From contig CAJYSA010000047.1 of the NCBI GenBank assembly GCA_913777325.1, forward strand, positions 62,001 through 126,000: 64,000 nucleotides of DNA, in the 5' to 3' direction. The notes beneath the pieces are model-generated. The model was not told the origin of the DNA. It was given only the letters and a program-made list of their open reading frames with translations, and ran no database searches. This stretch comes from an uncultured Sphingomonas sp. (GTDB lineage: Bacteria > Pseudomonadota > Alphaproteobacteria > Sphingomonadales > Sphingomonadaceae). The translations under genes and the position numbers were made by a program. The first letter of the stretch is position 1. Every line of letters begins with the position of its first letter. Below, in pieces: positions 1 to 64,000 of this stretch.

Positions 1-2056
1 GCGACGGCTGCGGCGCGGGAGCCGGCGGGGTTTGTGTCAGGTCAGGCGCGAACAAGTCCCGAAGGCCATCCTCGCGCGGTGCGTAGCGGTCGGCGCGGAG
101 CGCCGCCCAATCCATCTCGGTCAGCGTGTCGAGCATCAGCTTTTCAGCCGCCGCTTCATTGTAGACCCGGCAGTCTAGGTAGTGGTTCTGCCGGCCGGGC
201 ATCACCATCCACCGGCGGTCCGGGAAGCCGTTGACCATCCGGACTTCGATCGTCTCGGCGGTCGCCTGCTCGAACCAGTCGGGCGGCGTGTCACGCGACA
301 AGTGCACCCGGCCGACCGGGGTCACCTCCGCCGTGCCGCCTTCCTCGGCAGCGTTGAACGCCTGCATCGTCGAGCGCAGGTAGCCGTACCAACTCAGCTT
401 GACGTTGCTGACGCCGACGATGTGCGCCTTGTCCTCGGCCTTCGATCCGGCGCGACCGGCGCGCCGGCCCTGCTGCTCGTAGCCGATCGCCTCGCCGCGC
501 CCGAGGATCGGGCGACCCCAGCCGGCACGACCGAATACCGCCAGGCGCCGGGGGCGCTTGGCGCAATAGGCCTGCGCGGCCGGCGTGTGGTAGCCGGCGT
601 CGATACACTCCCAGTCGATCGGCAGCACCTTCCCGCCGGGAAACGCAGTGCCGCGTTGCGAATATTCGTCGAGCGACCTCCACGCCCCCTCTCCGGGCAC
701 GTCGGTCGCGCCGGGCAGGAAACGGGCATCAAGCTGCCACGTCTCTTTACGGGGGCCGTGGCCGACCTTTTCGACGTAGATACCGTCACCCTGCACATCG
801 CCGCCCAGCGTCACCACCAGCGGGCCGACGGGCATTTGTCCGATGCCCCAATGTTGTTCGCGCAGCTTCATCAGCTGCTCGTAATCGGGCGTGTCGGTCG
901 CGACCTTGAAGGCGATGCCGCGCTTCAGGTTGGTCCACGTTTTCAGCTTCGATACATCGCCCTGCGCGTCGCGAAAGCCGACCGCCATCTCGCCCCACGA
1001 CTGGAACGTCGAGATTTCACCGGCGAGGTGGAAGCCCCGCTTGCGACTGGGCTGCATCCGGGCGCGGAATGCCTGAAAGGCTTCCTCGGTCAGAACACGC
1101 GGCACCGGCTTGTCGTCGATCCGGTCGGACAGCCACCCGTCCGGCCGCTTCATCTCCGGCTTGCGCCAGTGATCGATCTGCGCGCCGCAGCACGGTGCAA
1201 CCACATGCGCATGCTCGTGATCGCCATCGGCCCACTGCACGTCGCCCCATTCGATCAGGAAGCGGTCCGTGCATTCGGGGCAGCGCAGGTAGTAGCGGCG
1301 CCGGTCGCTCTTTTCGTACGCCGCCGCAATCTTGCTCGACCCCTCGATCGTGGGGGTGGAAATCTTGAGCCGTTTGGACAGACCGCGCGACCGCCATACC
1401 TTCAGGCGTTCGTCGATCATGCCTTCCGGACTGCCCTGCCCGTCGAGATCGGACGGGAACTGGTCGAGATCGTCTTCGACCGCGTATCGAACCGTGCGCT
1501 GCCGAAGCCCCGCCGCCGAGTTCGCACCTGCCAGCAAGATGTAGCCGCTCGACCGGCTAAACAGCACCTTCTTCGACGTCGAGCCGTCGCCGTTGGCCAG
1601 TCCCTGCGCGCGGATCGTGCCGCGACGCTCGGGATCCAGCTTTGGCGTGGCCTCAACCATTGGCCAGAACTTTTCCGCCGCCCAGTCGAGCGCGGCCTGA
1701 AAAGTCGCCTGGACGAACAGTACCGGCCCCGGCGCAAGGTCGCTGATGAAGCCCAGCCAGTTTTCCGCCGACGCGGAGCCACCCGACTGGGCGCACTTGA
1801 TGACCGAAATCTCCTCGCACGGATCGTGCGGCGAGAGCGCGTCCATGATCTCGACCAGTTCCGGCGCCGTGTCGTGGCTCCAGTCGCCGGGGATCGGCGC
1901 GTCTTCCGGGAACTTGCGGAAGCTCGCCGCCCACTCCGACACGGTCATGCGGGGCGGCGGTCGCAACGCATCTGCCAGTGCCTTGTTGAGGCGCCGGACG
2001 TTGCGGCGCAGGGCGGTGCCGCCGACCGTGCCGAACCGCCCGTAATCGAACCCCAT
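1..2056 (-). CDS. Phage terminase large subunit, GpA-like (partial)
   Basis: This is the packaging motor ATPase/nuclease that cuts concatemeric phage DNA and drives it into the procapsid. The frame is open for 685 codons from the ATG at 2056 and runs off the left edge, so the C-terminus is missing. An ATPase-type segment reads IKCAQSGGSASAENW around residues 86-100, where the GpA family has its atypical Walker A. A zinc-ribbon-like set follows with Cys259, Cys262, Cys289 and Cys290, as expected between the ATPase and nuclease parts of GpA. The start overlaps the small-subunit stop by one base (TGATG), the usual coupling of terminase pairs. The last visible residues are Pro/Ala-rich, so the end is probably near. 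Assignment to the lambda GpA family is firm; the packaging type (cos or headful) cannot be told. Confidence 0.9.
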   Translation of the reverse strand, partial: MGFDYGRFGTVGGTALRRNVRRLNKALADALRPPPRMTVSEWAASFRKFPEDAPIPGDWSHDTAPELVEIMDALSPHDPCEEISVIKCAQSGGSASAENWLGFISDLAPGPVLFVQATFQAALDWAAEKFWPMVEATPKLDPERRGTIRAQGLANGDGSTSKKVLFSRSSGYILLAGANSAAGLRQRTVRYAVEDDLDQFPSDLDGQGSPEGMIDERLKVWRSRGLSKRLKISTPTIEGSSKIAAAYEKSDRRRYYLRCPECTDRFLIEWGDVQWADGDHEHAHVVAPCCGAQIDHWRKPEMKRPDGWLSDRIDDKPVPRVLTEEAFQAFRARMQPSRKRGFHLAGEISTFQSWGEMAVGFRDAQGDVSKLKTWTNLKRGIAFKVATDTPDYEQLMKLREQHWGIGQMPVGPLVVTLGGDVQGDGIYVEKVGHGPRKETWQLDARFLPGATDVPGEGAWRSLDEYSQRGTAFPGGKVLPIDWECIDAGYHTPAAQAYCAKRPRRLAVFGRAGWGRPILGRGEAIGYEQQGRRAGRAGSKAEDKAHIVGVSNVKLSWYGYLRSTMQAFNAAEEGGTAEVTPVGRVHLSRDTPPDWFEQATAETIEVRMVNGFPDRRWMVMPGRQNHYLDCRVYNEAAAEKLMLDTLTEMDWAALRADRYAPREDGLRDLFAPDLTQTPPAPAPQPS

Positions 2057-2634
2057 CACGCCGCCTCCGCTGTCTCCTCCTCGTCTTCATCATCAAGCGC
2101 GCCACCCGCGATGGCGCTCGCCAGCGCCGCGAACGCCTTGTCGGTCGCTTCGTCGAGCAGCGCCATGATGGCGCGTGGCTCACGCTCGGCCGCCAGGCGC
2201 TCGGCCCGCGCCCGCAATTCTGCCTGCACCCGCTCACGCGCCATGCGGCCGAGGTGACCGAGGCGGCGCTCCGCCTCGATGGCCGGCACCAGTTCGCGCG
2301 CCGCCTCGGCGTTCTTCATGCGCTTGCCGACGAGGTCTTCCTCCGCAACCTCCGCACGGACGCGGGCGAGGTTGCGCTGCTGGAGCGGCGAGCCGTCGTC
2401 CGTGTCGCCGTCGAGCGGCAGGGCGGGCGCGGTTTCCGCCGCCGTGGCGGGCCGACCGCGCATCGGATCGAGTTTCGCGTTCAGGCGCGCTTCGCTGCGA
2501 CCGACGTCCACCATAGGACGGCCGTCAGCGCCCTCGGCGAACACGAGCAGCCCGGCCTTTTTCCAGTTGCTGACCGCCGATTTTCCCACGCCGCGTCGTG
2601 TCGCGAACTGGGCTTGGGTCATCAGGTCGACCAC
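2056..2634 (-). CDS. Phage terminase small subunit, Nu1-like
   Basis: A 192-residue protein that should recognise phage DNA and recruit the large subunit. The N-terminus (residues about 4-40) is a winged-helix/HTH of the Nu1 kind, with TQAQFATRRGVGKSAVSNW followed by a basic turn. The middle is helical and rich in charged residues (ERRLGHLGRMARERVQAEL), suited to oligomerisation, and the end is an acidic tail (DDEDEEETAEAA). Gene order (small then large, with one-base overlap) supports the call. An alternative start two or three codons later is possible, but the chosen ATG begins the HTH correctly. Confidence 0.8.
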   Translation of the reverse strand: MVDLMTQAQFATRRGVGKSAVSNWKKAGLLVFAEGADGRPMVDVGRSEARLNAKLDPMRGRPATAAETAPALPLDGDTDDGSPLQQRNLARVRAEVAEEDLVGKRMKNAEAARELVPAIEAERRLGHLGRMARERVQAELRARAERLAAEREPRAIMALLDEATDKAFAALASAIAGGALDDEDEEETAEAA

Positions 2635-2970
2635 TAGGCTCCCTCGTTCACTGGCGTGAACAGTTCAGTTCACGAAGTTCATAATCATAAAACCCGTATG
2701 AACCCTAAGATCGTGCGCTCAGCACCACCGCACACCCCGGCGCCCCCCGGGAAGGACCCGTTTGGGGTGGGGGTCGTGCCCGCCCGCGCGCCAGCGGCGG
2801 GCGCGGGGAGCAGACGGAAAAGCACGAAGGGCGCCCAAGCCGAAGCCGAGGCGCCCTTCGCGAAGGTTCAGGAGAGGATGCCCGCCGGTCACACGTTCCG
2901 CCGAACATATCGGTGAATAAGCTCAACACCCCCTAGAGACGAACAACCATTATTTGCGATCATGCACATT
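2635..2970. other. Non-coding spacer between late regulator and terminase genes
   Basis: No convincing gene lies in these 336 bases; short open frames on the plus strand have poor composition. The part beside the terminase start (2640-2700) is AT-richer than its surroundings and repeats GTTCA/GTGAAC-like words, which would suit a late promoter reading leftward. The centre is a GC-rich stretch of G and C runs, and a strong hairpin lies at 2825-2860. The stretch probably separates early and late transcription units. Confidence 0.5.
2825..2860. terminator. Hairpin, possible transcription terminator
   Basis: A perfect 11-bp inverted repeat (CGAAGGGCGCC at 2825-2835 and its complement at 2850-2860) encloses a 14-base loop. 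Neither side has a long T run, so it is a weak intrinsic terminator at best. It lies between the end of the early operon and the terminase genes, where phages often place a terminator that an antiterminator must overcome. Confidence 0.4.
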
Positions 2971-3468
2971 CTAGGGATTGACGCACTCTAGGCGCGCATT
3001 TCCGCGCCTTTCGGCCCTTTCGATGTGCCCGCATATCGCCCGCAAGGCCCGCCCGTAGCGCATTCGCAACGTGTCGGGCTGCACCTCGTCGCCCGTATCG
3101 CGCCGCCAGTCGCCCGCCACATCGCCCCATGCGGGGCACGCGGTGCGCTCCCGATCCATCTGGCGCAGCACCATCCCGATCAGCTTGCGTTCGCGCGGCG
3201 CCACCCGCTCGATCCAGCCCAGCGCCGCCTCCATCCGCGCCACTTCCTCCACGGTCAGCCCAGGCAGTCGGCGCGGGGCGTCCGCTTCCATGTCGCCATA
3301 GTCGCCGAACATCGTGTGACGACGCAGCGCCGGCCACAGTGCCTTGACCTTCATCCACCCGGCCTCCCGGTCGGGCAGCCGGCGCAGGAATGACCATGCT
3401 TCCAGCAACCGCGCCTCCACCCCTTCGAACGTCACGCCGCCTTCGGCTGCGATCCTATCCCCAATCAC
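2971..3468 (-). CDS. Phage protein, DUF6362-like; candidate late-gene regulator
   Basis: The 165-residue frame is started at the GTG at 3468 because a good ribosome site (AAGGGA) lies six bases before it; the longer open frame upstream runs through repeats and has poor composition. The protein has an N-terminal helical part (LLEAWSFLRRLPDREAG, then LWPALRR) typical of what I recall as DUF6362 in alphaproteobacterial phages. A C-terminal part resembles sigma-70 region-4 or ArpU-type helix-turn-helix regulators (TLRMRYGRALRAICGHIE). Its position, after the replication genes and just before terminase, is where many temperate phages carry an antiterminator or late activator. Function is inferred from fold and position only. 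Confidence 0.6.
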   Translation of the reverse strand: MIGDRIAAEGGVTFEGVEARLLEAWSFLRRLPDREAGWMKVKALWPALRRHTMFGDYGDMEADAPRRLPGLTVEEVARMEAALGWIERVAPRERKLIGMVLRQMDRERTACPAWGDVAGDWRRDTGDEVQPDTLRMRYGRALRAICGHIERAERRGNARLECVNP

Positions 3469-3800
3469 ACCAATTCCCTTTGATAGTACGGATAGACGGA
3501 TAGTTAGAGGGGTAGGGGTCGCACACACACACACAGGCGCGCACCTTAGCCCCTGAACCCCGAAAAACGCGCCGTACCTGCCGTAACCCGCCGTAATGCG
3601 CGGAAGTCCTCGCCTTTCGGGGACGGACGGTTGAGCGCGAACCCGCCGCCGGATCCCCCTTAACCCGCCGTCAACGCCCCTGCCGGGCGCCGCACCGGGC
3701 CGGTTCATGCGGACAGCCGACCCCCATCGCCGGCACACGCCGCACGCGTTGCTCCATTACGGAGGGTTAGGTCAACTGTCCGTGAACCTGCCGTTCGGCA
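3469..3800. other. Repeat-rich non-coding region, possible phage origin or promoter
   Basis: This 332-base gap separates the helicase gene from the candidate late regulator. It holds three GATAG words at 8-9 base spacing (3481-3507), a (CA)7 run (3522-3535), and three direct repeats starting GCCGTA at 3571, 3580 and 3590. The word TACGGAGGGTT occurs at 3758-3768 and recurs at 3834 and 5060 inside the adjacent helicase gene. The rest is GC-rich with no credible gene. Iteron-like repeats beside a D5-type helicase suggest a replication origin; a late promoter is the other option. Confidence 0.45.
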
Positions 3801-5408
3801 TCATGGCGGCATATCGTCATCCTCGATCGGCGCTACGGAGGGTTGCGATTGCCCTCCCTCAACAGGGGGGCCGGGGGGCGCGAGGCCCGCCGCCATGAAC
3901 TGGCCGTGTTCGCGCAGCTTGATGCCCTTGCGCCAGCGGTTGCCCTTGCTGTCCTTCACGGCGGCATGTTGCTTGTCGCGCAACGCGCGCCCGAACGCGG
4001 TCGACGACATGACGTGTTCGCGCCCGCCGGCCTCGCACCAGTTCTTGAAATGCGTATAGAGGGCGTTCGACGATTCCTGCGCGTTCGGGTCTTTGGTGTC
4101 GCACCACTCGCCCATCCATTCGAGCAGCGGGGAACTGTCGGCCCAGAAGTCCGCCAGCACCGCCGCCATCGCCGCCGGTTGCGGCACGACGCGCGTCGAC
4201 AGCCAGGCGAGCGCCCCCTTGATCAGCCAGTTCAGGATGCCCGGCTTTTCGGCCTTCAGGTTCGCCAGCACGATGTCGATCGGCATCGTGCCCGCAGGCG
4301 TATCCTCCACCGCGACCCGCCATTGATACAGCTTGAAGCGCCGCCGGAAGCCCTTGTCGTCGGAAGGCGCGCGCGGGATGATGTTGCATTCGACGTGCAG
4401 CTTGAACCGGGGGGTGAAAGTGACTTCGGTCGTGGCGTTGGCGCCGCGCGCGGTCACCAGCGAGCCGGTGATTTGCTTGATCGTACCTCCGTCCCACACC
4501 GATCGCCCCTCGGGTTCGTCCGAGGTGACGAAGCGCACGTCGCCTTTCAGCCGCACCAGATCGGATCGATGCTCCGCCCCGCCCTTCTGGTTCGTCGCCT
4601 GAAGGAACGTCTTGATGCCGGCGTGCCGGTAATAGTCGCCGTGCAGATCGGCGAGCGCCATATGCGTCACCGACTTGCCGTCGCCGCCCTTGCCCTGATG
4701 GACATAGAACGCCTGATCCGACGTCAGCCCCGTCAGGCTATAGCCGTACAGGATGCGGAAGCCGTCGAGCTGCTCGACGTCCGGCGTCAGCATCATGAGG
4801 CGATCGTCCCAGAACGGACACGTCGCCTCAGGGTCATATTCGACGTTCGCGACCTGCATCAGCATGTCGGCCTGATCGTGATCGGATGCGACCACGTGCC
4901 ACGTCTTGTCGTCGCGCTGGCGGAAGCGCAGCGTCTTGTTCAGGACGTTGTACGCCAGCGGATCGGTATCGAAATCGGCCAGCATCACCATGATTAGCGC
5001 GCGCGCCTGTTTCAGCATCCCCGCCGTCATGCTGGCGCTGCCCGAGCGCACGGCGTGGGTACGGAGGGTTTTGACCCGTTCCTGCGCGATTTCGGGCACG
5101 CACCACGCGCCGAAGCGCTTTTCCAGCTTCACCGCATCCTGCGCGATCTCACCCAACGCCTCCGCCTCCAGGTCGATATGCTCGACCACGGAATGCGCCA
5201 TGCGCTGCGCCTCGATCGCGCCGCGCTCCAGCGACCAGCGCCGGCCGTCATAGTGCGCGAACATCTGCACGTCTTCGACCCACAGCAGCCGGCCCATGGA
5301 GATCGCGACCAATCGCTTGGCGTTCCCCAGATCGGACGCATCGAGCCACGCCATTCCCAGCGGGTCTGGCGGCGTCATCGGAATCATCATCCCCCCGTTA
5401 CCTGTCAT
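3801..5408 (-). CDS. D5/P4-family phage replicative helicase (primase C-terminal type)
   Basis: A 535-residue superfamily-3 ATPase that would unwind phage DNA at its origin. The region before residue 230 matches the D5_N type of domain. The Walker A is GKGGDGKS at residues 239-246, the form typical of the P4/D5 family (GxGxNGKS-like), followed by the VTSDEPE segment (Walker B area) and the NIIPRAPSDDKGFRRRF segment with the arginine expected of SF3 motifs C and beyond. The C-terminal 100 residues look like the winged-helix end of such proteins. There is no primase active site here: priming is supplied by the separate CHC2/Toprim gene at 6488-7687. The ATG at 5408 overlaps the upstream stop (ATGA), which fixes the start. 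Confidence 0.88.
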   Translation of the reverse strand: MTGNGGMMIPMTPPDPLGMAWLDASDLGNAKRLVAISMGRLLWVEDVQMFAHYDGRRWSLERGAIEAQRMAHSVVEHIDLEAEALGEIAQDAVKLEKRFGAWCVPEIAQERVKTLRTHAVRSGSASMTAGMLKQARALIMVMLADFDTDPLAYNVLNKTLRFRQRDDKTWHVVASDHDQADMLMQVANVEYDPEATCPFWDDRLMMLTPDVEQLDGFRILYGYSLTGLTSDQAFYVHQGKGGDGKSVTHMALADLHGDYYRHAGIKTFLQATNQKGGAEHRSDLVRLKGDVRFVTSDEPEGRSVWDGGTIKQITGSLVTARGANATTEVTFTPRFKLHVECNIIPRAPSDDKGFRRRFKLYQWRVAVEDTPAGTMPIDIVLANLKAEKPGILNWLIKGALAWLSTRVVPQPAAMAAVLADFWADSSPLLEWMGEWCDTKDPNAQESSNALYTHFKNWCEAGGREHVMSSTAFGRALRDKQHAAVKDSKGNRWRKGIKLREHGQFMAAGLAPPGPPVEGGQSQPSVAPIEDDDMPP

Positions 5409-5821
5409 ACTTGGTTGCGCGCCGCGCGCGCGCCCGCCGCCAGCGCCAGCGCGCGCTGCATCGTCTTTTGCGAGGCGTTCAGTTTCTTCTCGACCTGATC
5501 TTCGGGCGCGAAGATGGCGAGCAGCGCCCGATCACGCGCGCTGTCCATCATCTTGTCGAAGCCGGTTTCGGCGCCGTCATAGACGGTGCGGTAGAGATCC
5601 CAGATCGCCTCGGCGTCGTCGACCTTTTCGCGCCCATGCTTCTCGATCTTGCGTATCCAGCGAGCGACCTCGCGTATCTTGGTCCCATCGAACCCGCGCG
5701 ACTTCGCCTCCTTGCACTCGTCGGCGATATCGCTGTTGAGCGCCGCCACTTCATCCATCAGCGTCTTCACGCGATTGATGAAGTTGATCAGCAGTTGCTT
5801 GGACTGGCCGTCGTCGCTCAC
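5405..5821 (-). CDS. Phage GapR-like DNA-binding protein (DUF2312)
   Basis: A 138-residue protein whose first 80 residues match DUF2312, the family of Caulobacter GapR. That nucleoid protein binds overtwisted AT-rich DNA ahead of moving polymerases and assists topoisomerases. Visible signs are the N-terminal helix (LLINFINRVKTLMDEVAALN), the conserved ECKEAKSRGFDGTKIREV segment and the basic WIRKIEKHGREK stretch. The C-terminal 55 residues are an additional helical part with a basic end not found in GapR, which is about 90 residues. The GTG at 5821 overlaps the previous stop (GTGA), and the stop overlaps the helicase ATG, so it is coupled to phage replication genes. A role in relieving supercoils during phage replication or transcription is inference. 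Confidence 0.8.
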   Translation of the reverse strand: MSDDGQSKQLLINFINRVKTLMDEVAALNSDIADECKEAKSRGFDGTKIREVARWIRKIEKHGREKVDDAEAIWDLYRTVYDGAETGFDKMMDSARDRALLAIFAPEDQVEKKLNASQKTMQRALALAAGARAARNQV

Positions 5822-6495
5822 GACGCTCCACGCAGCACCAGAGCCGCGCGCTCCGCTCGCCCCTCCACCAGCGTCCGCAGATCGTCGTCGGCGTCGATCG
5901 TGAACATCAACAACGCGGTCGCGCCCTCCGCACCAGCATCGCACGCGAAGAACCCGCATTCGCTGAACCGATCATCCGGCGTGCCGATCGGCGCAAAAAT
6001 CAGCGGCGGCTTGCCTTCGCCTTCGATCGGCTCACCATCGTCGCCGCGCGGCCATTCCTCCAGTTCGTGTCGCCAGTGCCCGGCGCGAAGAGTGCCGGCC
6101 GTTGCGCGCAACGCCGCGATGGCCGGCGGCACGATGTCCGAGCCGAACCGATGCAGACAGGTCAGCCAGTTCGATCGACCGTATGGCGAGATCGGCACCG
6201 CACAATCCGCCGTCGCCTCGGCGACGATCAGGTCCAGCAGGCCCGACGCCAGATGGTGCTCGGACGGAGCGGTCGCCGCGACGACAAACGCCCCGGTCAA
6301 GTCCCCGTCCAAGCTCTGGAACAGCGGCAGCACCTTGCCAGCGTCGCCAGGCGAAAAGCACCGCCCCAGCCCGCCCAGCGCCTCCTGCTCCCGCAGCAAT
6401 TCGTTGATGCGCGCCGAATCCTTCGACCATTCGAGCGTGTTGATCTCGGCAGTGATCCGGCTAAACTTCTCGATCAGATCGATCGCGTCACGCAT
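5818..6495 (-). CDS. Phage hypothetical protein
   Basis: A 225-residue protein I do not recognise. It begins with a helical stretch (residues 1-40) and has a middle segment with Gly/Ala and aromatic residues. Its second half is acidic (EEWPRGDDGEPIEGEG) and ends in a DADDD run. No signal peptide, membrane segment or catalytic motif is evident. Its start overlaps the primase stop by eight bases and its stop overlaps the GapR-like start by four, so it belongs to the replication operon and may be an accessory replication factor or ligand-binding protein. Confidence 0.6.
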   Translation of the reverse strand: MRDAIDLIEKFSRITAEINTLEWSKDSARINELLREQEALGGLGRCFSPGDAGKVLPLFQSLDGDLTGAFVVAATAPSEHHLASGLLDLIVAEATADCAVPISPYGRSNWLTCLHRFGSDIVPPAIAALRATAGTLRAGHWRHELEEWPRGDDGEPIEGEGKPPLIFAPIGTPDDRFSECGFFACDAGAEGATALLMFTIDADDDLRTLVEGRAERAALVLRGAS

Positions 6496-7687
6496 CGGCC
6501 CTCTCCCTCACGGCATCGTTGAAATCCTGACCCATGCGCGGGCGCACGGCGCGCGCGTGGCATCCCTTTGCCCGCCACGACTGGACGACGAGCGCGCTGC
6601 ACACCGTCGCCCGTTCGGCCTGCGTGATCGCGCGCATGACGACCGGCCCGCGCCGATGCTCGATCACCGGCATTCCGCGATGCCGCCCGGTGCGGGGATC
6701 GCGCGGCCCGCGCAGCGGCTTCATGTCCGCATCGATCAGCGCCGTGACCGGCCCGCTGCGCGCGAACGCGATCCCCGGCGCATCAAGGTCGACGCGCGGA
6801 TCGTACAGCGGCCACGCGCCGCCCCGGCCGAGCAGCAATTGCCCTTGCATGTTGTCCAGGCTCAACGCGGCCAGCCCGCAGGCATCCGCCCCCGCCCCGG
6901 CCATCGCCATGCCCGAGAAGACGGTTTCCAGCCCCTCGCCGTCGAACAGCGGCACGATGTCGCGCGGACGCCCCAGCACGACGGCGCCGCCGCCCGCCTC
7001 GCCCAGCATCTTGCGATCGGGATAGGCCGAGCCGTCGGCGCGCTGCCGCACCATCTTGCCCATCAGGTCGGGGCGCAGGAACGTGACGTGCACGCCGATC
7101 GGCGCCCAGGTCGGCACGCGCCGCACCAGCGCGACGATCGCCGACGCCTGCGGGACCGATGTCGGCTTGCGATCCGCGCGCCACGCGGCGATCGGCCCCA
7201 TGCTGACGAAGCGCAGGTCGCGCAGCCGGTCGTCGGTCAGCACCGCCGCCGGCACCCCGCGCGACCGCATATAGACCCGGATGGCGTCGCGATCCGGTCG
7301 ACCGGCATCCCACAGGAACCGCCCGAAAACGGCCGGCTCGATCGGCGGCGCCCCGCTCCGATGCGGTCGCTCGACCTTCCGGCGCTGCACCGGTGCCGCA
7401 TCAAGGCCGGACAGGCCGTGGTCGCCCTCCAGCCGCTCGATCGTCTCACGAAATGTCAGGCCGTAATAATCGCGCACGAACTTGATGACGTCGCCCGACC
7501 ACTGACAGCCCCAGCATTTCGCCCGCCCGTTGTCCGCGTCGACCGCGAAGCTATCCGACTTCGATCCATGAAACGGGCATTGCCCGCGCGGCTTGCCGCC
7601 ACGACTGAGCTTCACGACGGCGCCGATCACGTCCGCGATGTCGATCCCGGCGCGGATCGCATCGATTCGAGGCTGATAGAGCGACAC
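6488..7687 (-). CDS. Phage DNA primase, CHC2 zinc finger plus Toprim
   Basis: A 399-residue DnaG-like primase that would make RNA primers for phage replication. The zinc-binding domain has Cys37, His40, Cys58 and Cys61 (CPFH...CWGC). A Toprim-type domain follows, with FDGEGLETV around residues 248-256 supplying the first acidic residue, and a later LIDADMK segment supplying the DxD. No helicase domain is fused, in agreement with the separate D5-type helicase downstream. The start is GTG at 7687, only three bases after the methyltransferase stop. Confidence 0.85.
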   Translation of the reverse strand: MSLYQPRIDAIRAGIDIADVIGAVVKLSRGGKPRGQCPFHGSKSDSFAVDADNGRAKCWGCQWSGDVIKFVRDYYGLTFRETIERLEGDHGLSGLDAAPVQRRKVERPHRSGAPPIEPAVFGRFLWDAGRPDRDAIRVYMRSRGVPAAVLTDDRLRDLRFVSMGPIAAWRADRKPTSVPQASAIVALVRRVPTWAPIGVHVTFLRPDLMGKMVRQRADGSAYPDRKMLGEAGGGAVVLGRPRDIVPLFDGEGLETVFSGMAMAGAGADACGLAALSLDNMQGQLLLGRGGAWPLYDPRVDLDAPGIAFARSGPVTALIDADMKPLRGPRDPRTGRHRGMPVIEHRRGPVVMRAITQAERATVCSALVVQSWRAKGCHARAVRPRMGQDFNDAVRERADA

Positions 7688-7690
7688 GGA

Positions 7691-8296
7691 TCAGGCCGCT
7701 TTCCAGTCGAGCCAGCCCAATTGCGGCGGGCCTTCGTGTCCATGCTCCCAGACGAACCAAGCGAAGGCGATCACGCCATGCCCGTCGCCATCGCCAGCCT
7801 GCCGCCCGCGCGCCATCGGCACCCGGCGGGACATGACCCAGACGCGCGCCAGCGGCGTGTTCGCGAACCAGCGCTGGCGCTCGATGCCTTCAAGAAACGC
7901 CAGCCGTAGAAAGAGCGCGACCTTGCCGCCCGGCGTGCGGGTCAGCAGCAACGCCCGATCGCCGAACTCCCGCGCCCAGCGGAACGGCGGGTTGGTCACG
8001 ATATGCGGCGCGCGCGGCGCCCATTCCATCAGGAAGTCGCGCCCACCCTCGCCATAACCCCGGTCGATCAGGTCCGTCGACACGACGTCATGACCCGCGT
8101 CGGTCAGGACGCGCGACATTGCGCCGTCACCACACGCCGGCTCCCAGATCGGACCATCGAACGCTTCGACGGTCAGCAGCGCGCGCGTCGCCGCCGGATG
8201 CGTCGGATAGAAATCGTGCGTCTCGCGATTGACCGGATCGTCGGTCTGAGCACGCGAGAAGGCGCTGCCAGCCGCAGCGGATGGCGGCTTCGTCAT
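7691..8296 (-). CDS. Phage DNA methyltransferase-like protein
   Basis: A 201-residue Rossmann-fold methyltransferase. The SAM-binding motif I is EPACGDG at residues 52-58 and the catalytic motif is NPPF at 102-105, the set for amino-group (N6-adenine or N4-cytosine) DNA methylation. The spacing is that of small solitary phage enzymes and no nuclease gene is nearby, so it is probably an orphan that protects phage DNA or marks it. The DFYPTHP segment at residues 28-34 is typical of this phage group. The ATG at 8296 is chosen over the one five codons earlier because it overlaps the upstream stop (ATGA). Confidence 0.8.
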   Translation of the reverse strand: MTKPPSAAAGSAFSRAQTDDPVNRETHDFYPTHPAATRALLTVEAFDGPIWEPACGDGAMSRVLTDAGHDVVSTDLIDRGYGEGGRDFLMEWAPRAPHIVTNPPFRWAREFGDRALLLTRTPGGKVALFLRLAFLEGIERQRWFANTPLARVWVMSRRVPMARGRQAGDGDGHGVIAFAWFVWEHGHEGPPQLGWLDWKAA

Positions 8297-8676
8297 GCCC
8301 GTTCGATCCACGGCGTAATCGTCTGCGAGCCGTGATAGATCAGCCCGCGATAGCGCTCCGCCACCTCACAAACACGGCGGTGAAACCAGCGCGAGTTGTC
8401 GAACGTGACCACCGACCAATCGGTCAGCGCGTCCAATTCGGCGACGATTACCTTCGCCCGGTCGAACGTGTCCGCGATCGACATGACGGAATAGCTGCTG
8501 GGGATGTGCGTCACCACCCACAGGGCGGGCATCGCATCATCGGGGATGCTGCTCCACAAGTCCCAATGGAATGGGCGAAAGTCGAGCGCGAACGAACCCT
8601 TGATCCAACCCGCGACGGTGGTCAGCCCGGTGGGTGTGATCGCCGAGAAGCCGCCCGGCACCCAACCGTCGCTCAC
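8293..8676 (-). CDS. Phage hypothetical protein
   Basis: A 127-residue protein with no family I can name. It is rich in aromatic residues (WDLWSSIPDD, RWFHRRVCEVAERYRG) and contains no obvious metal or nucleotide site, no signal peptide and no membrane segment. It starts with GTG at 8676, overlapping the preceding stop (GTGA), and its own stop overlaps the methyltransferase ATG. That tight coupling makes it a likely real early gene. Confidence 0.55.
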   Translation of the reverse strand: MSDGWVPGGFSAITPTGLTTVAGWIKGSFALDFRPFHWDLWSSIPDDAMPALWVVTHIPSSYSVMSIADTFDRAKVIVAELDALTDWSVVTFDNSRWFHRRVCEVAERYRGLIYHGSQTITPWIERA

Positions 8677-9224
8677 GCTTCCACCTCAAGCCCGCGCTCG
8701 ATCACGCGCGCCAGCATCGCACCGGGCAGCGTCCCCGCCGCGCGCGACTGATCGACGACGCGCGCCCACAGGTCCGGCCACTGCCGCCGAACGGTTGCGA
8801 TCAGGTCCGCCGGTGTCTCCACGAAGGCGGTGGCGATCGTCTCCGATGCCGACGCCGCACGAAGCCGCGCGCGATAGGCTGGATGGATGCGCCGAGCCGG
8901 CGCGCGTTCCCGCGCCGGGGCATAGGCGGCGTCGATCGACGGATCACGCTGGGACCGCGCCTTCGCGTTCGACACCGCCGTCGCGCCGCCATATTCCCCG
9001 CCGCCCAGCGTGACCGGAACGTCGCCCGGTCCGTCGGGATGGGCGGCGATGAAGGCGCCGATCGCGTTGCTCAATCGCCGCAGCGGAAACGCCTTGCGCC
9101 CCACCTCCAGGACGATCGCGGGCGACAGGCCCGCCGCCGCCGCGAATTCCCGACGCGTGATCCCGTGGCGCGCGCAATAGCCGTCGAGCACTTGCTCCAG
9201 TTCGCTCCCCAGCATCCGCGTCAT
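8673..9224 (-). CDS. Phage HTH protein, regulator-like
   Basis: A 183-residue protein whose first 60 residues form a helix-turn-helix (LEQVLDGYCARHGITRREF then AAGLSPAIVLEVG). The middle is a basic, Ala/Arg-rich linker and the C-terminal third is helical (DLWARVVDQSRAAGTLPGAM). This layout suggests a DNA-binding regulator or replication initiator. The ATG at 9224 overlaps the upstream stop and the stop overlaps the next GTG. Confidence 0.55.
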   Translation of the reverse strand: MTRMLGSELEQVLDGYCARHGITRREFAAAAGLSPAIVLEVGRKAFPLRRLSNAIGAFIAAHPDGPGDVPVTLGGGEYGGATAVSNAKARSQRDPSIDAAYAPARERAPARRIHPAYRARLRAASASETIATAFVETPADLIATVRRQWPDLWARVVDQSRAAGTLPGAMLARVIERGLEVEA

Positions 9225-9862
9225 GCCACACCTCGCTTCGTGGATTTGCCGGTGCCGACGATCGTCACGATGCGCGGCTGTCCCGGCCCTTGTTCGTCGA
9301 TCACGATCCGCTTCGCCTGACGCAGCAGCCGCACCCGGTAGCTCGCCGCCACCGCGTCGCGCAGCCCGGCCGCACGCGCCAGATCGGCGTTCGTCGGGCA
9401 GGGCTGACCGAAGTTCGCCGCACGCTTGAGTGCGCGAAACACGATCTCTGTCGGATCCTCGTCGTCGATCGCGGAGCGCGGCGGCGCCTTGCGACCGACG
9501 ACGATCGGCGGATCGGCACGCACCGCGACATAGTTCCAGCCGCCACCGTCACGGCGCTTGTGATGCAGCCGCACCAACCCGTCGCGATCCGCCGCCGCCG
9601 CCGCGTCCCAGATCGGCAGCTTGCGCGGCGGCACGCCGCCCCACGCCACGATCAGCGTCGCGCCGACGTCGGCGCCGTCCAGCCACGCCTCGAACGCGGC
9701 GATCGTCACGCCGCCCGCCAGGGCGTCCACGACGCCCGTCATGGTAGGGAAATCCGGCGGGACAGCATGGAGCAACAGGGGAAAATCCCACTGCCCCGCC
9801 GGCACGACGCGGGAAGGGGGGTAAACACCCGCGCCGTGGTCTCGAAAAATCGCATGGGTCAG
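9221..9862 (-). CDS. Phage hypothetical protein, probable CTG start
   Basis: Only residues downstream of the previous stop look like protein; the longer frame upstream is a shadow of the next gene. In the credible part no ATG or good GTG/TTG is in frame near the beginning. The only start that keeps the 4-base overlap seen throughout this operon is CTG at 9862-9860 (CTGA), giving 213 residues (THAIFRDHGAGVYPP...). An in-frame GTG at about residue 22 is the alternative but has no ribosome site. The C-terminal half carries a helix-turn-helix-like stretch (LARAAGLRDAVAASYRVRLL) as in replication or regulatory proteins. Function is unknown. Confidence 0.5.
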   Translation of the reverse strand: MTHAIFRDHGAGVYPPSRVVPAGQWDFPLLLHAVPPDFPTMTGVVDALAGGVTIAAFEAWLDGADVGATLIVAWGGVPPRKLPIWDAAAAADRDGLVRLHHKRRDGGGWNYVAVRADPPIVVGRKAPPRSAIDDEDPTEIVFRALKRAANFGQPCPTNADLARAAGLRDAVAASYRVRLLRQAKRIVIDEQGPGQPRIVTIVGTGKSTKRGVA

Positions 9863-10131
9863 GCAGCCGCCTTCGCGTCGTCGGCGTCGAACCAACCCGC
9901 CTGCGCGGGCCTGTTGAAGTCGCGCGGGCGCACCCCGCACCGCTTCGTCAGCGCGTGCCCGGTCGCAATGCCCGGCTCCAGCGAACCGTCGATCATGCGT
10001 TGCAGGAACGAGCCGGACGCACCCACGCGCGCCGACGCCCCGTCCAGGTCGCCGCCGAACTCGCGCGCGATCCACCGCGCAATGATCCGCGCGCCTTCGT
10101 TCGGCGCGCGCGCCATCAGATGCATCTTCAT
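9859..10131 (-). CDS. Small phage HTH-like protein
   Basis: A 90-residue early protein. Residues 14-60 (IIARWIAREFGGDLDGASARVG, then a turn and LQRMIDGS) look like a lambda-repressor-type helix-turn-helix, so it may be a second small regulator. The ATG at 10131 overlaps the upstream stop (ATGA), and an in-frame ATG two codons later is an equal candidate. No other feature is visible. Confidence 0.5.
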   Translation of the reverse strand: MKMHLMARAPNEGARIIARWIAREFGGDLDGASARVGASGSFLQRMIDGSLEPGIATGHALTKRCGVRPRDFNRPAQAGWFDADDAKAAA

Positions 10132-10598
10132 GCCCCGTCTCCCTCGATCATCGCCAATTCGGCATCCATCAGCGCCAGCAGCTCGAAGAGCTTGGCAATC
10201 TCACCGCGCACCCGGCGCGCCTCGTCGGCGTCCACCCGACCGTCTTTCAGCGCCTCGCACATCGCCGCGGAAACGGCGGCGCCTTCCTTCGCCTTGCGCG
10301 CCAGCAGCGCCCACAGGTCGGCGCCGGTCGCCCGAACCTCCGGGATCGGCACGAAGACGCCGCCGTTCAGCCGGCAAAGGATGCTGGTGATCGGGGGAAA
10401 GCCGGCACGATCGCGCGCCAGCGGCTCCAGCGCGACGATCACGTCCAGCGGCGGAAACGCCTTGGGATGGACCTTGGAATAATAGGTCTGAAGCGTCGAC
10501 TTGCCGACGCGACAAAACAGTGCCGCCGCCTCGACCCCGCCGACCGCTTCGATCAGCGCCTCGAACGATTGCTTGAGGTGCAACTCGCGCGGGGTCAT
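10128..10598 (-). CDS. Phage regulatory protein with N-terminal HTH (CII-like)
   Basis: A 156-residue protein. Residues 8-60 contain a helix-turn-helix (FEALIEAVGGVEAAALF, then GKSTLQTYYSKVHP), resembling phage CII-type or toxin-antitoxin-type regulators. The remainder is helical, with a long C-terminal helix pair (ARRVRGEIAKLFELLALM). It lies early in the leftward operon, a few genes after cro, where CII or a replication initiator commonly sits. The exact role is inferred. Confidence 0.55.
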   Translation of the reverse strand: MTPRELHLKQSFEALIEAVGGVEAAALFCRVGKSTLQTYYSKVHPKAFPPLDVIVALEPLARDRAGFPPITSILCRLNGGVFVPIPEVRATGADLWALLARKAKEGAAVSAAMCEALKDGRVDADEARRVRGEIAKLFELLALMDAELAMIEGDGA

Positions 10599-11050
10599 GC
10601 TCGCCCGCCCCAGTGAAAGGAGTTCACCGAATGGCGATACAGGACATGACCAACACCCGTGTCGGCAGCGGCAATGGTCGCGTGGCGATGCAGGTCAGCA
10701 TTGACGGGCGCCCGCGCACGATCATGATCGAACCGGAAGCCGCGATCCAGATCGCCAATCAGATCGCGACCGAGGCGGTGCGCCTTCTTTCGCGCGGCGC
10801 CACCGCCGACATGGGCGTCGACACGATCCTGCTGCACCCGTTCGATGCACGCGGGCAGGCGCACCTGATGCTGGGGACCGAACATGGCCCGTTTACATTC
10901 CGCCTGGGCGCAAAGGCGCTTCAGTCCCTCGCCGCTGCCGCCGAGGGCGCGCTGGAGCACGGCGATGTCGGCGGGCAGGTGTGAGAACAGCCGGGCGTAA
11001 CGCTCTGCTACGCCCATGTCGGACGCGGCCAGATAGTCGTCGCGGGTCAC
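10595..11050 (-). CDS. Phage early ORF, N-terminal part plausibly coding
   Basis: This frame starts at a GTG that overlaps the preceding stop (GTGA) and ends in an ATGA overlap with the next gene, as if it were one more link in the leftward operon. Its first 50 residues (TRDDYLAASDMGVAERYARL...) have high GC in codon third positions and read like a helical protein. The last 100 residues do not: third-position GC drops and composition turns into an antisense-like His/Arg mix exactly where the plus-strand gene 10631-10984 lies. Either the real protein is short and truncated by sequence change, or the two genes genuinely overlap. Confidence 0.35.
   Translation of the reverse strand: MTRDDYLAASDMGVAERYARLFSHLPADIAVLQRALGGSGEGLKRLCAQAECKRAMFGPQHQVRLPACIERVQQDRVDAHVGGGAARKKAHRLGRDLIGDLDRGFRFDHDRARAPVNADLHRHATIAAADTGVGHVLYRHSVNSFHWGGRA
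10631..10984 (+). CDS. Small protein encoded antisense to the early operon
   Basis: A 117-residue frame with an excellent ribosome site (AAAGGAG, nine bases before the ATG) and high third-position GC along its length, both better than the opposing minus-strand frame over 10631-10890. The protein reads MAIQDMTNTRVGSGNGRVAM with alternating strands, then a helix (IQIANQIATEAVRLL) and a C-terminal Ala-rich helix. I recognise no family. It stands alone on the plus strand inside a leftward phage operon, so it may have its own promoter and be expressed in the lysogen. Confidence 0.55.
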   Translation: MAIQDMTNTRVGSGNGRVAMQVSIDGRPRTIMIEPEAAIQIANQIATEAVRLLSRGATADMGVDTILLHPFDARGQAHLMLGTEHGPFTFRLGAKALQSLAAAAEGALEHGDVGGQV

Positions 11051-11136
11051 GCCGCCACCACGCCGGAAATCTCAATCACGTTTCCGGATGACGTTTCGCC
11101 CGCGTAACGGGCATCGCCGTGTTCATGATGCTTCAT
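11047..11136 (-). CDS. Tiny 29-residue phage ORF between cro and next gene
   Basis: The ATG at 11136 overlaps the cro stop (ATGA) and the TGA at 11049-11047 overlaps the following GTG (GTGA). The peptide begins MKHHEHGDARYAG and is otherwise featureless. Its only support is this double 4-base overlap, which continues the pattern of the whole operon. It may serve as a coupling peptide. Confidence 0.4.
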   Translation of the reverse strand: MKHHEHGDARYAGETSSGNVIEISGVVAA

Positions 11137-11333
11137 GCCGCCCGCACCTCGACCAGCAGATCAGCCGAGCGGACATTACCGTTGGTTGCCTGCTCGATCT
11201 TGACCGCCAGCGGCAGCGAAGGCTGCCGCTGGCCATATGCGATCTTGCGGATCGTCGTGAGCGACTCACCAATGCGATCGGCAAAATCTTCGACCCGTTC
11301 GTTGGTGGCCTTGAGATGATCGAGCAGCTTCAT
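11133..11333 (-). CDS. Cro-like phage repressor
   Basis: A 66-residue helix-turn-helix protein (FADRIGESLTTIRKIAYG, then PLAVKIEQATNG) of the size of lambda Cro or YdaS-type proteins. It is divergent from the CI-like gene and is the first gene of the leftward operon, the classical place of cro. A candidate promoter reads leftward as TTGCGG at 11368-11363 and TAACTC at 11345-11340, which would start transcription at or next to the ATG and make the mRNA leaderless. The operator at 11342-11360 covers that minus-10. Confidence 0.8.
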   Translation of the reverse strand: MKLLDHLKATNERVEDFADRIGESLTTIRKIAYGQRQPSLPLAVKIEQATNGNVRSADLLVEVRAA

Positions 11334-11341
11334 AGCCGCGA

Positions 11342-11360
11342 GTTACCCGCACCGGGTAAC
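11342..11360. promoter_or_regulatory. Phage operator site 1 (cro/cI interval)
   Basis: The 19-base palindrome GTTACCCGCACCGGGTAAC has two perfect 8-base arms and a 3-base centre. It lies nine bases before the cro start codon and overlaps the candidate minus-10 of the leftward promoter. It is the best-matched of four similar sites around the repressor gene. Confidence 0.75.
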
Positions 11361-11376
11361 TGCCGCAAGGGAATTC

Positions 11377-11395
11377 GTTACCCCACGCGGGTTAT
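11377..11395. promoter_or_regulatory. Phage operator site 2 (cro/cI interval)
   Basis: GTTACCCCACGCGGGTTAT is an imperfect copy of the 19-base operator, centred 35 bases from site 1. It lies between the cro promoter and the cI start at 11430 and so could control cI itself. Confidence 0.65.
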
Positions 11396-11429
11396 CGACC
11401 TTTCCCACGCGTTGCCCAACAAGCCGAAC

Positions 11430-12005
11430 ATGGCCAACAACATCAAAAAGCTCCGCGAGCGCGCCGAGTTGACGCAGCAGCAACTGGCCGACCGGGTCGG
11501 AACGGGGAAATCGACGATCGTCAAGCTGGAGCGGGGGGAGCGCCCACTACACGACCGCTGGCTAACAAGAATTAGTGAAGCGCTTGACTGCCAACCGACC
11601 GATCTGCTTGATGATGATGTGGCAATTGTAGGGCGTATCGGAGCGGGCGGCTCTATTTCGTACGACGATGTAGGCTCCGACGACCGGATCGCTCGACCGC
11701 CAGAGACGTCAGGGCAGCTTGTAGGGCTTGAGGTGCAGGGTGATTCGATGCTGCCCAAGTTTGACCCCGGCGACATCGTCTTCATCAGCCGCAACCATGA
11801 CGGGGTCGATCCAGCGGATATTGGTGCGTATTGCGCTGTCAGGCTAACAACAGGCGAGACATATCTAAAACGCCTGACACGTAGCCCAGCCTCCAATCGG
11901 TTCACTCTCCGTAGCCTCAACGCGGCAGATATCGAGGATGTGGAGCTGGAATGGGCAACTCCCGTGCGCGCCATCACGCCCAGCGCCGCACGACGATTTC
12001 GGTAG
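11430..12005 (+). CDS. CI-like prophage repressor with LexA-type (S24) protease domain
   Basis: A 191-residue repressor that should hold the prophage silent and self-cleave during the SOS response. Residues 1-60 are an XRE helix-turn-helix (LTQQQLADRVGTGKSTIVKL). A likely cleavage bond is Ala72-Gly73, and the S24 domain has the catalytic Ser106 (QGDSM) and Lys147 (TYLKRL). The ATG at 11430 is chosen because the HTH begins there; no clear ribosome site precedes it. GC content is lower than in neighbouring genes. Operators flank the gene on both sides. Confidence 0.88.
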   Translation: MANNIKKLRERAELTQQQLADRVGTGKSTIVKLERGERPLHDRWLTRISEALDCQPTDLLDDDVAIVGRIGAGGSISYDDVGSDDRIARPPETSGQLVGLEVQGDSMLPKFDPGDIVFISRNHDGVDPADIGAYCAVRLTTGETYLKRLTRSPASNRFTLRSLNAADIEDVELEWATPVRAITPSAARRFR

Positions 12006-12023
12006 TTACCCACATTGGGTTTC
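12005..12023. promoter_or_regulatory. Phage operator site 3 (downstream of cI)
   Basis: GTTACCCACATTGGGTTTC matches the left half of the 19-base operator perfectly and the right half less well. It begins at the last base of the cI stop codon, 33 bases before site 4. Confidence 0.55.
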
Positions 12024-12031
12024 TTTTTTCA

Positions 12032-12058
12032 TTGACGATTACCCACTGCGGGTAATAT
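12032..12058 (+). promoter_or_regulatory. Rightward promoter of the integrase operon
   Basis: TTGACG at 12032-12037 and TAATAT at 12053-12058 form a strong sigma-70 type promoter with a slightly short 15-base spacer. The spacer is filled by operator site 4, so repressor bound there would shut the operon that starts at 12113. Confidence 0.6.
12038..12056. promoter_or_regulatory. Phage operator site 4 (over rightward promoter)
   Basis: ATTACCCACTGCGGGTAAT has perfect 7-base arms around a 5-base centre and the same 19-base length as sites 1-3. It covers the spacer and part of the minus-10 of the promoter at 12032-12058. Confidence 0.75.
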
Positions 12059-12112
12059 TGCCCTCCTGCGCCTGACCCCGGCCTTCCGCTGCGGTGGCGA
12101 CGGGAGACCGTC

Positions 12113-12280
12113 ATGCGACATTCCTTGCGCGATCCCGCACGGATCGCCACCACCCTCTTCCCAGTTGAGGACGCCCGCCGCGACTGGACCGAAACCGCCG
12201 CGCTGATCCTCGTCGCGATCGGCGCGATCTACTTCGTCGCCCACTTCGCCGTCGCCTACCTCCGGGGACCGCTGTCGTGA
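12113..12280 (+). CDS. Small phage membrane protein (55 residues)
   Basis: The frame ATG 12113 to TGA 12280 encodes a charged N-terminus (MRHSLRDPARIATTLF) followed by one membrane segment (about residues 30-50, AALILVAIGAIYFVAHFAVA). It is the first gene after the operator-controlled rightward promoter. Small single-span proteins at this location in prophages are sometimes superinfection-exclusion factors, but nothing in the sequence proves that. The stop overlaps the next GTG by four bases. Confidence 0.6.
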   Translation: MRHSLRDPARIATTLFPVEDARRDWTETAALILVAIGAIYFVAHFAVAYLRGPLS

Positions 12281-12453
12281 CCCCGTGGACGATCCTTGGA
12301 TGGATGGCGGTCACGATCGGCGCCATCGTCATGATCGCTTTTCCGGTCGCGGTGGTGATCGTGCTTTGCGAACGCCGCCGGGCGCTCGACGACTTCAACC
12401 GCATGGAGCGCGATCTACCGCGCCACCCCCGCCCAACGCGGCGATTCCGATGA
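12277..12453 (+). CDS. Small phage membrane protein (58 residues)
   Basis: The frame starts at a GTG that overlaps the previous stop (GTGA) and ends at 12453. One long hydrophobic stretch (ILGWMAVTIGAIVMIAFPVA) is followed by a very basic tail (CERRRALDDFNRMERD), giving an N-out, C-in topology by the positive-inside rule. It may act with the preceding membrane protein. Function is unknown. Confidence 0.6.
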   Translation: MTPWTILGWMAVTIGAIVMIAFPVAVVIVLCERRRALDDFNRMERDLPRHPRPTRRFR

Positions 12454-12893
12454 CCGCCGCCGACCTCGATTGGTCAATCATCGAGCGCGCGCGCGTGATC
12501 GCCGAGGAAGAGATCGGCGGTCAGCCCCCACGCTGCACCGGCCCCCAGGCTGACCGCTACAACGCCGCCTTCAATGCCGTCGTAAAGGCTCTGACGCCCT
12601 CGGCCTGCATCGCGCCGGATCGCCCCCGCTTAATCGAGCGCAAGCTGGACGACGAATGCGGTTGCCCGGAGGAACTGTGGGAAGCGTTCGGCGCACACCT
12701 GCAAATGCACCTTGCTGCTGGCGCGCCTTCAAACGCGCACGCCGACTACGGCGACGAAGGCGAGGCGGAAATGGAGGTGACCGCCGCGACGCACGATCTT
12801 GCACGTGCTGCGATCTTCGGGTGGGCGCGCGAATTGGAACGTCCCGGCGCCGCCAGAGGCGCCCCCACCGGCGCGGTGAAGGCACATGCCTGA
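12450..12893 (+). CDS. Phage hypothetical protein
   Basis: A 147-residue acidic, helical protein. The ATG at 12450 overlaps the preceding stop (ATGA). It has four Cys/Asp-rich positions near the middle (KLDDECGCPEELW) but no complete metal site. It lies in the rightward operon with integrase, so it may be an accessory gene for lysogeny. I do not recognise it. Confidence 0.5.
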   Translation: MTAADLDWSIIERARVIAEEEIGGQPPRCTGPQADRYNAAFNAVVKALTPSACIAPDRPRLIERKLDDECGCPEELWEAFGAHLQMHLAAGAPSNAHADYGDEGEAEMEVTAATHDLARAAIFGWARELERPGAARGAPTGAVKAHA

Positions 12894-13401
12894 CCTCCCC
12901 TTCACCAATGACCTGCCCTATTGCGGCTGGGCCGCGCTGCGGCTGCTGCGCGAACGCGAAGCCGGCTACGCCCGCCGCGTCAGCGAAGGCAAGATGACGC
13001 AGGTTGAGGCATCGCATCAAATTGCCGTCGCCTCGGCACTGGTCGCGGAGTGGCGCTGGGCGATCGACCCGGCCACACCGCCCTTCCCTGTCGATCATCC
13101 GGCGTGGCGCCCGTTCGGCGCACATCAGGCCGACATCATGCGCCAGTTGCGCGACACGGCGGCATGGGAACACCGCCGCGCCGCCGCCGCGCCGGCCAGC
13201 GCGCCGCTTCGCGAACGCGCATTGCTCGCCGACGCTTTGCTCTGGCATCAGGACGCACCGGATGCCTGTTGGCCACCGATCATCCATTATGGCCTGATCG
13301 CCCGCCGCAAGCCGTCCCAGCGCTACGTGCCCGATCCCGAGGACGAACCCCTCTATCAGGCGCTTGGGCTGACGCTTCCGCCGCTGGCGCGGGTGGCATG
13401 A
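12886..13401 (+). CDS. Phage hypothetical protein
   Basis: A 171-residue protein beginning MPDLPFTNDLPYCGWAALR, overlapping the previous gene by eight bases. It contains a helical region with many Trp residues (LVAEWRWAIDPATPPF, WRPFGAHQADIM) and a C-terminal part with a conserved-looking WHQDAP motif. No known domain is evident, and it has no membrane segments. Confidence 0.5.
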   Translation: MPDLPFTNDLPYCGWAALRLLREREAGYARRVSEGKMTQVEASHQIAVASALVAEWRWAIDPATPPFPVDHPAWRPFGAHQADIMRQLRDTAAWEHRRAAAAPASAPLRERALLADALLWHQDAPDACWPPIIHYGLIARRKPSQRYVPDPEDEPLYQALGLTLPPLARVA

Positions 13402-13733
13402 TGGACGTGTTACACGCCCCCGCCACGGGTATCTGTCCCGAGTGTCAGCAGCCGTTCGTGCTGGCGCAGGACACGCAGCTATTCTGCTGCGCCGCGCATC
13501 GCGTCGCGTGGAACAATCGCATGACGGTGCGCGGGCGCGTCGCCACGCCGCTGATGATCGCCGCCCGGCTGACGCGCAATGGCACGCGCGGCCATTCGAT
13601 CAGCGGCTATCGCGCCAGTAGCGACCTGGACACCCTCATTCGCCGATGGCGGCGGGAAGACGACGCCGAGGGCCGCATGTCGACCGTCATCTACGTTGAT
13701 CGCCGCTACGCGCTGGGATTTGATCCGCTATGA
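13398..13733 (+). CDS. Phage zinc-ribbon protein
   Basis: A 111-residue protein with an N-terminal CPEC...CCAAH set (residues about 14-37) that should bind one zinc ion, followed by a basic region (RRWRREDDAEGR). Small zinc-ribbon proteins in phage early operons often bind DNA or modify host transcription. Two start codons (13398 and 13401) are adjacent; the first makes an ATGA overlap with the upstream stop. Confidence 0.6.
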   Translation: MMDVLHAPATGICPECQQPFVLAQDTQLFCCAAHRVAWNNRMTVRGRVATPLMIAARLTRNGTRGHSISGYRASSDLDTLIRRWRREDDAEGRMSTVIYVDRRYALGFDPL

Positions 13734-14032
13734 AGATGGAGCGCATCACGCCGCCCGACGCGGCCGAGGTGCCACACCGCACGATCGTCGCCGCATGGCC
13801 GCGCCTGCTGTCGATCGACTTGGCCGCGCAATACCTGTCCTTGAGCGCGTCGACGATCCGTGCCGAGGGGCCGGAGCCGAAGCGCCACGGCCGACGCGTG
13901 CTGTACGACATCCGCGACCTCGATCGCTGGGCCGACCGCCTCGACGGTCAGCCACTGGACGAGCGCCAGGAAGAAGACGAAGCTGCCGCACTCGAGAAGC
14001 GGTGGATGGACAAGAGACGTGCCCGTGGCTGA
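13730..14032 (+). CDS. AlpA/excisionase-like HTH protein
   Basis: A 100-residue MerR-like winged helix of the helix_turn_helix_17 type: LLSIDLAAQYLSLSASTIRA, then the wing RHGRRVLYDIRDLDRWADRL. Proteins of this shape next to an integrase usually direct excision or regulate the integrase. The ATG at 13730 overlaps the previous stop, and the stop lies inside the beginning of the integrase gene. Confidence 0.75.
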   Translation: MKMERITPPDAAEVPHRTIVAAWPRLLSIDLAAQYLSLSASTIRAEGPEPKRHGRRVLYDIRDLDRWADRLDGQPLDERQEEDEAAALEKRWMDKRRARG

Positions 14033-15029
14033 CGTTCCGTACACCTATGTCATTCGCAAGCCGAACGGCCGCGAATACTGGCGCTTCCGGCGCGGCAAGC
14101 TGCACACTGCGCTACCGGGCAAACCCGGCGAGGTCGCATTCCAGAAGGAATATGCGCGGCTACTTGAACTCTCGCAGGCTCCCGAACCAAAGGCCGCCGC
14201 CGAGGGCACCTTCGCTGCGCTGATCGCAGCGTACCGGGTCAGCGCCGAGTTCAAGGCGTTGCGACCGTCAACGCAGACCGATTACGAGAACACGCTCGAC
14301 TTGCTGAAAGACGAGCTGGGCGACGCGCCCTATCGCCTCATCACACAGGCGATGGTGAAGGCGATCCGCGACGACCTCGCCGCCACGCCGCGCAAGGCGC
14401 ACAAGGTCAAGCAGATGGTCAGCCGCCTGTATAGCTGGGCAGCCGAAGAGAATCTGGTAAGAGAGGGGCACAACCCCGCCGCGAAGATCAAGCGGCTCAA
14501 GGTTCGCGCCAAGACCATCACCCCTTGGTCCGACAGTGAGATCGCGCTGTTCCTCGCCCATGCCCCGGCCCACCTCAAGATGGCGGTGACGCTGATGCTG
14601 TTCACCGGCCAGCGCGTCGAGGACGTCGCCTCGATGGAGTGGACCCAATATCAAGGCAGCTTCGTCCGCGTCCGCCAGTCGAAGACCGATGAAATGCTGG
14701 AGGTGGCCGTTCACCCGCGCTTGGCCGCCGTGCTAGACCCGGTGAAAATTCGACGCGGCCGCATCTGCAAATCAGCGAAGGGGCGCCCCTACACCGCCAA
14801 CGCGCTTCGCAAGGCTATCAGCGACCAATGCGCCGCGATCGACGGAATGCCTGCGCGATCGTCGCACGGGCTGCGCTACGCTGCGGCCGGAATGTTGGAG
14901 GAAGCCGGGTGCACGGTCGGCGAGATCACGTCCGTGATCGGACACCGCACCTACCAGATGGCGATGAAATACCTCACCGCCCGCCGAAACAGCGCCGCCG
15001 CAATGGCGCGGTTAGAACGGCAGGCATGA
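14025..15029 (+). CDS. int: Prophage tyrosine recombinase (integrase)
   Basis: A 334-residue site-specific recombinase that integrates and excises the prophage. An AP2-like arm-binding N-terminus (residues 1-60) and a core-binding domain (63-160) precede the catalytic domain. All active-site residues are present: Arg197 (FTGQRVED), Lys220, His281 and Arg284 (HGLRYA), His307 (GHRTY) and the nucleophile Tyr316 (MKYLTAR). GTG at 14025 is preferred because AAGAG lies nine bases before it; GTG at 14019 is the alternative. The start overlaps the excisionase-like gene. Confidence 0.9.
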   Translation: MADVPYTYVIRKPNGREYWRFRRGKLHTALPGKPGEVAFQKEYARLLELSQAPEPKAAAEGTFAALIAAYRVSAEFKALRPSTQTDYENTLDLLKDELGDAPYRLITQAMVKAIRDDLAATPRKAHKVKQMVSRLYSWAAEENLVREGHNPAAKIKRLKVRAKTITPWSDSEIALFLAHAPAHLKMAVTLMLFTGQRVEDVASMEWTQYQGSFVRVRQSKTDEMLEVAVHPRLAAVLDPVKIRRGRICKSAKGRPYTANALRKAISDQCAAIDGMPARSSHGLRYAAAGMLEEAGCTVGEITSVIGHRTYQMAMKYLTARRNSAAAMARLERQA

Positions 15030-15036
15030 AGCCGAA

Positions 15037-15693
15037 CTACCAAAAGTGATGGAAAGGAGCCTCGACGTCCCAACTCTCGATCTTGAACATGCCATTGGCG
15101 GGTGGGTTTTTCACAGTTCTTGCAGCGGCAATAACGTGAGCGACTTCAAAGCCCGCACCTCGTATCGCGCGAGCACATGCCACGGCATGCCCTCCACCCG
15201 TTATCACATCATCAACCAACACCACGGGCCGCTTCGGAAGGCCGCTGCCGATCTTCAAATTCCCGACAAGAACGTCAGGATCTCGGGGACCACCATTACG
15301 CGCCTTCGGCCATTCCTCAATCCAATGAAGAGCGTCAACCGCCCCGAACTGCCGCGCATGAACTACGATCGCCTCCGCCAGCGCGCGCCCCTTCGTATCT
15401 GAGCCAACCCGCACACAATTTGACGAAGGAATTGGAACTAGCGTGGCGCCTTCCGGATAGATGCCGATTAAGACGGACGCGGCCCAGCGGCCCCAGACAT
15501 CGAACGCGTTGTTGGCAAGAGCGTTCGAAATTTTAATCGTACCCCCGGAAGGGCGTGGCAGCCAAGCGTGCCCATTCGCCTGCTCGCCCTTAAGGATCTG
15601 AATGAATTTATGCGCGACGTGCTCCGGATCGCGCCATTTATGCTCGCCCTCGTAGCTGGCATACCCACCGAATACATGCGCAGTCAACGTCAT
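15037..15693 (-). CDS. ComF-like phosphoribosyltransferase in a DprA pair
   Basis: A 218-residue type I phosphoribosyltransferase. The PRPP-binding loop is VVLVDDVITGGG at residues 157-168, and an upstream VPIPS (86-90) with Arg103 matches ComF-type enzymes. The N-terminal 80 residues (an aromatic-rich HVFGGYASYEGEHKW stretch) replace the zinc ribbon of ComF and match nothing I know. Its ATG overlaps the stop of the DprA-like gene (ATGA), so both proteins are made together. GC content is lower than in the flanks, a sign of transfer. It ends only seven bases from the integrase stop, tail to tail. Substrate is unknown; a nucleobase or nucleotide is expected from the family. Confidence 0.8.
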   Translation of the reverse strand: MTLTAHVFGGYASYEGEHKWRDPEHVAHKFIQILKGEQANGHAWLPRPSGGTIKISNALANNAFDVWGRWAASVLIGIYPEGATLVPIPSSNCVRVGSDTKGRALAEAIVVHARQFGAVDALHWIEEWPKARNGGPRDPDVLVGNLKIGSGLPKRPVVLVDDVITGGGHAVACARAIRGAGFEVAHVIAAARTVKNPPANGMFKIESWDVEAPFHHFW

Positions 15694-16445
15694 GACGGAT
15701 AGATCTCGTCTAGCAACGACTGGGTTGATTCAAGTATCAACGTACGGGGTTGCCCGACAAATTTTTCCGGCCAAGTCAGATCCTCGTTTTCCACAACACT
15801 CTTGGCTATAACTAGCCACCTACCAAGCCGTTGACATTCTGCGGCTTGGTGAAGGGTGCCGGATGTGTCTGACGCCTCGATGACCACGCTTGCATCGGAC
15901 AGCGCCGCCATAGTTCTATTTCTTGCCGGGAAGTTCGACGGGAAAACCCTCGTGCCTGGATGAAATTGCGATATGAGCAGGTGATCACGATAGATCGCTT
16001 CTTGCAGCGCCTTGTTCTTCGCCGGGTAGGCTTGATCGAGCGGCGTTCCAATAACTGCTACGACCGATCCTCCTGCTTCGATTGCGCCGGTCAAAGCTTC
16101 GGTGTCGATACCCTCAGCAAGGCCCGACACGACCACGACCCCGGCGGCTGCGAGCTGCCGACCCAGTTGTCGCGCACGACGGCGCCCTAGGTCACTAGCT
16201 TTGCGCGCACCAATGACGGCTATGCAGCGATTTGACAGCAGGGAGATGTCGCCCGCGCAGAACAGGTTCGCAGCCCCGCTCAGAAAATCCATCTGCTTTG
16301 GCGCGAGCGTATTCCGGCCGCCGATCCCCAGCAAGTCGCTGATCGAACGTTGCTCCACCGATTCTGGCGGCACGTACTTTGGGCCGCGCGATCCGCCAAC
16401 GGCGGGCGCACGGCGACGCCGATGTCCCTCGTTGTCAACCGTCAT
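15690..16445 (-). CDS. DprA-like SLOG protein paired with a phosphoribosyltransferase
   Basis: A 251-residue Rossmann-fold protein of the DprA/Smf branch of the SLOG superfamily. Visible family motifs are IGAR (78-81), SGLAEGID (107-114), FPARNR (172-177), Glu190 and SGT (195-197). It lacks both the N-terminal SAM-like domain and the C-terminal winged helix of genuine DprA, and the usual Ser-Glu of the LLSE motif is Ser-Gln here (LISQ, 157-160). The first 60 residues are basic and disordered-looking. The ATG at 16445 follows GAGGG at a good distance; reading upstream of it is not credible. It is therefore unlikely to be the chromosomal transformation protein and is better seen as a nucleotide-sensing or DNA-sensing half of a two-gene accessory system. 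Confidence 0.8.
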   Translation of the reverse strand: MTVDNEGHRRRRAPAVGGSRGPKYVPPESVEQRSISDLLGIGGRNTLAPKQMDFLSGAANLFCAGDISLLSNRCIAVIGARKASDLGRRRARQLGRQLAAAGVVVVSGLAEGIDTEALTGAIEAGGSVVAVIGTPLDQAYPAKNKALQEAIYRDHLLISQFHPGTRVFPSNFPARNRTMAALSDASVVIEASDTSGTLHQAAECQRLGRWLVIAKSVVENEDLTWPEKFVGQPRTLILESTQSLLDEIYPS

Positions 16446-16618
16446 GGTGCCGCCCTCAAACACAGAACGATGTTGCCTGTGCAATGCCAGATTGACAAGA
16501 CGATCTTTATCCACGCCGGAGCGATTGGGCTGAGCCACCAAGCACCGCATATTGCGGAACAGAACGAGGCCACTGCTAACCGCATCGGACGAGATTGCTA
16601 ACTTATCACCGTCAGGGG

Positions 16619-16647
16619 TTGACGGGTTCTGAAAACCCCAGCATTTG
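16619..16647 (+). promoter_or_regulatory. Probable promoter of tRNA-Cys
   Basis: TTGACG at 16619-16624, a 17-base spacer and CATTTG at 16642-16647 lie about 20 bases before the tRNA. The minus-35 is consensus-like and the minus-10 is weak. The spacer contains a small GGGTT/AACCC hairpin. Confidence 0.4.
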
Positions 16648-16667
16648 CGCGCCCTCCACTGCATCGG

Positions 16668-16741
16668 GGCGCGATGGCGGAGTGGTGACGCAGAGGACTG
16701 CAAATCCTTGCACCCGGGTTCGATTCCCGGTCGCGCCTCCA
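16668..16741 (+). tRNA. tRNA-Cys (anticodon GCA)
   Basis: The 74-base gene folds into a full cloverleaf. The 7-bp acceptor stem is GGCGCGA with TCGCGCC, the anticodon loop is CTGCAAA (GCA), and the T arm is CCGGG TTCGATT CCCGG. The discriminator base is U, which cysteinyl-tRNA synthetase requires, and CCA is encoded at 16739-16741. It is the last feature before clearly chromosomal genes on the right of the prophage, so it marks the prophage boundary region. Confidence 0.95.
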
Positions 16742-16752
16742 GCGGCGGCCCG

Positions 16753-17529
16753 TCAGACGGGCCGCCCGACGGGAACGATGTAGCGCTGCCCGGTCGCGGT
16801 GGCGCCGATCTCCACCGACAGGCCGAACGTCTCACCGACCAGCGCCGCGCTGAGCGTCTCATCCGCCGGGCCGCTGGCCACCACGCGCCCGTCGCGCAGC
16901 AACACGACGTCATCGGCCAGCCGCGCCGCGAGGTTCAGGTCGTGGACGACCAGCACCACCCCGCCCCCCGCCGCCGCGACCGCGCGCAATTGCGCGCCGA
17001 CCTCCAGTTGATGCGCGGGATCGAGGCTGGCGAGCGGTTCGTCGGCGAGCAGCCATTCGGGCTGCCCCGCCAGGACGCGGGCGAGCAGCGCGCGCGCCCG
17101 CTCCCCACCGGACAGATGCTCCACCCCGCGCGTGGCGAAATCGGCCATGCCGGTCGCGGCCAGCGCCTGCGCCACCGCCGCGCGGTCGGTCGCGGTTTCA
17201 CCCCAGCGTCCGCGCCATGGCAGGCGCCCGAGCCCCACCAACGTCGCGACATCGATGTTCCAGTGGACGTCCGCCGCCTGTGGCAGGAAACCGATCCGCC
17301 GCGCACGCTCCTGCGCGGTCACGGCGCCGATCGACCGATCGCCCAACATCGCCCGGCCCGTCGCGGGCGCCTGCAACGCGGCGAGGCACGCCAGCAGGCT
17401 GCTCTTCCCCGCACCGTTCGGCCCCAGCAGCGCGGTGACGCGCCCCGGCGCGAAGCGGGCGGTGACACCGTCCAGCACGCGCTTTCCACCAAGCAGCAGC
17501 GACAGGTTTTCGACCGCAAGAATGCTCAT
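16753..17529 (-). CDS. btuD: Vitamin B12 ABC transporter ATP-binding protein
   Basis: A 258-residue ATPase that powers import of cobalamin across the inner membrane. Walker A is GPNGAGKS at residues 36-43, the signature is LSGGE, Walker B leads into DEPLASLD, and the switch His lies in VVHDLN. It belongs to the FecE/BtuD type of type-II importers. The ATG at 17529 overlaps the permease stop (ATGA). The cobalamin riboswitch at the head of the operon identifies B12, rather than haem or a siderophore, as the substrate. Confidence 0.85.
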   Translation of the reverse strand: MSILAVENLSLLLGGKRVLDGVTARFAPGRVTALLGPNGAGKSSLLACLAALQAPATGRAMLGDRSIGAVTAQERARRIGFLPQAADVHWNIDVATLVGLGRLPWRGRWGETATDRAAVAQALAATGMADFATRGVEHLSGGERARALLARVLAGQPEWLLADEPLASLDPAHQLEVGAQLRAVAAAGGGVVLVVHDLNLAARLADDVVLLRDGRVVASGPADETLSAALVGETFGLSVEIGATATGQRYIVPVGRPV

Positions 17530-18488
17530 GCCAGCCGCCTCCGCATCGCGATCAGCAAATAAAGGAAGAACGGCCCGCCCAGCATCGACATCGCGATCCC
17601 GAGGCGCAATTCGCTGACGGTCGGAGCGAGCCGCACCAGGCTGTCCGCCAGCGTCAGCAGCAGCGCGCCGCCCAGCGCGGCGGGGAGCAGGACCGCCGAC
17701 GGACGATGCCCCGCGAACGGCCGGACGAGATGCGGGACGATCAGCCCGACGAAGCCGATGATGCCCGCCGCCGCGACCGAGGCACCGACCGTCAGCGCGA
17801 TGCCGATAATGATCGCCAGTTGCAGCCGGCGCGGATCGACCCCCATCGATCGCGCGGCCTGCTCGCCAAGCGTCAACGCGTCGAGCGCCCGCCCGGTCCG
17901 CGCCAGGATCGCCGCGCCGACGGCGATCAGCGGCAGGGCGACGCGCACGTCGTCCCAGCTCCGGTCCGTCAAGGCGCCCATCAGCCAGGTCACGATCTCC
18001 GACGCGACGAAGGGCGTCGGCGCGAGGCTGATCGCGAGCGCGGTCATCGAGCTGGTGATGCTGGTCAGGATCATCCCCGCCAGCGTGAACAGCACCAGGC
18101 TGCCCGAGCGCCCCGCGATCACCGCCAGCGCCGCCATCGTGAGCGCGGCACCTGCCAGCGCAAAGCCGGGGAGCAGCCACGCCTGCGCTGCATAGCCGAA
18201 GAACAGCGCGCAGACCGCGCCCAGCGCCGCGCCCGACGAGACGCCGAACAGGCCGGGATCGGCGAGCGGATTGCGCAGATACCCCTGCATCGCCGCACCG
18301 GCGAGCCCGAGCCCGGCCCCCACCGCCAACGCCAGGATCGTGCGCGGCAGGCGCAGCTCGACGATGATGATCGAGCGCGGATCGGCGGCGGTCCAGGCGT
18401 CCAACGGCACCCAGACCTTGCCCGCCGCCACCGACAGCGCCGCCGCGAGCAGCACGCCCGCCAGCAGCCACCAGCAGGCGCGCGTCAT
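17526..18488 (-). CDS. btuC: Vitamin B12 ABC transporter permease (FecCD family)
   Basis: A 320-residue, very hydrophobic protein with about nine to ten membrane segments, the BtuC/FecCD pattern. Family stretches include LRLPRTILALAVGAGLGLAG and the RNPLADPGLFGVSSGA loop near residue 80, and a C-terminal GPFFLYLL. The start ATG at 18488 overlaps the binding-protein stop; residues read upstream of it are not part of the protein. Confidence 0.88.
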   Translation of the reverse strand: MTRACWWLLAGVLLAAALSVAAGKVWVPLDAWTAADPRSIIIVELRLPRTILALAVGAGLGLAGAAMQGYLRNPLADPGLFGVSSGAALGAVCALFFGYAAQAWLLPGFALAGAALTMAALAVIAGRSGSLVLFTLAGMILTSITSSMTALAISLAPTPFVASEIVTWLMGALTDRSWDDVRVALPLIAVGAAILARTGRALDALTLGEQAARSMGVDPRRLQLAIIIGIALTVGASVAAAGIIGFVGLIVPHLVRPFAGHRPSAVLLPAALGGALLLTLADSLVRLAPTVSELRLGIAMSMLGGPFFLYLLIAMRRRLA

Positions 18489-19315
18489 CGCGCCACCTGC
18501 GCGCGCACCGCGCGCAGCCGTGCCATCGCCGCGATGATCGACGGGCCGCCGCAATTCATCAGTCGCGCGGCGAACGGCGCGATCGTGATGCGGGTGGCGA
18601 GGCGGGCGAGCACCGGATGCCGCTCGCCACGCTCGCCGCCGCGCTCCGCCGCCGCGACCGACAGCAGCACGCGTGGCGGGCGCGCGACCAGATATTCAAG
18701 CGGCAGGATGTCCCAGCGTTTCAGCCCGTAAGCCGTGCTGGCGTTGCCGAACCCGGCCCGCCGCAACAGGTCGTCCGGCAGCGTCCCGCCACCCGGCACC
18801 AGGCCACCCGCGCCCCAGATCAGCGCCGGCACGTGCACGCCGGTCGCGGGGCGCGCCGCCGCCAGGATATGCGCGGCCAACGCCCGGCCACGATCGGCAT
18901 GGCCGATCGCCGCCGCCACGTCGCGCACCTGTTGCGCGCTCTCCTCGACCGTCGCGGGCACCGGATACTGGACCAGATGGACGCGCAATCGCGCCAGCGC
19001 CGCGACGGTCGCGGGGGCGACATGCCCGCCCGCGACCACCAGATCGGGACGCAGCGCCACCACCTCCTCCGCGGTGCCGGAGGTGACGCGGAACCGCCGC
19101 GCCAGCGCCAGCGGGATTGAGGTGGCGCGCGGATCCTGCGAATAATTGCTGATCGCGACGATCTGTGCCGGGTCCGCGACCTCCATCAGGATCGCGTCGA
19201 GACACGGATTGATCGACACGATGCGCGGTGCGCGCGCCGATGCGGCCCCCGCCCCCGGCGGCGCGACCGCCAGCGCCAGCATCGCGCCGGCCATCCAACC
19301 TGCATGTCGTGTCAT
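18485..19315 (-). CDS. btuF: Periplasmic cobalamin-binding protein
   Basis: A 276-residue class III binding protein with a signal peptide (MTRHAGWMAGAMLALAVAPP, cleaved near AGA-ASA). The lobes contain RIVSINPCLDAILMEVADP, the segment EEVVALRPDLVVAG typical of BtuF/FhuD-like proteins, and a C-terminal NCGGPSIIAAMARL. It is first in the operon, 90 bases after the riboswitch. Confidence 0.82.
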   Translation of the reverse strand: MTRHAGWMAGAMLALAVAPPGAGAASARAPRIVSINPCLDAILMEVADPAQIVAISNYSQDPRATSIPLALARRFRVTSGTAEEVVALRPDLVVAGGHVAPATVAALARLRVHLVQYPVPATVEESAQQVRDVAAAIGHADRGRALAAHILAAARPATGVHVPALIWGAGGLVPGGGTLPDDLLRRAGFGNASTAYGLKRWDILPLEYLVARPPRVLLSVAAAERGGERGERHPVLARLATRITIAPFAARLMNCGGPSIIAAMARLRAVRAQVAR

Positions 19316-19402
19316 TCATCCCCCCGCGCCGATCCGACCCATCGTCGTCGCGCGGGAAGATTCCCGATCGCCCGGCACACCCCGTCCGCGCGAAGGACAA
19401 CC

Positions 19403-19560
19403 GCGATCCGGCAGGTCTCCTGGCTCCCGGGTCACCGCCCCCGCCCGGCCTTCCCGGATCGCGGACGATCCAGTGGCACAGCGTTGGGCGAGGGGCTCGC
19501 CGGTCACAGTTGCGGGGGCAGCTCCGGATCGTCGCCTACCGGATTCCCTTTCCTGATCGC
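19403..19560 (-). promoter_or_regulatory. Cobalamin riboswitch controlling btuFCD
   Basis: Read on the minus strand, the element has the full set of AdoCbl-riboswitch words in order. These are a P1 stem (GCGATC at 19560-19555 with GATCGC at 19408-19403), GGGAAxCCGGT, CCGGAGCTGCCCCCGCAACTG, GCCACTGG, GGGAAGG and the terminal GAGCCAGGAGACCTGCC. The B12 box sits near the 3' end, and the btuF start codon follows about 90 bases later, so control could act on translation or by a downstream hairpin. Confidence 0.93.
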
Positions 19561-19569
19561 CGCGTCCGC

Positions 19570-19956
19570 CTAGCCGGCCTGCCCAGCTGCGGCAAGCGCG
19601 GCCAGCAGCGGCACGTCGACGGGCGGCATCGGCAGCGCCGCCAGCGCGGCGGGCGACGCCCAGCGCAGCGCCTGCGCGGCCAGCGGTTGCGGCACGCCGC
19701 GCCAGACGCGGCAGCGGTACAGCAGCATGATGACGGGCATGTCGGTGGCGAAGCCGAACGGCTCCAGATCCTCCTGCGCCACACCGATCGCAAGCTCCTC
19801 GCGCAGTTCGCGCACCAGCGCCGCCGCGGGATGCTCGCCCGCCTCCACCTTGCCGCCCGGAAACTCCCACAGCCCGCCGTGCCGCTTGTCCGCCGGGCGC
19901 TGCTGCATCAGGCAATGTCCGTTCTCGTCGATCAATGCGACGGCGACCACCAGCAT
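19570..19956 (-). CDS. mutT: MutT-type 8-oxo-dGTP Nudix hydrolase
   Basis: A 128-residue Nudix enzyme that would hydrolyse 8-oxo-dGTP and so prevent A:T to C:G mutations. The Nudix box starts at Gly35 (GKVEAGE, then REL, REEL), with the required Arg49, Glu50, Glu53 and Glu54. Upstream WEFPGG and the short length are typical of MutT. It lies on the same strand just before the riboswitch but is not under its control. Confidence 0.85.
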   Translation of the reverse strand: MLVVAVALIDENGHCLMQQRPADKRHGGLWEFPGGKVEAGEHPAAALVRELREELAIGVAQEDLEPFGFATDMPVIMLLYRCRVWRGVPQPLAAQALRWASPAALAALPMPPVDVPLLAALAAAGQAG

Positions 19957-20000
19957 CGGCTTCGATCCTTCCTTAACCTCTCGGCGCTATCGTGCCCGCC

Positions 20001-20201
20001 ATGCCGCGTCTGCCCCCTTCCCGACTGCGCCGCGTCCACCCGCGCGGCTTATGGCGCCACTCCCGTGGTGCGACCGCGGTGGAATATGGCCTGATCGTCG
20101 CGATGATCGCGCTGAGCGCCGTGGCGGGCATGTCGGCGCTGGGATCGCCGATCAGCGGGATGTTCGCCTCGCTCGCCAACAATATCACGGCGGCACGCTG
20201 A
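20001..20201 (+). CDS. Flp-family type IVb pilin
   Basis: A 66-residue small pilin. The prepilin peptidase site is RGATAVEYG (cleavage before Ala), followed by one hydrophobic segment (LIVAMIALSAVAGMSAL). The basic N-terminus is longer than usual. A start nine bases earlier (19992) is possible. It is the first of two Flp-type pilins in tandem; no tad export genes are near. Confidence 0.75.
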   Translation: MPRLPPSRLRRVHPRGLWRHSRGATAVEYGLIVAMIALSAVAGMSALGSPISGMFASLANNITAAR

Positions 20202-20332
20202 AGAACCTCAACGAAATTCTACGAATTCATTTAAGCGTTTATCAACCCTGCTCCTTCTAGAAGCGTCGGCGATGGACCTGTGAACGGGACGTCGGCGGGT
20301 ACTGAAATACACGAAGTTGACTGGAGACCGAC

Positions 20333-20506
20333 ATGCAGAAGATTCGTTCGTTCCTGAAGAACAACAAGGGCGCCACCGCAATCGAATACGGCCTGATCGC
20401 CGCGCTGATCGCGGTCGCCGCGATCGCCGCGATGAAGGGCATCGGCACGCAGCTGAACAACACCTTCACCAACGTGCAGACCAAGATGCAGAACAACGCA
20501 GGCTGA
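20333..20506 (+). CDS. Flp-family type IVb pilin (major type)
   Basis: A 57-residue pilin with the classic form MQKIRSFLKNNKGATAIEYG, then LIAALIAVAAIAAMKGIG. Cleavage by the prepilin peptidase should occur after the Gly at position 13. GGAG lies eight bases before the ATG. Its very compact and conserved sequence makes this the likelier main subunit of the pair. Confidence 0.9.
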   Translation: MQKIRSFLKNNKGATAIEYGLIAALIAVAAIAAMKGIGTQLNNTFTNVQTKMQNNAG

Positions 20507-20530
20507 TCCTAGCAGCCTGAGCTGACGAAA

Positions 20531-20564
20531 GGCGGCGGAGCTTCGGTTCCGCCGCCCTTTTCTT
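20531..20564. terminator. Bidirectional intrinsic terminator between flp and accA
   Basis: A 9-bp perfect stem (GGCGGCGGA at 20531-20539, complement at 20548-20556) with an 8-base loop is followed on the plus strand by CTTTTCTTT. On the minus strand the stem is followed by TTTC. It should end both the convergent pilin and accA transcripts. Confidence 0.85.
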
Positions 20565-20566
20565 TG

Positions 20567-21517
20567 TCAGGCGAGGCGACCCATCTTCAGAAATTTCGCG
20601 CGGCGGTCCTGACGCAGCGCGTCGGCGGTGAGCGGGGCCAGACCGCGCAGCATCGACTCGATCGAGTCGCCGAGTCGGCGGATCGCGTCGGCGTGGTCGC
20701 GATGCGCACCGCCCAGCGGCTCGGGCACGATCGCGTCGATCACCCCCAGCGCCTTCAGATCCTGCGCGGTGACCTTCATCGCCTCCGCCGCGTCGGGCGC
20801 CTTGTCGGCGGTGCGCCACAGGATCGAGGCGCAGCCCTCGGGCGAGATCACCGAATACACGGCGTGTTCGAACATCAGCACGCGGTTGCCGCTGGCCAAT
20901 GCGATCGCGCCGCCCGAGCCGCCCTCGCCCACCACCGCCGACACCAACGGCACCCCCAGCGCGAGGCATGCCTCGGTCGAGCGCGCGATCGCCTCGGCCT
21001 GGCCGCGCTCTTCCGCCTGGATGCCGGGAAACGCGCCGGAGGTGTCCACCAGCGTCACCACGGGAAGCCCGAAACGATCGGCGAGTTCGAGCAGCCGGAT
21101 CGCCTTGCGATAGCCCTCCGGCTTGCCCATCCCGAAATTGTGGCGCAGGCGGCTGGCGGTATCGTCGCCCTTTTCGTGCCCGAGCACCATCACGCGCTGC
21201 CCGCGAAAGGTGGCGAAACCGCCCAGGATCGCCTGATCGTCACCGAACGCGCGGTCGCCGGCCAGCGGCACGAACTCGTCGAACAGACCCGCGACATAAT
21301 GTTTGAAGTGCGGACGTTCGGGATGCCGCGCGACCTGCGTCTTCTGCCAGGGCGAGAGCTTGCCGAACGTATCCTTCAGCAGCTTGTCCGACTTCGCCTG
21401 CAGCTTGGCGATCTCGGCGGAAATGTCGACGGTGCCCTCCGCGCCGGTGTCGCGCAGTTCGTCGATACGCGCCTGCAGCTCGGCGATGGGCTTCTCGAAG
21501 TCGAGGAAAATACGCAT
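20567..21517 (-). CDS. accA: Acetyl-CoA carboxylase carboxyltransferase subunit alpha
   Basis: A 316-residue subunit that, with AccD, transfers the carboxyl group from biotin to acetyl-CoA in the first step of fatty acid synthesis. The length equals that of the family. Recognisable stretches are the N-terminal [24 protein letters not shown], the ERGQAEAIA and GGSGGA(I)ALA oxyanion region, and [10 protein letters not shown]. Confidence 0.97.
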
Positions 21518-21526
21518 CGGGCGCAG

Positions 21527-22423
21527 CTAGGCGCGCTTTCGCAACGCGTCAACGAGCGGGTGGCGCTCGTTGACCAGCTCGACCAGGCGACGGCTGTCGA
21601 CATGCGTGTAGATCTCGGTGGTCGCGATATCGGCGTGGCCCAGCATCGTCTGAAGCGCGCGCAGATCGGCACCGCCCTCCAGCAGGTGCGTGGCGAAGGC
21701 GTGGCGCAGGACGTGCGGACTGATCCGCTCGGGCGCGATGCCCGCCTCCGCCGCCAGCGCGCGGACGAGCTGGAACAGTCGCACGCGCGAGATGTGCGTG
21801 GCGCCCGACGGGAACAGGAACGCGCGATCGGCGGGAACGTGCGCGCGCCATGCCGCGACCGCCGCGCGCGCCGGATCGGAGATCGGCACCAGCCGCTCGC
21901 GCCCGCCCTTGCCCTTCAGGATCAGGAACGGACGGTCGGGATGGATCGCACCACGCGGCAGCGACACCAGCTCGGTCGCGCGCAGCCCGGAACCGTAGAG
22001 CAGCTCGAACAACGCCGACAGGCGCAGGTCGGTCGGGATGACGGGGTCGCGATCCAGCCGCGCCGCGATCGCCGCGAACAGCCGCTCGACATCATGGTGG
22101 TCGAGTGTGCGCGGCAGGGGGCGCCGCGCGCCGGGACGCGGCAGCGCCGGCGACGGATCGTCGGCGCGGTCGCCCTCGTCCACCAGATGCCCGAAGAACC
22201 GGCGCAGCGCCGCCGCCTTGCGCGCGACGGTGGCCTTCGACAGGTCCGCCCAGCCGTCCGCCAGCGTCGCCAGCGCGGCACCGTCCGCATCCGCCAGCCC
22301 GCCCTCCAGCGTTGCCGAGGCGAGCGACAGGTCACGGCGATAGGCGGCAAGCGTGTTCGCCGCCGCCCCGGCCTGCGCCGCCATCATCTCCAGGAACCGG
22401 TCGATCGCGGCGGCGTCGTTCAC
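21527..22423 (-). CDS. xerD: Tyrosine recombinase XerD
   Basis: A 298-residue recombinase that with XerC resolves chromosome dimers at dif. The N-terminal SAM-like domain (residues 1-90) binds DNA. The catalytic set is complete: Arg in YGSGLRATELVSL, His and Arg in HVLRHAFATHLLEGGADLR, His in LGHADI and Tyr in EIYTHV. The size and N-terminus are those of XerC/D rather than of phage integrases, and it is unrelated to the prophage. XerD is preferred to XerC by neighbourhood (accA). Confidence 0.88.
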   Translation of the reverse strand: MNDAAAIDRFLEMMAAQAGAAANTLAAYRRDLSLASATLEGGLADADGAALATLADGWADLSKATVARKAAALRRFFGHLVDEGDRADDPSPALPRPGARRPLPRTLDHHDVERLFAAIAARLDRDPVIPTDLRLSALFELLYGSGLRATELVSLPRGAIHPDRPFLILKGKGGRERLVPISDPARAAVAAWRAHVPADRAFLFPSGATHISRVRLFQLVRALAAEAGIAPERISPHVLRHAFATHLLEGGADLRALQTMLGHADIATTEIYTHVDSRRLVELVNERHPLVDALRKRA

Positions 22424-24189
22424 AACCGGGCGATCGCCTCCGCCGCGATCATCCGCGCCTCACCATCCAGCCCGACCGCCCGCAACGCCGCGACGATGCG
22501 ATACAGCGCCGCCGGCGGCACATTCGCCCAGCTCCCCGCCTGCATCCCGACCGCCGCGAGCAGCAGGACGGTGCCGGGCTGCCCGGCCTCCACCGCGCGA
22601 TCCAGCGCGCGCGTCCAGGCGTTCTGCGCCGCGATCGGCACGGCCAATCGTTCCGCAAGGTCGGTCACCGCGCCGCCCGGCAAGCGGCCCAGGCCAGCCA
22701 TGCCCGCGAAGAACAGCTGCCGCTTCCGCTCCGCCAACGCCCCGGACGGCGCGTAATCGGTGACGGTGGCGGCGGGCAGTTGCGTGATCGCGTCCGGATC
22801 GGCGAGCAGCAGCATCGCCCAGCCATCGCTGCCGGCCGGAACCGCGCCCTGCCAACGCTGCGCGGTGCGATCCAGCCCGGCGGTCAGCATCGAGGCGATC
22901 AGGCGATTCGCCTGCGGCTCGTTGGCGGCGGCAGGCAGCCGCGCGGCGGCCCGCGCGGTCAGCACCAGCCGGGCATAGCGCGTCGCCGGGGTGTCGGCGG
23001 CGTCCCACAATTTGACCATCGCCGCGATCCGCGTCGCACGATCGTTGCCGACATAGGCGTCGCGCAGGGTGGCAGCGGTATTGGCGAGCGTGGCAGGCGC
23101 ATCGCCGCCATCGGCCAGCGCCGCATAGAGATCGACCATCGCCGCGCTCGACAGCACCCCCATCGCCGCCGCGCGATCCGCGGCCGCCGCCCGCTCCGCC
23201 AGCGGGATCGCCGGCGCCATCGCCTGCCACCCGCGCACCTGCGCGCCGACCGATGCATACAGCTCGTCGGGCACCGCCACCCCGGTCGCGGTGGCCAGGC
23301 CGAAGCGCCACGCGGTGAGCTGCACCACGGACGCCCATTCGATCGTCACCGCCTGCCGGCTGTTCAGCCCGGCGCCCATCACCTTTTGCGCGAGTTGCAG
23401 ATCGATTCCGCTCGCCACGCGGCGGCGGCGGATGTCGGTCACCAACGGCTGGGTTCGTACCGCGCCGGTCAGCCCGGCGCACATCGCGCGGGCGACGATC
23501 CAGCCACGCTCGCTATCGCCCGCGCCATCCGCCAGCGGGCACAGCCCGGCGGGATCGGCGGTGGCGAGCGCGGCCTGCATCCACACCGCGCGAAGCTTCG
23601 GCGTCACATTGTCGGTATCGACCGCCTGCGCGACCGCGCGCGCCGACACCGATTCGCCCATCCGCAGCAACAGCCACGCACGCTCGGCGGCGAAATCCGC
23701 ACCGTTCACGCGCGCTGGCGTGTTCACCTGCGCCACCAGCAGCCGACGCAGCCCGATCGACAGCCAGCGCGACGGCAAGGGCGCCGAGAGATAGCGCATC
23801 AGCCGCTCGACATATCGGCCATCGGCATCGCCGAACGCATCGCGCGCGAAGCCGTCATCGGCCCCCACCGCCGTCAGCGAGCGGCGCGCGAACGACGGCA
23901 GCACGTAACGCGGCGTCGGTGCCGGGCTGGGGCTTGCGGTCGGCGAGGGAAAAGGCAGCGGAGGAAGCGGGGGCAGCGGTCCCGCCGGGGTGGTTGCCTG
24001 CACGCGCGGCGCGGCGGGGGCAGCGCCCGGCGCGGGCGTTGGCGCGGCCGCCGGGGCGGACGACGGCGCCGCATCGCCGAAGCCGGGCGGCAACAGCGAT
24101 TCGGGTCGATCCTGCGCGATCGCCGCCGCCGCCAGGCCGAGCGCCGCGACGCCGGCCAGCGCGGCGCGTTTAGCCGGCGAGATTGCCAA
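22420..24189 (-). CDS. Secreted protein of unknown function, conserved between xerD and aroK
   Basis: A 589-residue protein with an N-terminal signal-like segment (residues 6-25) and a long Pro/Ala-rich linker up to about residue 95. A helical, alanine-rich body of 490 residues follows and seems to be made of repeated helix pairs, perhaps a TPR-like superhelix (many AERAWLLLRMGES-like segments). No catalytic motif was seen. Its stop overlaps the xerD ATG and its start overlaps the small membrane protein before it, so all three are one operon. A periplasmic scaffold or envelope role is only a guess. Confidence 0.6.
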   Translation of the reverse strand: MAISPAKRAALAGVAALGLAAAAIAQDRPESLLPPGFGDAAPSSAPAAAPTPAPGAAPAAPRVQATTPAGPLPPLPPLPFPSPTASPSPAPTPRYVLPSFARRSLTAVGADDGFARDAFGDADGRYVERLMRYLSAPLPSRWLSIGLRRLLVAQVNTPARVNGADFAAERAWLLLRMGESVSARAVAQAVDTDNVTPKLRAVWMQAALATADPAGLCPLADGAGDSERGWIVARAMCAGLTGAVRTQPLVTDIRRRRVASGIDLQLAQKVMGAGLNSRQAVTIEWASVVQLTAWRFGLATATGVAVPDELYASVGAQVRGWQAMAPAIPLAERAAAADRAAAMGVLSSAAMVDLYAALADGGDAPATLANTAATLRDAYVGNDRATRIAAMVKLWDAADTPATRYARLVLTARAAARLPAAANEPQANRLIASMLTAGLDRTAQRWQGAVPAGSDGWAMLLLADPDAITQLPAATVTDYAPSGALAERKRQLFFAGMAGLGRLPGGAVTDLAERLAVPIAAQNAWTRALDRAVEAGQPGTVLLLAAVGMQAGSWANVPPAALYRIVAALRAVGLDGEARMIAAEAIARL

Positions 24190-24307
24190 GCTCGACCGCC
24201 TTCTCGACGCGCGTCACGGGTTGCTCCGTGGCGCGCCCGGCGAGGAAGAACAGCGCGCCCAGCACGATCACCAGCAGCACGACGACGGAGACAATCAACC
24301 GGGTCAT
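24170..24307 (-). CDS. Small single-span membrane protein
   Basis: A 45-residue frame reading MTRLIVSVVVLLVIVLGALF, with one membrane helix followed by a charged tail. It overlaps the start of the secreted protein at 24189 by 20 bases, in line with coupled expression. An ATG at 24313 is an alternative start. It is divergent from aroK. Confidence 0.6.
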   Translation of the reverse strand: MTRLIVSVVVLLVIVLGALFFLAGRATEQPVTRVEKAVELGNLAG

Positions 24308-24406
24308 GAACATCCCAACCTGCACACGCGCGAACGATACGCGACCCCGGGCTTGCGCGTGCGTGCTGTTGCCGGGGACGGAACGCGCTGTATAGCCGCA
24401 GGGACG

Positions 24407-24970
24407 ATGTTGCAAAGCCCGCCCGTCCCGTCCCGCCGCCCGTCGCGTCGTCCGTTCCGCTGGACCGGGCGCCCGATCGTGCTGGTCGGCCTGATGGGCG
24501 CGGGCAAGTCGACGGTCGGCCGGCGGCTGGCGATGCGGCTCGCGCTGCCGTTCGTCGATGCCGACACCGAGATCGAGAGCGCGGCCGGCATGTCGATCGC
24601 GGATATCTTCGCGCAGTTCGGCGAGGATTATTTTCGCGACGGGGAGCGTCGGGTGATCCAGCGGCTGATCGACGGGCGGCCCAAGGTGATCGCCACCGGC
24701 GGCGGCGCGTTCGTCAACGACGAGACGCGCGCGCTGATCCTGTCGGACGCGTTGGCGATCTGGCTCGACGCGCCCGTCGAGGTGCTGGCCGAACGGGTGA
24801 GGCGCCGCGACACCCGCCCGCTGCTGCGCGGCAAGGATCCCGCCACGGTGCTGCGCGAGCTCGCCGCCATTCGCAATCCGCTCTACGCGCTGGCGCATCT
24901 GCGCATCCCCAGCGCCAATGCCCCGCACGACACGACGGTGCGCGCGATCATGGAGGCCTTGAAGAAATGA
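24407..24970 (+). CDS. aroK: Shikimate kinase
   Basis: A 187-residue enzyme that phosphorylates shikimate in aromatic amino acid synthesis. Walker A is GLMGAGKST at residues 28-36, the shikimate-binding DADTEIE and FRDGERR segments follow, and the ATGGGAFV loop is present. The start ATG at 24407 leaves a 22-residue basic extension before the first strand. The stop overlaps aroB (ATGA). Confidence 0.93.
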   Translation: MLQSPPVPSRRPSRRPFRWTGRPIVLVGLMGAGKSTVGRRLAMRLALPFVDADTEIESAAGMSIADIFAQFGEDYFRDGERRVIQRLIDGRPKVIATGGGAFVNDETRALILSDALAIWLDAPVEVLAERVRRRDTRPLLRGKDPATVLRELAAIRNPLYALAHLRIPSANAPHDTTVRAIMEALKK

Positions 24971-26067
24971 CGACCGTGACGGTGGCGCTGGGCGACCGCA
25001 GCTATGACGTGCGGATCGAGCCGGGCCTGCTGTCGCGCGCGGGCGCGGCACTGGCGCCGATCGTCGGGAAGCGCCCGGTCGTGATCGTGGCGGACGCCAA
25101 TGTCGTCGGGCATCTCGCGACGCTGACCGCCTCGCTTGACGCCGAGGGCATCGCTCATGCCGAGATCGTCTTGCCCGCCGGCGAGGGATCGAAGAGCTGG
25201 GCGACGCTGGAGCGCCTGACCGACGAGCTGCTCGCGCTCGGCGTCGAGCGCGGCGATCATGTCGTGGCGCTGGGCGGCGGCGTGATCGGCGACCTGGTGG
25301 GCTTCGCCACCGCGATCCTGAAGCGCGGCTGCGGCTTCGTGCAGGTGCCGACGACGCTGCTGGCGCAGGTCGATTCGTCGGTCGGCGGGAAGACCGGGAT
25401 CAACGCGCGCGCCGGCAAGAACCTGGTCGGTGCCTTCCACCAGCCCAGGATCGTGCTGATCGACCCCGACGTGCTCGACACCCTGCCCGCGCGACAGGTG
25501 CGTGCGGGCTATGCCGAGGTCGTCAAATACGGGCTGATCGACGACGCCGGGTTCTTCGCCTGGTGCGAGGCGAACGGAACGGCACTGCTGGCGGGCGATT
25601 CCGGTGCGCGCGTCCACGCGATCGCCCATGCCGTCGCCGCCAAGGCGCGGATCGTCGGCGAGGACGAGTTCGAGACCACGGGGCGCCGCGCGCTGCTCAA
25701 CCTGGGCCACACGTTCGGCCATGCGCTGGAGGCCGAGGCCGGCTTCTCCGACCGCCTGTTGCATGGCGAGGCGGTGGCGGCGGGCTGCGGCCTGGCCTTC
25801 GCCTTCTCCGCGGCGACCGGGCGTTGTTCGACCGAGGACGCGGCACGCGTCGCGGCGCATTGGCGCGACAGCGGGCTGCCCGACGGCCTTGCCGCCACCG
25901 GCATCACCGCCCCCGCCGCCCGGCTGGTCGACCACATGCGCCACGACAAGAAGATGGCGGCGGGCACCCTGCCCTTCCTGCTCGCGCACGGCATCGGGCG
26001 GACGTACCTCGACAAGACCGTGGCGCTGGGCGAGGTCGCGGCGTTCCTCGGCGAGTCGGGGCGGTAG
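24967..26067 (+). CDS. aroB: 3-dehydroquinate synthase
   Basis: A 366-residue enzyme that converts DAHP to 3-dehydroquinate using NAD and a metal ion. Characteristic stretches are GGGVIGDLVGFAT, the PTTLLAQVDSSVGGKTGIN segment, the metal His in NLGHTFGHALEAEAG and DKK in HDKKMAAG. It overlaps aroK by four bases, so aroK-aroB form a classical operon. Confidence 0.96.
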   Translation: MTTVTVALGDRSYDVRIEPGLLSRAGAALAPIVGKRPVVIVADANVVGHLATLTASLDAEGIAHAEIVLPAGEGSKSWATLERLTDELLALGVERGDHVVALGGGVIGDLVGFATAILKRGCGFVQVPTTLLAQVDSSVGGKTGINARAGKNLVGAFHQPRIVLIDPDVLDTLPARQVRAGYAEVVKYGLIDDAGFFAWCEANGTALLAGDSGARVHAIAHAVAAKARIVGEDEFETTGRRALLNLGHTFGHALEAEAGFSDRLLHGEAVAAGCGLAFAFSAATGRCSTEDAARVAAHWRDSGLPDGLAATGITAPAARLVDHMRHDKKMAAGTLPFLLAHGIGRTYLDKTVALGEVAAFLGESGR

Positions 26068-26101
26068 CGCGCGGCGCGCTGGACCCGCGAGCCACCCATC
26101 C

Positions 26102-26184
26102 CCGTTCGTACTGAGCTTGTCGAAGTACGTGAACGTGGCAGAGCGTCTGGGACACGCACTTCGACAAGCTCGGTGCGAACGGCT
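26102..26184. repeat. REP-like palindromic element (TTCGACAAGCTC type)
   Basis: Two arms of about 30 bases (26102-26131 and 26155-26184) are inverted copies containing CTGAGCTTGTCGAAGTACG and CACTTCGACAAGCTCGGTG, around a 23-base spacer. The same family recurs inside carA (36690-36762). It lies between aroB and the next gene and may act as a hairpin. Confidence 0.8.
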
Positions 26185-26253
26185 GAGCTACCACCACATC
26201 ACGGAACGCTGCTTCCGACCGCCCGTTACGGTGGCTCTGCCAAGGAGAGCCGC

Positions 26254-27078
26254 ATGCCGTATGTGAAGACCCGCGACGGGACCGATATCTACGTCAAGGA
26301 TTGGGGCGAGGGCCGTCCGGTCGTCCTGATCCATGGCTGGCCGCTGTCCTCCGACAGTTGGGATCCGCAGATGAAGGCGCTGGCCGACGCCGGCTTCCGC
26401 GCGATCGCCTACGACCGGCGCGGCTTCGGGCGCTCGGGTCAGCCGTGGTCGGGCTATGACTACGATACGCTGACCGACGACCTGCACGACGTGATGGAAG
26501 CCGCCGGCGCGATGGAGGACGTGACGCTGGTCGGCTTCTCGATGGGCGGCGGCGAAGTCGCGCGCTACCAGAGCCGCCATGACGGCAAGGGCGTGATCTC
26601 CGCCGCGCTGATCAGCTCGGTCGTGCCATACATGCTGAAGACCGACGACAATCCCGACGGCGTGCCCGAAGAGACGCTGGCCGAGATCGCGGACGGCATC
26701 CTGAAGGATCGCCCGAACTTCTTCCGGACGTTCTTCAAGGACTTCTTCGGGGTCGGCTACGTCACCAGCCCGGTCAGCGAGGCGACGCTCGACTGGGCGT
26801 GGCGGATCGCGATGCAGGCCGGGTTGCAGCCGACGCTGAAGTGCGCGGAAAGCTTCGGCCACACCGATTTCCGCCCCGACCTGCCGGCCTTCCGCGTGCC
26901 GACGCTGGTGCTCCACGGCACGGCGGACAAGACAGTGCCGATCGACACCAGCGGTCGCGCGGCGGCGGCGGGCATCGCGAACGCGCAACTGGTGGAATAT
27001 GACGGCGCGCCGCACGGCCTGTTCGCCACCGAAGGCGACCGGCTGACGCAGGACCTGTTGACCTTCCTGGGGCGGTAG
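26254..27078 (+). CDS. Alpha/beta hydrolase, non-heme chloroperoxidase/esterase type
   Basis: A 274-residue serine hydrolase. The nucleophile elbow is GFSMGG with Ser near position 98, the acid lies in LHGTADKTVP and the His in GAPHGLF. The oxyanion-hole LIHGWPLSSD near residue 30 matches the bacterial non-heme haloperoxidases and aryl esterases, which act on small esters; the true substrate is unknown. The ATG at 26254 has AAGGAG eight bases before it. Confidence 0.85.
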   Translation: MPYVKTRDGTDIYVKDWGEGRPVVLIHGWPLSSDSWDPQMKALADAGFRAIAYDRRGFGRSGQPWSGYDYDTLTDDLHDVMEAAGAMEDVTLVGFSMGGGEVARYQSRHDGKGVISAALISSVVPYMLKTDDNPDGVPEETLAEIADGILKDRPNFFRTFFKDFFGVGYVTSPVSEATLDWAWRIAMQAGLQPTLKCAESFGHTDFRPDLPAFRVPTLVLHGTADKTVPIDTSGRAAAAGIANAQLVEYDGAPHGLFATEGDRLTQDLLTFLGR

Positions 27079-27087
27079 ATCGGCGCC

Positions 27088-27163
27088 GTCATTGCGAGCG
27101 CACGCGAAGCAATCCAGGGCGTCCTGATCCGGCTCTGGATTGCTTCGCTGCGCTCGCAATGAC
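27088..27163. repeat. Palindromic element with CATTGCGAGCG arms
   Basis: Arms at 27088-27117 and 27135-27163 are near-perfect inverted copies containing GTCATTGCGAGCG and CGCTCGCAATGAC, with AGCAATCCAG inside each arm and a 17-base loop. It is a second repeat family distinct from the TTCGACAAGCTC type. No T run follows, so it is a dispersed palindrome rather than a terminator. Confidence 0.7.
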
Positions 27164-27282
27164 GGAAGGCATGGCGATTTCCGTCACCGCCATCACCACC
27201 CCCGCAAAGACCGAATGTCCTGGGTGAACGCCGTTTCGCCAGCAACCATGACATCCGGATGTATCCGGGACCATACATGCCG

Positions 27283-27597
27283 TCACTTCAGCGGAACGAT
27301 CACCTCGTCCGGGTGCGCGACGTTCAGTTCCTTGCGCACCAGTTCGTCGACCATGTCGGGATTGGCATGGCGCGGATCGAGCAGCGCCACGCGGTTCTGG
27401 AGCATGAGGCGGCGCTGATCCAGTTCCGCATAATGCCGCTCCCGCGACACCAACTGGCGCTTGTAGTCACCCAGCGCGATAAGGCCGTTCGGCCCCAGGA
27501 CCGCATACGCGCCGAAAAACGCCATCACCGCCACCGCCAACGCGGGAAAGGCGGCGCGACGAAGCGTCTGCGACAGGCGATTTGACGTGCGGGACAT
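27283..27597 (-). CDS. ftsB: Cell division protein FtsB-like (DivIC family)
   Basis: A 104-residue bitopic protein: one membrane helix (AFPALAVAVMAFFGAYAVL) followed by a coiled coil (YKRQLVSRERHYAELDQRRL) and the VDELVRKELN box of FtsB/DivIC. It links FtsQ and FtsL in the divisome. The ATG at 27597 is chosen because the membrane helix then lies 25 residues in. It follows enolase on the same strand, the common order in proteobacteria (eno-ftsB). Confidence 0.85.
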   Translation of the reverse strand: MSRTSNRLSQTLRRAAFPALAVAVMAFFGAYAVLGPNGLIALGDYKRQLVSRERHYAELDQRRLMLQNRVALLDPRHANPDMVDELVRKELNVAHPDEVIVPLK

Positions 27598-27642
27598 GGC
27601 GACCGCGATTCTCGCGAGTCGCCACGCCCTTGGCAAGCCCTA

Positions 27643-28935
<1,293 letters not shown>

Positions 28936-29058
28936 CTATTTTCCTGCCGCAGCGGCAGGGCACGGCGCCTCCTAGCGGGCGCCCGGCGATGCTGCAACGC
29001 GATGGAACCGGCGGCGCGGCCACCGGGTTGTTTGACCTCGACCAGGGAAGGATAGATC

Positions 29059-29589
29059 ATGGCCGACGAGCAGGATCGCGATACGCTCCAGCATTCCAAT
29101 CCGGCGGATGCGTCTCCGCCGCCCGCCGACGCCGCCTTCACGCCTGCCGCGCCGCTGAAGGACGCGGGCGTGGAATTCTCCCCCGAGGAGAAGGCAACGG
29201 GCGGCAGCACGCTGGCCGACGCCAAGCAGACGGTGCGCGACCACGTGTCCAAGGGCCGCGAACAGGCCGCCGACAAGGCGCGCGGGTTGGCCGAGGACGG
29301 CAAGGCGAAGGCCACCGACGCGCTGGCACAACTGTCGCAGTTGCTGACCGATGCCGCCGGGCAGGTGGATGACAAGCTGGGCGCGCAATACGGCCAGTAT
29401 GCGCGTTCGGCGGCGGACCGCGTTCAGGGCTTCTCCAGCGCCATCGACCAGAAGAGCGTGGACGATCTGATCGCCGACGCGCGCGAGCTGGTGCGCAAGA
29501 GCCCCGAGGTCGCGGTGGGCATCGCCGCCGGCGTCGGCTTCGTCGTGGCGCGGCTGCTCGGCTCGGCCATCGATCAGCGCGATGCCTGA
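29059..29589 (+). CDS. Helical protein with C-terminal membrane anchor (ElaB/YqjD-like)
   Basis: A 176-residue protein: a disordered acidic/Pro-rich N-terminus, a long coiled-coil middle (TVRDHVSKGREQAADKARGL and following), then a C-terminal segment PEVAVGIAAGVGFVVARLL that resembles the membrane anchor of ElaB/YqjD ribosome-associated stress proteins. It is the first of four overlapping or adjacent genes, which suggests a membrane-linked stress module. Confidence 0.6.
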   Translation: MADEQDRDTLQHSNPADASPPPADAAFTPAAPLKDAGVEFSPEEKATGGSTLADAKQTVRDHVSKGREQAADKARGLAEDGKAKATDALAQLSQLLTDAAGQVDDKLGAQYGQYARSAADRVQGFSSAIDQKSVDDLIADARELVRKSPEVAVGIAAGVGFVVARLLGSAIDQRDA

Positions 29590-29932
29590 TCGAATGTCCG
29601 ATCGGATGGACGTGCGCGACCGCATCTTGCCGGAAAGCATCCCGCAACTGGTAACCCAGCTGGCAACGGACGCGCGCGAGGTCGCGACGGCGGAGATCGC
29701 GCTGGCCAAGGCCAAGGCGATGTTCGCAGTCACCCGCTACAAGACCGCCGCGATTCGCTTTGCGATCGCCGGCGTCCTGGGTCTGGCGGCGCTGATCGCG
29801 TTGCTGGTCGGCGCGATCATGGCGTTGGCGACGGTGATCGGCCCCGGCTGGGCGACGCTGGCGGTGGTGGGGATCGTTCTGGTGATCGCCGCGCTGCTCG
29901 CGCTGTCGGGCAAGAAGGCGCTCGCCGCATGA
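29582..29932 (+). CDS. Phage-holin-like membrane protein (YqjE type)
   Basis: A 116-residue protein with a helical N-terminus and two membrane segments (FAIAGVLGLAALIALLVGAI and ATLAVVGIVLVIAALLALSG), the pattern of the Phage_holin_3_6/YqjE family. In bacterial chromosomes this family is not a lysis protein but sits in yqjD-yqjE-yqjK clusters, as here. It overlaps the preceding gene by eight bases. Confidence 0.7.
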   Translation: MPDRMSDRMDVRDRILPESIPQLVTQLATDAREVATAEIALAKAKAMFAVTRYKTAAIRFAIAGVLGLAALIALLVGAIMALATVIGPGWATLAVVGIVLVIAALLALSGKKALAA

Positions 29933-30261
29933 GTGCCGAGGACGTCGCCCTGGCGGAGGCCCGCGCCAGCGAAGCGCGACGCCGGCTCGATGGGACGGTC
30001 GAGCGCCTGCAGACCGAGCTGGAACCCCGCCGATTGGCCCGGGTCGCGCTGGCCGAGGTCACCGAGGGCGGCGAGCGCGTCGCACGCGCCGGCGCCGATG
30101 TCGCGCGGCGCAATCCCGGCGTGCTTGCCGGGGGCGCGACGTTGCTGGTCGCGCTGGTGACCGGTCGCCAGATCGCCCGGATGTTCGGCAAGAAGAAGCG
30201 GCAGAAGCAATTGCCGTCCCCACAGGATGTAGCCTCATCGGCCGAAAGGATTGGATCATGA
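29929..30261 (+). CDS. DUF3618-like membrane-associated protein
   Basis: A 110-residue protein with an N-terminal coiled coil (EARASEARRRLDGTVERLQ) and one membrane segment (PGVLAGGATLLVALVTG) followed by a basic tail. The layout is that of DUF3618, which accompanies holin-like YqjE proteins. It overlaps its neighbours by four bases on each side. Confidence 0.65.
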   Translation: MSAEDVALAEARASEARRRLDGTVERLQTELEPRRLARVALAEVTEGGERVARAGADVARRNPGVLAGGATLLVALVTGRQIARMFGKKKRQKQLPSPQDVASSAERIGS

Positions 30262-30695
30262 CCGACGTGAACAAGGATCGGGAGCAGCACGGTCGCCTTG
30301 ATCAGGCGCGTGAAACCGCCGCGCAGGTGATCGACAACGCGCGCCACCGCGCCAGCGACGCCGCGCATGCGACCGCCGAAACGCTGGAATCGAATCCGAT
30401 CGGCGTGCTGGTGGGCGGGCTGGTCGTGGGCGCGGCGATCGCCGCGATCCTGCCGCGCAGCCAGCGCGAGAAGGAATTGCTATCGGGTGTCGGGCGCAAG
30501 ATCAACGCGGCCGCGGTCGCTGCGCTGGCCGCCGCCAAGGATGCCGGGCGCGCGGAGCTCGACCAGTTGGGCCTGACCCCGAATGCCGCCCGCGATCAGG
30601 CGAAGTCGCTTTTTCAGGGTGTGCTGAAGGCGGCGAGCACCGCCGGCTCGGCAGCGGCACAGGCCGGGAAGGATCAGGTCAAGAGCACGTCCTGA
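30258..30695 (+). CDS. YtxH-like protein with membrane segment
   Basis: A 145-residue protein with a helical N-terminus (DQARETAAQVIDNARHRASD), one hydrophobic segment (GVLVGGLVVGAAIAAIL) and a long Ala-rich C-terminal helix. It completes the four-gene cluster with the preceding genes. Function is unknown; an envelope stress role is suggested by the neighbours. Confidence 0.55.
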   Translation: MTDVNKDREQHGRLDQARETAAQVIDNARHRASDAAHATAETLESNPIGVLVGGLVVGAAIAAILPRSQREKELLSGVGRKINAAAVAALAAAKDAGRAELDQLGLTPNAARDQAKSLFQGVLKAASTAGSAAAQAGKDQVKSTS

Positions 30696-30880
30696 CCCCT
30701 TCAAAGCGCGCGCCGTCCGCGCTAGGAGAACGCAGGAGCCGCCCGCGCGACCGTGGCGGCGCCTCGTGCAGCAGGGAGAGAGCCGATCGACATGCCGATG
30801 CATGATCGAACAGCTCCTGTTGCGCGGGCGTCACGCGGTCGCTTGGTCGGTGTTCGTTCAATTTAAGCGGGAGCGCGTGC

Positions 30881-31111
30881 ATGAGCAAGCTTCACCTGGT
30901 GTTCGGCGGCCGCGTGAGCGACCCGCGCACCCTCGAATTCAGTGACCTGTCCTCGATCGATATTGTCGGGGTGTTCCCCGATTATGCCAGCGCCGAGAAG
31001 GCATGGCGCGCCGCCGCGCAGCGCACCGTCGACGATGCCGAGATGAAATATGTCGTGGTCCACCTGCATCGGTTGCTGGAACCGGACCTGCTCGGCAAGG
31101 CCGACGCCTGA
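30881..31111 (+). CDS. DUF4170-like small protein
   Basis: A 76-residue protein of the form MSKLHLVFGGRVSDPRTLEF, then IVGVFPDYASAEKAWRAAA. It resembles DUF4170, short alphaproteobacterial proteins of unknown role. Its start follows a GGGAG site. A hairpin (GCTTCGGAG, 31134-31142, with its complement at 31156-31164) follows the stop and may end the transcript. Confidence 0.6.
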   Translation: MSKLHLVFGGRVSDPRTLEFSDLSSIDIVGVFPDYASAEKAWRAAAQRTVDDAEMKYVVVHLHRLLEPDLLGKADA

Positions 31112-31221
31112 CCGTCGCTCCTGTCGGCGCAATGCTTCGGAGTTCGGGCCTCCGGCTCCGAAGCGCGTCGCATCGATTGGCTCGCGGCGTCGGTGACCGA
31201 CTTCGCGCGTGATCGTGTCGT

Positions 31222-31998
31222 TCAGAATAGCTCGTCGAGCGCGCGGTGCAGGTCGCTTCGCTCCGGCTCCAACTCGTCGATCCCGGGCGCATCGAGGAAG
31301 GCGCGCTGAGCCAGGGCGCCGAACCCGCCAAGATCCCGCCGGCCGATGAAGATGTCGCGATAGGGGTCGCCGACGCCCAGCCGTCCGACATCGATACACC
31401 CGACGACGGCCCCCTCGGCATCGAGGATGATGTTCCCCAGCGAGAAATCGCCGTGGACGATCACGCGCCCTTGCGCATGACCGGCAAGCGCCTCGACCTT
31501 CGCCAATACGCGTTCGGCGGGCCAGCCGGCATGTTCGTCGTCGAAATCGTCGATGTCGACGCGCCCTTCCGCGACCAGCCGCCGCACAGCGGGCAGCCAC
31601 CCGGCGACACTGGAGTCGAAGGGACAGTCGTCGATCGGCAAGGCATGCAAGCGGCGCAGGAACGCCGCCAGCGTCCGCGCCACCTCGGCCGCGCGTTGGC
31701 TCTCCGCCTTGATGAGGTCACCCGCCGACACGCCGGGCAGCGCCGTCATCAGCAGCCACGTCGCGTCGCCATCATCGGCGCGCGCGACGATGCGCGGCGC
31801 GTCGATCCGTCGGTCCAGCCACTCCAGCCGCCCGGCCTCGTCCGCGACCAGTTCCGCCGCGGCGCCCTCGCCAACCTTCAGGAAGTAATCGCGGTGCGCA
31901 CCGGTCGCGCGATACACCGCCGCCCCGGACTGGCCGGCGTGGACCTGCGACAGGACGCGATCGCCGACGTGCGCCGCGATCGCGTCCGGCCATCGCAC
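31222..31998 (-). CDS. Aminoglycoside phosphotransferase-family kinase, APH(3')-like
   Basis: A 258-residue kinase of the APH fold. The catalytic loop is HGDFSLGN and the metal-binding segment is IDVGRLGVGDPYRD, both close to APH(3') resistance enzymes; the length also matches. Chromosomal location beside greA and high-GC codon use suggest an ancestral gene. It may phosphorylate kanamycin-type drugs or another small molecule; the sequence cannot decide. It starts one base after greA stops, so the two are co-transcribed. Confidence 0.75.
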   Translation of the reverse strand: MRWPDAIAAHVGDRVLSQVHAGQSGAAVYRATGAHRDYFLKVGEGAAAELVADEAGRLEWLDRRIDAPRIVARADDGDATWLLMTALPGVSAGDLIKAESQRAAEVARTLAAFLRRLHALPIDDCPFDSSVAGWLPAVRRLVAEGRVDIDDFDDEHAGWPAERVLAKVEALAGHAQGRVIVHGDFSLGNIILDAEGAVVGCIDVGRLGVGDPYRDIFIGRRDLGGFGALAQRAFLDAPGIDELEPERSDLHRALDELF

Positions 31999-31999
31999 G

Positions 32000-32476
32000 T
32001 CAGATGAACTCGATCTTCGACACCAGATAATAACGGTCGCCGGCCGGCACGGACACCTCGACCTCGTCGTCGACGCTGCGCCCGATCAACGCGCGGCCCA
32101 GCGGCGAATTGTAGCTGATCCGCCCGGTCTTGGCGTCCGCCTCGGTCTGCCCGACGATCTGGTAACGGACCGGCTTGTCGTCCTCGTCCATCAGCGTCAC
32201 AGTCGCGCCGAACACGATCTTGTCGCCCGACAGGTCGCGCGGGTCGATGATCTGCGCGCGGCTCAGCTTGTCCTCGATATCGGCGATCGTCGCCTCGACC
32301 TGCCCCTGCCGCTCCTTGGCGGCGTGATATTCGGCGTTTTCCGACAGGTCGCCGTGCGCGCGCGCTTCCTCGATCGCATCGACGATCAGCGGGCGCTCGG
32401 TCTTCAGCCGTTTCAGATCCGCAGTCAGCTTTTCGTAGCCTTCCTGCAGCATCGGCATCTTCTCGACGGTCGCCAT
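32000..32476 (-). CDS. greA: Transcription elongation factor GreA
   Basis: A 158-residue factor that enters the RNA polymerase secondary channel and stimulates cleavage of backtracked RNA. The N-terminal coiled coil carries the catalytic-tip acids ([20 protein letters not shown]), and the FKBP-like C-domain contains [12 protein letters not shown] and YYLVSKIEF. Length is exactly that of the family. Confidence 0.97.
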
Positions 32477-32556
32477 CGCTTGTCCTTCAAAAACGCGTCC
32501 CCGGGACGGCCCCTCCCTAAGAAGCCGCCCCTGCCATCAGCACGAATGTCCGGGGA

Positions 32557-35901
<3,345 letters not shown>

Positions 35902-35902
35902 A

Positions 35903-36109
35903 TCAGTTTCGGGGCCGCTTGAATATGAGGACGGTAGATTCAGTCTTACTCGCGATGTTTACTGGGCCAGCTGAGACAAGCTCCCATCCTTTATATCCGA
36001 GTTCTCGCAGCCCCTCTTCCAGATTGCAGCCCTTTAACTCCTGATTGTCCCAATCAGGTTTGGCGGCGTTCGCGGCGAAGCTTGCTACTTTATATTCCCA
36101 CCTAATCAC
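35903..36109 (-). CDS. DUF4177 protein inserted between carA and carB
   Basis: A 68-residue protein: IRWEYKV at the start, [10 protein letters not shown] in the middle and FKRP at the end, the pattern of DUF4177, a small single-domain family of unknown role. It starts with GTG in a GTGA overlap with the carA stop and ends one base before carB, so it is an embedded member of the car operon. GC content is clearly lower than in either neighbour, a sign of a recent arrival. No catalytic motif is seen. Confidence 0.75.
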
Positions 36110-37362
36110 CGGACCACTCCGGTAAGCGCTCCCACAAACCGCTCGAACAGATAGAAACTATCCTGCGGCCCCGGGCTCGCCTCGGGGTGATACTGCACCG
36201 AGAACGCCGGGCGGTCGGTCAGTTCCAGCCCCGCGTTCGACCCGTCGAACAGCGACACATGCGTCTCGCGCGCGTTCGCGGGCAGCGAGTCGCGCTCGAC
36301 CGCGAAGCCGTGGTTCATGCTGGTGATCTCGACCGCGCCGTCCTGCACCCGTTTCACCGGGTGGTTCGCGCCGCGATGGCCCTGAAACATCTTGGTGGTG
36401 CGCGCGCCGACCGCGAGCGCCAGCAATTGGTGACCCAGGCAGATGCCGAACAGCGGCTTGCCCGTCTCCAGCAACTGGCGGATCACCGGCACGGCGTAGT
36501 CGCCGGTCGCGGCGGGGTCGCCGGGGCCGTTCGACAGGAAGATGCCGTCCGGGTTCAGCGCCATGATCTCGTCATAGGTCGCACTGGCGGGCACCACCGA
36601 CACCTTCGCCCCGGCCTGGACCAGATTGCGGAAGATGTTGAACTTGCTGCCATAATCGATCGCGACGACGTGTGGGCGGTTCTGCGGGGCACGTGCTTCG
36701 ACAGGCTCAGCACGAACGCCGTTTTCTTCACCCGCTCGTCCTGAGCTTGTCGAAGGACGTGTGTCGGACGCTTCGTCATAGCCGAACCCCAGCCGCCAGA
36801 TGCCGCCGGCCCAGGTGCCGTGCGTCTCACGCGTGACGTCCTTGGCGAGGTCCATGCCCTCCAGCCCCGGCCAGCCGCGCGCCATCTTGAGCAGCGCGTC
36901 GAGGTCGAAGTCGCCAGTCGGCGAATGCGCGACGACGCCGTTCGGCGCGCCGCCCGAACGGATGCGCCGCGTCAGCGCGCGGGTGTCGATCCCGGCGAGG
37001 CCGATGCGCGTGTGGCGCTTCATCCAGCCGTCGAGGTTCTCCATCGCGCGGAAGTTCGACGGCGCGGTCGGATCCTCGCGGACGATCATGCCCAAAGCGT
37101 GCGGATTGTCCGCCTCCACGTCGTCCGGGTTCGCCCCGACGTTGCCGATGTGCGGGAAGGTGAAGGTGATGATCTGCCCCGCGAACGACGGGTCGGTCAT
37201 GATCTCCTGATAGCCCGTCATCGCGGTGTGGAAGCAGACTTCCCCTACGGCAGCGCCCTCCGCGCCGAAACCTCGGCCCCACGCGACCTCGCCATTGGCC
37301 AGGACGAGAACGCCGGTGGCGCCTTCGGGCATGGGGGCGTGCGGAAACTCAGGCTCGGCCAT
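36106..37362 (-). CDS. carA: Carbamoyl-phosphate synthase small subunit (glutaminase)
   Basis: A 418-residue subunit that hydrolyses glutamine and hands ammonia to CarB. The N-terminal interaction domain ends near residue 190, and the class I glutamine amidotransferase domain carries the nucleophile in GICLGHQ and the HPEASPGP His-Glu pair. About 24 residues (RPSTSSGRAGEENGVRAEPV and following) between residues 200 and 224 are encoded by a dispersed palindromic repeat and lie in the linker between domains, so the enzyme can still work. The frame is intact. Length is 20-30 residues over the usual size, which equals the insertion. Confidence 0.95.
   Translation of the reverse strand: MAEPEFPHAPMPEGATGVLVLANGEVAWGRGFGAEGAAVGEVCFHTAMTGYQEIMTDPSFAGQIITFTFPHIGNVGANPDDVEADNPHALGMIVREDPTAPSNFRAMENLDGWMKRHTRIGLAGIDTRALTRRIRSGGAPNGVVAHSPTGDFDLDALLKMARGWPGLEGMDLAKDVTRETHGTWAGGIWRLGFGYDEASDTRPSTSSGRAGEENGVRAEPVEARAPQNRPHVVAIDYGSKFNIFRNLVQAGAKVSVVPASATYDEIMALNPDGIFLSNGPGDPAATGDYAVPVIRQLLETGKPLFGICLGHQLLALAVGARTTKMFQGHRGANHPVKRVQDGAVEITSMNHGFAVERDSLPANARETHVSLFDGSNAGLELTDRPAFSVQYHPEASPGPQDSFYLFERFVGALTGVVR
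36690..36762. repeat. REP-like palindrome inserted in frame in carA
   Basis: Inverted arms at about 36690-36718 (containing CTTCGACAGGCTCAGCACG) and 36734-36762 (containing CGTCCTGAGCTTGTCGAAG) match the element at 26102-26184. The arms differ from each other at a few positions. The length is a multiple of three within the coding frame, and the translated peptide has the characteristic VRAEPVEA and RPSTSSG signatures of such repeats. Confidence 0.8.
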
Positions 37363-37457
37363 GATGGGCGGGCACTCCTTGAATGGGTCGGCAATGTCGC
37401 TAAGCCCCGCCCGCTAGAGACGCATCGGCGATGCGTCAATCTGTTAAGGACGAGTGG

Positions 37458-37913
37458 ATGATTCGCGACGACATCAAGGCAGCGCAGATCGCGGCGATGA
37501 AGGCCGGCGACAAGGAAGCGCGCGGCGCTATCGGTCTGATTCAGGCCGCGATCAAGAATCGCGATATCGAGGCGCGCACCGGCACCGCGCCGACCGACGA
37601 CGACGCGCTGGTGATCGAGGTGCTGCAGAAGATGGTCAAGCAGCGCCGCGAATCGATCGCGATGTACGAACAGGGCGGCCGCGCCGAACTCGCCGCCGCC
37701 GAGGCCGCCGAAGTCGCGGTGATCGAACGCTTCCTGCCCGCGCAGATGAGCGAGGAGGAGACGAAGGCGGCGATCGAGGCGATCAAGGCCGATCTGGGCG
37801 CGAGCGGCATGAAGGACATGGGCCGCGTGATGGCCGAACTGAAGGCGCGCCACGCGACGACGCTCGACATGAGCAAGGCGAGCGGGCTGGTGAAGGCGGC
37901 CTTGGCCGGGTGA
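37458..37913 (+). CDS. GatB/YqeY domain protein
   Basis: A 151-residue helical protein of the YqeY family, related to the tail domain of the GatB amidotransferase subunit. Signs are IRDDIKAAQIAAMKAGDK, TDDDALVIEVLQKMVKQRRE, AEVAVIERFLPAQMSEEE and the GMKDMGRVMAEL segment. It may bind tRNA. The ATG at 37458 is preferred to the upstream ATG because the family begins there and TAAGGA lies 8-9 bases ahead. Confidence 0.85.
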   Translation: MIRDDIKAAQIAAMKAGDKEARGAIGLIQAAIKNRDIEARTGTAPTDDDALVIEVLQKMVKQRRESIAMYEQGGRAELAAAEAAEVAVIERFLPAQMSEEETKAAIEAIKADLGASGMKDMGRVMAELKARHATTLDMSKASGLVKAALAG

Positions 37914-37919
37914 CCGGAT

Positions 37920-37955
37920 CTCCCCTCCCGCTTGCGGGAGGGGTCGGGGGAGGGC
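37920..37955. repeat. Palindromic repeat upstream of DUF559 gene
   Basis: The core CCCCTCCCGCTTGCGGGAGG is an almost perfect palindrome (10-base arms) followed by a G-rich tail. An inverted copy lies at 38288-38328 on the other side of the DUF559 gene. The tail supplies part of the ribosome site of that gene. Confidence 0.75.
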
Positions 37956-37957
37956 AA

Positions 37958-38332
37958 ATGGAACAACGCACCAGGGCTCAACAGCTTCGTCGTGACGCCA
38001 CCCCCGCCGAGCGCCTGCTATGGCAGCATCTGTCCGCGAGAAAGGTTGCAGGCACGCGTTTCAACCGCCAAGTGCCGATCGGGCCGTACATCTGCGACTT
38101 CGTGGCGCGGTCGGTCAGGCTCGTCATCGAGGTGGATGGCGGTCAGCATGGGTGGCAAAGTGACAAAGACGCGACTCGGACGCACTATCTGGAAGGTCTT
38201 GGTTACACCGTGATGCGCTTCTGGAACCACGATGTGACGGAACGGACCGGAGGCGTGGTGCAGCGTATCGAGGCAGTGATTGCTGCGCTCCCCTCCCCCC
38301 ACCCCTCCCGCAAGCGGGAGGGGAGCAAATGA
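37958..38332 (+). CDS. DUF559 endonuclease-like protein
   Basis: A 124-residue protein with the Vsr/PD-(D/E)xK-type fold of DUF559: LRRDATPAERLLWQHLS at the start, the core VPIGPYICDFVA, then VIEVDGGQHG with the catalytic Asp/Glu pair, and YTVMRFWNHDV. Such proteins are common in sphingomonads and are probably nucleases of unknown target. The last ten residues (PSPHPSRKREG) are encoded by the flanking repeat. The stop overlaps the dnaG ATG (ATGA). Confidence 0.8.
   Translation: MEQRTRAQQLRRDATPAERLLWQHLSARKVAGTRFNRQVPIGPYICDFVARSVRLVIEVDGGQHGWQSDKDATRTHYLEGLGYTVMRFWNHDVTERTGGVVQRIEAVIAALPSPHPSRKREGSK
38288..38328. repeat. Inverted copy of palindromic repeat downstream of DUF559 gene
   Basis: CCCCTCCCCCCACCCCTCCC followed by GCAAGCGGGAGGGG is the reverse complement of the element at 37920-37955 with a few changes. 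It encodes the end of the DUF559 protein and lies immediately before dnaG. Confidence 0.75.
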
Positions 38333-40223
38333 GCCTCACCCCCGCCTTCCTCGACGAACTGCGCGCGCGCACCTCGCTGACCGCGCTCGTCGGCAAGAGC
38401 GTGAAGCTCACCCGCGCCGGGCGCGAGTCCAAGGGTTGCTGCCCGTTCCATAACGAGAAGACGCCCAGCTTCTACGTCAACGACGACAAGGGCTTCTATC
38501 ACTGCTTCGGCTGTTCGGCGCACGGCGACGCGATTCGCTGGATGACCGATCATCAGGGTCTGCCGTTCATGGACGCGGTGAAGGAACTCGCCGCCGCCGC
38601 CGGGATGGAGGTTCCCGCCCCCGACGCGCGCGCCGCGCAGCGCGCCGAGCGCGCCAAGTCGCTCCATGACGTGATGCAGGCCGCCGCCGACTGGTTCGTC
38701 CAGCAACTCGGCGGGATCGACGGCGCGGAGGCGCGCGCGCTGCTCGACCGGCGCGGGATCAAGGAGGCCACGCGCAAGGCGTTCGGGTTCGGCTATGCGC
38801 CCGATGCGCGCGGCAGACTGCGCACCGCGCTGAAAGACTTCGGCGACGCGATGCTGATCGAGGCCGGGCTGCTGATCCAGGTCGAGGGCAAGGAGCCGTA
38901 CGACCGCTTCCGTGGCCGGCTGATGATCCCGATCCGCGACCCGCGCGGACGCGTGATCGCGTTCGGCGGGCGGATCATCGGCGAGGGCGAGCCGAAGTAC
39001 CTCAACTCGCCGGACACGCCGCTGTTCGACAAGGGCCGCACGCTCTACAACCTCGACCGCGCGTCGCCCGCCGCGCGCAAGACCGAGCGGCTGTTCGTGG
39101 TCGAGGGCTATATGGACGCGATCGCGCTGGCCCAGGGCGGGATCGGCGAGACGGTCGCACCGCTCGGCACCGCGCTGACCGAGCAGCAACTGGAGCGGTT
39201 GTGGCGCGTCGTCGACGTGCCGGTGCTGTGCTTCGACGGTGACAAGCCCGGGCAGAAGGCCGCGATCCGCGCCGCGCATCGCGCGCTGCCGATGCTGGCG
39301 CCGGGGCGCAGCCTGGGCTTCGCGACGCTGCCGGAGGGTCAGGATCCCGACGATCTGATGCGCACAAAGGGCGCGTCGGCGTTCGAGGCGCTGGTCCGCG
39401 ACGCGGAACCGCTGGCCGACCGGCTATGGAAGCACGAGCTTGCCGCCGAGCCGCTCGACACCCCCGAACAGCGCGCCGGCCTCAGGAAGCGGCTGAACGA
39501 TCTGGCCGAGACGATCGCCGACCCATCGGTGAAGGCCGAATACAAGGCCGAGTTTCGCCACCGCTTCGACGAGCGCTTCGCGCGCCAGCGTCAGCCGTTC
39601 CAGCAGCGGCAGCCCTTCTATCCGATGGGCCAGCGCAAGCCGGGCCAGAAATGGACCCCGCCCCCGCCCCCGGTGACCGAGGACGCCAAGAAGGTCCGTG
39701 CGGCGGGCAATATCGATCGCGTGCTCGCCAAGGCGGTGCTGGCCGGGCTGATCCGGCATCCGGCGGAGATCGCGCGGCACATGGAGATGCTGGGCAGCCT
39801 GAAGCTGGCGGACGGAGCGTTGGGGCGGCTGTTCGAGGCGGTCGTCGACGTCGCGCTGGAGGATCGCCGGGCCGGACCGCTTGATAGCGGAAGGATGGTC
39901 ACCATATTGGCACGATCCGGTTTCGAGGCGATCGCCCATGATCTTCTGAGAGCCGATACGATGCCCTATTCGTTCACCCGTGCCGATGGCGACGAAAAAC
40001 AGGCGCGCGACGACCTCGACGAGGCGATCGCGGTGCTGGTCGCGCGGCCGGAGGTGGATGCGGCGCTGGCGGAGGCGACCTCCGCGATGCAGACGCATTT
40101 CACCCCCGAGGCGTTTGAACGACAGGTGGCGTTGGTGAACGAACAGCGGGCGCTGGACGAGCGACTTGCAAATCTGGTGCAGGCAAACGAAGACGCCCGC
40201 GCGCTTGGACCCGAGGACGATTG

Positions 40224-40224
<1 letters not shown>
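38329..40224 (+). CDS. dnaG: DNA primase
   Basis: A 631-residue primase for chromosome replication. The zinc domain is CCPFHNEK...[10 protein letters not shown] (residues about 36-65), the RNA-polymerase core contains [18 protein letters not shown], and the Toprim acids lie in [10 protein letters not shown] and CFDGDKPGQ. The C-terminal 150 residues are the DnaB-interacting helicase-binding domain. The stop overlaps the rpoD ATG (TGATG), the conserved dnaG-rpoD operon. Confidence 0.96.
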
Positions 40225-42254
<2,030 letters not shown>

Positions 42255-42260
42255 TCCTTA

Positions 42261-42298
42261 ACCGGCCGGCAATCACGATTGCCGGCCGGTCATCTTTT
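42261..42298 (+). terminator. Intrinsic terminator of dnaG-rpoD
   Basis: A perfect 13-bp stem (ACCGGCCGGCAAT at 42261-42273 with its complement at 42278-42290) around a CACG loop is followed by CATCTTTTA. It begins six bases after the rpoD stop. Confidence 0.9.
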
Positions 42299-42392
42299 AT
42301 GCCTCTGTAAACCCGAATTTTACAGTCGCTCCGTTACCTCCGATGCGCCGGTCGCACTCACGTGCCGGCCTGGCGGGTGAGCGGAGGAAAGC

Positions 42393-43052
42393 GTGACCAT
42401 CGCACTGGACAAACGCGCGGCGGGGTGTGCCGACACGATCCTGGCCATGGTCGCCAGCGACGGCACCGCCGCGTCGCCGCACGCCCGCGCGCTGATGCAG
42501 CCCGCCGCCACCCTACGGGACATCGCCGATGCGGTGCACGCCTTGTGCGTGATCCACGGCGCCTTCCCGGGCATCGTCGATCGCGCGGGCACCGCCTGCG
42601 TCGATCCGGCGGAAGGCACGTGGCTGGAACGCGCGGCGGCCGCGATGAGCGCGGAGCGCGCGCTGCTGGTGCGCCTCACCGCCGCCGCCGGCCCCCTGCC
42701 CTCCACCCCCGGCCAGGCCGCGTCGGAAACCGCGATCACCGGACAGCGCAATGCGCTGGAGATGCTGGCGCGTTCCGACCGCCGGGGCTGCGCCACCGGC
42801 ACCGCCATAGCCTTCGTGCTGGACTGGGCGGCGGTGCGCGGCGTGCTGGACGCGTGTGCGAAGCGCATGGCGCTTCCCGCCGGCGCGCCCTTCGCCCAGG
42901 TCGCGAGCGAGACCATCACGCTGCTGCGCGCGATCGAGGCCCCCGCGCCGGTCGAGCGCGCGATGGCGTTCGGCGCGCAACAGATGCTCGCCCAGCATCG
43001 CGGGCTGTGGCAGCTTCTCGAGGCCCGCGCCGTCGCGCGCGGCGAGATGTGA
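42393..43052 (+). CDS. Conserved hypothetical protein
   Basis: A 219-residue Ala-rich helical protein with five Cys residues spread along its length. The stretches DIADAVHALCVIHGAFPGIV and ARSDRRGCATGTAIAFVLDW seem conserved but are not a known motif. No signal peptide or membrane segment. It begins with GTGACC-type spacing before ATG and stands alone between rpoD and the MoxR gene. I do not recognise it. Confidence 0.6.
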   Translation: MTIALDKRAAGCADTILAMVASDGTAASPHARALMQPAATLRDIADAVHALCVIHGAFPGIVDRAGTACVDPAEGTWLERAAAAMSAERALLVRLTAAAGPLPSTPGQAASETAITGQRNALEMLARSDRRGCATGTAIAFVLDWAAVRGVLDACAKRMALPAGAPFAQVASETITLLRAIEAPAPVERAMAFGAQQMLAQHRGLWQLLEARAVARGEM

Positions 43053-43128
43053 TCGCCGCTTAACGGTTGCGCCAGCCGCCTACGCGTCGCTATCCATACC
43101 CGATCTTCGATGAGGGACGGGAAAGCGG

Positions 43129-43980
43129 ATGCAGCGCTTCGAGGGCACGCGCGACTATGTCGCCACCGACGATCTGAAAGTGGCGGTGAACGCGGCGGTC
43201 GCGCTGCGCCGCCCGCTGCTGGTGAAGGGGGAGCCGGGCACCGGCAAGACCGTGCTGGCGCAGGAGATCGCGCGCGCCGCCGACGCCGAGTTGATCGAAT
43301 GGAACGTCAAGTCGACCACCAAGGCGCAACAGGGGCTGTACGAATATGACGCGGTGGCCCGGCTGCGCGACGGCCAGCTCGGCGATCCGCGCGTCCACGA
43401 CATCGCCAATTACATCCGCCGCGGCAAATTGTGGGAGGCGTTCACCCGCCCCACGCCGCCGGTGCTGCTGATCGACGAGATCGACAAGGCCGATATCGAA
43501 TTCCCCAACGATCTGCTTCAGGAGCTCGATCGGATGGAATTCCATGTCTACGAAACCGGCGAGACGGTGCGCGCGGCACAGCGCCCGATCGTGGTCATCA
43601 CATCGAACAACGAGAAGGAATTGCCCGACGCGTTCCTGCGCCGCTGCTTCTTCCATTACATCCGCTTCCCCGATCGTGAGACGATGCAGGCGATCGTCGA
43701 CGTGCACTTTCCGGGGATCCAGAAGCTGCTGGTCTCGCGCGCGATGGACATCTTCTACGAGGTCCGCGAGGTGCCGGGCCTGAAGAAGAAGCCGTCGACC
43801 AGCGAATTGCTCGATTGGCTGCGGCTGCTCCTGCACGAGGACATGCCGCTGGAGGTGTTGCAGAACCGCGATCCGACGAAGGCGATCCCGCCGCTGCACG
43901 GCGCGTTGCTGAAGAACGAGCAGGACGTGATGCTGTTCGAACGGTTGGCGTTCATGGCGCGGCGGCAGCCCCGCGGCTGA
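43129..43980 (+). CDS. MoxR-type AAA+ ATPase
   Basis: A 283-residue AAA+ chaperone. Walker A is GEPGTGKT at residues 34-41, Walker B is LLIDEIDK with Asp116 and Glu117, sensor 1 is the ITSNN segment, and the arginine finger region is LRRCFFHYIRFPD. It pairs with a downstream VWA protein, the typical MoxR-VWA (CoxD-CoxE-like) arrangement used to mature metalloenzymes or protein complexes; the client is not encoded here. The stop overlaps the next ATG (TGATG). Confidence 0.88.
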   Translation: MQRFEGTRDYVATDDLKVAVNAAVALRRPLLVKGEPGTGKTVLAQEIARAADAELIEWNVKSTTKAQQGLYEYDAVARLRDGQLGDPRVHDIANYIRRGKLWEAFTRPTPPVLLIDEIDKADIEFPNDLLQELDRMEFHVYETGETVRAAQRPIVVITSNNEKELPDAFLRRCFFHYIRFPDRETMQAIVDVHFPGIQKLLVSRAMDIFYEVREVPGLKKKPSTSELLDWLRLLLHEDMPLEVLQNRDPTKAIPPLHGALLKNEQDVMLFERLAFMARRQPRG

Positions 43981-45158
43981 TGTTCCTCGCTTTCCTCGAC
44001 CAGTTGCGCGGCGCCGGCATCCCGGCGGGCATGAAGGAGCATCTGTTGCTTCTCGACGCCCTGCGGGCCGAGGTGATCGACCATACGCCGGAACAATTCT
44101 ATCATCTTTCCCGCGCGATCTACGTCAAGGACGAGGCACTCTACGACCGGTTCGACCGGGTGTTCGCGCATGTCTTCAAGGGACTGGAAACCAGTTTCGC
44201 CACTCCCGGCGGCGAGATCCCCGCCGAATGGCTGAAGGCGGTGGCCCAGCGCTATCTCAGCCCCGAGGAAATGGCGGCAATGGAGTCGCTGGGGTCGTGG
44301 GACACGATCATGGAGACGCTGCGCCAGCGACTGGAGGAGCAGCACGCGCGTCATCAGGGCGGCTCCAAATGGATCGGCACCGGCGGTACCAGCCCGTTCG
44401 GGAATGGCGGCTACAATCCCGAGGGGGTGCGGATCGGCGGCGAATCGACGCATCGCCGCGCGATCAAGGTGTGGGACCAGCGCATGTTCCGCGATCTGGA
44501 CAACACCCGCGAACTGGGGACGCGCAACATCAAGGTCGCGCTGCGCCGTCTGCGCCGCTTCGCGCGCGAAGGGGCGGCGGAGGAACTGGACGTGGACGCG
44601 ACGATCGCCGGCACCGCCCGACGCGGCTGGCTGGATGTCGCCATGCGGCCGGAGCGGCGCAATGCGGTCAAGCTGCTGCTGTTCCTCGACGTCGGCGGGT
44701 CCATGGATCCGCATATCCGGCTGTGCGAGGAATTGTTCTCCGCGGCCACCGCCGAGTTTCGCCACCTCGAATTCTTCTACTTCCACAATTGTCCCTACGA
44801 GGGCGTGTGGAAGGACAATCGTCGCCGCTTCCAGGAACGCACGCCGCTATGGGACGTGCTGCACCGCTTCGGGCACGACCACAAACTGCTGCTGGTCGGC
44901 GATGCATCGATGAGCCCGTATGAGATCACCCAGCCCGGCGGCTCGGTGGAGCATATGAACGAGGAAGCCGGCGCGACATGGATGCGGCGGCTGACCGCCA
45001 CCTATCCTGCCGCCGCCTGGCTGAACCCCCTGCCCCGCGCGCAATGGGATTACACCGCGTCGATCGCGATCATGCGCGAGTTGATGGCGGACCGCATGTA
45101 TCCGCTCACGCTCGATGGGCTGGACGAGGCGATGCGCGAGCTTACCCGCAAGCACTGA
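43980..45158 (+). CDS. VWA domain protein, CoxE-like
   Basis: A 392-residue cytosolic protein with no signal peptide. The C-terminal half is a von Willebrand A domain with LFLDVGGSMDPHI as a modified MIDAS (DxGGS in place of DxSxS) and LLLVGDASMSPYE as the later metal-site strand. The N-terminal half is helical. It is translationally coupled to the MoxR ATPase and presumably binds its substrate. The missing first Ser of MIDAS is notable, since DxSxS is usual; metal binding may be weakened. Confidence 0.82.
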   Translation: MFLAFLDQLRGAGIPAGMKEHLLLLDALRAEVIDHTPEQFYHLSRAIYVKDEALYDRFDRVFAHVFKGLETSFATPGGEIPAEWLKAVAQRYLSPEEMAAMESLGSWDTIMETLRQRLEEQHARHQGGSKWIGTGGTSPFGNGGYNPEGVRIGGESTHRRAIKVWDQRMFRDLDNTRELGTRNIKVALRRLRRFAREGAAEELDVDATIAGTARRGWLDVAMRPERRNAVKLLLFLDVGGSMDPHIRLCEELFSAATAEFRHLEFFYFHNCPYEGVWKDNRRRFQERTPLWDVLHRFGHDHKLLLVGDASMSPYEITQPGGSVEHMNEEAGATWMRRLTATYPAAAWLNPLPRAQWDYTASIAIMRELMADRMYPLTLDGLDEAMRELTRKH

Positions 45159-45283
45159 CGCGTCGAACAAACGGATGCAGAAGCCGCATCTGCGATCGCG
45201 CAGGTTGCAATTGCTGCATCACGCTTTCTTCACCAGATCGGCCCCATGTGCTGCATCGCAGCAAGACGTTTCGGAGGCCCAAG

Positions 45284-45367
45284 ATGCTTTATTTGTTCTA
45301 CCTGATCGCCCAGTACCGCACCGAAGCGCGCAACCGCGCGATCGCCGCAAACGGCCGCCTCGCCTGA
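45284..45367 (+). CDS. Possible 27-residue peptide with strong ribosome site
   Basis: A short frame starting ATG at 45284 is preceded by CGGAGGCC at ideal spacing. It encodes a hydrophobic N-terminus (MLYLFYLIAQYRTE) and a polar basic end. Only the ribosome site and the composition support it. It could be a small membrane peptide or the remnant of a gene. Confidence 0.35.
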   Translation: MLYLFYLIAQYRTEARNRAIAANGRLA

Positions 45368-45388
45368 TCCACCGTCCGGGCGCGCCGG

Positions 45389-45781
45389 CTATTTCGTCGA
45401 GCGCGCATAGGGCGTGAACATACCAAGGATCAGCGGCGCCTTGGGGATGCGGGACAGCCGGCCGATGGGGGTCACCCGATCGTTCCGGCAAAGCTGCGAG
45501 CCGAACGGCTCCGTCACCAGCACGTCATCGTCGTCGAGCATGTCCGCACGGGCGCGCGGCACGTTGACGTAGAGGCGCGCGCCGCTGCGCCAGACGATCG
45601 CCTTCCCACGGACGATCACCGCCGACGCGTCGGTGGGCGACACCGCGATACACCGCACCGGCGGCTGCGCCACACGCCCCTTCAGCATGTCGGCCAGCTC
45701 GGAGTCCGCGCTCGGTCGGGCGGCATGGGCGGACGTGGCCATGGCGATGGCCAGCACGGCGGCGGCGATACGACACTTCAT
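45389..45781 (-). CDS. Secreted hypothetical protein
   Basis: A 130-residue protein with a signal peptide (MKCRIAAAVLAIAMATSAHA, cleaved after AHA). The mature part has two Cys that may form a disulphide (VRCIAVSP and LCRNDRV) and a beta-rich pattern. A start three codons earlier is possible. Function is unknown, probably periplasmic. Confidence 0.7.
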   Translation of the reverse strand: MKCRIAAAVLAIAMATSAHAARPSADSELADMLKGRVAQPPVRCIAVSPTDASAVIVRGKAIVWRSGARLYVNVPRARADMLDDDDVLVTEPFGSQLCRNDRVTPIGRLSRIPKAPLILGMFTPYARSTK

Positions 45782-45903
45782 GACGCCCATATAGCACGGT
45801 CCGAGGTCGTCCGCACGACACGGGCTGATCCGGAGCAAGTTGATTGTTCCGGAACGCGCCGTGGCGACGGTCCGTTCTGGGCGCCTATGGACGCGACCCG
45901 CTG

Positions 45904-48900
45904 ATGCCCGCCCGCCCCGCCGCTGCCCCCGAGGCCGCACTCTCGATCGCCGAACAGGCGGCCATCGTCGCAGAAGCGTTGCGCGGCGGTGACGTGATCG
46001 TCGTTCTCGCGGATGAGGTGCGCGCGCAGGCGGTCGCCCTTACGCTGACGGCGTTGGTGCCCGACGCGGACGTGCTGTTCTGCCCCGGCAGCGACGCGCT
46101 ACCGGGCGAGGATGCGCCGCCCTCTCCCGCCAATGTCGGCCAACGCGTGGCGGCGCTGCGGCGCGCGCGGCGGCTCGCGGAGGCGAAGCGGAAGACCAAC
46201 GTGGCGCTGGTCACCACGGGCGAGGCGGTGGCCCGCGCGTGTCCGCCGCCCGCCGCGTTCGACGCGGTCCCGCCGACCGTAAAGCTGGGTGCGGTGCTGG
46301 ACCTGCCGGTGCTGTTCGACGAGCTGCGCGAGCTGGGCTATCTGGCCGACGAGCGGGTGGACGAACCAGGCGAAGTGGCGCTACGCGGGCAGGTGCTCGA
46401 CGTCTTCCCCGCCGATGCGGCATTGCCGCTGCGCATCGAGGTGATGGACGGCAAGGTATCGAGCCTCCGCTGTTACGATCCCGCCGATCAGCGATCGGTC
46501 GATGACGTCGCGGAGCGTGAGCTGGGGCGCGTGACCGAACCGGCGGCCGGCGACGCCAGCGGCACGCTGCTTGACCATCTACCCGGCGCGCGGGTCATGA
46601 TCGATCCCGCCGCCGACGATCGGCGCCGCCGCTTCCTGTCGCTGGTCGCGGAGACGAACGGTCGCGCATCGAAGCGCGCGGCGAAGGACGTGGTCGACGA
46701 TACCGCCTGGGCCGCCGTGCTGGCGTCGCGCGAGCAGGTCGCGGTGGCGCGCGAGGGCGAACCACCGCCGCGCTTCGCCGAACACAAGGCACCGCTGCGG
46801 GCATTCGCCGGTATCGCCAAAGAGACACGCGAACACGGCGATCGTGTCGTCCTGCTCGGCAGCGAACGTGATCTACGCTTTCTTCGACGGCGGGTGACGA
46901 AGGCGTTGAAGGACGAGCCGGTCGCCGTATCCGACTGGAACAAGGTCGCCCGGGCGAAGCGCGGTGCGCTGTTGACGCTGGAGGCTTCGGCGGACCGCGG
47001 GTTCAGGCGCAAGGGCGTGCTGGCGATCGCGGCCGCCGATCTGCTCGGCAGTCGCGCCGAACGCGAACAGGTTGCCGGCGCGCCATCGGACGGTGGGCTG
47101 CTGGATACCAGCGAAATCCGCATCGGCGACGTCGTGGTGCACGAGGATCACGGGATCGGCGTGGTCGCCGGACTCGAACGCCTGCCCGACGGTGGCGGGG
47201 ACGCGATCAAGCTGACCTATGCGCAGGAGGGCGTGCGGCTGGTGCCGGTCGGGGAGGCGGATCGCATCTGGCGCTACGGCGCGGAGGCGGACGCGGTGAC
47301 GCTGGATCGGCTCGACGGTTCGAGCTGGCAGAAACGGCGTGGCGAGATCGACGCCGCGATCGCGCAGAGCGCGCGTGACCTGACGACGCTGGCCGAGGAA
47401 CGCGCCGCGCGCGACGCGCCCGCGCTGGAGCCCGATCCGGCACGCTACGAGCGGTTCGCGGCGGGCTTCGCCTTCACCGAGACCGCCGATCAGGCCAAGG
47501 CGATCGCGGCGGTGCGCGCCGATCTGGCCGCCGGGCGCGCGATGGACCGGCTGGTGATCGGCGACGTCGGCTATGGCAAGACCGAGGTCGCGCTCCGCGC
47601 CGCCGCGATCGCGGCGCTGGCGGGCAAGCAGGTGGCGATCGCCGCCCCCACTACCGTGCTGGCGCGTCAGCATCTCGAAACCTTCACGACCCGCTTCGAG
47701 GGAAGCGGCGTGACGGTCGCCGGGCTGGCGCGCTGGTCCAGCGCGGCGGAGAAGAAGCGGGTACTGGCGGGCCTGCGCGACGGATCGATCCACATCGTCG
47801 TCGGCACCGGCGCGGTCGCCGGGAAGGGCGTCGCCTATAAGGATCTCGCGCTGGTCGTGATCGACGAGGAGCAGCGCTTCGGCGCGGCGGACAAGGACAA
47901 GCTGCGCGCGCTGTCGGCGGGGCATGTGCTCACGCTGTCGGCCACGCCGATCCCGCGCACGCTGCAATCCGCGCTGGTCGGGCTGCAGCAATTGTCGATC
48001 ATCGCCACGCCCCCCGCGCGACGCCAGCCGATCCGCACCGCGATCGGGACGTTCGCGCCCGAGACGCTGCGCACCGCGCTGCTGCGCGAGAAGAGCCGTG
48101 GCGGGCAGAGCTTCGTCGTGGTGCCGCGCATCGCGGACATGGCGCCGCTGGCCGAACAATTGGGCACGCTCGTGCCCGAACTGGAGGTCATCGAAGCGCA
48201 TGGGAAGCTGCCCGCCGACGAACTGGACGCGGCCATGGTGCGCTTCGGGCGCGGGGACGGCGACGTGCTGCTGGCCACCAACATCATCGAAGCGGGGCTG
48301 GACGTGCCACGCGCCAATACGATGGTGATCGCGCATGCCGATCGGTTCGGCCTGTCGCAACTTCACCAGCTGCGCGGGCGGGTCGGGCGCGGCAACCGGC
48401 GCGGACAGGTGCTGTTGTTCACCGCTCCCGATCACGCCATCGCGCCAAGGACGTTGAAGCGGCTGCGCACGCTGGAGGCGTTCGACCGGCTGGGCGCGGG
48501 CTTTGCGATCAGCGCACGCGATCTGGACATGCGCGGCGCGGGCGACTTGCTGGGCGAGACGCAGGCCGGGCACATGAAGCTGATCGGGATCGATCTGTAC
48601 CAGCAATTGCTGGAGGGGGCGCTGCGCCGCGCGCGCGGCGAGGAGGTCGAACGCTGGACGCCCGAATTGCATCTGGGCATCGAAGGCTGCCTGCCCGAAT
48701 CGTGGATCCCCGACGAGGAATTGCGCGTGACGATCTATGCGCGGCTGGCCCGGATCACCGAGGCGGCGGCGCTGGAGGCGCTGGAGGACGAACTGGAGGA
48801 CCGGTTCGGGGCTTTGCCCGACGAGGCACGCACGCTGCTGGCGACCGCGCGCCTGCGCGTCGATGCGCGCGCGGCGGGGATCGCCAAGGTGAGCGCAGGG

Positions 48901-49065
48901 CCGGCGGCGGTGGCACTGGAGCCGCATAACGGCACCTCGATCGATGCGGCGCTGTTCGGGCTGGAGCAGAAGGAGCGGCGCTTCCTGCTGCGCGAACGGA
49001 TTGAGGATCCCTGGGCGCGGCTGGAGCGTGCCGGAACGTTGGTGCGCGACATGGCGGAGGCCTGA
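45904..49065 (+). CDS. mfd: Mfd-type transcription-repair coupling helicase
   Basis: A 1053-residue RecG-like translocase that would push stalled RNA polymerase off DNA and recruit UvrA. It has a UvrB-like N-terminus, an RNA-polymerase-interaction domain (DVVVHEDHGIGVVAGL near residues 410-425), Walker A GDVGYGKT, a DEEQRFG box, SATPIPRT, the LRGRVGRGN helicase motif and a complete C-terminal TRCF domain. It is about 100 residues shorter than most Mfd proteins, and two motifs are unusual: GTGAVAGKG in place of GTHxLL, and IAHADRFG in place of ERADRFG. It may be the genuine Mfd of a divergent lineage or a second paralogue. A terminator follows. Confidence 0.75.
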   Translation: MPARPAAAPEAALSIAEQAAIVAEALRGGDVIVVLADEVRAQAVALTLTALVPDADVLFCPGSDALPGEDAPPSPANVGQRVAALRRARRLAEAKRKTNVALVTTGEAVARACPPPAAFDAVPPTVKLGAVLDLPVLFDELRELGYLADERVDEPGEVALRGQVLDVFPADAALPLRIEVMDGKVSSLRCYDPADQRSVDDVAERELGRVTEPAAGDASGTLLDHLPGARVMIDPAADDRRRRFLSLVAETNGRASKRAAKDVVDDTAWAAVLASREQVAVAREGEPPPRFAEHKAPLRAFAGIAKETREHGDRVVLLGSERDLRFLRRRVTKALKDEPVAVSDWNKVARAKRGALLTLEASADRGFRRKGVLAIAAADLLGSRAEREQVAGAPSDGGLLDTSEIRIGDVVVHEDHGIGVVAGLERLPDGGGDAIKLTYAQEGVRLVPVGEADRIWRYGAEADAVTLDRLDGSSWQKRRGEIDAAIAQSARDLTTLAEERAARDAPALEPDPARYERFAAGFAFTETADQAKAIAAVRADLAAGRAMDRLVIGDVGYGKTEVALRAAAIAALAGKQVAIAAPTTVLARQHLETFTTRFEGSGVTVAGLARWSSAAEKKRVLAGLRDGSIHIVVGTGAVAGKGVAYKDLALVVIDEEQRFGAADKDKLRALSAGHVLTLSATPIPRTLQSALVGLQQLSIIATPPARRQPIRTAIGTFAPETLRTALLREKSRGGQSFVVVPRIADMAPLAEQLGTLVPELEVIEAHGKLPADELDAAMVRFGRGDGDVLLATNIIEAGLDVPRANTMVIAHADRFGLSQLHQLRGRVGRGNRRGQVLLFTAPDHAIAPRTLKRLRTLEAFDRLGAGFAISARDLDMRGAGDLLGETQAGHMKLIGIDLYQQLLEGALRRARGEEVERWTPELHLGIEGCLPESWIPDEELRVTIYARLARITEAAALEALEDELEDRFGALPDEARTLLATARLRVDARAAGIAKVSAGPAAVALEPHNGTSIDAALFGLEQKERRFLLRERIEDPWARLERAGTLVRDMAEA

Positions 49066-49099
49066 CGCCCGGTTCGTCCCGACTGGCCATCCAGCAAGC

Positions 49100-49129
49100 G
49101 GGAGGGGACGATCGCGCCCCCTCCCTTTT
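49100..49129 (+). terminator. Intrinsic terminator after mfd
   Basis: An 8-bp GC stem (GGGAGGGG at 49100-49107 with CCCCTCCC at 49118-49125) is followed by TTTT. It ends the mfd transcript before the convergent fadL gene. Confidence 0.75.
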
Positions 49130-49135
49130 GGCCGA

Positions 49136-50437
49136 TCAGAAGCGGAAGCGTCCACCCAGCGACAGGACGATCGCGCGCGCGTTCTCCAGGCGCCCATTGA
49201 CCAGGATCGGCGTCTCCACCTTGCTACCCGCATAGGCGGCGGTGCGACGGTCGATCGTCGTCTCCTCGAAATCGACGTAATTCGCCGCCGCATCCAGCGA
49301 GAAGTTCGGCGTCACGTCGAACGATCCGCCGACCGCGTAATTCCAGCGGTTCGAATCGGGCACGCGCGCGTCCCGCTCGCCATCGCGGGTCGGGGTCAGC
49401 GTGCGCTGCGCCCCCGCGCGCACCGTCACGCGCGGCGACACCGCGTAGTCGAGCCCCGCCGCATAGCTCCAGATGCTGCGATAATTCTCGGGCAATGCCG
49501 CGTTGATCGGTGCGCCCAGCCGGATCGCGTCGAACTTCTCCCAGGTGTAGCGGATCGTCTGCGCGTTCAGCGTCAGCTTGTCGGTCGCGCGGAACCGGCC
49601 ACCGATCATGATCTGCGCGGGCGTGTAGAAACTGGCCTCGACGCCGGACAGCTTGCGGTTCTGCCCCGCCAGCGGCCCCAGCAGCCCGCTGACGGTCAGG
49701 TCGCCCTTCAGCGTGTGCTTGATCGCCGACTTGTAGCTGACGCCGACCGTCGCCCAATCGTTGTGCATCTGAAAACCGGCGGTCCAGCCCACATCCCAGC
49801 CGTCGCCCTTCAGCGTCTGGTTGCCGTCGGGCAGCGCGGCGGAGAGGTTGGGCAAGGCGTTGCCCAAGCTGGCCTCGACATGCTCGACGTTGACCGCGCC
49901 ACCGACGCGCAGCCAGTCGGTCACCGCCACCGCGGCCGACGGCTGGATATCGAAGGTGCGCAGATAGGTGCGGTCGGCGCTATACCGCGCCCAGCTGTCG
50001 GCATCGTAATCGGTCGTGAAGCTGTACGGCGAAGTCACCGCCAGCCCGACCGCGAGCCGATCGCCCAGCGGGATCGCGACCGCACCCGAGGGCAGCACGC
50101 CATTGTTGATCGGGTTGCGCGACCGCGAGGAGCCGCCGACCGGCGCGAAGGTGCCGCCCGGACGACCGATGACGGTGCCGGTGTCGACCACGTCGCCCTT
50201 GGGGAGGATCGCCGACGCGCTCACGGTCGCTTCCGCCTTGTCCATGCCGGCGATCGCCGCCGGGTTCCACCACAGCGATGCCGCGCCGGTATCGGCCGCC
50301 TCGCCCGAGAAGGCGCGCCCCGCGCCGCGCGCGGCCTGCTCCTGCAAATAGAACGCCTGCGCCTGGGCGCTGGCCGCGACGACGGTGCCGCCGGCCAAAG
50401 CGGCGAGCGAAATGGCGATCCGGTGATGGTGCTTCAT
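49136..50437 (-). CDS. fadL: Outer-membrane long-chain fatty acid channel (FadL/OmpP1)
   Basis: A 433-residue outer-membrane beta-barrel with a signal peptide (residues 1-27, SAQA then QAF). The mature N-terminus FYLQEQAARGAGRAFSGEAA matches the hatch of FadL, with the NPA box in WWNPAAIAG. The barrel ends in GGRFRF, the C-terminal Phe for BAM recognition. It would import long-chain fatty acids or hydrophobic compounds, in keeping with the beta-oxidation genes just upstream. Confidence 0.93.
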   Translation of the reverse strand: MKHHHRIAISLAALAGGTVVAASAQAQAFYLQEQAARGAGRAFSGEAADTGAASLWWNPAAIAGMDKAEATVSASAILPKGDVVDTGTVIGRPGGTFAPVGGSSRSRNPINNGVLPSGAVAIPLGDRLAVGLAVTSPYSFTTDYDADSWARYSADRTYLRTFDIQPSAAVAVTDWLRVGGAVNVEHVEASLGNALPNLSAALPDGNQTLKGDGWDVGWTAGFQMHNDWATVGVSYKSAIKHTLKGDLTVSGLLGPLAGQNRKLSGVEASFYTPAQIMIGGRFRATDKLTLNAQTIRYTWEKFDAIRLGAPINAALPENYRSIWSYAAGLDYAVSPRVTVRAGAQRTLTPTRDGERDARVPDSNRWNYAVGGSFDVTPNFSLDAAANYVDFEETTIDRRTAAYAGSKVETPILVNGRLENARAIVLSLGGRFRF

Positions 50438-50538
50438 GGCGATCCTCGTGTCTTTTTATGTCTGGCCGGTTCCTGCCGATCGTTGTGGCGATGGCAAGCG
50501 CAATCGGTCCCCGCCCGGCCGAACGGGGACCGGGTGGG

Positions 50539-52866
50539 TCAATTCCGCAACGGTTTGCCGGTCATCAACATGCTCTCCACGCGTGCATGGGTGCGTTCGT
50601 CGTGAGCGCTCTCCATGAAGGCCTCGCGCTCCAGATCCAGCAACTGCTGCTCGGTGACGGTGTCGACCAGATCGGCCTCGCCGCCGGTCAGCACGTTGGC
50701 GAGCCGCCCCGCCACGACCTCGTCATACGCCGTCGCGACGCCCTTGCGGCGGAAGTCGGCGACCGCGCCGGCCAGCCCGGTGCGCCCGCTGGCGCCGGGC
50801 AGGCGGAAGGTCGGCGGCTCGGGCGGGGCATAGCCGTCGACCAGCGCCAGCGCCTTGGCCTTGGCATCGGCGAGCAGGCGGTCGCGGTTCATCGTGATGC
50901 CGTCCGATGGACGCAGGAACGCCATCTCCCTGGCCTGCGCCGCCGAGCGCGAGACCTGTGCGGTCGAGATCAGCTCGAACGCCTTGGCCACTGCCGGCAT
51001 CGGGCCGCGCGGCATGCCCTTCGACTTGGCGAGCCGGTCCAGCAATTCGCCGTGCCCGCCCCAGCCCGGCACCAGGCCGACCCCGGCCTCGACCAGACCG
51101 ATATAGCTTTCGGCATGGGCCTGCACCGCGTCGGAATGCAGCAACACCTCGCAGCCCCCGCCCAGCGCCATGCCGGCCGGCGCGCTGACGACCGGGAACG
51201 GCGCATATTTAAGCGCCTTGAACGCCTTCTGGCCACCGACGATCAGCTTCTCGATCTCACCCCATGCGCCCGCCTTCACCGCGAACAGCGCCAGGCCCAG
51301 GTTGGCCCCCGCCGAGAAGTTGCTGCCCTCGTTGTAGATCACCAGCGCCTTGTACTTCTCCTGCACCAGCGGGATCGCCTGCTGGATCAGGCTGGCGACC
51401 TCGCCGTCCAGCGCGTTCATCTTGGCGGTGAATTCGAGGCACAGCACCCCGTCGCCGATATCCCACAGCGCGGCGGAGGCGCTTTTGGCGACCGGTTCGC
51501 TGCGGCGCTTCACGTCTTCGAGCAGCAGCACGCCGTCGGCGCGCGGCACGTCGTGATACGCACCATCCGCGCCCAGATACTGGCGCACGCCGCCCTCGAC
51601 GCGGTAGAAGGGTCGCTCGCCCGCGACATCTAGGATCGCGGGAACGTCGCGGCCCTCGGCACGAAGCCGTGCGGCCAGCTTACCCGGCCCGAGCCGGTCG
51701 ATCAGCTCGAACGGCCCGAACTTCCAATTGTAGCCGAGCTTCATCGCATCGTCGATCGCGACCACGTCGTCGGCTGCCTCGCCGACCAGCATCGCGGCGT
51801 AGCTCAGCACGTGCCCGAGGATCGTCCACGCATAATCGCCGACCTTGCCCGGCACCGTCACGAGCGCGGCGAGATCCTTCTCTGCCGCCGGGGGCAGCGC
51901 CTCCGGCTTGGCCTCCGGGCGGTACTCGCCTGACGCCAGATCGATCGCCAGCTTCGTGCGCTTCCCGTCGGCACCCTTGTCGAGCCGGTAGAAGCCACCC
52001 TTGCCCTTGCGCCCCGTGAACCCCTCCGCGATCATCCGATCGACCAGCGGCAGCGGGCGGACGGTCGCGAAATAGGGATCGCCCGCCGGCAGCGTGTCCG
52101 ACAGGCTCTTGGCGAGCAAAGGCATCAGGTCGACGCCGACCAGATCGATCAGCGCGAAGATGCCGGTCTTGGGCACCCCCATCGGACGCCCGCCGATCTG
52201 GTCGGCTTCCTCGACCGTGAGGCCCTGATCGATCGCGGCATTGACGGCGACCGCCAGCCAATAGGTGCCGATGCGGTTGGCGATGAACCCCGGCGTGTCC
52301 TTCGCGCGCACGATGCGCTTGCCCATGAAGCGATCGACGAACGCCTCGACCTTTTCGGCGACGCCCGCGTCGGTCGCCGCCCCGCGCACGATCTCGACCA
52401 GCCGCATGTAGCGCGGCGGATTGAAGAAGTGCGTGATGAGGAAGTCCTGGCGGAACTGCGCGCTGCGCCCCTCGACCAGCCGCTCCAGCGGGATCGTCGA
52501 GGTGTTCGACGACACCGCCGTCCCCGGCCGCTTGAGCTCCTCCAGCTTCGCATACAGCGACTGCTTGATGTCGAGCCGCTCGACGATCGCCTCGACGATC
52601 CAGTCGCATTCCGCGACGCGCGCCAGATGGTCGTCGATATTGCCGGTCTCGACCAGCTTCGCCGCCGCCTTCGACATGAACGGCGCGGGCTCGGTCTTGA
52701 GCATCTTGGCGACCGCGTTCTTGGCCACCGCGTCGCGATCGACACCATCCTTGGCGGGAATGTCGAGCAGCAGCACCGGCACGCCGGCGTTGGCGACCTG
52801 CGCGGCGATCCCCGCACCCATCACGCCCGCGCCGATGACGCAGACCTTGCGAATGCCCGTGTCCAT
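50539..52866 (-). CDS. 3-hydroxyacyl-CoA dehydrogenase/enoyl-CoA hydratase, FadN-like
   Basis: A 775-residue bifunctional beta-oxidation enzyme with the dehydrogenase first and the hydratase last, the order of Bacillus FadN rather than of E. coli FadB. The NAD-binding GAGVMGAGIA lies at about residues 13-22, the HFFNPPRYMRLVE and GFIANR segments are typical of the dehydrogenase, and the crotonase-like end has PAGMALGGGCEVLL and AGVGLVPGWGG. The start ATG at 52866 overlaps the thiolase stop by one base (TGATG). Confidence 0.9.
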   Translation of the reverse strand: MDTGIRKVCVIGAGVMGAGIAAQVANAGVPVLLLDIPAKDGVDRDAVAKNAVAKMLKTEPAPFMSKAAAKLVETGNIDDHLARVAECDWIVEAIVERLDIKQSLYAKLEELKRPGTAVSSNTSTIPLERLVEGRSAQFRQDFLITHFFNPPRYMRLVEIVRGAATDAGVAEKVEAFVDRFMGKRIVRAKDTPGFIANRIGTYWLAVAVNAAIDQGLTVEEADQIGGRPMGVPKTGIFALIDLVGVDLMPLLAKSLSDTLPAGDPYFATVRPLPLVDRMIAEGFTGRKGKGGFYRLDKGADGKRTKLAIDLASGEYRPEAKPEALPPAAEKDLAALVTVPGKVGDYAWTILGHVLSYAAMLVGEAADDVVAIDDAMKLGYNWKFGPFELIDRLGPGKLAARLRAEGRDVPAILDVAGERPFYRVEGGVRQYLGADGAYHDVPRADGVLLLEDVKRRSEPVAKSASAALWDIGDGVLCLEFTAKMNALDGEVASLIQQAIPLVQEKYKALVIYNEGSNFSAGANLGLALFAVKAGAWGEIEKLIVGGQKAFKALKYAPFPVVSAPAGMALGGGCEVLLHSDAVQAHAESYIGLVEAGVGLVPGWGGHGELLDRLAKSKGMPRGPMPAVAKAFELISTAQVSRSAAQAREMAFLRPSDGITMNRDRLLADAKAKALALVDGYAPPEPPTFRLPGASGRTGLAGAVADFRRKGVATAYDEVVAGRLANVLTGGEADLVDTVTEQQLLDLEREAFMESAHDERTHARVESMLMTGKPLRN

Positions 52867-54002
52867 CACACGCGCTCCAGCACGGTGGCGATGCCCTGCC
52901 CGCCGCCGATGCACTGCGTCGCCAGCGCATAGCGCTTGCCCTCGCGTGCCAGCAGCGCCGCCGCCTTGCCGACGATCCGCGCGCCGGTCGCACCCAGCGG
53001 ATGGCCGATCGCGATCGCCCCGCCGTCGAGGTTGATCGTCTCTTCCTTCAGCCCGAGGTCGCGGATGCACGCGATCGCCTGGCTGGCGAACGCCTCGTTG
53101 ATCTCGACCACGTCCAGATCGGCGGCGGAGATGCCGGCGCGCTCCAGCGCCTTCTTCGACGCGCCGATCGGCCCCAGCCCCATGGTCTCGGGATCGCAAC
53201 CCGACACGCTGATCGCCTTGATCTTCGCGAGGATCGGCAGGCCGTGCTGCTTCGCGAACGCCTCCGAGGTCACCAGCACCGCGCTGGCGCCGTCGGTCAG
53301 CGGCGAGGACGTGCCCGCCGTCACCGACCCGTCCTGAGAGAAGGCAGGCTTCAGCCCCGCCAGCGCCTCGGTCGTGGTCTCGGGGCGCAACGTCCCATCC
53401 TGATCGACCGCACCGGCCTTGGTCTGGATCGCGACGATCTCATCGGCCAGTCGCCCGTCGGCGCGTGCCGTCCCGGCCTTCTGCTGGCTCTTCACCGCGA
53501 ACGCTTCCTGTTCGGCGCGCGTGATCTGGTACTTTTGCGCGACGTTCTCGGCGGTCTGCCCCATGCCCATGTAGGCGCCCGCGCTCTTGGCGGCGAGTTC
53601 GGGGTTCGGCAGCGGATTGTACCCGCCCATCGGCACGCGGCTCATCGATTCCAGCCCGGCGCAGATATACGCCTCGCCCGCGCCGACCGCGATCTGCCCC
53701 ATTGCGATGTGGATCGCGCTCATCGACGATCCGCAGAAACGGTTGACGGTCATGCCCCCCACCGACAGCGGCAGATCGGCAAGCAGCCCGATCATCCGCG
53801 CGACGTTCAGCCCCTGTTCGCCCTCCGGAAAGGCGCAGCCCAGCACGATGTCCTCGATCAGCGACGCATCGATGCCGGTCTTCTCGATCAGCCCGCGAAT
53901 CGTCTGCGCCGCCAGATCGTCGGGGCGAACGCGCGCCAGCGCACCCTTGCCGGCCAGGTGGAACGGCGACCGGGCGTAGCCCGCAATCACGACGTCAGTC
54001 AT
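52866..54002 (-). CDS. fadA: Acetyl-CoA acyltransferase (thiolase)
   Basis: A 378-residue degradative thiolase that releases acetyl-CoA from 3-ketoacyl-CoA. The active site is complete: the nucleophile Cys lies in VNRFCGSSMSAIH, the His in AIAIGHPLGATG and the second Cys in ALATQCIGGGQG. It is the first gene of a two-gene beta-oxidation operon with the FadN-like enzyme, downstream of which FadL lies on the same strand. Confidence 0.94.
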   Translation of the reverse strand: MTDVVIAGYARSPFHLAGKGALARVRPDDLAAQTIRGLIEKTGIDASLIEDIVLGCAFPEGEQGLNVARMIGLLADLPLSVGGMTVNRFCGSSMSAIHIAMGQIAVGAGEAYICAGLESMSRVPMGGYNPLPNPELAAKSAGAYMGMGQTAENVAQKYQITRAEQEAFAVKSQQKAGTARADGRLADEIVAIQTKAGAVDQDGTLRPETTTEALAGLKPAFSQDGSVTAGTSSPLTDGASAVLVTSEAFAKQHGLPILAKIKAISVSGCDPETMGLGPIGASKKALERAGISAADLDVVEINEAFASQAIACIRDLGLKEETINLDGGAIAIGHPLGATGARIVGKAAALLAREGKRYALATQCIGGGQGIATVLERV

Positions 54003-54096
54003 CGGTGAAGCCTCTCGGTATAACTCGTTGGCTGCCGTTTACGTCAACGTCATTGCTTGCTCAAGAGGGATCGCGACCCGGTTCGTCGAGAGCGCA

Positions 54097-54837
54097 CTAA
54101 ATCCCGAGGGTGATGCGCGCCGCCAGCCGGTTTCCGGCATGTTCCCGCACCGCGAAGGACGACGCGTCGGGCAGGTTGCGGATGTCGGTGCCGGTATATT
54201 CCAGCCCCACCGTCAGCGGCCCGGTTACATGCTGCACGCCCAGCGACCAGTCGTTGTAGCTGCCGCCGGGACGCAGCCGCGCGGCGCGTTGCGGATCGTC
54301 GACGCGACCCGATGAGTGGCCCGCGCTGCCGGTCACCGTCCAGGGAGTGGCCGGAATGCCGATCCGCCCGCGGACCGCCAGGTAGAGGTTGTCGCCGCCG
54401 ATCGCATCCTGCGGCGGGGCGTAGCGTGCCTCTACCCCGGCCTGTGCCGGCCCCAACGAATAGCTGAGCCCGGCACCGAGCTCGCCATAATCCAGCCGCC
54501 CGTGCGCGCCGGTGAACAGATGCGCGGTGGCGAAGCCATCCAGGCGGAAGCCCCCGAGATCACGCGAATAGCCGAGCGTGGGTTCGACCACGCCGTCCGC
54601 GCCGCCGTGGCGAGGATCGCCGCGCGTGGCCAGCACGCGCGCGCCCAGATCGAACCCAGCGGGCAGGTCGACGCGGGCATAGGCCGATGGGGCGGCCTTT
54701 CCCTCGCTCCAGCTGATGCCGCGCCGGCGCTCGTCGGTGGCCAGCTCGACGCCCGTCTGCACCTGCGCGGCGGAGGGAAGCGCCGCCACGCCCGAAAGCG
54801 CGGCGGCGATGACGATGGCGATGCGCACGTCAGCCAC
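54097..54837 (-). CDS. TorF-family putative porin (Gcw_chp type)
   Basis: A 246-residue protein with an N-terminal signal (IAIVIAAALSGVAALPSAA), then a beta-barrel with repeated YxxG-type strands and segments such as GISWSEGKAAPSAYARVDLP and YNDWSLGVQHVTGPL. It resembles the TorF/Gcw_chp porins of sphingomonads. GTG at 54837 is used; GTG at 54828 is equally possible, since the ribosome site is weak. It overlaps the preceding gene's stop. Confidence 0.7.
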   Translation of the reverse strand: MADVRIAIVIAAALSGVAALPSAAQVQTGVELATDERRRGISWSEGKAAPSAYARVDLPAGFDLGARVLATRGDPRHGGADGVVEPTLGYSRDLGGFRLDGFATAHLFTGAHGRLDYGELGAGLSYSLGPAQAGVEARYAPPQDAIGGDNLYLAVRGRIGIPATPWTVTGSAGHSSGRVDDPQRAARLRPGGSYNDWSLGVQHVTGPLTVGLEYTGTDIRNLPDASSFAVREHAGNRLAARITLGI

Positions 54838-55264
54838 GAACCTTGTCGTGGGCGGCGTCCAGTTCGGCGACCAGCGCATCCTGATCGCGCGTGGCGACCG
54901 CGAGCAAATGGTCACGCACCGCGCCGCTGCGCGCGGCGACGTCCTGTGCGATCGCATCCCGCTGCGTGTCGCACCAGCCGGGGCGGCTCCCGGTCAGCGG
55001 CGCCTGCGCGCTGATCGTGCGCGTCATGACGTGGCCGGCAGGGTGGCGCGCCTCCCGGTGGACGTCGACGGACGCGCTCCAGGCGCAACGCAGCGCGCTG
55101 GGACGCCCCGGGGCGCTGGCCGCGCCCAGCTGCTTGTGGCGCACGTCGACGGCGCTGCGATAGGTGACGTCGACACGCTGTCCGCGGTGATCGAGCTGCA
55201 CGCGGTGTGCGTCATCGGCGATGAGGGTGCCGAGCAACAGCCCGGCGACGATCGAGACGATCAT
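54830..55264 (-). CDS. Hypothetical secreted protein
   Basis: A 144-residue protein with a short hydrophobic N-terminus (MIVSIVAGLLLGTLIA) that may be a signal or anchor. The first 40 mature residues alternate as beta strands, the middle is rich in Arg/Ser/Thr and the end is a charged helix (ATRDQDALVAELDAAHDKV). Two Cys could form a disulphide. The stop overlaps the start of the porin gene, so they are probably one operon. Confidence 0.55.
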   Translation of the reverse strand: MIVSIVAGLLLGTLIADDAHRVQLDHRGQRVDVTYRSAVDVRHKQLGAASAPGRPSALRCAWSASVDVHREARHPAGHVMTRTISAQAPLTGSRPGWCDTQRDAIAQDVAARSGAVRDHLLAVATRDQDALVAELDAAHDKVRG

Positions 55265-55417
55265 GGCGTTTCTCCTTGCGTCGGCGCCGGGCCATGCTGC
55301 CCGGTCACCCAGATGCAGATATTGACGCGTCAGCGCCCCGCAACGATCCGTCCGCCCGCGTAACAAATTGTCACCGAACGTTGTCGATCGGGCGATCAGG
55401 CGCCACAACGGTGGGCG

Positions 55418-55867
55418 ATGCCTTATGCCCCTGCCCTGCCCACCATCGCCGAGGCGATCCAGGCCTCGCTCAGCCCGGTCTTCGTGCTGACCGGGATCGG
55501 CGCGCTGTTGAACGTGCTGACCGGACGGCTGTCGCGCGTGATCGACCGGGTCCGCGCGCTGGAGGAACGCCATCCCCGCATCGGCGACGACGAACGCACG
55601 CGGTTCGTGTGGGAATTGCGTCGCCTTGCCAAGCGGATGAGCGTCATCAACGCCGCCTTGTTCCTGGCGGTGGCCAGCGCCGTCGCCACCTGCATCGTGG
55701 TCGCCCTGCTCTTCATCGGCGCGCTGACCCGCAGCCACATCGGCCCCTATGTCGCGATCGCCTTCATTCTGGCGATGTCGTTGCTGATCGCGGCGTTCAT
55801 CGCGTTCATGGTCGAGGTCCGGCTGTCGAGTCGCGCGATCCGCGTCCGCGACGAACTGCTGCGCTGA
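55418..55867 (+). CDS. DUF2721 membrane protein
   Basis: A 149-residue protein with three hydrophobic segments: AIQASLSPVFVLTGIGALLN, FLAVASAVATCIVVALLFIG and IAFILAMSLLIAAFIAFMVE. A charged RLSRVIDRVRALEERH stretch lies between the first two, as in the DUF2721 family of unknown function. It lies convergent to the TrmB-type regulator, nine bases apart. Confidence 0.8.
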   Translation: MPYAPALPTIAEAIQASLSPVFVLTGIGALLNVLTGRLSRVIDRVRALEERHPRIGDDERTRFVWELRRLAKRMSVINAALFLAVASAVATCIVVALLFIGALTRSHIGPYVAIAFILAMSLLIAAFIAFMVEVRLSSRAIRVRDELLR

Positions 55868-55875
55868 CCACCGGT

Positions 55876-56697
55876 TCACGCCGGTCGGGGAAGCCCCTGC
55901 GCCATCAGCATCTGCAATCCCGGCGGCTGCGCCTGCTGCAGCGACAGATCGCGCAACGGATCGGACGGGTCGGCGCGGAACGCCACCAGCCGGATGTGCG
56001 CGGCGACATAGGAATGGAGGAAACAGCTCTGAAAGATGCTGTCGCTCCACAGCCCGTTCAGCACATGCTCCATGTCCAGCGACAATTGCGCCATCAACTG
56101 TTGCGCGCCATCCGCGACCACCAGCACGCCGACCCCGGGCCAGCCGTCTCCGACGAAGCTCGCCGCTTCGCGATTGAACGGCACGGTCGGGCTGGCATGC
56201 TCTTCGCGATAGGCGATCCCGGCGACCGTCACGCCGCGTGCGCGTGCCGCCTCCATCTCCTCGGCGAACAGGTCGAACACCGCCGGGAACAGGTCGAACA
56301 GCACGATCTCCCGCGCCTCCGCGATCATCGATCGCGCGCGCTCGATGACATGCGCGACCGAGCGGAGCTGGAAGAACTCCTCGGCGCGGGTCGGCTGGTA
56401 GACCTGGCTCAGCGTCTTGAAGGCGTCCGCGTGGCGTCGATCGAAGTCGCGCTTGAGCGAGGCGAACAGCTCCGCCGGCGGGATCGGCGTGTAGGTGACC
56501 GGATCGCTGCTGTTGCTGGCGAGCAGCACGCCCTTCTGCTCCATCACCTTCAACGCCTGATAGACGTTGGCCGGCGCCTTCCCCACCCGCTGCGACAGGC
56601 GGTAGCCGGTGGCCGGCGCCTGTCGCAGCAACTCGGTGTAGAGCGACGATTCAAGATCGGTGAATCCGAAAGCGCTCAACGCGGTGTTCGGTGGCAT
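55876..56697 (-). CDS. TrmB-family transcriptional regulator
   Basis: A 273-residue regulator of the TrmB type. Residues 8-75 form a winged helix (FGFTDLESSLYTELLRQAP, then YRLSQRVGKAPANVYQALKV), and the rest resembles the TrmB C-terminal ligand-binding part (REIVLFDLFPAVFDLF and following). TrmB regulators usually respond to sugars in archaea and are rarer in proteobacteria. The ATG at 56697 is chosen because the helix-turn-helix begins soon after it; upstream frame has poor composition. A 17-base palindrome lies 17 bases before this start, suggesting autoregulation. Confidence 0.8.
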   Translation of the reverse strand: MPPNTALSAFGFTDLESSLYTELLRQAPATGYRLSQRVGKAPANVYQALKVMEQKGVLLASNSSDPVTYTPIPPAELFASLKRDFDRRHADAFKTLSQVYQPTRAEEFFQLRSVAHVIERARSMIAEAREIVLFDLFPAVFDLFAEEMEAARARGVTVAGIAYREEHASPTVPFNREAASFVGDGWPGVGVLVVADGAQQLMAQLSLDMEHVLNGLWSDSIFQSCFLHSYVAAHIRLVAFRADPSDPLRDLSLQQAQPPGLQMLMAQGLPRPA

Positions 56698-56713
56698 GGG
56701 GTACTCCGGATCA

Positions 56714-56730
56714 TATTGGCGGGGCCAATA
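56714..56730. promoter_or_regulatory. Palindrome upstream of the TrmB-type regulator
   Basis: TATTGGCGGGGCCAATA is a perfect inverted repeat with 7-base arms and a GGG centre, directly before the regulator gene. Its size and place fit an operator for the encoded winged-helix protein. Confidence 0.55.
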
Positions 56731-56837
56731 CGCAGCCGCCCGCATCGTGATGATAGCAGAACGAACCGCCGGAAAACAGCAACCTACGCCACCATCGCCA
56801 CGGACTGCACGCCAGCCTTGCGGCCGTGCGCCCATCA

Positions 56838-56870
56838 CGAAAAAGGCCGCCCCGTCACCGGAGCGGCCTC
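56838..56870 (-). terminator. Terminator of the rpsM-rplQ operon
   Basis: Read leftward, an 11-bp stem (AGGCCGCTCCG with CGGGGCGGCCT, one wobble pair) with a GTGA loop is followed by TTTTTC. It lies 24 bases after the rplQ stop. Confidence 0.85.
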
Positions 56871-56893
56871 TTGATCGCGACGCGGTCACCCGA

Positions 56894-57319
56894 TCAGGCG
56901 GCGGCGTCGAAATCCTCGTCGTCGTTCATGACCGGACCCGAATCCTGGCCCTTCGCCGAGACGTCGCGGTCGACGAACTCGATGATCGCCATCGGCGAGG
57001 CGTCCGACGCGCGGATGCCGGCCTTGATGATGCGGGTATAGCCGCCGTTGCGATCGGCGTAGCGCTTCGCGAGCACGTCGAACAGCTTCACGAGCTGCGC
57101 GTCGTCCAGCAGGCGGGCATGTGCCAGACGGCGGTTCGACAGGCCGCCCTTCTTGCCCAGCGTCACCAGCTTCTCGATGTACGGACGCAGTTCCTTCGCC
57201 TTGGCGACGGTGGTGGTGATCTGCTCATGCTTGATGAGCGCGGCCGACATGTTGCGGAACAGCGCGATGCGATGTGCCGAGGTACGCTGCAGCTTACGAC
57301 CGCCTACACGATGGCGCAT
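56894..57319 (-). CDS. rplQ: 50S ribosomal protein bL17
   Basis: A 141-residue protein starting [20 protein letters not shown], the invariant N-terminus of bL17, with [15 protein letters not shown] after it. The C-terminal 20 residues are an acidic extension common in alphaproteobacteria. It is the last gene of the alpha operon, separated from rpoA by an unusually long spacer. Confidence 0.97.
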
Positions 57320-57550
57320 GATTGTCTTCCTTCTCGTTCGTCAGGGGGCCGTTTGACGGAAACCCCGGGACAGGTGGGGACGGTAGGCCCACCCGGATTG
57401 CCGTCGCCCGTGCGCAAGGCAGGGGCCCATGTCTGGTTCGGCGTGCGGGACGCCGGTTGTTGTCGCAGGAGCTGGCCGGGTGGCGACGCGGCGGAGCCGC
57501 GTCGTCGGTCGGGGCGGCTTGCCGCCCCGCCGGCCGGGCTTTCGCCGTCT

Positions 57551-57573
57551 CGCGGATAGCATCGCTATCCGCG
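57551..57573 (-). other. Hairpin directly after rpoA
   Basis: CGCGGATAGC and its exact complement GCTATCCGCG form a perfect 10-bp stem with a 3-base loop, six bases after the rpoA stop. No T run follows, so it is not a classical terminator; it may stabilise the rpoA mRNA end or mark an RNA processing point in the 260-base rpoA-rplQ gap. Confidence 0.5.
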
Positions 57574-57579
57574 TGCGGC

Positions 57580-58644
57580 TTAGCCCATGATCTCCTGTTC
57601 CAGCTTCTTGGCCACTTCCTCGATGTTCTCGGGCGGCCAGCCGGGGATTTCCATGCCCAGTCGCAGCCCCATCGAGGACAGCACTTCCTTGATCTCGTTG
57701 AGCGACTTGCGGCCGAAGTTCGGCGTGCGCAGCATCTCGGCCTCGGTCTTGCCGACCAGATCGCCGATATAGATGATGTTGTCGTTCTTGAGGCAGTTGG
57801 CCGAACGGACCGACAGTTCCAGCTCGTCGACCTTCTTGAGCAGGTAACGGTTGATCTGCGCGGTGTCGCTGGGTGCTTCGCCACCCGTCGCCGCCGGGGC
57901 CGCGACGCCGATCGGCGCCGAACGGGTGACCGACGAATCATCGAAGTGAACGAACAGCGCGAGCTGGTCCTGAAGGATGCGACCGGCATAGCCGACCGCG
58001 TCTTCCGGGGTCACGGTGCCGTCGGTCTCGATCGTCAGCGTCAGCTTGTCGTAATCCAGGTCCTGACCGACGCGGGTCGGGTCGACCTTGTACGACACCT
58101 GGCGCACCGGCGAATAGAGCGCGTCGACCGGGATCAGCCCGATCGGCGCATCCGCCGGACGGTTGTTCACCGCCGCGACATAGCCCTTGCCGACATCGGC
58201 GGTCAGTTCCATGTTGAACGTCGCGCCGTCGTCGAGGTGGCAGATGACCAGCTCGGGGTTCATCACCTCGATATCGCCCGAGACCGCGATGTCGCCGGCC
58301 TTCACCTCGGCCGGACCGGTCGCGGAAAGCTGGAGGCGCTTCGGGCCTTCGCCCTGCATCTTGAGCGCGATCTGCTTCACGTTCAGGACGATGTCGGTCA
58401 CGTCCTCGCGAACGCCCGCCAGCGAGCTGAACTCGTGCAGCACGTTCTCGATCTTGATCGACGTCACCGCCGCGCCCTGCAGCGACGACAGCAGCACGCG
58501 GCGAAGCGCGTTGCCAAGCGTCAGGCCGAAGCCACGCTCCAGCGGCTCGGCGATGAAGGTCGCCTTGCGCTTGCCGTCACCGCTCTTTTTCTCGAGCTGG
58601 TTGGGCTTCTTCAGTTCTTGCCAGTTCTTTGCGTTGACAGACAA
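57580..58644 (-). CDS. rpoA: RNA polymerase subunit alpha
   Basis: A 354-residue subunit that dimerises to start RNA polymerase assembly. The N-terminal domain has [20 protein letters not shown] and the C-terminal domain has [20 protein letters not shown] and [12 protein letters not shown]. The true start is TTG at 58644 (giving [14 protein letters not shown]), which fits the sphingomonad RpoA N-terminus and has GGGGACGAG before it; a longer reading from an upstream ATG is not credible. Confidence 0.96.
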
Positions 58645-58738
58645 GCTCTCGTCCCCTGGGGTTGGGCTCCCCCGCACGAGCGGGAGCGCCGGAGTATAAG
58701 ACGCGACCGCTCGTCAGCGGTCGCGCGAAGAAGAACGA

Positions 58739-59128
58739 TCAGACGCGACGACGCTTGGACGGACGCACGCCGTTGTGCGGGATCGAGGTCACGTCGCGGA
58801 TCGACGTGATCTGGAAACCGACCGCCTGCAGCGCGCGCAGCGCCGACTCGCGGCCCGAACCCGGACCCTTCACCTCGACCTCGAGCGTGCGGACGCCGTG
58901 CTCGGCGGCCTTCTTGCCCGCGTCTTCCGCTGCGACCTGTGCCGCATACGGGGTCGACTTGCGGCTGCCCTTGAAGCCCATCATGCCAGCCGACGACCAG
59001 CTGATCGCATTGCCCTGCGCATCGGTGATGGTGATCATGGTGTTGTTGAAGCTGGCGTTCACGTGCGCGACGCCCGCGGTGATGTTCTTGCGCTCGCGCC
59101 GACGAATGCGCTGCGGTGCCTGTGCCAT
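58739..59128 (-). CDS. rpsK: 30S ribosomal protein uS11
   Basis: A 129-residue protein with [20 protein letters not shown] at the N-terminus and the [19 protein letters not shown] and [12 protein letters not shown] ends. Length and order (rpsM-rpsK-rpoA-rplQ) are normal. Confidence 0.98.
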
Positions 59129-59210
59129 ATGGTATTCCTGACCTTATCTTACAACGTGGCCGGGAGGCGCGAACCTGCGACCGGCCAACGGAGAGGAAGT
59201 GCGCTGACGC

Positions 59211-59579
59211 TTACTTCTTCTTGCCGGCGATCGGCTTGGCCTTGCCCTTGCGGGTGCGCGCATTGGTGTGCGTGCGCTGGCCGCGAACCGGCAGGCCCTT
59301 GCGGTGACGCAGGCCACGGTAGCAGGCCAGATCCATCAGGCGCTTGATGTTCATCGCGGTCTCGCGACGCAGATCACCCTCGACCGTGTGGTCGGCGTCG
59401 ATCGTCTCGCGGATCTGCAGCACTTCCTGATCGCTCAGGTCCTGCACGCGGCGGTCTGCGGCGATGTTCAGCTTCGTGGTGATTTCCAGCGCCTTGGCCG
59501 GACCGATGCCGTGGATATAGGTCAGCGCGATCAGAACGCGCTTGTTGGTCGGGATATTGACACCCGCGATACGTGCCAT
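59211..59579 (-). CDS. rpsM: 30S ribosomal protein uS13
   Basis: A 122-residue protein starting [20 protein letters not shown] at the ATG at 59579; the open frame before it is not coding. The end [14 protein letters not shown] is conserved. It heads the alpha operon here. Confidence 0.98.
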
Positions 59580-59744
59580 GAACTTGTTCTCCTGTGCTCC
59601 ACGGGATGCGGCATGGCTGCCACGCACCCCATCTCGTCGCATTGCGCTTCCGTGCCTCCGCTTCCCGGTATCTCGTCCGCGAACGCGGCAAGACGGCAGG
59701 CACGATCGTGCCGCCGGGAATCGGTGGGTTGGAAGGATGAGCGG

Positions 59745-60011
59745 TTAGGCGCGCGGTAACGTCGTGTCAAGCGACGGGTTCCCACGCTCTCGCTCGATTC
59801 GCCGCAGCTGGCCCCAACGCCGCAACGCGACGACGAACCACGCCAGCTCGACCAGGCCGAACGGCCAGGCGCCCTGCAGAAAGCCATAGGCCGATCCGAG
59901 CAGACAGCCGATCGCGAACAGCAGCGTCCAGATCGCCGCGCGCGCCTCCAGTGCATAGCAGACCAGGGTGAAGCTGACGGCGAAAAGCCCGAAGGCGGAA
60001 AGCGCATCCAT
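59745..60011 (-). CDS. Small membrane protein of unknown function
   Basis: An 88-residue protein started at the ATG at 60011. Two or three hydrophobic stretches (SAFGLFAVSFTLVCYALE, IWTLLFAIGCLLGSAYGFLQ, FGLVELAWFVVALRRW) make it an inner-membrane protein, with a basic C-terminal tail. It is inserted between adk and rpsM on the same strand. Similar small proteins of this shape are frequent in proteobacteria but have no known role. Confidence 0.6.
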   Translation of the reverse strand: MDALSAFGLFAVSFTLVCYALEARAAIWTLLFAIGCLLGSAYGFLQGAWPFGLVELAWFVVALRRWGQLRRIERERGNPSLDTTLPRA

Positions 60012-60059
60012 CCACGAACTTGTGGCCGACACGTGGCGGCAGGGCCACCCCATCGCGCC

Positions 60060-60102
60060 GAAAAAGAAAGGGCCGGCGGAGGACAGGGAACCTCCGCCGG
60101 CC
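60060..60102 (-). terminator. Intrinsic terminator downstream of adk
   Basis: Read leftward, a perfect 12-bp stem (GGCCGGCGGAGG and its complement; plus-strand positions 60071-60082 and 60091-60102) with an 8-base loop is followed by CTTTCTTTTTC. It separates the secY-adk transcript from the rpsM operon and lies before the small membrane gene. Confidence 0.88.
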
Positions 60103-60253
60103 ATCGGCGCCCTTCGGGAGTTCAGGCGACGATCAGGGCCGTCGCCTTCAGGGGAGAGGAGCGACGGGGCAGCGTCTGTCTCGCTGCCGACCCGATCGTC
60201 TCTACACCGCCACACCCCACGATCGCGTTACGCGACCATGAACTTTCGGTCAC

Positions 60254-60910
60254 TTATCGCGTCGACGCCGTCTCCAGGATGGCTTCGATCTCGGTGGTGA
60301 CCGCATCCATGTCGCCCATGCCGTCGACGCGCGTCACCAGCCCGCGCGCTTCGTAGATCGGGATGATCGGCGCGGTCTTGGCGCGATATTCCGCCATGCG
60401 GGTGCGCACCGTCTCTTCATTGTCGTCGGGGCGACGCTTGAAATCATGCGCGCCGCACACGTCGCAGGTGTCCGCGACCTTCGGCTGCTTGAAGCGGTCG
60501 TGATAGCCGGCCCCGCAATTGCCGCAGGTGAAGCGGCCGACGATCCGCTCGACCAGCGCATCCTCGTTCACCTCCAGCTCGATCACCGCGTCGAGCACCT
60601 GCCCCCGCTCGTCGAGCAGCAGGTCGAGCGCCTCGGCCTGGGCGGCGGTGCGCGGATAGCCGTCGAAGATCGCGCCCTTGCCGGTGCCCGCGTCCAGTCG
60701 CTCGCCGATCAGCGCGGAGACGATCGCGTCGCTGACCAGCTCGCCGGCCTCCATCACCGCCTTGGCCTGCAGCCCCACCGGCGTCCCCGCCTTCACCGCG
60801 GCGCGCAGCATGTCGCCCGTCGACAGCTGCACCATCCCGTGATGCTCGACCAGTCGCTGCGCCTGGGTTCCCTTGCCCGCCCCTGGCGGCCCCAGCAGAA
60901 TGATGTTCAC
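60254..60910 (-). CDS. adk: Adenylate kinase
   Basis: A 218-residue kinase that interconverts AMP, ADP and ATP. The P-loop is GPPGAGKGTQ. The LID carries four Cys (CGNCGAGYHD and CDVCGAHD), i.e. a zinc-binding long-type enzyme. The start is GTG at 60910 (VNIILLGPP); readings from further upstream are not credible. Confidence 0.96.
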   Translation of the reverse strand: MNIILLGPPGAGKGTQAQRLVEHHGMVQLSTGDMLRAAVKAGTPVGLQAKAVMEAGELVSDAIVSALIGERLDAGTGKGAIFDGYPRTAAQAEALDLLLDERGQVLDAVIELEVNEDALVERIVGRFTCGNCGAGYHDRFKQPKVADTCDVCGAHDFKRRPDDNEETVRTRMAEYRAKTAPIIPIYEARGLVTRVDGMGDMDAVTTEIEAILETASTR

Positions 60911-60950
60911 CGAACTCTCCCCTTCTCGCCCGTCCCTGTCGGGCATGATC

Positions 60951-62297
60951 TCAGCGTCGACGCGCGCCCTTCAGCTTCGCCTTCTTGATCAGGTCGCCAT
61001 ATTGATGCGCCAGCAGGTGCGACTGGATCTGCGTCACCGTGTCCATCGTCACGTTGACGACGATCAACAGGCTGGTGCCGCCCAGATAGAAGGGGATCGA
61101 CAGCGCCGACACCAGATATTCGGGCACCACGCAGATGAAGGTCAGATAGGCCGCACCGATCACGGTGATGCGCGTCAGCACGTAATCGAAATAGCTCTCG
61201 GTGTTCTTGCCGGGACGGATGCCCGGGATGAACCCGCCATAGCGCTTCAGGTTCTCCGCCGTCTCCTCGGGGTTGAAGACCACCGCGGTGTAGAAGAACG
61301 AGAAGAAGATGATGCCCGCGGCATACAGCGCCATGTACACGGGCGAGCCGTGCTGGAGATACTGGTTCAGCCCGATCAGGATGTCGCCGAAGCGGCTCTC
61401 GCCCGCGACGCGGTTGCCCGCGAACTGCGTGATCGTCAGCGGCAGCAGCAGCAGCGACGACGCGAAGATCGGCGGGATCACGCCGGCGGTGTTGATCTTG
61501 AGCGGCAGGTGGCTGCGATCAGCCTGCATGCCGCGCTGGGTCTGACGCTTCGGATATTGGATCAGGATGCGACGCTGCGCGCGTTCCATGAAGCAGATCA
61601 GCAGGATCAGCCCGACGACAACCAGGATGATCGCGATGATCGATACCGGGCTGGTCGATCCCGATCGTCCGCCCTCCAGCAGGTTGAGCAGCGTCGTCGG
61701 AAGATGCGCGACGATGCCGGCCATGATGATCAGCGACACGCCATTGCCGATGCCGCGGCTGGTGATCTGCTCACCCAGCCACATCAGGAACATCGTGCCG
61801 CCGATCAGCGAGATCACCGCGCCGACGCGGAACAGCATCCCCGGCTCGATCACCGCGCCGCCGGCTTCCAGCCCGCGCGCAATGAAATAGCCCTGCACCG
61901 CGGTCAGCCCGACCGTGCCGTAGCGGGTGTACTGGTTCAGCTTCTTGCGGCCCGACTCGCCTTCCTTCTTGATCGCGGCGAGCTGCGGGCTGAGCGACGT
62001 CGCGAGCTGCACCACAATCGAGGCGGTGATGTACGGCATCACGCCCAGCGCGATCAGCGACGCGCGCGACAGCGACCCGCCCGAGAAGGTGTTGAAGAAG
62101 TCGAGCACGCCGCCCTTCATCCGCTCGGCCAGCACGCCGAGCTGCGTCGGGTCGATGCCCGGCAGCGGGACGTAGCTGAGCAGACGGAAGACGATCAGCG
62201 CGCCGATCGTGAACCACAGTCGCTTCTTGAGGTCGGTAGCCTGCGAGAACTTCGCGAGGCTGATGCTCTGCGCCATCTGGTCGGCTGCGGATGCCAT
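60951..62297 (-). CDS. secY: Protein translocase subunit SecY
   Basis: A 448-residue channel of the Sec translocon with ten membrane segments. Family stretches are LLSYVPLPGIDPTQL, the plug and pore region after residue 60, GYFIARGLEAGGAVIEPG, and the cytosolic-loop motifs YPKRQTQRG and NPEETAENLKRYGGFIPGIRPG. It is usually co-transcribed with rplO; here an apparent terminator lies between. Confidence 0.97.
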   Translation of the reverse strand: MASAADQMAQSISLAKFSQATDLKKRLWFTIGALIVFRLLSYVPLPGIDPTQLGVLAERMKGGVLDFFNTFSGGSLSRASLIALGVMPYITASIVVQLATSLSPQLAAIKKEGESGRKKLNQYTRYGTVGLTAVQGYFIARGLEAGGAVIEPGMLFRVGAVISLIGGTMFLMWLGEQITSRGIGNGVSLIIMAGIVAHLPTTLLNLLEGGRSGSTSPVSIIAIILVVVGLILLICFMERAQRRILIQYPKRQTQRGMQADRSHLPLKINTAGVIPPIFASSLLLLPLTITQFAGNRVAGESRFGDILIGLNQYLQHGSPVYMALYAAGIIFFSFFYTAVVFNPEETAENLKRYGGFIPGIRPGKNTESYFDYVLTRITVIGAAYLTFICVVPEYLVSALSIPFYLGGTSLLIVVNVTMDTVTQIQSHLLAHQYGDLIKKAKLKGARRR

Positions 62298-62471
62298 CGT
62301 ATCGGTGTATCCTGGAAACGAAAAACGGCGGGATGCGTTTGCCCCGCCCCGCCGCTCATATAGGCGCTTGGCGCGCCTTGTCTAACCCGGTCGGGGGCGA
62401 ACGGTCGGAAAGCCGGATGGGAGACGGTACGGGGCGAGCGACGAACGCCCGCGACACCCGCAACCGGCCCG

Positions 62472-62510
62472 AAAACGAAAAAGGGGCGTGGACGGTGCCC
62501 ACACCCCTTT
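62472..62510 (-). terminator. Terminator-like hairpin between rplO and secY
   Basis: Read leftward, a 12-bp stem with one wobble pair (AAAGGGGTGTGG, plus-strand 62499-62510, with CCACGCCCCTTT, 62480-62491) and a 7-base loop is followed by a further TT and CGTTTTC. It is 11 bases downstream of rplO, so it may end or attenuate the ribosomal transcript before secY. Confidence 0.75.
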
Positions 62511-62520
62511 CGAATCGGCG

Positions 62521-63042
62521 TTACGCCTGCTTGCGCGCGGCCTGCGCGGTGCGGTGCTTGGCCTTGGCCTTCTCCGCCGCCGGCACGATCTCCGGCACGG
62601 TGACCGAGCCACCGGCCGTTTCGATCGCCTCGCGCGCCGACGCCGAGACGCCCGCGACGGTGAAGTTCAGCTTCGCCGAATACTCGCCCTTGGCGAGCAC
62701 GCGGACGCCGTCCTTGCCACCGCGCGCCAGGCCCGCGGCCTTCAGCGCGGCGTGATCGATGTCGGTGCCGGTCAGCTTGCCCGAATCGATCGCCTTCTGG
62801 ATCGCGCCCAGGTTCACCTCGGCATAATCCTTGGCGAAGATGTTGTTGAAGCCGCGCTTCGGCAAACGCATGTGAAGCGGCATCTGGCCGCCCTCGAAGC
62901 CCGCGATCGACACGCCTTCACGGCTCTTCTGACCCTTGACGCCGCGGCCGCCGGTCTTGCCCTTGCCAGAGCCGATGCCGCGACCGACGCGGATCTTGCG
63001 GTGACGGGCGCCCTGGTTGTCGCTGAGTTCGTTGAGCTTCAT
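62521..63042 (-). CDS. rplO: 50S ribosomal protein uL15
   Basis: A 173-residue protein with [40 protein letters not shown] and [18 protein letters not shown] near its start, all conserved in uL15. The ATG at 63042 is chosen over a GTG three codons earlier because the family begins MKL. The C-terminal 20 residues ([12 protein letters not shown]) are a basic extension. Confidence 0.96.
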
Positions 63043-63152
63043 GTTATGCACTCGCTTTCGCTTTGTTCGCGCTGAGGAAAGATCGAAAAAATAAGGAAGG
63101 GGGCCGATTAGCCCCCTTGCCTCATCTTGTCACCAGTGAAGTGGTGAAGGGC

Positions 63153-63332
63153 TCAGCCCTCCAGCACCTCGACCATGTGCTGCACCTTGCGGATCATGCC
63201 GCGGACCGACTCGGTATCTTCGAGTTCGGACACCTTGTGCATCTTGTTCAGGCCCAGCCCGACCAGGGTCGCGCGCTGGTCCTTGGTGCGCCGGATCGGC
63301 GATCCGGTCTGCTTCACCTTGATGGTCGCCAT
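63153..63332 (-). CDS. rpmD: 50S ribosomal protein uL30
   Basis: A 59-residue protein reading [20 protein letters not shown], then [20 protein letters not shown], the complete and unmistakable uL30 sequence. It lies between rpsE and rplO as in the spc operon. Confidence 0.97.
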
Positions 63333-63338
63333 GTCGCC

Positions 63339-64000
63339 TTACTCCACCACGGCCGCGGCATCCGCCTCGGCGGTCTGCGCATCGGCACCGTGCGCGCGGC
63401 CCAGCAGGTCGGCGATCTTCTTGCCGCGACGCTGTGCCACCGACTTCGGCGAGGTCTGGTTGCCCAGCGCCTCGAACGTCGCACGGATCATGTTGTACGG
63501 GTTCGACGTACCGACCGACTTGGTCACCACGTCATGCACGCCCAGGCTCTCGAAGACGGCGCGCATCGGGCCGCCCGCGATGATCCCGGTGCCCTGCGGC
63601 GCCGAACGGACGGTCACGCGACCGGCACCGAAGTGGCCGTTGCCGTCGTGGTGCAGCGTGCGGCCTTCCTTCAGCGGCACGCGCATCATCTTCTTCTTGG
63701 CAGCGGCGGTCGCCTTGGAGATCGCCTCCGGCACTTCGCGTGCCTTGCCGTGACCGAAACCGACGCGGCCCTTGCCGTCGCCCACGACGACCAGCGCCGC
63801 GAAGCCGAAGCGCTTACCGCCCTTCACCGTCTTCGAGACGCGGTTGATGTGGACCAGCTTCTCGATCAGCTCTTCGCCGCCGTCGTCCTGGCCACCGCGA
63901 CGATCGTCACGACGACCGCCACGGCCGTCGCGACCGCCACCACGGTTGCCGCCGGGGCCGCCACGACCGCCGCCCGGGCCACCGCGACCACGGCCGCCGC
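63339..64000 (-). CDS. rpsE: 30S ribosomal protein uS5 (partial), with Gly/Arg-rich extension
   Basis: The frame continues past the right edge, so the start is outside. The ribosomal body begins at [20 protein letters not shown] (near 63870) and runs through [34 protein letters not shown] and [17 protein letters not shown]. Before it are more than 40 visible residues made almost only of Gly, Arg and Asp ([17 protein letters not shown] and similar), an RGG-like tail absent from the E. coli protein. Order rpsE-rpmD-rplO is normal. Confidence 0.95.

What the first reader, a model, noticed from the sequence alone, without database searches (positions are those of the whole stretch)
15037..16445. 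DprA-like SLOG protein coupled to a ComF-like phosphoribosyltransferase: candidate defence or nucleotide-signalling module
Seen: two coupled genes (ATGA overlap) of low GC between the integrase and the prophage edge, on the strand opposite to integrase. One keeps only the Rossmann core of DprA (no SAM or winged-helix domain, LISQ in place of the usual LISE), the other has a PRPP loop and a novel 80-residue N-terminus. Known: SLOG proteins bind nucleotides or DNA, and phosphoribosyltransferases make or break nucleotides. From memory, comparative genomics has proposed nucleotide-centred conflict systems built from SLOG proteins and nucleotide enzymes. The integrase-proximal position is a common prophage cargo slot for anti-phage genes. 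Inference: the pair may sense or make a nucleotide signal, or deplete PRPP or nucleotides, on infection.
Basis: partly seen in the sequence, partly recalled or inferred. Interest (0 to 1): 0.78.

Follow-up and report, generated by a model that had tools for sequence, protein, structure and literature searches.

The report
Compact ShosTA-type phage-defence pair in prophage
Two overlapping genes at the edge of a bacterial prophage are a short, little-studied form of a known DprA-like/phosphoribosyltransferase phage-defence pair, sitting in a slot where related prophages carry other defence genes.

Summary
The pair is a ShosTA-type module: a DprA-like protein (ShosA, 15690-16445 -) and a phosphoribosyltransferase (ShosT, 15037-15693 -). 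It lies in a 42.3-kb prophage whose right end is a 40-bp repeat of the tRNA-Cys 5' half. LISQ, the missing winged helix and the PRTase N-terminus recur in relatives. Of 113 non-redundant ShosA loci, 99 have a ShosT-like gene abutting downstream. Relatives with 94% and 72% identical integrases carry bSEFIR and PD-T4-10_B genes in the same slot and orientation, so the defence-cargo inference is well supported. What is not standard: ShosT of a P2-like E. coli phage and of a Pseudomonas phage combines a HAD-like part with the PRTase, whereas this one is PRTase only; its ShosA belongs to an N-terminally shortened clade (SG[T/S]LHQ...EC). I file it as a new, untested compact variant of a known kind. 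Likely action: toxin-antitoxin-like abortive defence in which the PRTase disturbs nucleotides or DNA once the DprA-like partner registers infection; inferred, not shown.

The parts
15690..16445 (-). ShosA-type DprA-like protein, 251 aa, compact clade (short N-terminus, SLOG/Rossmann core, no winged helix)
   Evidence: PADLOC ShosA PDLC03961 5.8e-65; PF02481 3.6e-51; AlphaFold2 pLDDT 90; DprA structures and, at rank 14, ShosA 8zva among PDB fold matches
15037..15693 (-). ShosT-type phosphoribosyltransferase, 218 aa, PRTase only; PRPP loop VDDVITGGGH around D161/D162
   Evidence: PADLOC ShosT PDLC03962 2.1e-9, residues 54-198; AlphaFold2 pLDDT 94; Foldseek ranks ComF 7p0h first and ShosT with PRPP-Mg 8zvc second
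15690..15693 (-). ATGA overlap of the two reading frames (translational coupling likely, inference)
   Evidence: sequence; the same overlap in 29 of 95 relatives, with start codons chosen there for closeness to the ShosA end
14019..15029 (+). tyrosine integrase of the prophage (GTG start chosen to match its relative in L003)
   Evidence: PF00589 5.5e-13, phrog_1 4.8e-41, both on the longer ORF 13860-15029
13730..14032 (+). excisionase/HTH-like protein
   Evidence: phrog_66 5.8e-6
11406..12005 (+). CI-like phage repressor (part of ORF 11088-12005)
   Evidence: phrog_4 2.4e-30
16668..16707 (+). right attachment core: 40 bp identical to the left end at contig 36404-36443 (outside the window)
   Evidence: one search finds an internal 25-mer at exactly these two places in this genome
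16668..16741 (+). tRNA-Cys(GCA), intact; prophage inserted on its 5' side
   Evidence: ARAGORN

Best explanation
The pair is a compact, PRTase-only variant of the ShosTA phage-defence module, carried by a temperate phage in an exchangeable cargo slot between integrase and attR. Shown here: identity of both proteins, conserved coupling, purifying selection, the prophage ends, other defence-type genes in the same slot of two relatives. Inferred: ShosA (DprA core, DNA-binding by homology) keeps ShosT in check in the lysogen; when a competing phage alters DNA or transcription, the restraint fails or is reversed, and ShosT uses PRPP through D161/D162 to disturb the nucleotide pool or damage DNA, so that the infected cell stops or dies before the phage spreads. 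The trigger and the substrate are not known.
For: ShosA/ShosT model matches. 99 of 113 non-redundant ShosA loci paired; 3 of the other 14 end within 400 b of the contig end. Shared ShosA features ISQ, SG[T/S]LxQ and WP, unlike the genome's own DprA. The slot holds bSEFIR (integrase 94%) and PD-T4-10_B (integrase 72%) in relatives. D161, D162, G167 in 62 of 62 aligned rows. dN/dS 0.02-0.06. DprA+PRTase protects E. coli from T7 and lambda (PMC9122126, passages). ShosTA action through purine pools and DNA damage, as a review sums up Pu et al. 2025 (PMC12593503, passage; the original is not held). In RqlHI, PRTase-dependent genotoxicity is restrained by RqlI (PMC4670107, passages), which PMC9122126 counts among DprA-homologue antitoxins.
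Against: ShosT of P2-like phage P24C9 is 424 aa with a weak HAD match plus a weak PRTase match, and a Pseudomonas phage record calls its ShosT a HAD/PRTase protein; the window ShosT has no HAD part, and its family profile aligns to the P24C9 protein only around the PRPP loop. So the published biochemistry may not transfer. [quoted passage not shown] The window ShosT match is modest and partial (35.6 bits); a genome search with that model at 1e-8 does not ring in the window's own genome. Close relatives are rare: in 397 family genomes only the own one, G372 and G120 match the window ShosT below 1e-10. No promoter-like site was found upstream. No activity was tested.
Confidence: 0.68

Rival explanations
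1. Sensor-activator model: the DprA-like protein is not an antitoxin but a DNA-bound sensor that recruits and switches on the PRTase when phage DNA appears; the PRTase is harmless alone.
For: Rousset et al. [quoted passage not shown] The window ShosT has no recognised extra domain to bring it to DNA.
Against: Antitoxin roles of DprA homologues are reported for shosTA, syrTA and rqlHI (passage). Not decidable by sequence.
Confidence: 0.25
2. Addiction, superinfection-exclusion or lysogeny-control module of the prophage rather than broad phage defence.
For: Position at the very end of the prophage next to int/xis; DNA similarity to the L003 prophage covers int, part of xis and ShosTA, with only two short further pieces in the 7.4 kb held.
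Against: The slot is exchangeable: bSEFIR and PD-T4-10_B genes occupy it in relatives. Related pairs occur on many other contigs, and DprA-like matches in 193 plasmid records (not checked for a partner there; in the one plasmid region I opened, no PRTase was annotated beside the DprA-like gene).
Confidence: 0.1
3. DNA-processing or competence helper genes (DprA/ComF-like housekeeping pair) picked up by a prophage.
For: DprA core and PRTase fold, with DprA and ComF as first fold matches.
Against: The genome has a separate DprA (L002) lacking the ShosA signatures. comF and dprA models are below their cut-offs. In one search, none of the 49 PRTase loci with the loop ending in T had a DprA-like signature in the held flank, whereas all 6 ending in H did.
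Confidence: 0.04

Closest known systems
ShosTA of PADLOC (models PDLC03961/PDLC03962)
   Same: DprA-like plus PRTase, adjacent genes; both models match. Other short pairs match them strongly: L034, from the window's class (ShosA 1.3e-96, ShosT 3.9e-48), and Burkholderia phage Mana (3.3e-97, 1.2e-41)
   Different: Window ShosA is matched only from model position 101 on; ShosT only over positions 74-216 with 35.6 bits
ShosTA of P2-like E. coli phages (L206, P24C9; models PDLC02997/PDLC03012) and the ShosTA structures 8zva-8zvd, 9vzo
   Same: DprA-like core of P24C9 aligns over 176 columns, probability 99.5%; PRTase with a DD motif; fold matches to 8zva and 8zvc
   Different: P24C9 ShosT is 424 aa with a HAD-like N-terminal part, its ShosA 349 aa; the PRTases align only around the PRPP loop. 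I did not compare P24C9 with the PDB chains
RqlHI / PsyrTA
   Same: PRTase-bearing toxin restrained by a partner counted among DprA homologues (passages); PsyrA model matches ShosA at 5.1e-34
   Different: In RqlH the PRTase is the C-terminal domain of a RecQ-like helicase; the window PRTase stands alone
DprA and ComF of natural transformation
   Same: Folds
   Different: No winged helix, ISQ/SGTLHQ signatures, H instead of T at the end of the PRPP loop, prophage context

Membership tests
ShosTA (as modelled by PADLOC) | DprA-like protein matching a ShosA model | tested here: met
   PDLC03961 5.8e-65
ShosTA (as modelled by PADLOC) | PRTase matching a ShosT model | tested here: met
   PDLC03962 2.1e-9, partial; not reached at 1e-8 in the genome search
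ShosTA (as modelled by PADLOC) | two genes adjacent on one strand | tested here: met
   ATGA overlap; 99 of 113 relatives
ShosTA (HAD-PRTase form of E. coli and Pseudomonas phages) | HAD-like domain in ShosT | tested here: not met
   218 aa, only PRTase matches, against HAD plus PRTase in P24C9 and the annotation of PfAC02a
ShosTA | protection against phages | not testable with these tools
   needs plaque assays
ShosTA | ShosT toxic, ShosA relieves it | not testable with these tools
   needs expression
PsyrTA / RqlHI | RecQ-like helicase domain in the toxin | tested here: not met
   no helicase match
DprA (natural transformation) | dprA model above its curated cut-off | tested here: not met
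   TIGR00732 144.6 bits against 191.15
ComF | comF model above its curated cut-off | tested here: not met
   TIGR00201 13.4 bits against 233.55

The most novel reading that the evidence does not exclude
The compact clade is a functionally distinct, minimal defence unit: a free-standing PRTase that needs no HAD or helicase domain, guided to DNA by a DprA core, acting on nucleobases at or near DNA; and it moves not only inside phages but as a 1.8-kb integrase-less cassette between a duplicated 5' tRNA fragment and the intact tRNA (seen in two genera), mobilised by integrases of other elements.
Probability: 0.18. Interest if true: 0.68.

Novelty: new variant of a known kind. Interest (0 to 1): 0.42.

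Why it matters
The ShosTA form that has structures and biochemistry appears to be the one with a HAD-like part fused to the PRTase (inference). A natural form with the PRTase alone makes it directly testable which half of the toxin does the damage and whether the DprA-like partner is an antitoxin or an activator. The integrase-attR slot, holding ShosTA, bSEFIR or PD-T4-10_B genes in relatives of one integrase, is a place to look for further defence genes in Sphingomonas-type prophages.

Tried and rejected
Rejected: competence/housekeeping pair. Rejected: LISQ, absence of a winged helix and the PRTase N-terminus as marks of novelty, because relatives share them. An early idea that H at the end of the PRPP loop is a strict ShosT hallmark was weakened: H and T separated the loci seen, but among 95 ShosT-type proteins the residue is H 56, S 13, T 8, Q 5, N 1, M 1, motif not found 11.

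Led nowhere: the window PRTase found nothing in plasmid and phage records and nothing in the first genome-contig scan; a related short ShosT (L086) found 5 phage records; ShosA found 33 phage records, none covering 80% of it in one place; the sigma-70-like promoter scan found none; the BFVD fold search gave only generic PRTases and unrelated proteins; the tRNA 3' end was the wrong att guess, the 5' half was right; the att pattern was not found in the three IMG/VR records asked, which end inside or near the cargo genes; Pu et al. 2025 could not be read, so its content is second-hand.

Rows dropped: one search dropped 12 of 125 loci as repeats of the same protein end. L125 (Planctomycetota MAG, 772 aa, SGTLHQAWEA, no ShosT-like neighbour) has the LHQ signature but was kept out of the compact set by length; it lacks the Cys. 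The tree used 60 of 99 rows: 18 compact rows (chosen by the LHQ signature; L071 and L117, which had no sense-strand partner, added by hand), every second other ShosA row (40) and 2 DprA rows. Alignment A5 holds 62 ShosT rows: window, L003 and 60 of the 95 collected; the 35 left out include short or split ones and every row whose loop ends in T, so conservation in A5 is that of the chosen rows. A PADLOC scan of slot neighbours covered 10 ORFs from 5 integrase relatives (one of 10 matched: mad2, partial, L203) and one ORF each of L193 and L195; L197, L199, L200 and L201 were not scanned.

Full report
What was checked. A tRNA-Cys follows at 16668-16741. The host is probably a Sphingomonas: the chromosome beyond the tRNA resembles that of S. 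beigongshangi L114 (80.6% over 737 columns); this is inference.

What it is. PADLOC assigns the upstream gene to ShosA (PDLC03961, 5.8e-65; also PsyrA 5.1e-34) and the downstream gene to ShosT (PDLC03962, 2.1e-9, residues 54-198). Pfam sees DNA_processg_A in the first (3.6e-51) and only a sub-threshold PRTase in the second; NCBIfam's dprA and comF models stay below their cut-offs. AlphaFold2 models are confident (ShosA pLDDT 90; ShosT pLDDT 94). Foldseek places ShosA with DprA structures and ShosA 8zva (rank 14), and ShosT with ComF 7p0h (rank 1) and ShosT with PRPP-Mg 8zvc (rank 2), at modest TM-scores (0.44 and 0.46 by query length; 0.54 for ShosT 8zvd, rank 42).

The pair is conserved, but close relatives are rare. 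A profile of four ShosA proteins found 45 loci in IMG/VR contigs and 84 in GTDB contigs, of which 80 were kept. After dropping 12 repeats, 99 of 113 ShosA loci have a ShosT-like ORF starting within 150 b of, or overlapping, the ShosA end; 3 of the other 14 end within 400 b of the contig end. In L097 a ShosT-like ORF (191 bits) lies tail-to-tail on the other strand, and in L117 a weaker one (33 bits); in L078 one (42 bits) lies upstream. The search patterns came from ShosA-type motifs, so this counts ShosA-like proteins, not all DprA. In 397 family genomes, 197 match the window ShosT at 1e-3, but only the own genome, G372 and G120 below 1e-10; the 30 loci that one search returned include those three, and the other 27, read, have the loop of ordinary PRTases. 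Between the window and L003, ShosA is 92% and ShosT 86% identical, with strong third-position bias.

Family signatures. In 28 aligned ShosA rows (17 compact, 11 other) Q of ISQ is in 14 of 17 and 11 of 11, SG[T/S]LxQ in 17 and 11, WP in 17 and 11; the genome's own DprA has IAE and SGSLITA. The compact rows have H199, E203 and C204 in 17 of 17 against 0 of 11 others, a shorter N-terminus, and lack an insert after ISQ. Both groups end 53-68 residues after SG[T/S]L (one compact-type value, 66, is L125), so no winged helix follows in either. A quick tree of 60 rows puts the 18 compact rows on one side of a branch (SH-aLRT 99); the ten with a named host are Pseudomonadota (Sphingomonadaceae, Erythrobacteraceae, Paracoccaceae, Beijerinckiaceae, Robiginitomaculaceae, Vineibacter) (that these are Alphaproteobacteria is general knowledge). 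This was a short search without bootstrap, and the Planctomycetota protein L125, which has LHQ but not the Cys, was left out.

In ShosT, D161, D162 and G167 are in 62 of 62 aligned rows, K35 in 60, P89 in 61, S91 in 60. The loop after the two Asp ends in His in the window. In one search, covering 60 loci, the motif was found in 55: 49 end in T, none with a DprA-like signature in the held flank (about 1.5 kb), and 6 in H, all six with one; L006, missed by the pattern, is also H and paired. The wider set shows a tendency only: H 56, S 13, T 8, Q 5, N 1, M 1, none found 11, of 95.

How it differs from the studied form. ShosT of P2-like phage P24C9 is 424 aa, matches PADLOC's long ShosT model (3.4e-294) and has a weak HAD match (2.9e-4) before a weak PRTase match (1.1e-4), both under Pfam's cut-offs; ShosT of Pseudomonas phage PfAC02a is annotated as HAD/PRTase. 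The short-family profile aligns to the P24C9 protein only around the PRPP loop, though PADLOC's 237-position model matches it over residues 2-384. PDB chains 8zvc and 8zvd, titled ShosT, and 8zvb, titled for the ShosTA system, have 424, 412 and 393 residues. The window ShosT is PRTase only. I did not establish which protein Rousset et al. tested; that it is the long form is likely from its P2 location but is inference.

Context. An exact 40-bp repeat at contig 36404 and window 16668-16707 bounds a 42.3-kb prophage with portal, head, tape-measure, endolysin, primase and small-terminase matches, repressor, excisionase and integrase. I did not test whether it is complete or active. It sits on the 5' side of the tRNA gene; ShosA starts 222 b from the core. 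Similarity to the L003 prophage covers int, part of xis and ShosTA (82% over 2.7 kb) and two short pieces in the 7.4 kb held.

The slot. Nine IMG/VR relatives of the integrase were found (one is a 37-residue match), and three in same-genus genomes among 150 relatives at 1e-60. In L194 (the L003 prophage, integrase 92%) the slot holds ShosTA; in L193 (94%) a 482-aa ORF matching bSEFIR (8.8e-89) has its 3' end 8 b after the end of the integrase match; in L195 (72%) a 348-aa ORF matching PD-T4-10_B (3.5e-22) has its 3' end 27 b after it. Both run on the opposite strand, as in the window, and reach the contig end, so the A gene of PD-T4-10 was not seen. In L196, L198-L200 and L203-L205 no ShosTA was found; 10 neighbouring ORFs of five of these gave one partial PADLOC match. 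That bSEFIR and PD-T4-10 are experimentally validated is recalled, not looked up.

Other homes of the compact pair. ARAGORN on 18 compact-type loci (some of them the same place twice) found a tRNA within 0.5 kb of the pair in L116, L117, L119 and L123, as in the window; I ran no control for this. In L114 (Sphingomonas beigongshangi) the tRNA-Cys 5' part is duplicated 9.5 kb away with integrase and ShosTA between. In L116 (Pontixanthobacter) and L123 (Novosphingobium taihuense) a 22-24-nt 5' piece of tRNA-Gln is repeated 1.84 kb before the intact tRNA, and ShosA and ShosT are the only ORFs of 130 aa or more listed between. Of 116 family genomes with that 22-mer (347 searched), one has it twice: G120, whose coordinates fit the L116 locus. 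L116 has a tyrosine integrase on the other side of the tRNA. In L117 and L119 no tRNA piece of 14 nt or more was repeated in the locus.

Mechanism. By homology, ShosA binds DNA and ShosT uses PRPP. PMC9122126 (passages) reports protection against T7 and lambda by a DprA+PRTase pair and suggests DNA sensing. A review (PMC12593503, passages) says of Pu et al. 2025 that ShosT is a PRTase and pyrophosphatase that disturbs purine metabolism and leads to DNA duplications, filamentation and death, that ShosA binds DNA and counteracts it, and that T7 Gp0.7 is a trigger. PMC4670107 (passages) shows PRTase-dependent genotoxicity of RqlH restrained by RqlI, the PRTase domain alone not being sufficient. 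PMC11878078 (passages) finds ShosTA of Pf phage PfAC02a over-represented in phage-resistant isolates, but inseparable from Kiwa in the same phage. For the window pair the toxin-antitoxin-like abortive model is my best reading; a sensor-activator model is the main rival.

In print? Paper searches (listings, and passages of the papers named here) showed no description of a PRTase-only compact ShosTA or of this slot. PMC13092281 (passages) lists a PRTase among validated E. coli systems in a figure legend; I could not see which protein it is. Most subscription papers are not held, so this is weak evidence. PADLOC's 237-position ShosT model shows that short ShosT proteins are already modelled.

Noticed in passing
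L116:5732-7642 and L123:5788-7692: A 1.84-kb unit holding only ShosA and ShosT lies between a 22-24-nt duplicate of the tRNA-Gln 5' end and the intact tRNA-Gln in two genera, beside similar chromosomal DNA; no integrase inside. Trans-mobilised cassette or relic is open.
   Followed up: partly
L114:1968-11529: A 9.5-kb element at tRNA-Cys (5' part duplicated) with integrase and ShosTA in Sphingomonas beigongshangi; satellite or small island.
   Followed up: partly
L193:5001-6449 and L195:5020-6066: bSEFIR and PD-T4-10_B matches directly after relatives of the window's integrase, opposite strand: an exchangeable defence slot.
   Followed up: yes
L097:5590-7226 and L117:5917-7237: ShosA and a ShosT-like ORF (weak in L117) in convergent, tail-to-tail orientation instead of an operon.
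   Followed up: no
L139:5812-9702: A Rhizobium locus with a short ShosTA pair and, facing it, a second DprA-like gene next to a 414-aa protein with a PRTase-like DDILTEG motif; possibly both forms side by side.
   Followed up: no
G335:C8:627888-687840: A same-genus genome has three copies of the tRNA-Cys 5' 25-mer, two of them 163 b apart and the third 60 kb away; probably another element at this site.
   Followed up: no
L084 and L109: ShosT (L084) or ShosA (L109) split into two ORFs in viral contigs; decayed copies or sequence errors.
   Followed up: no
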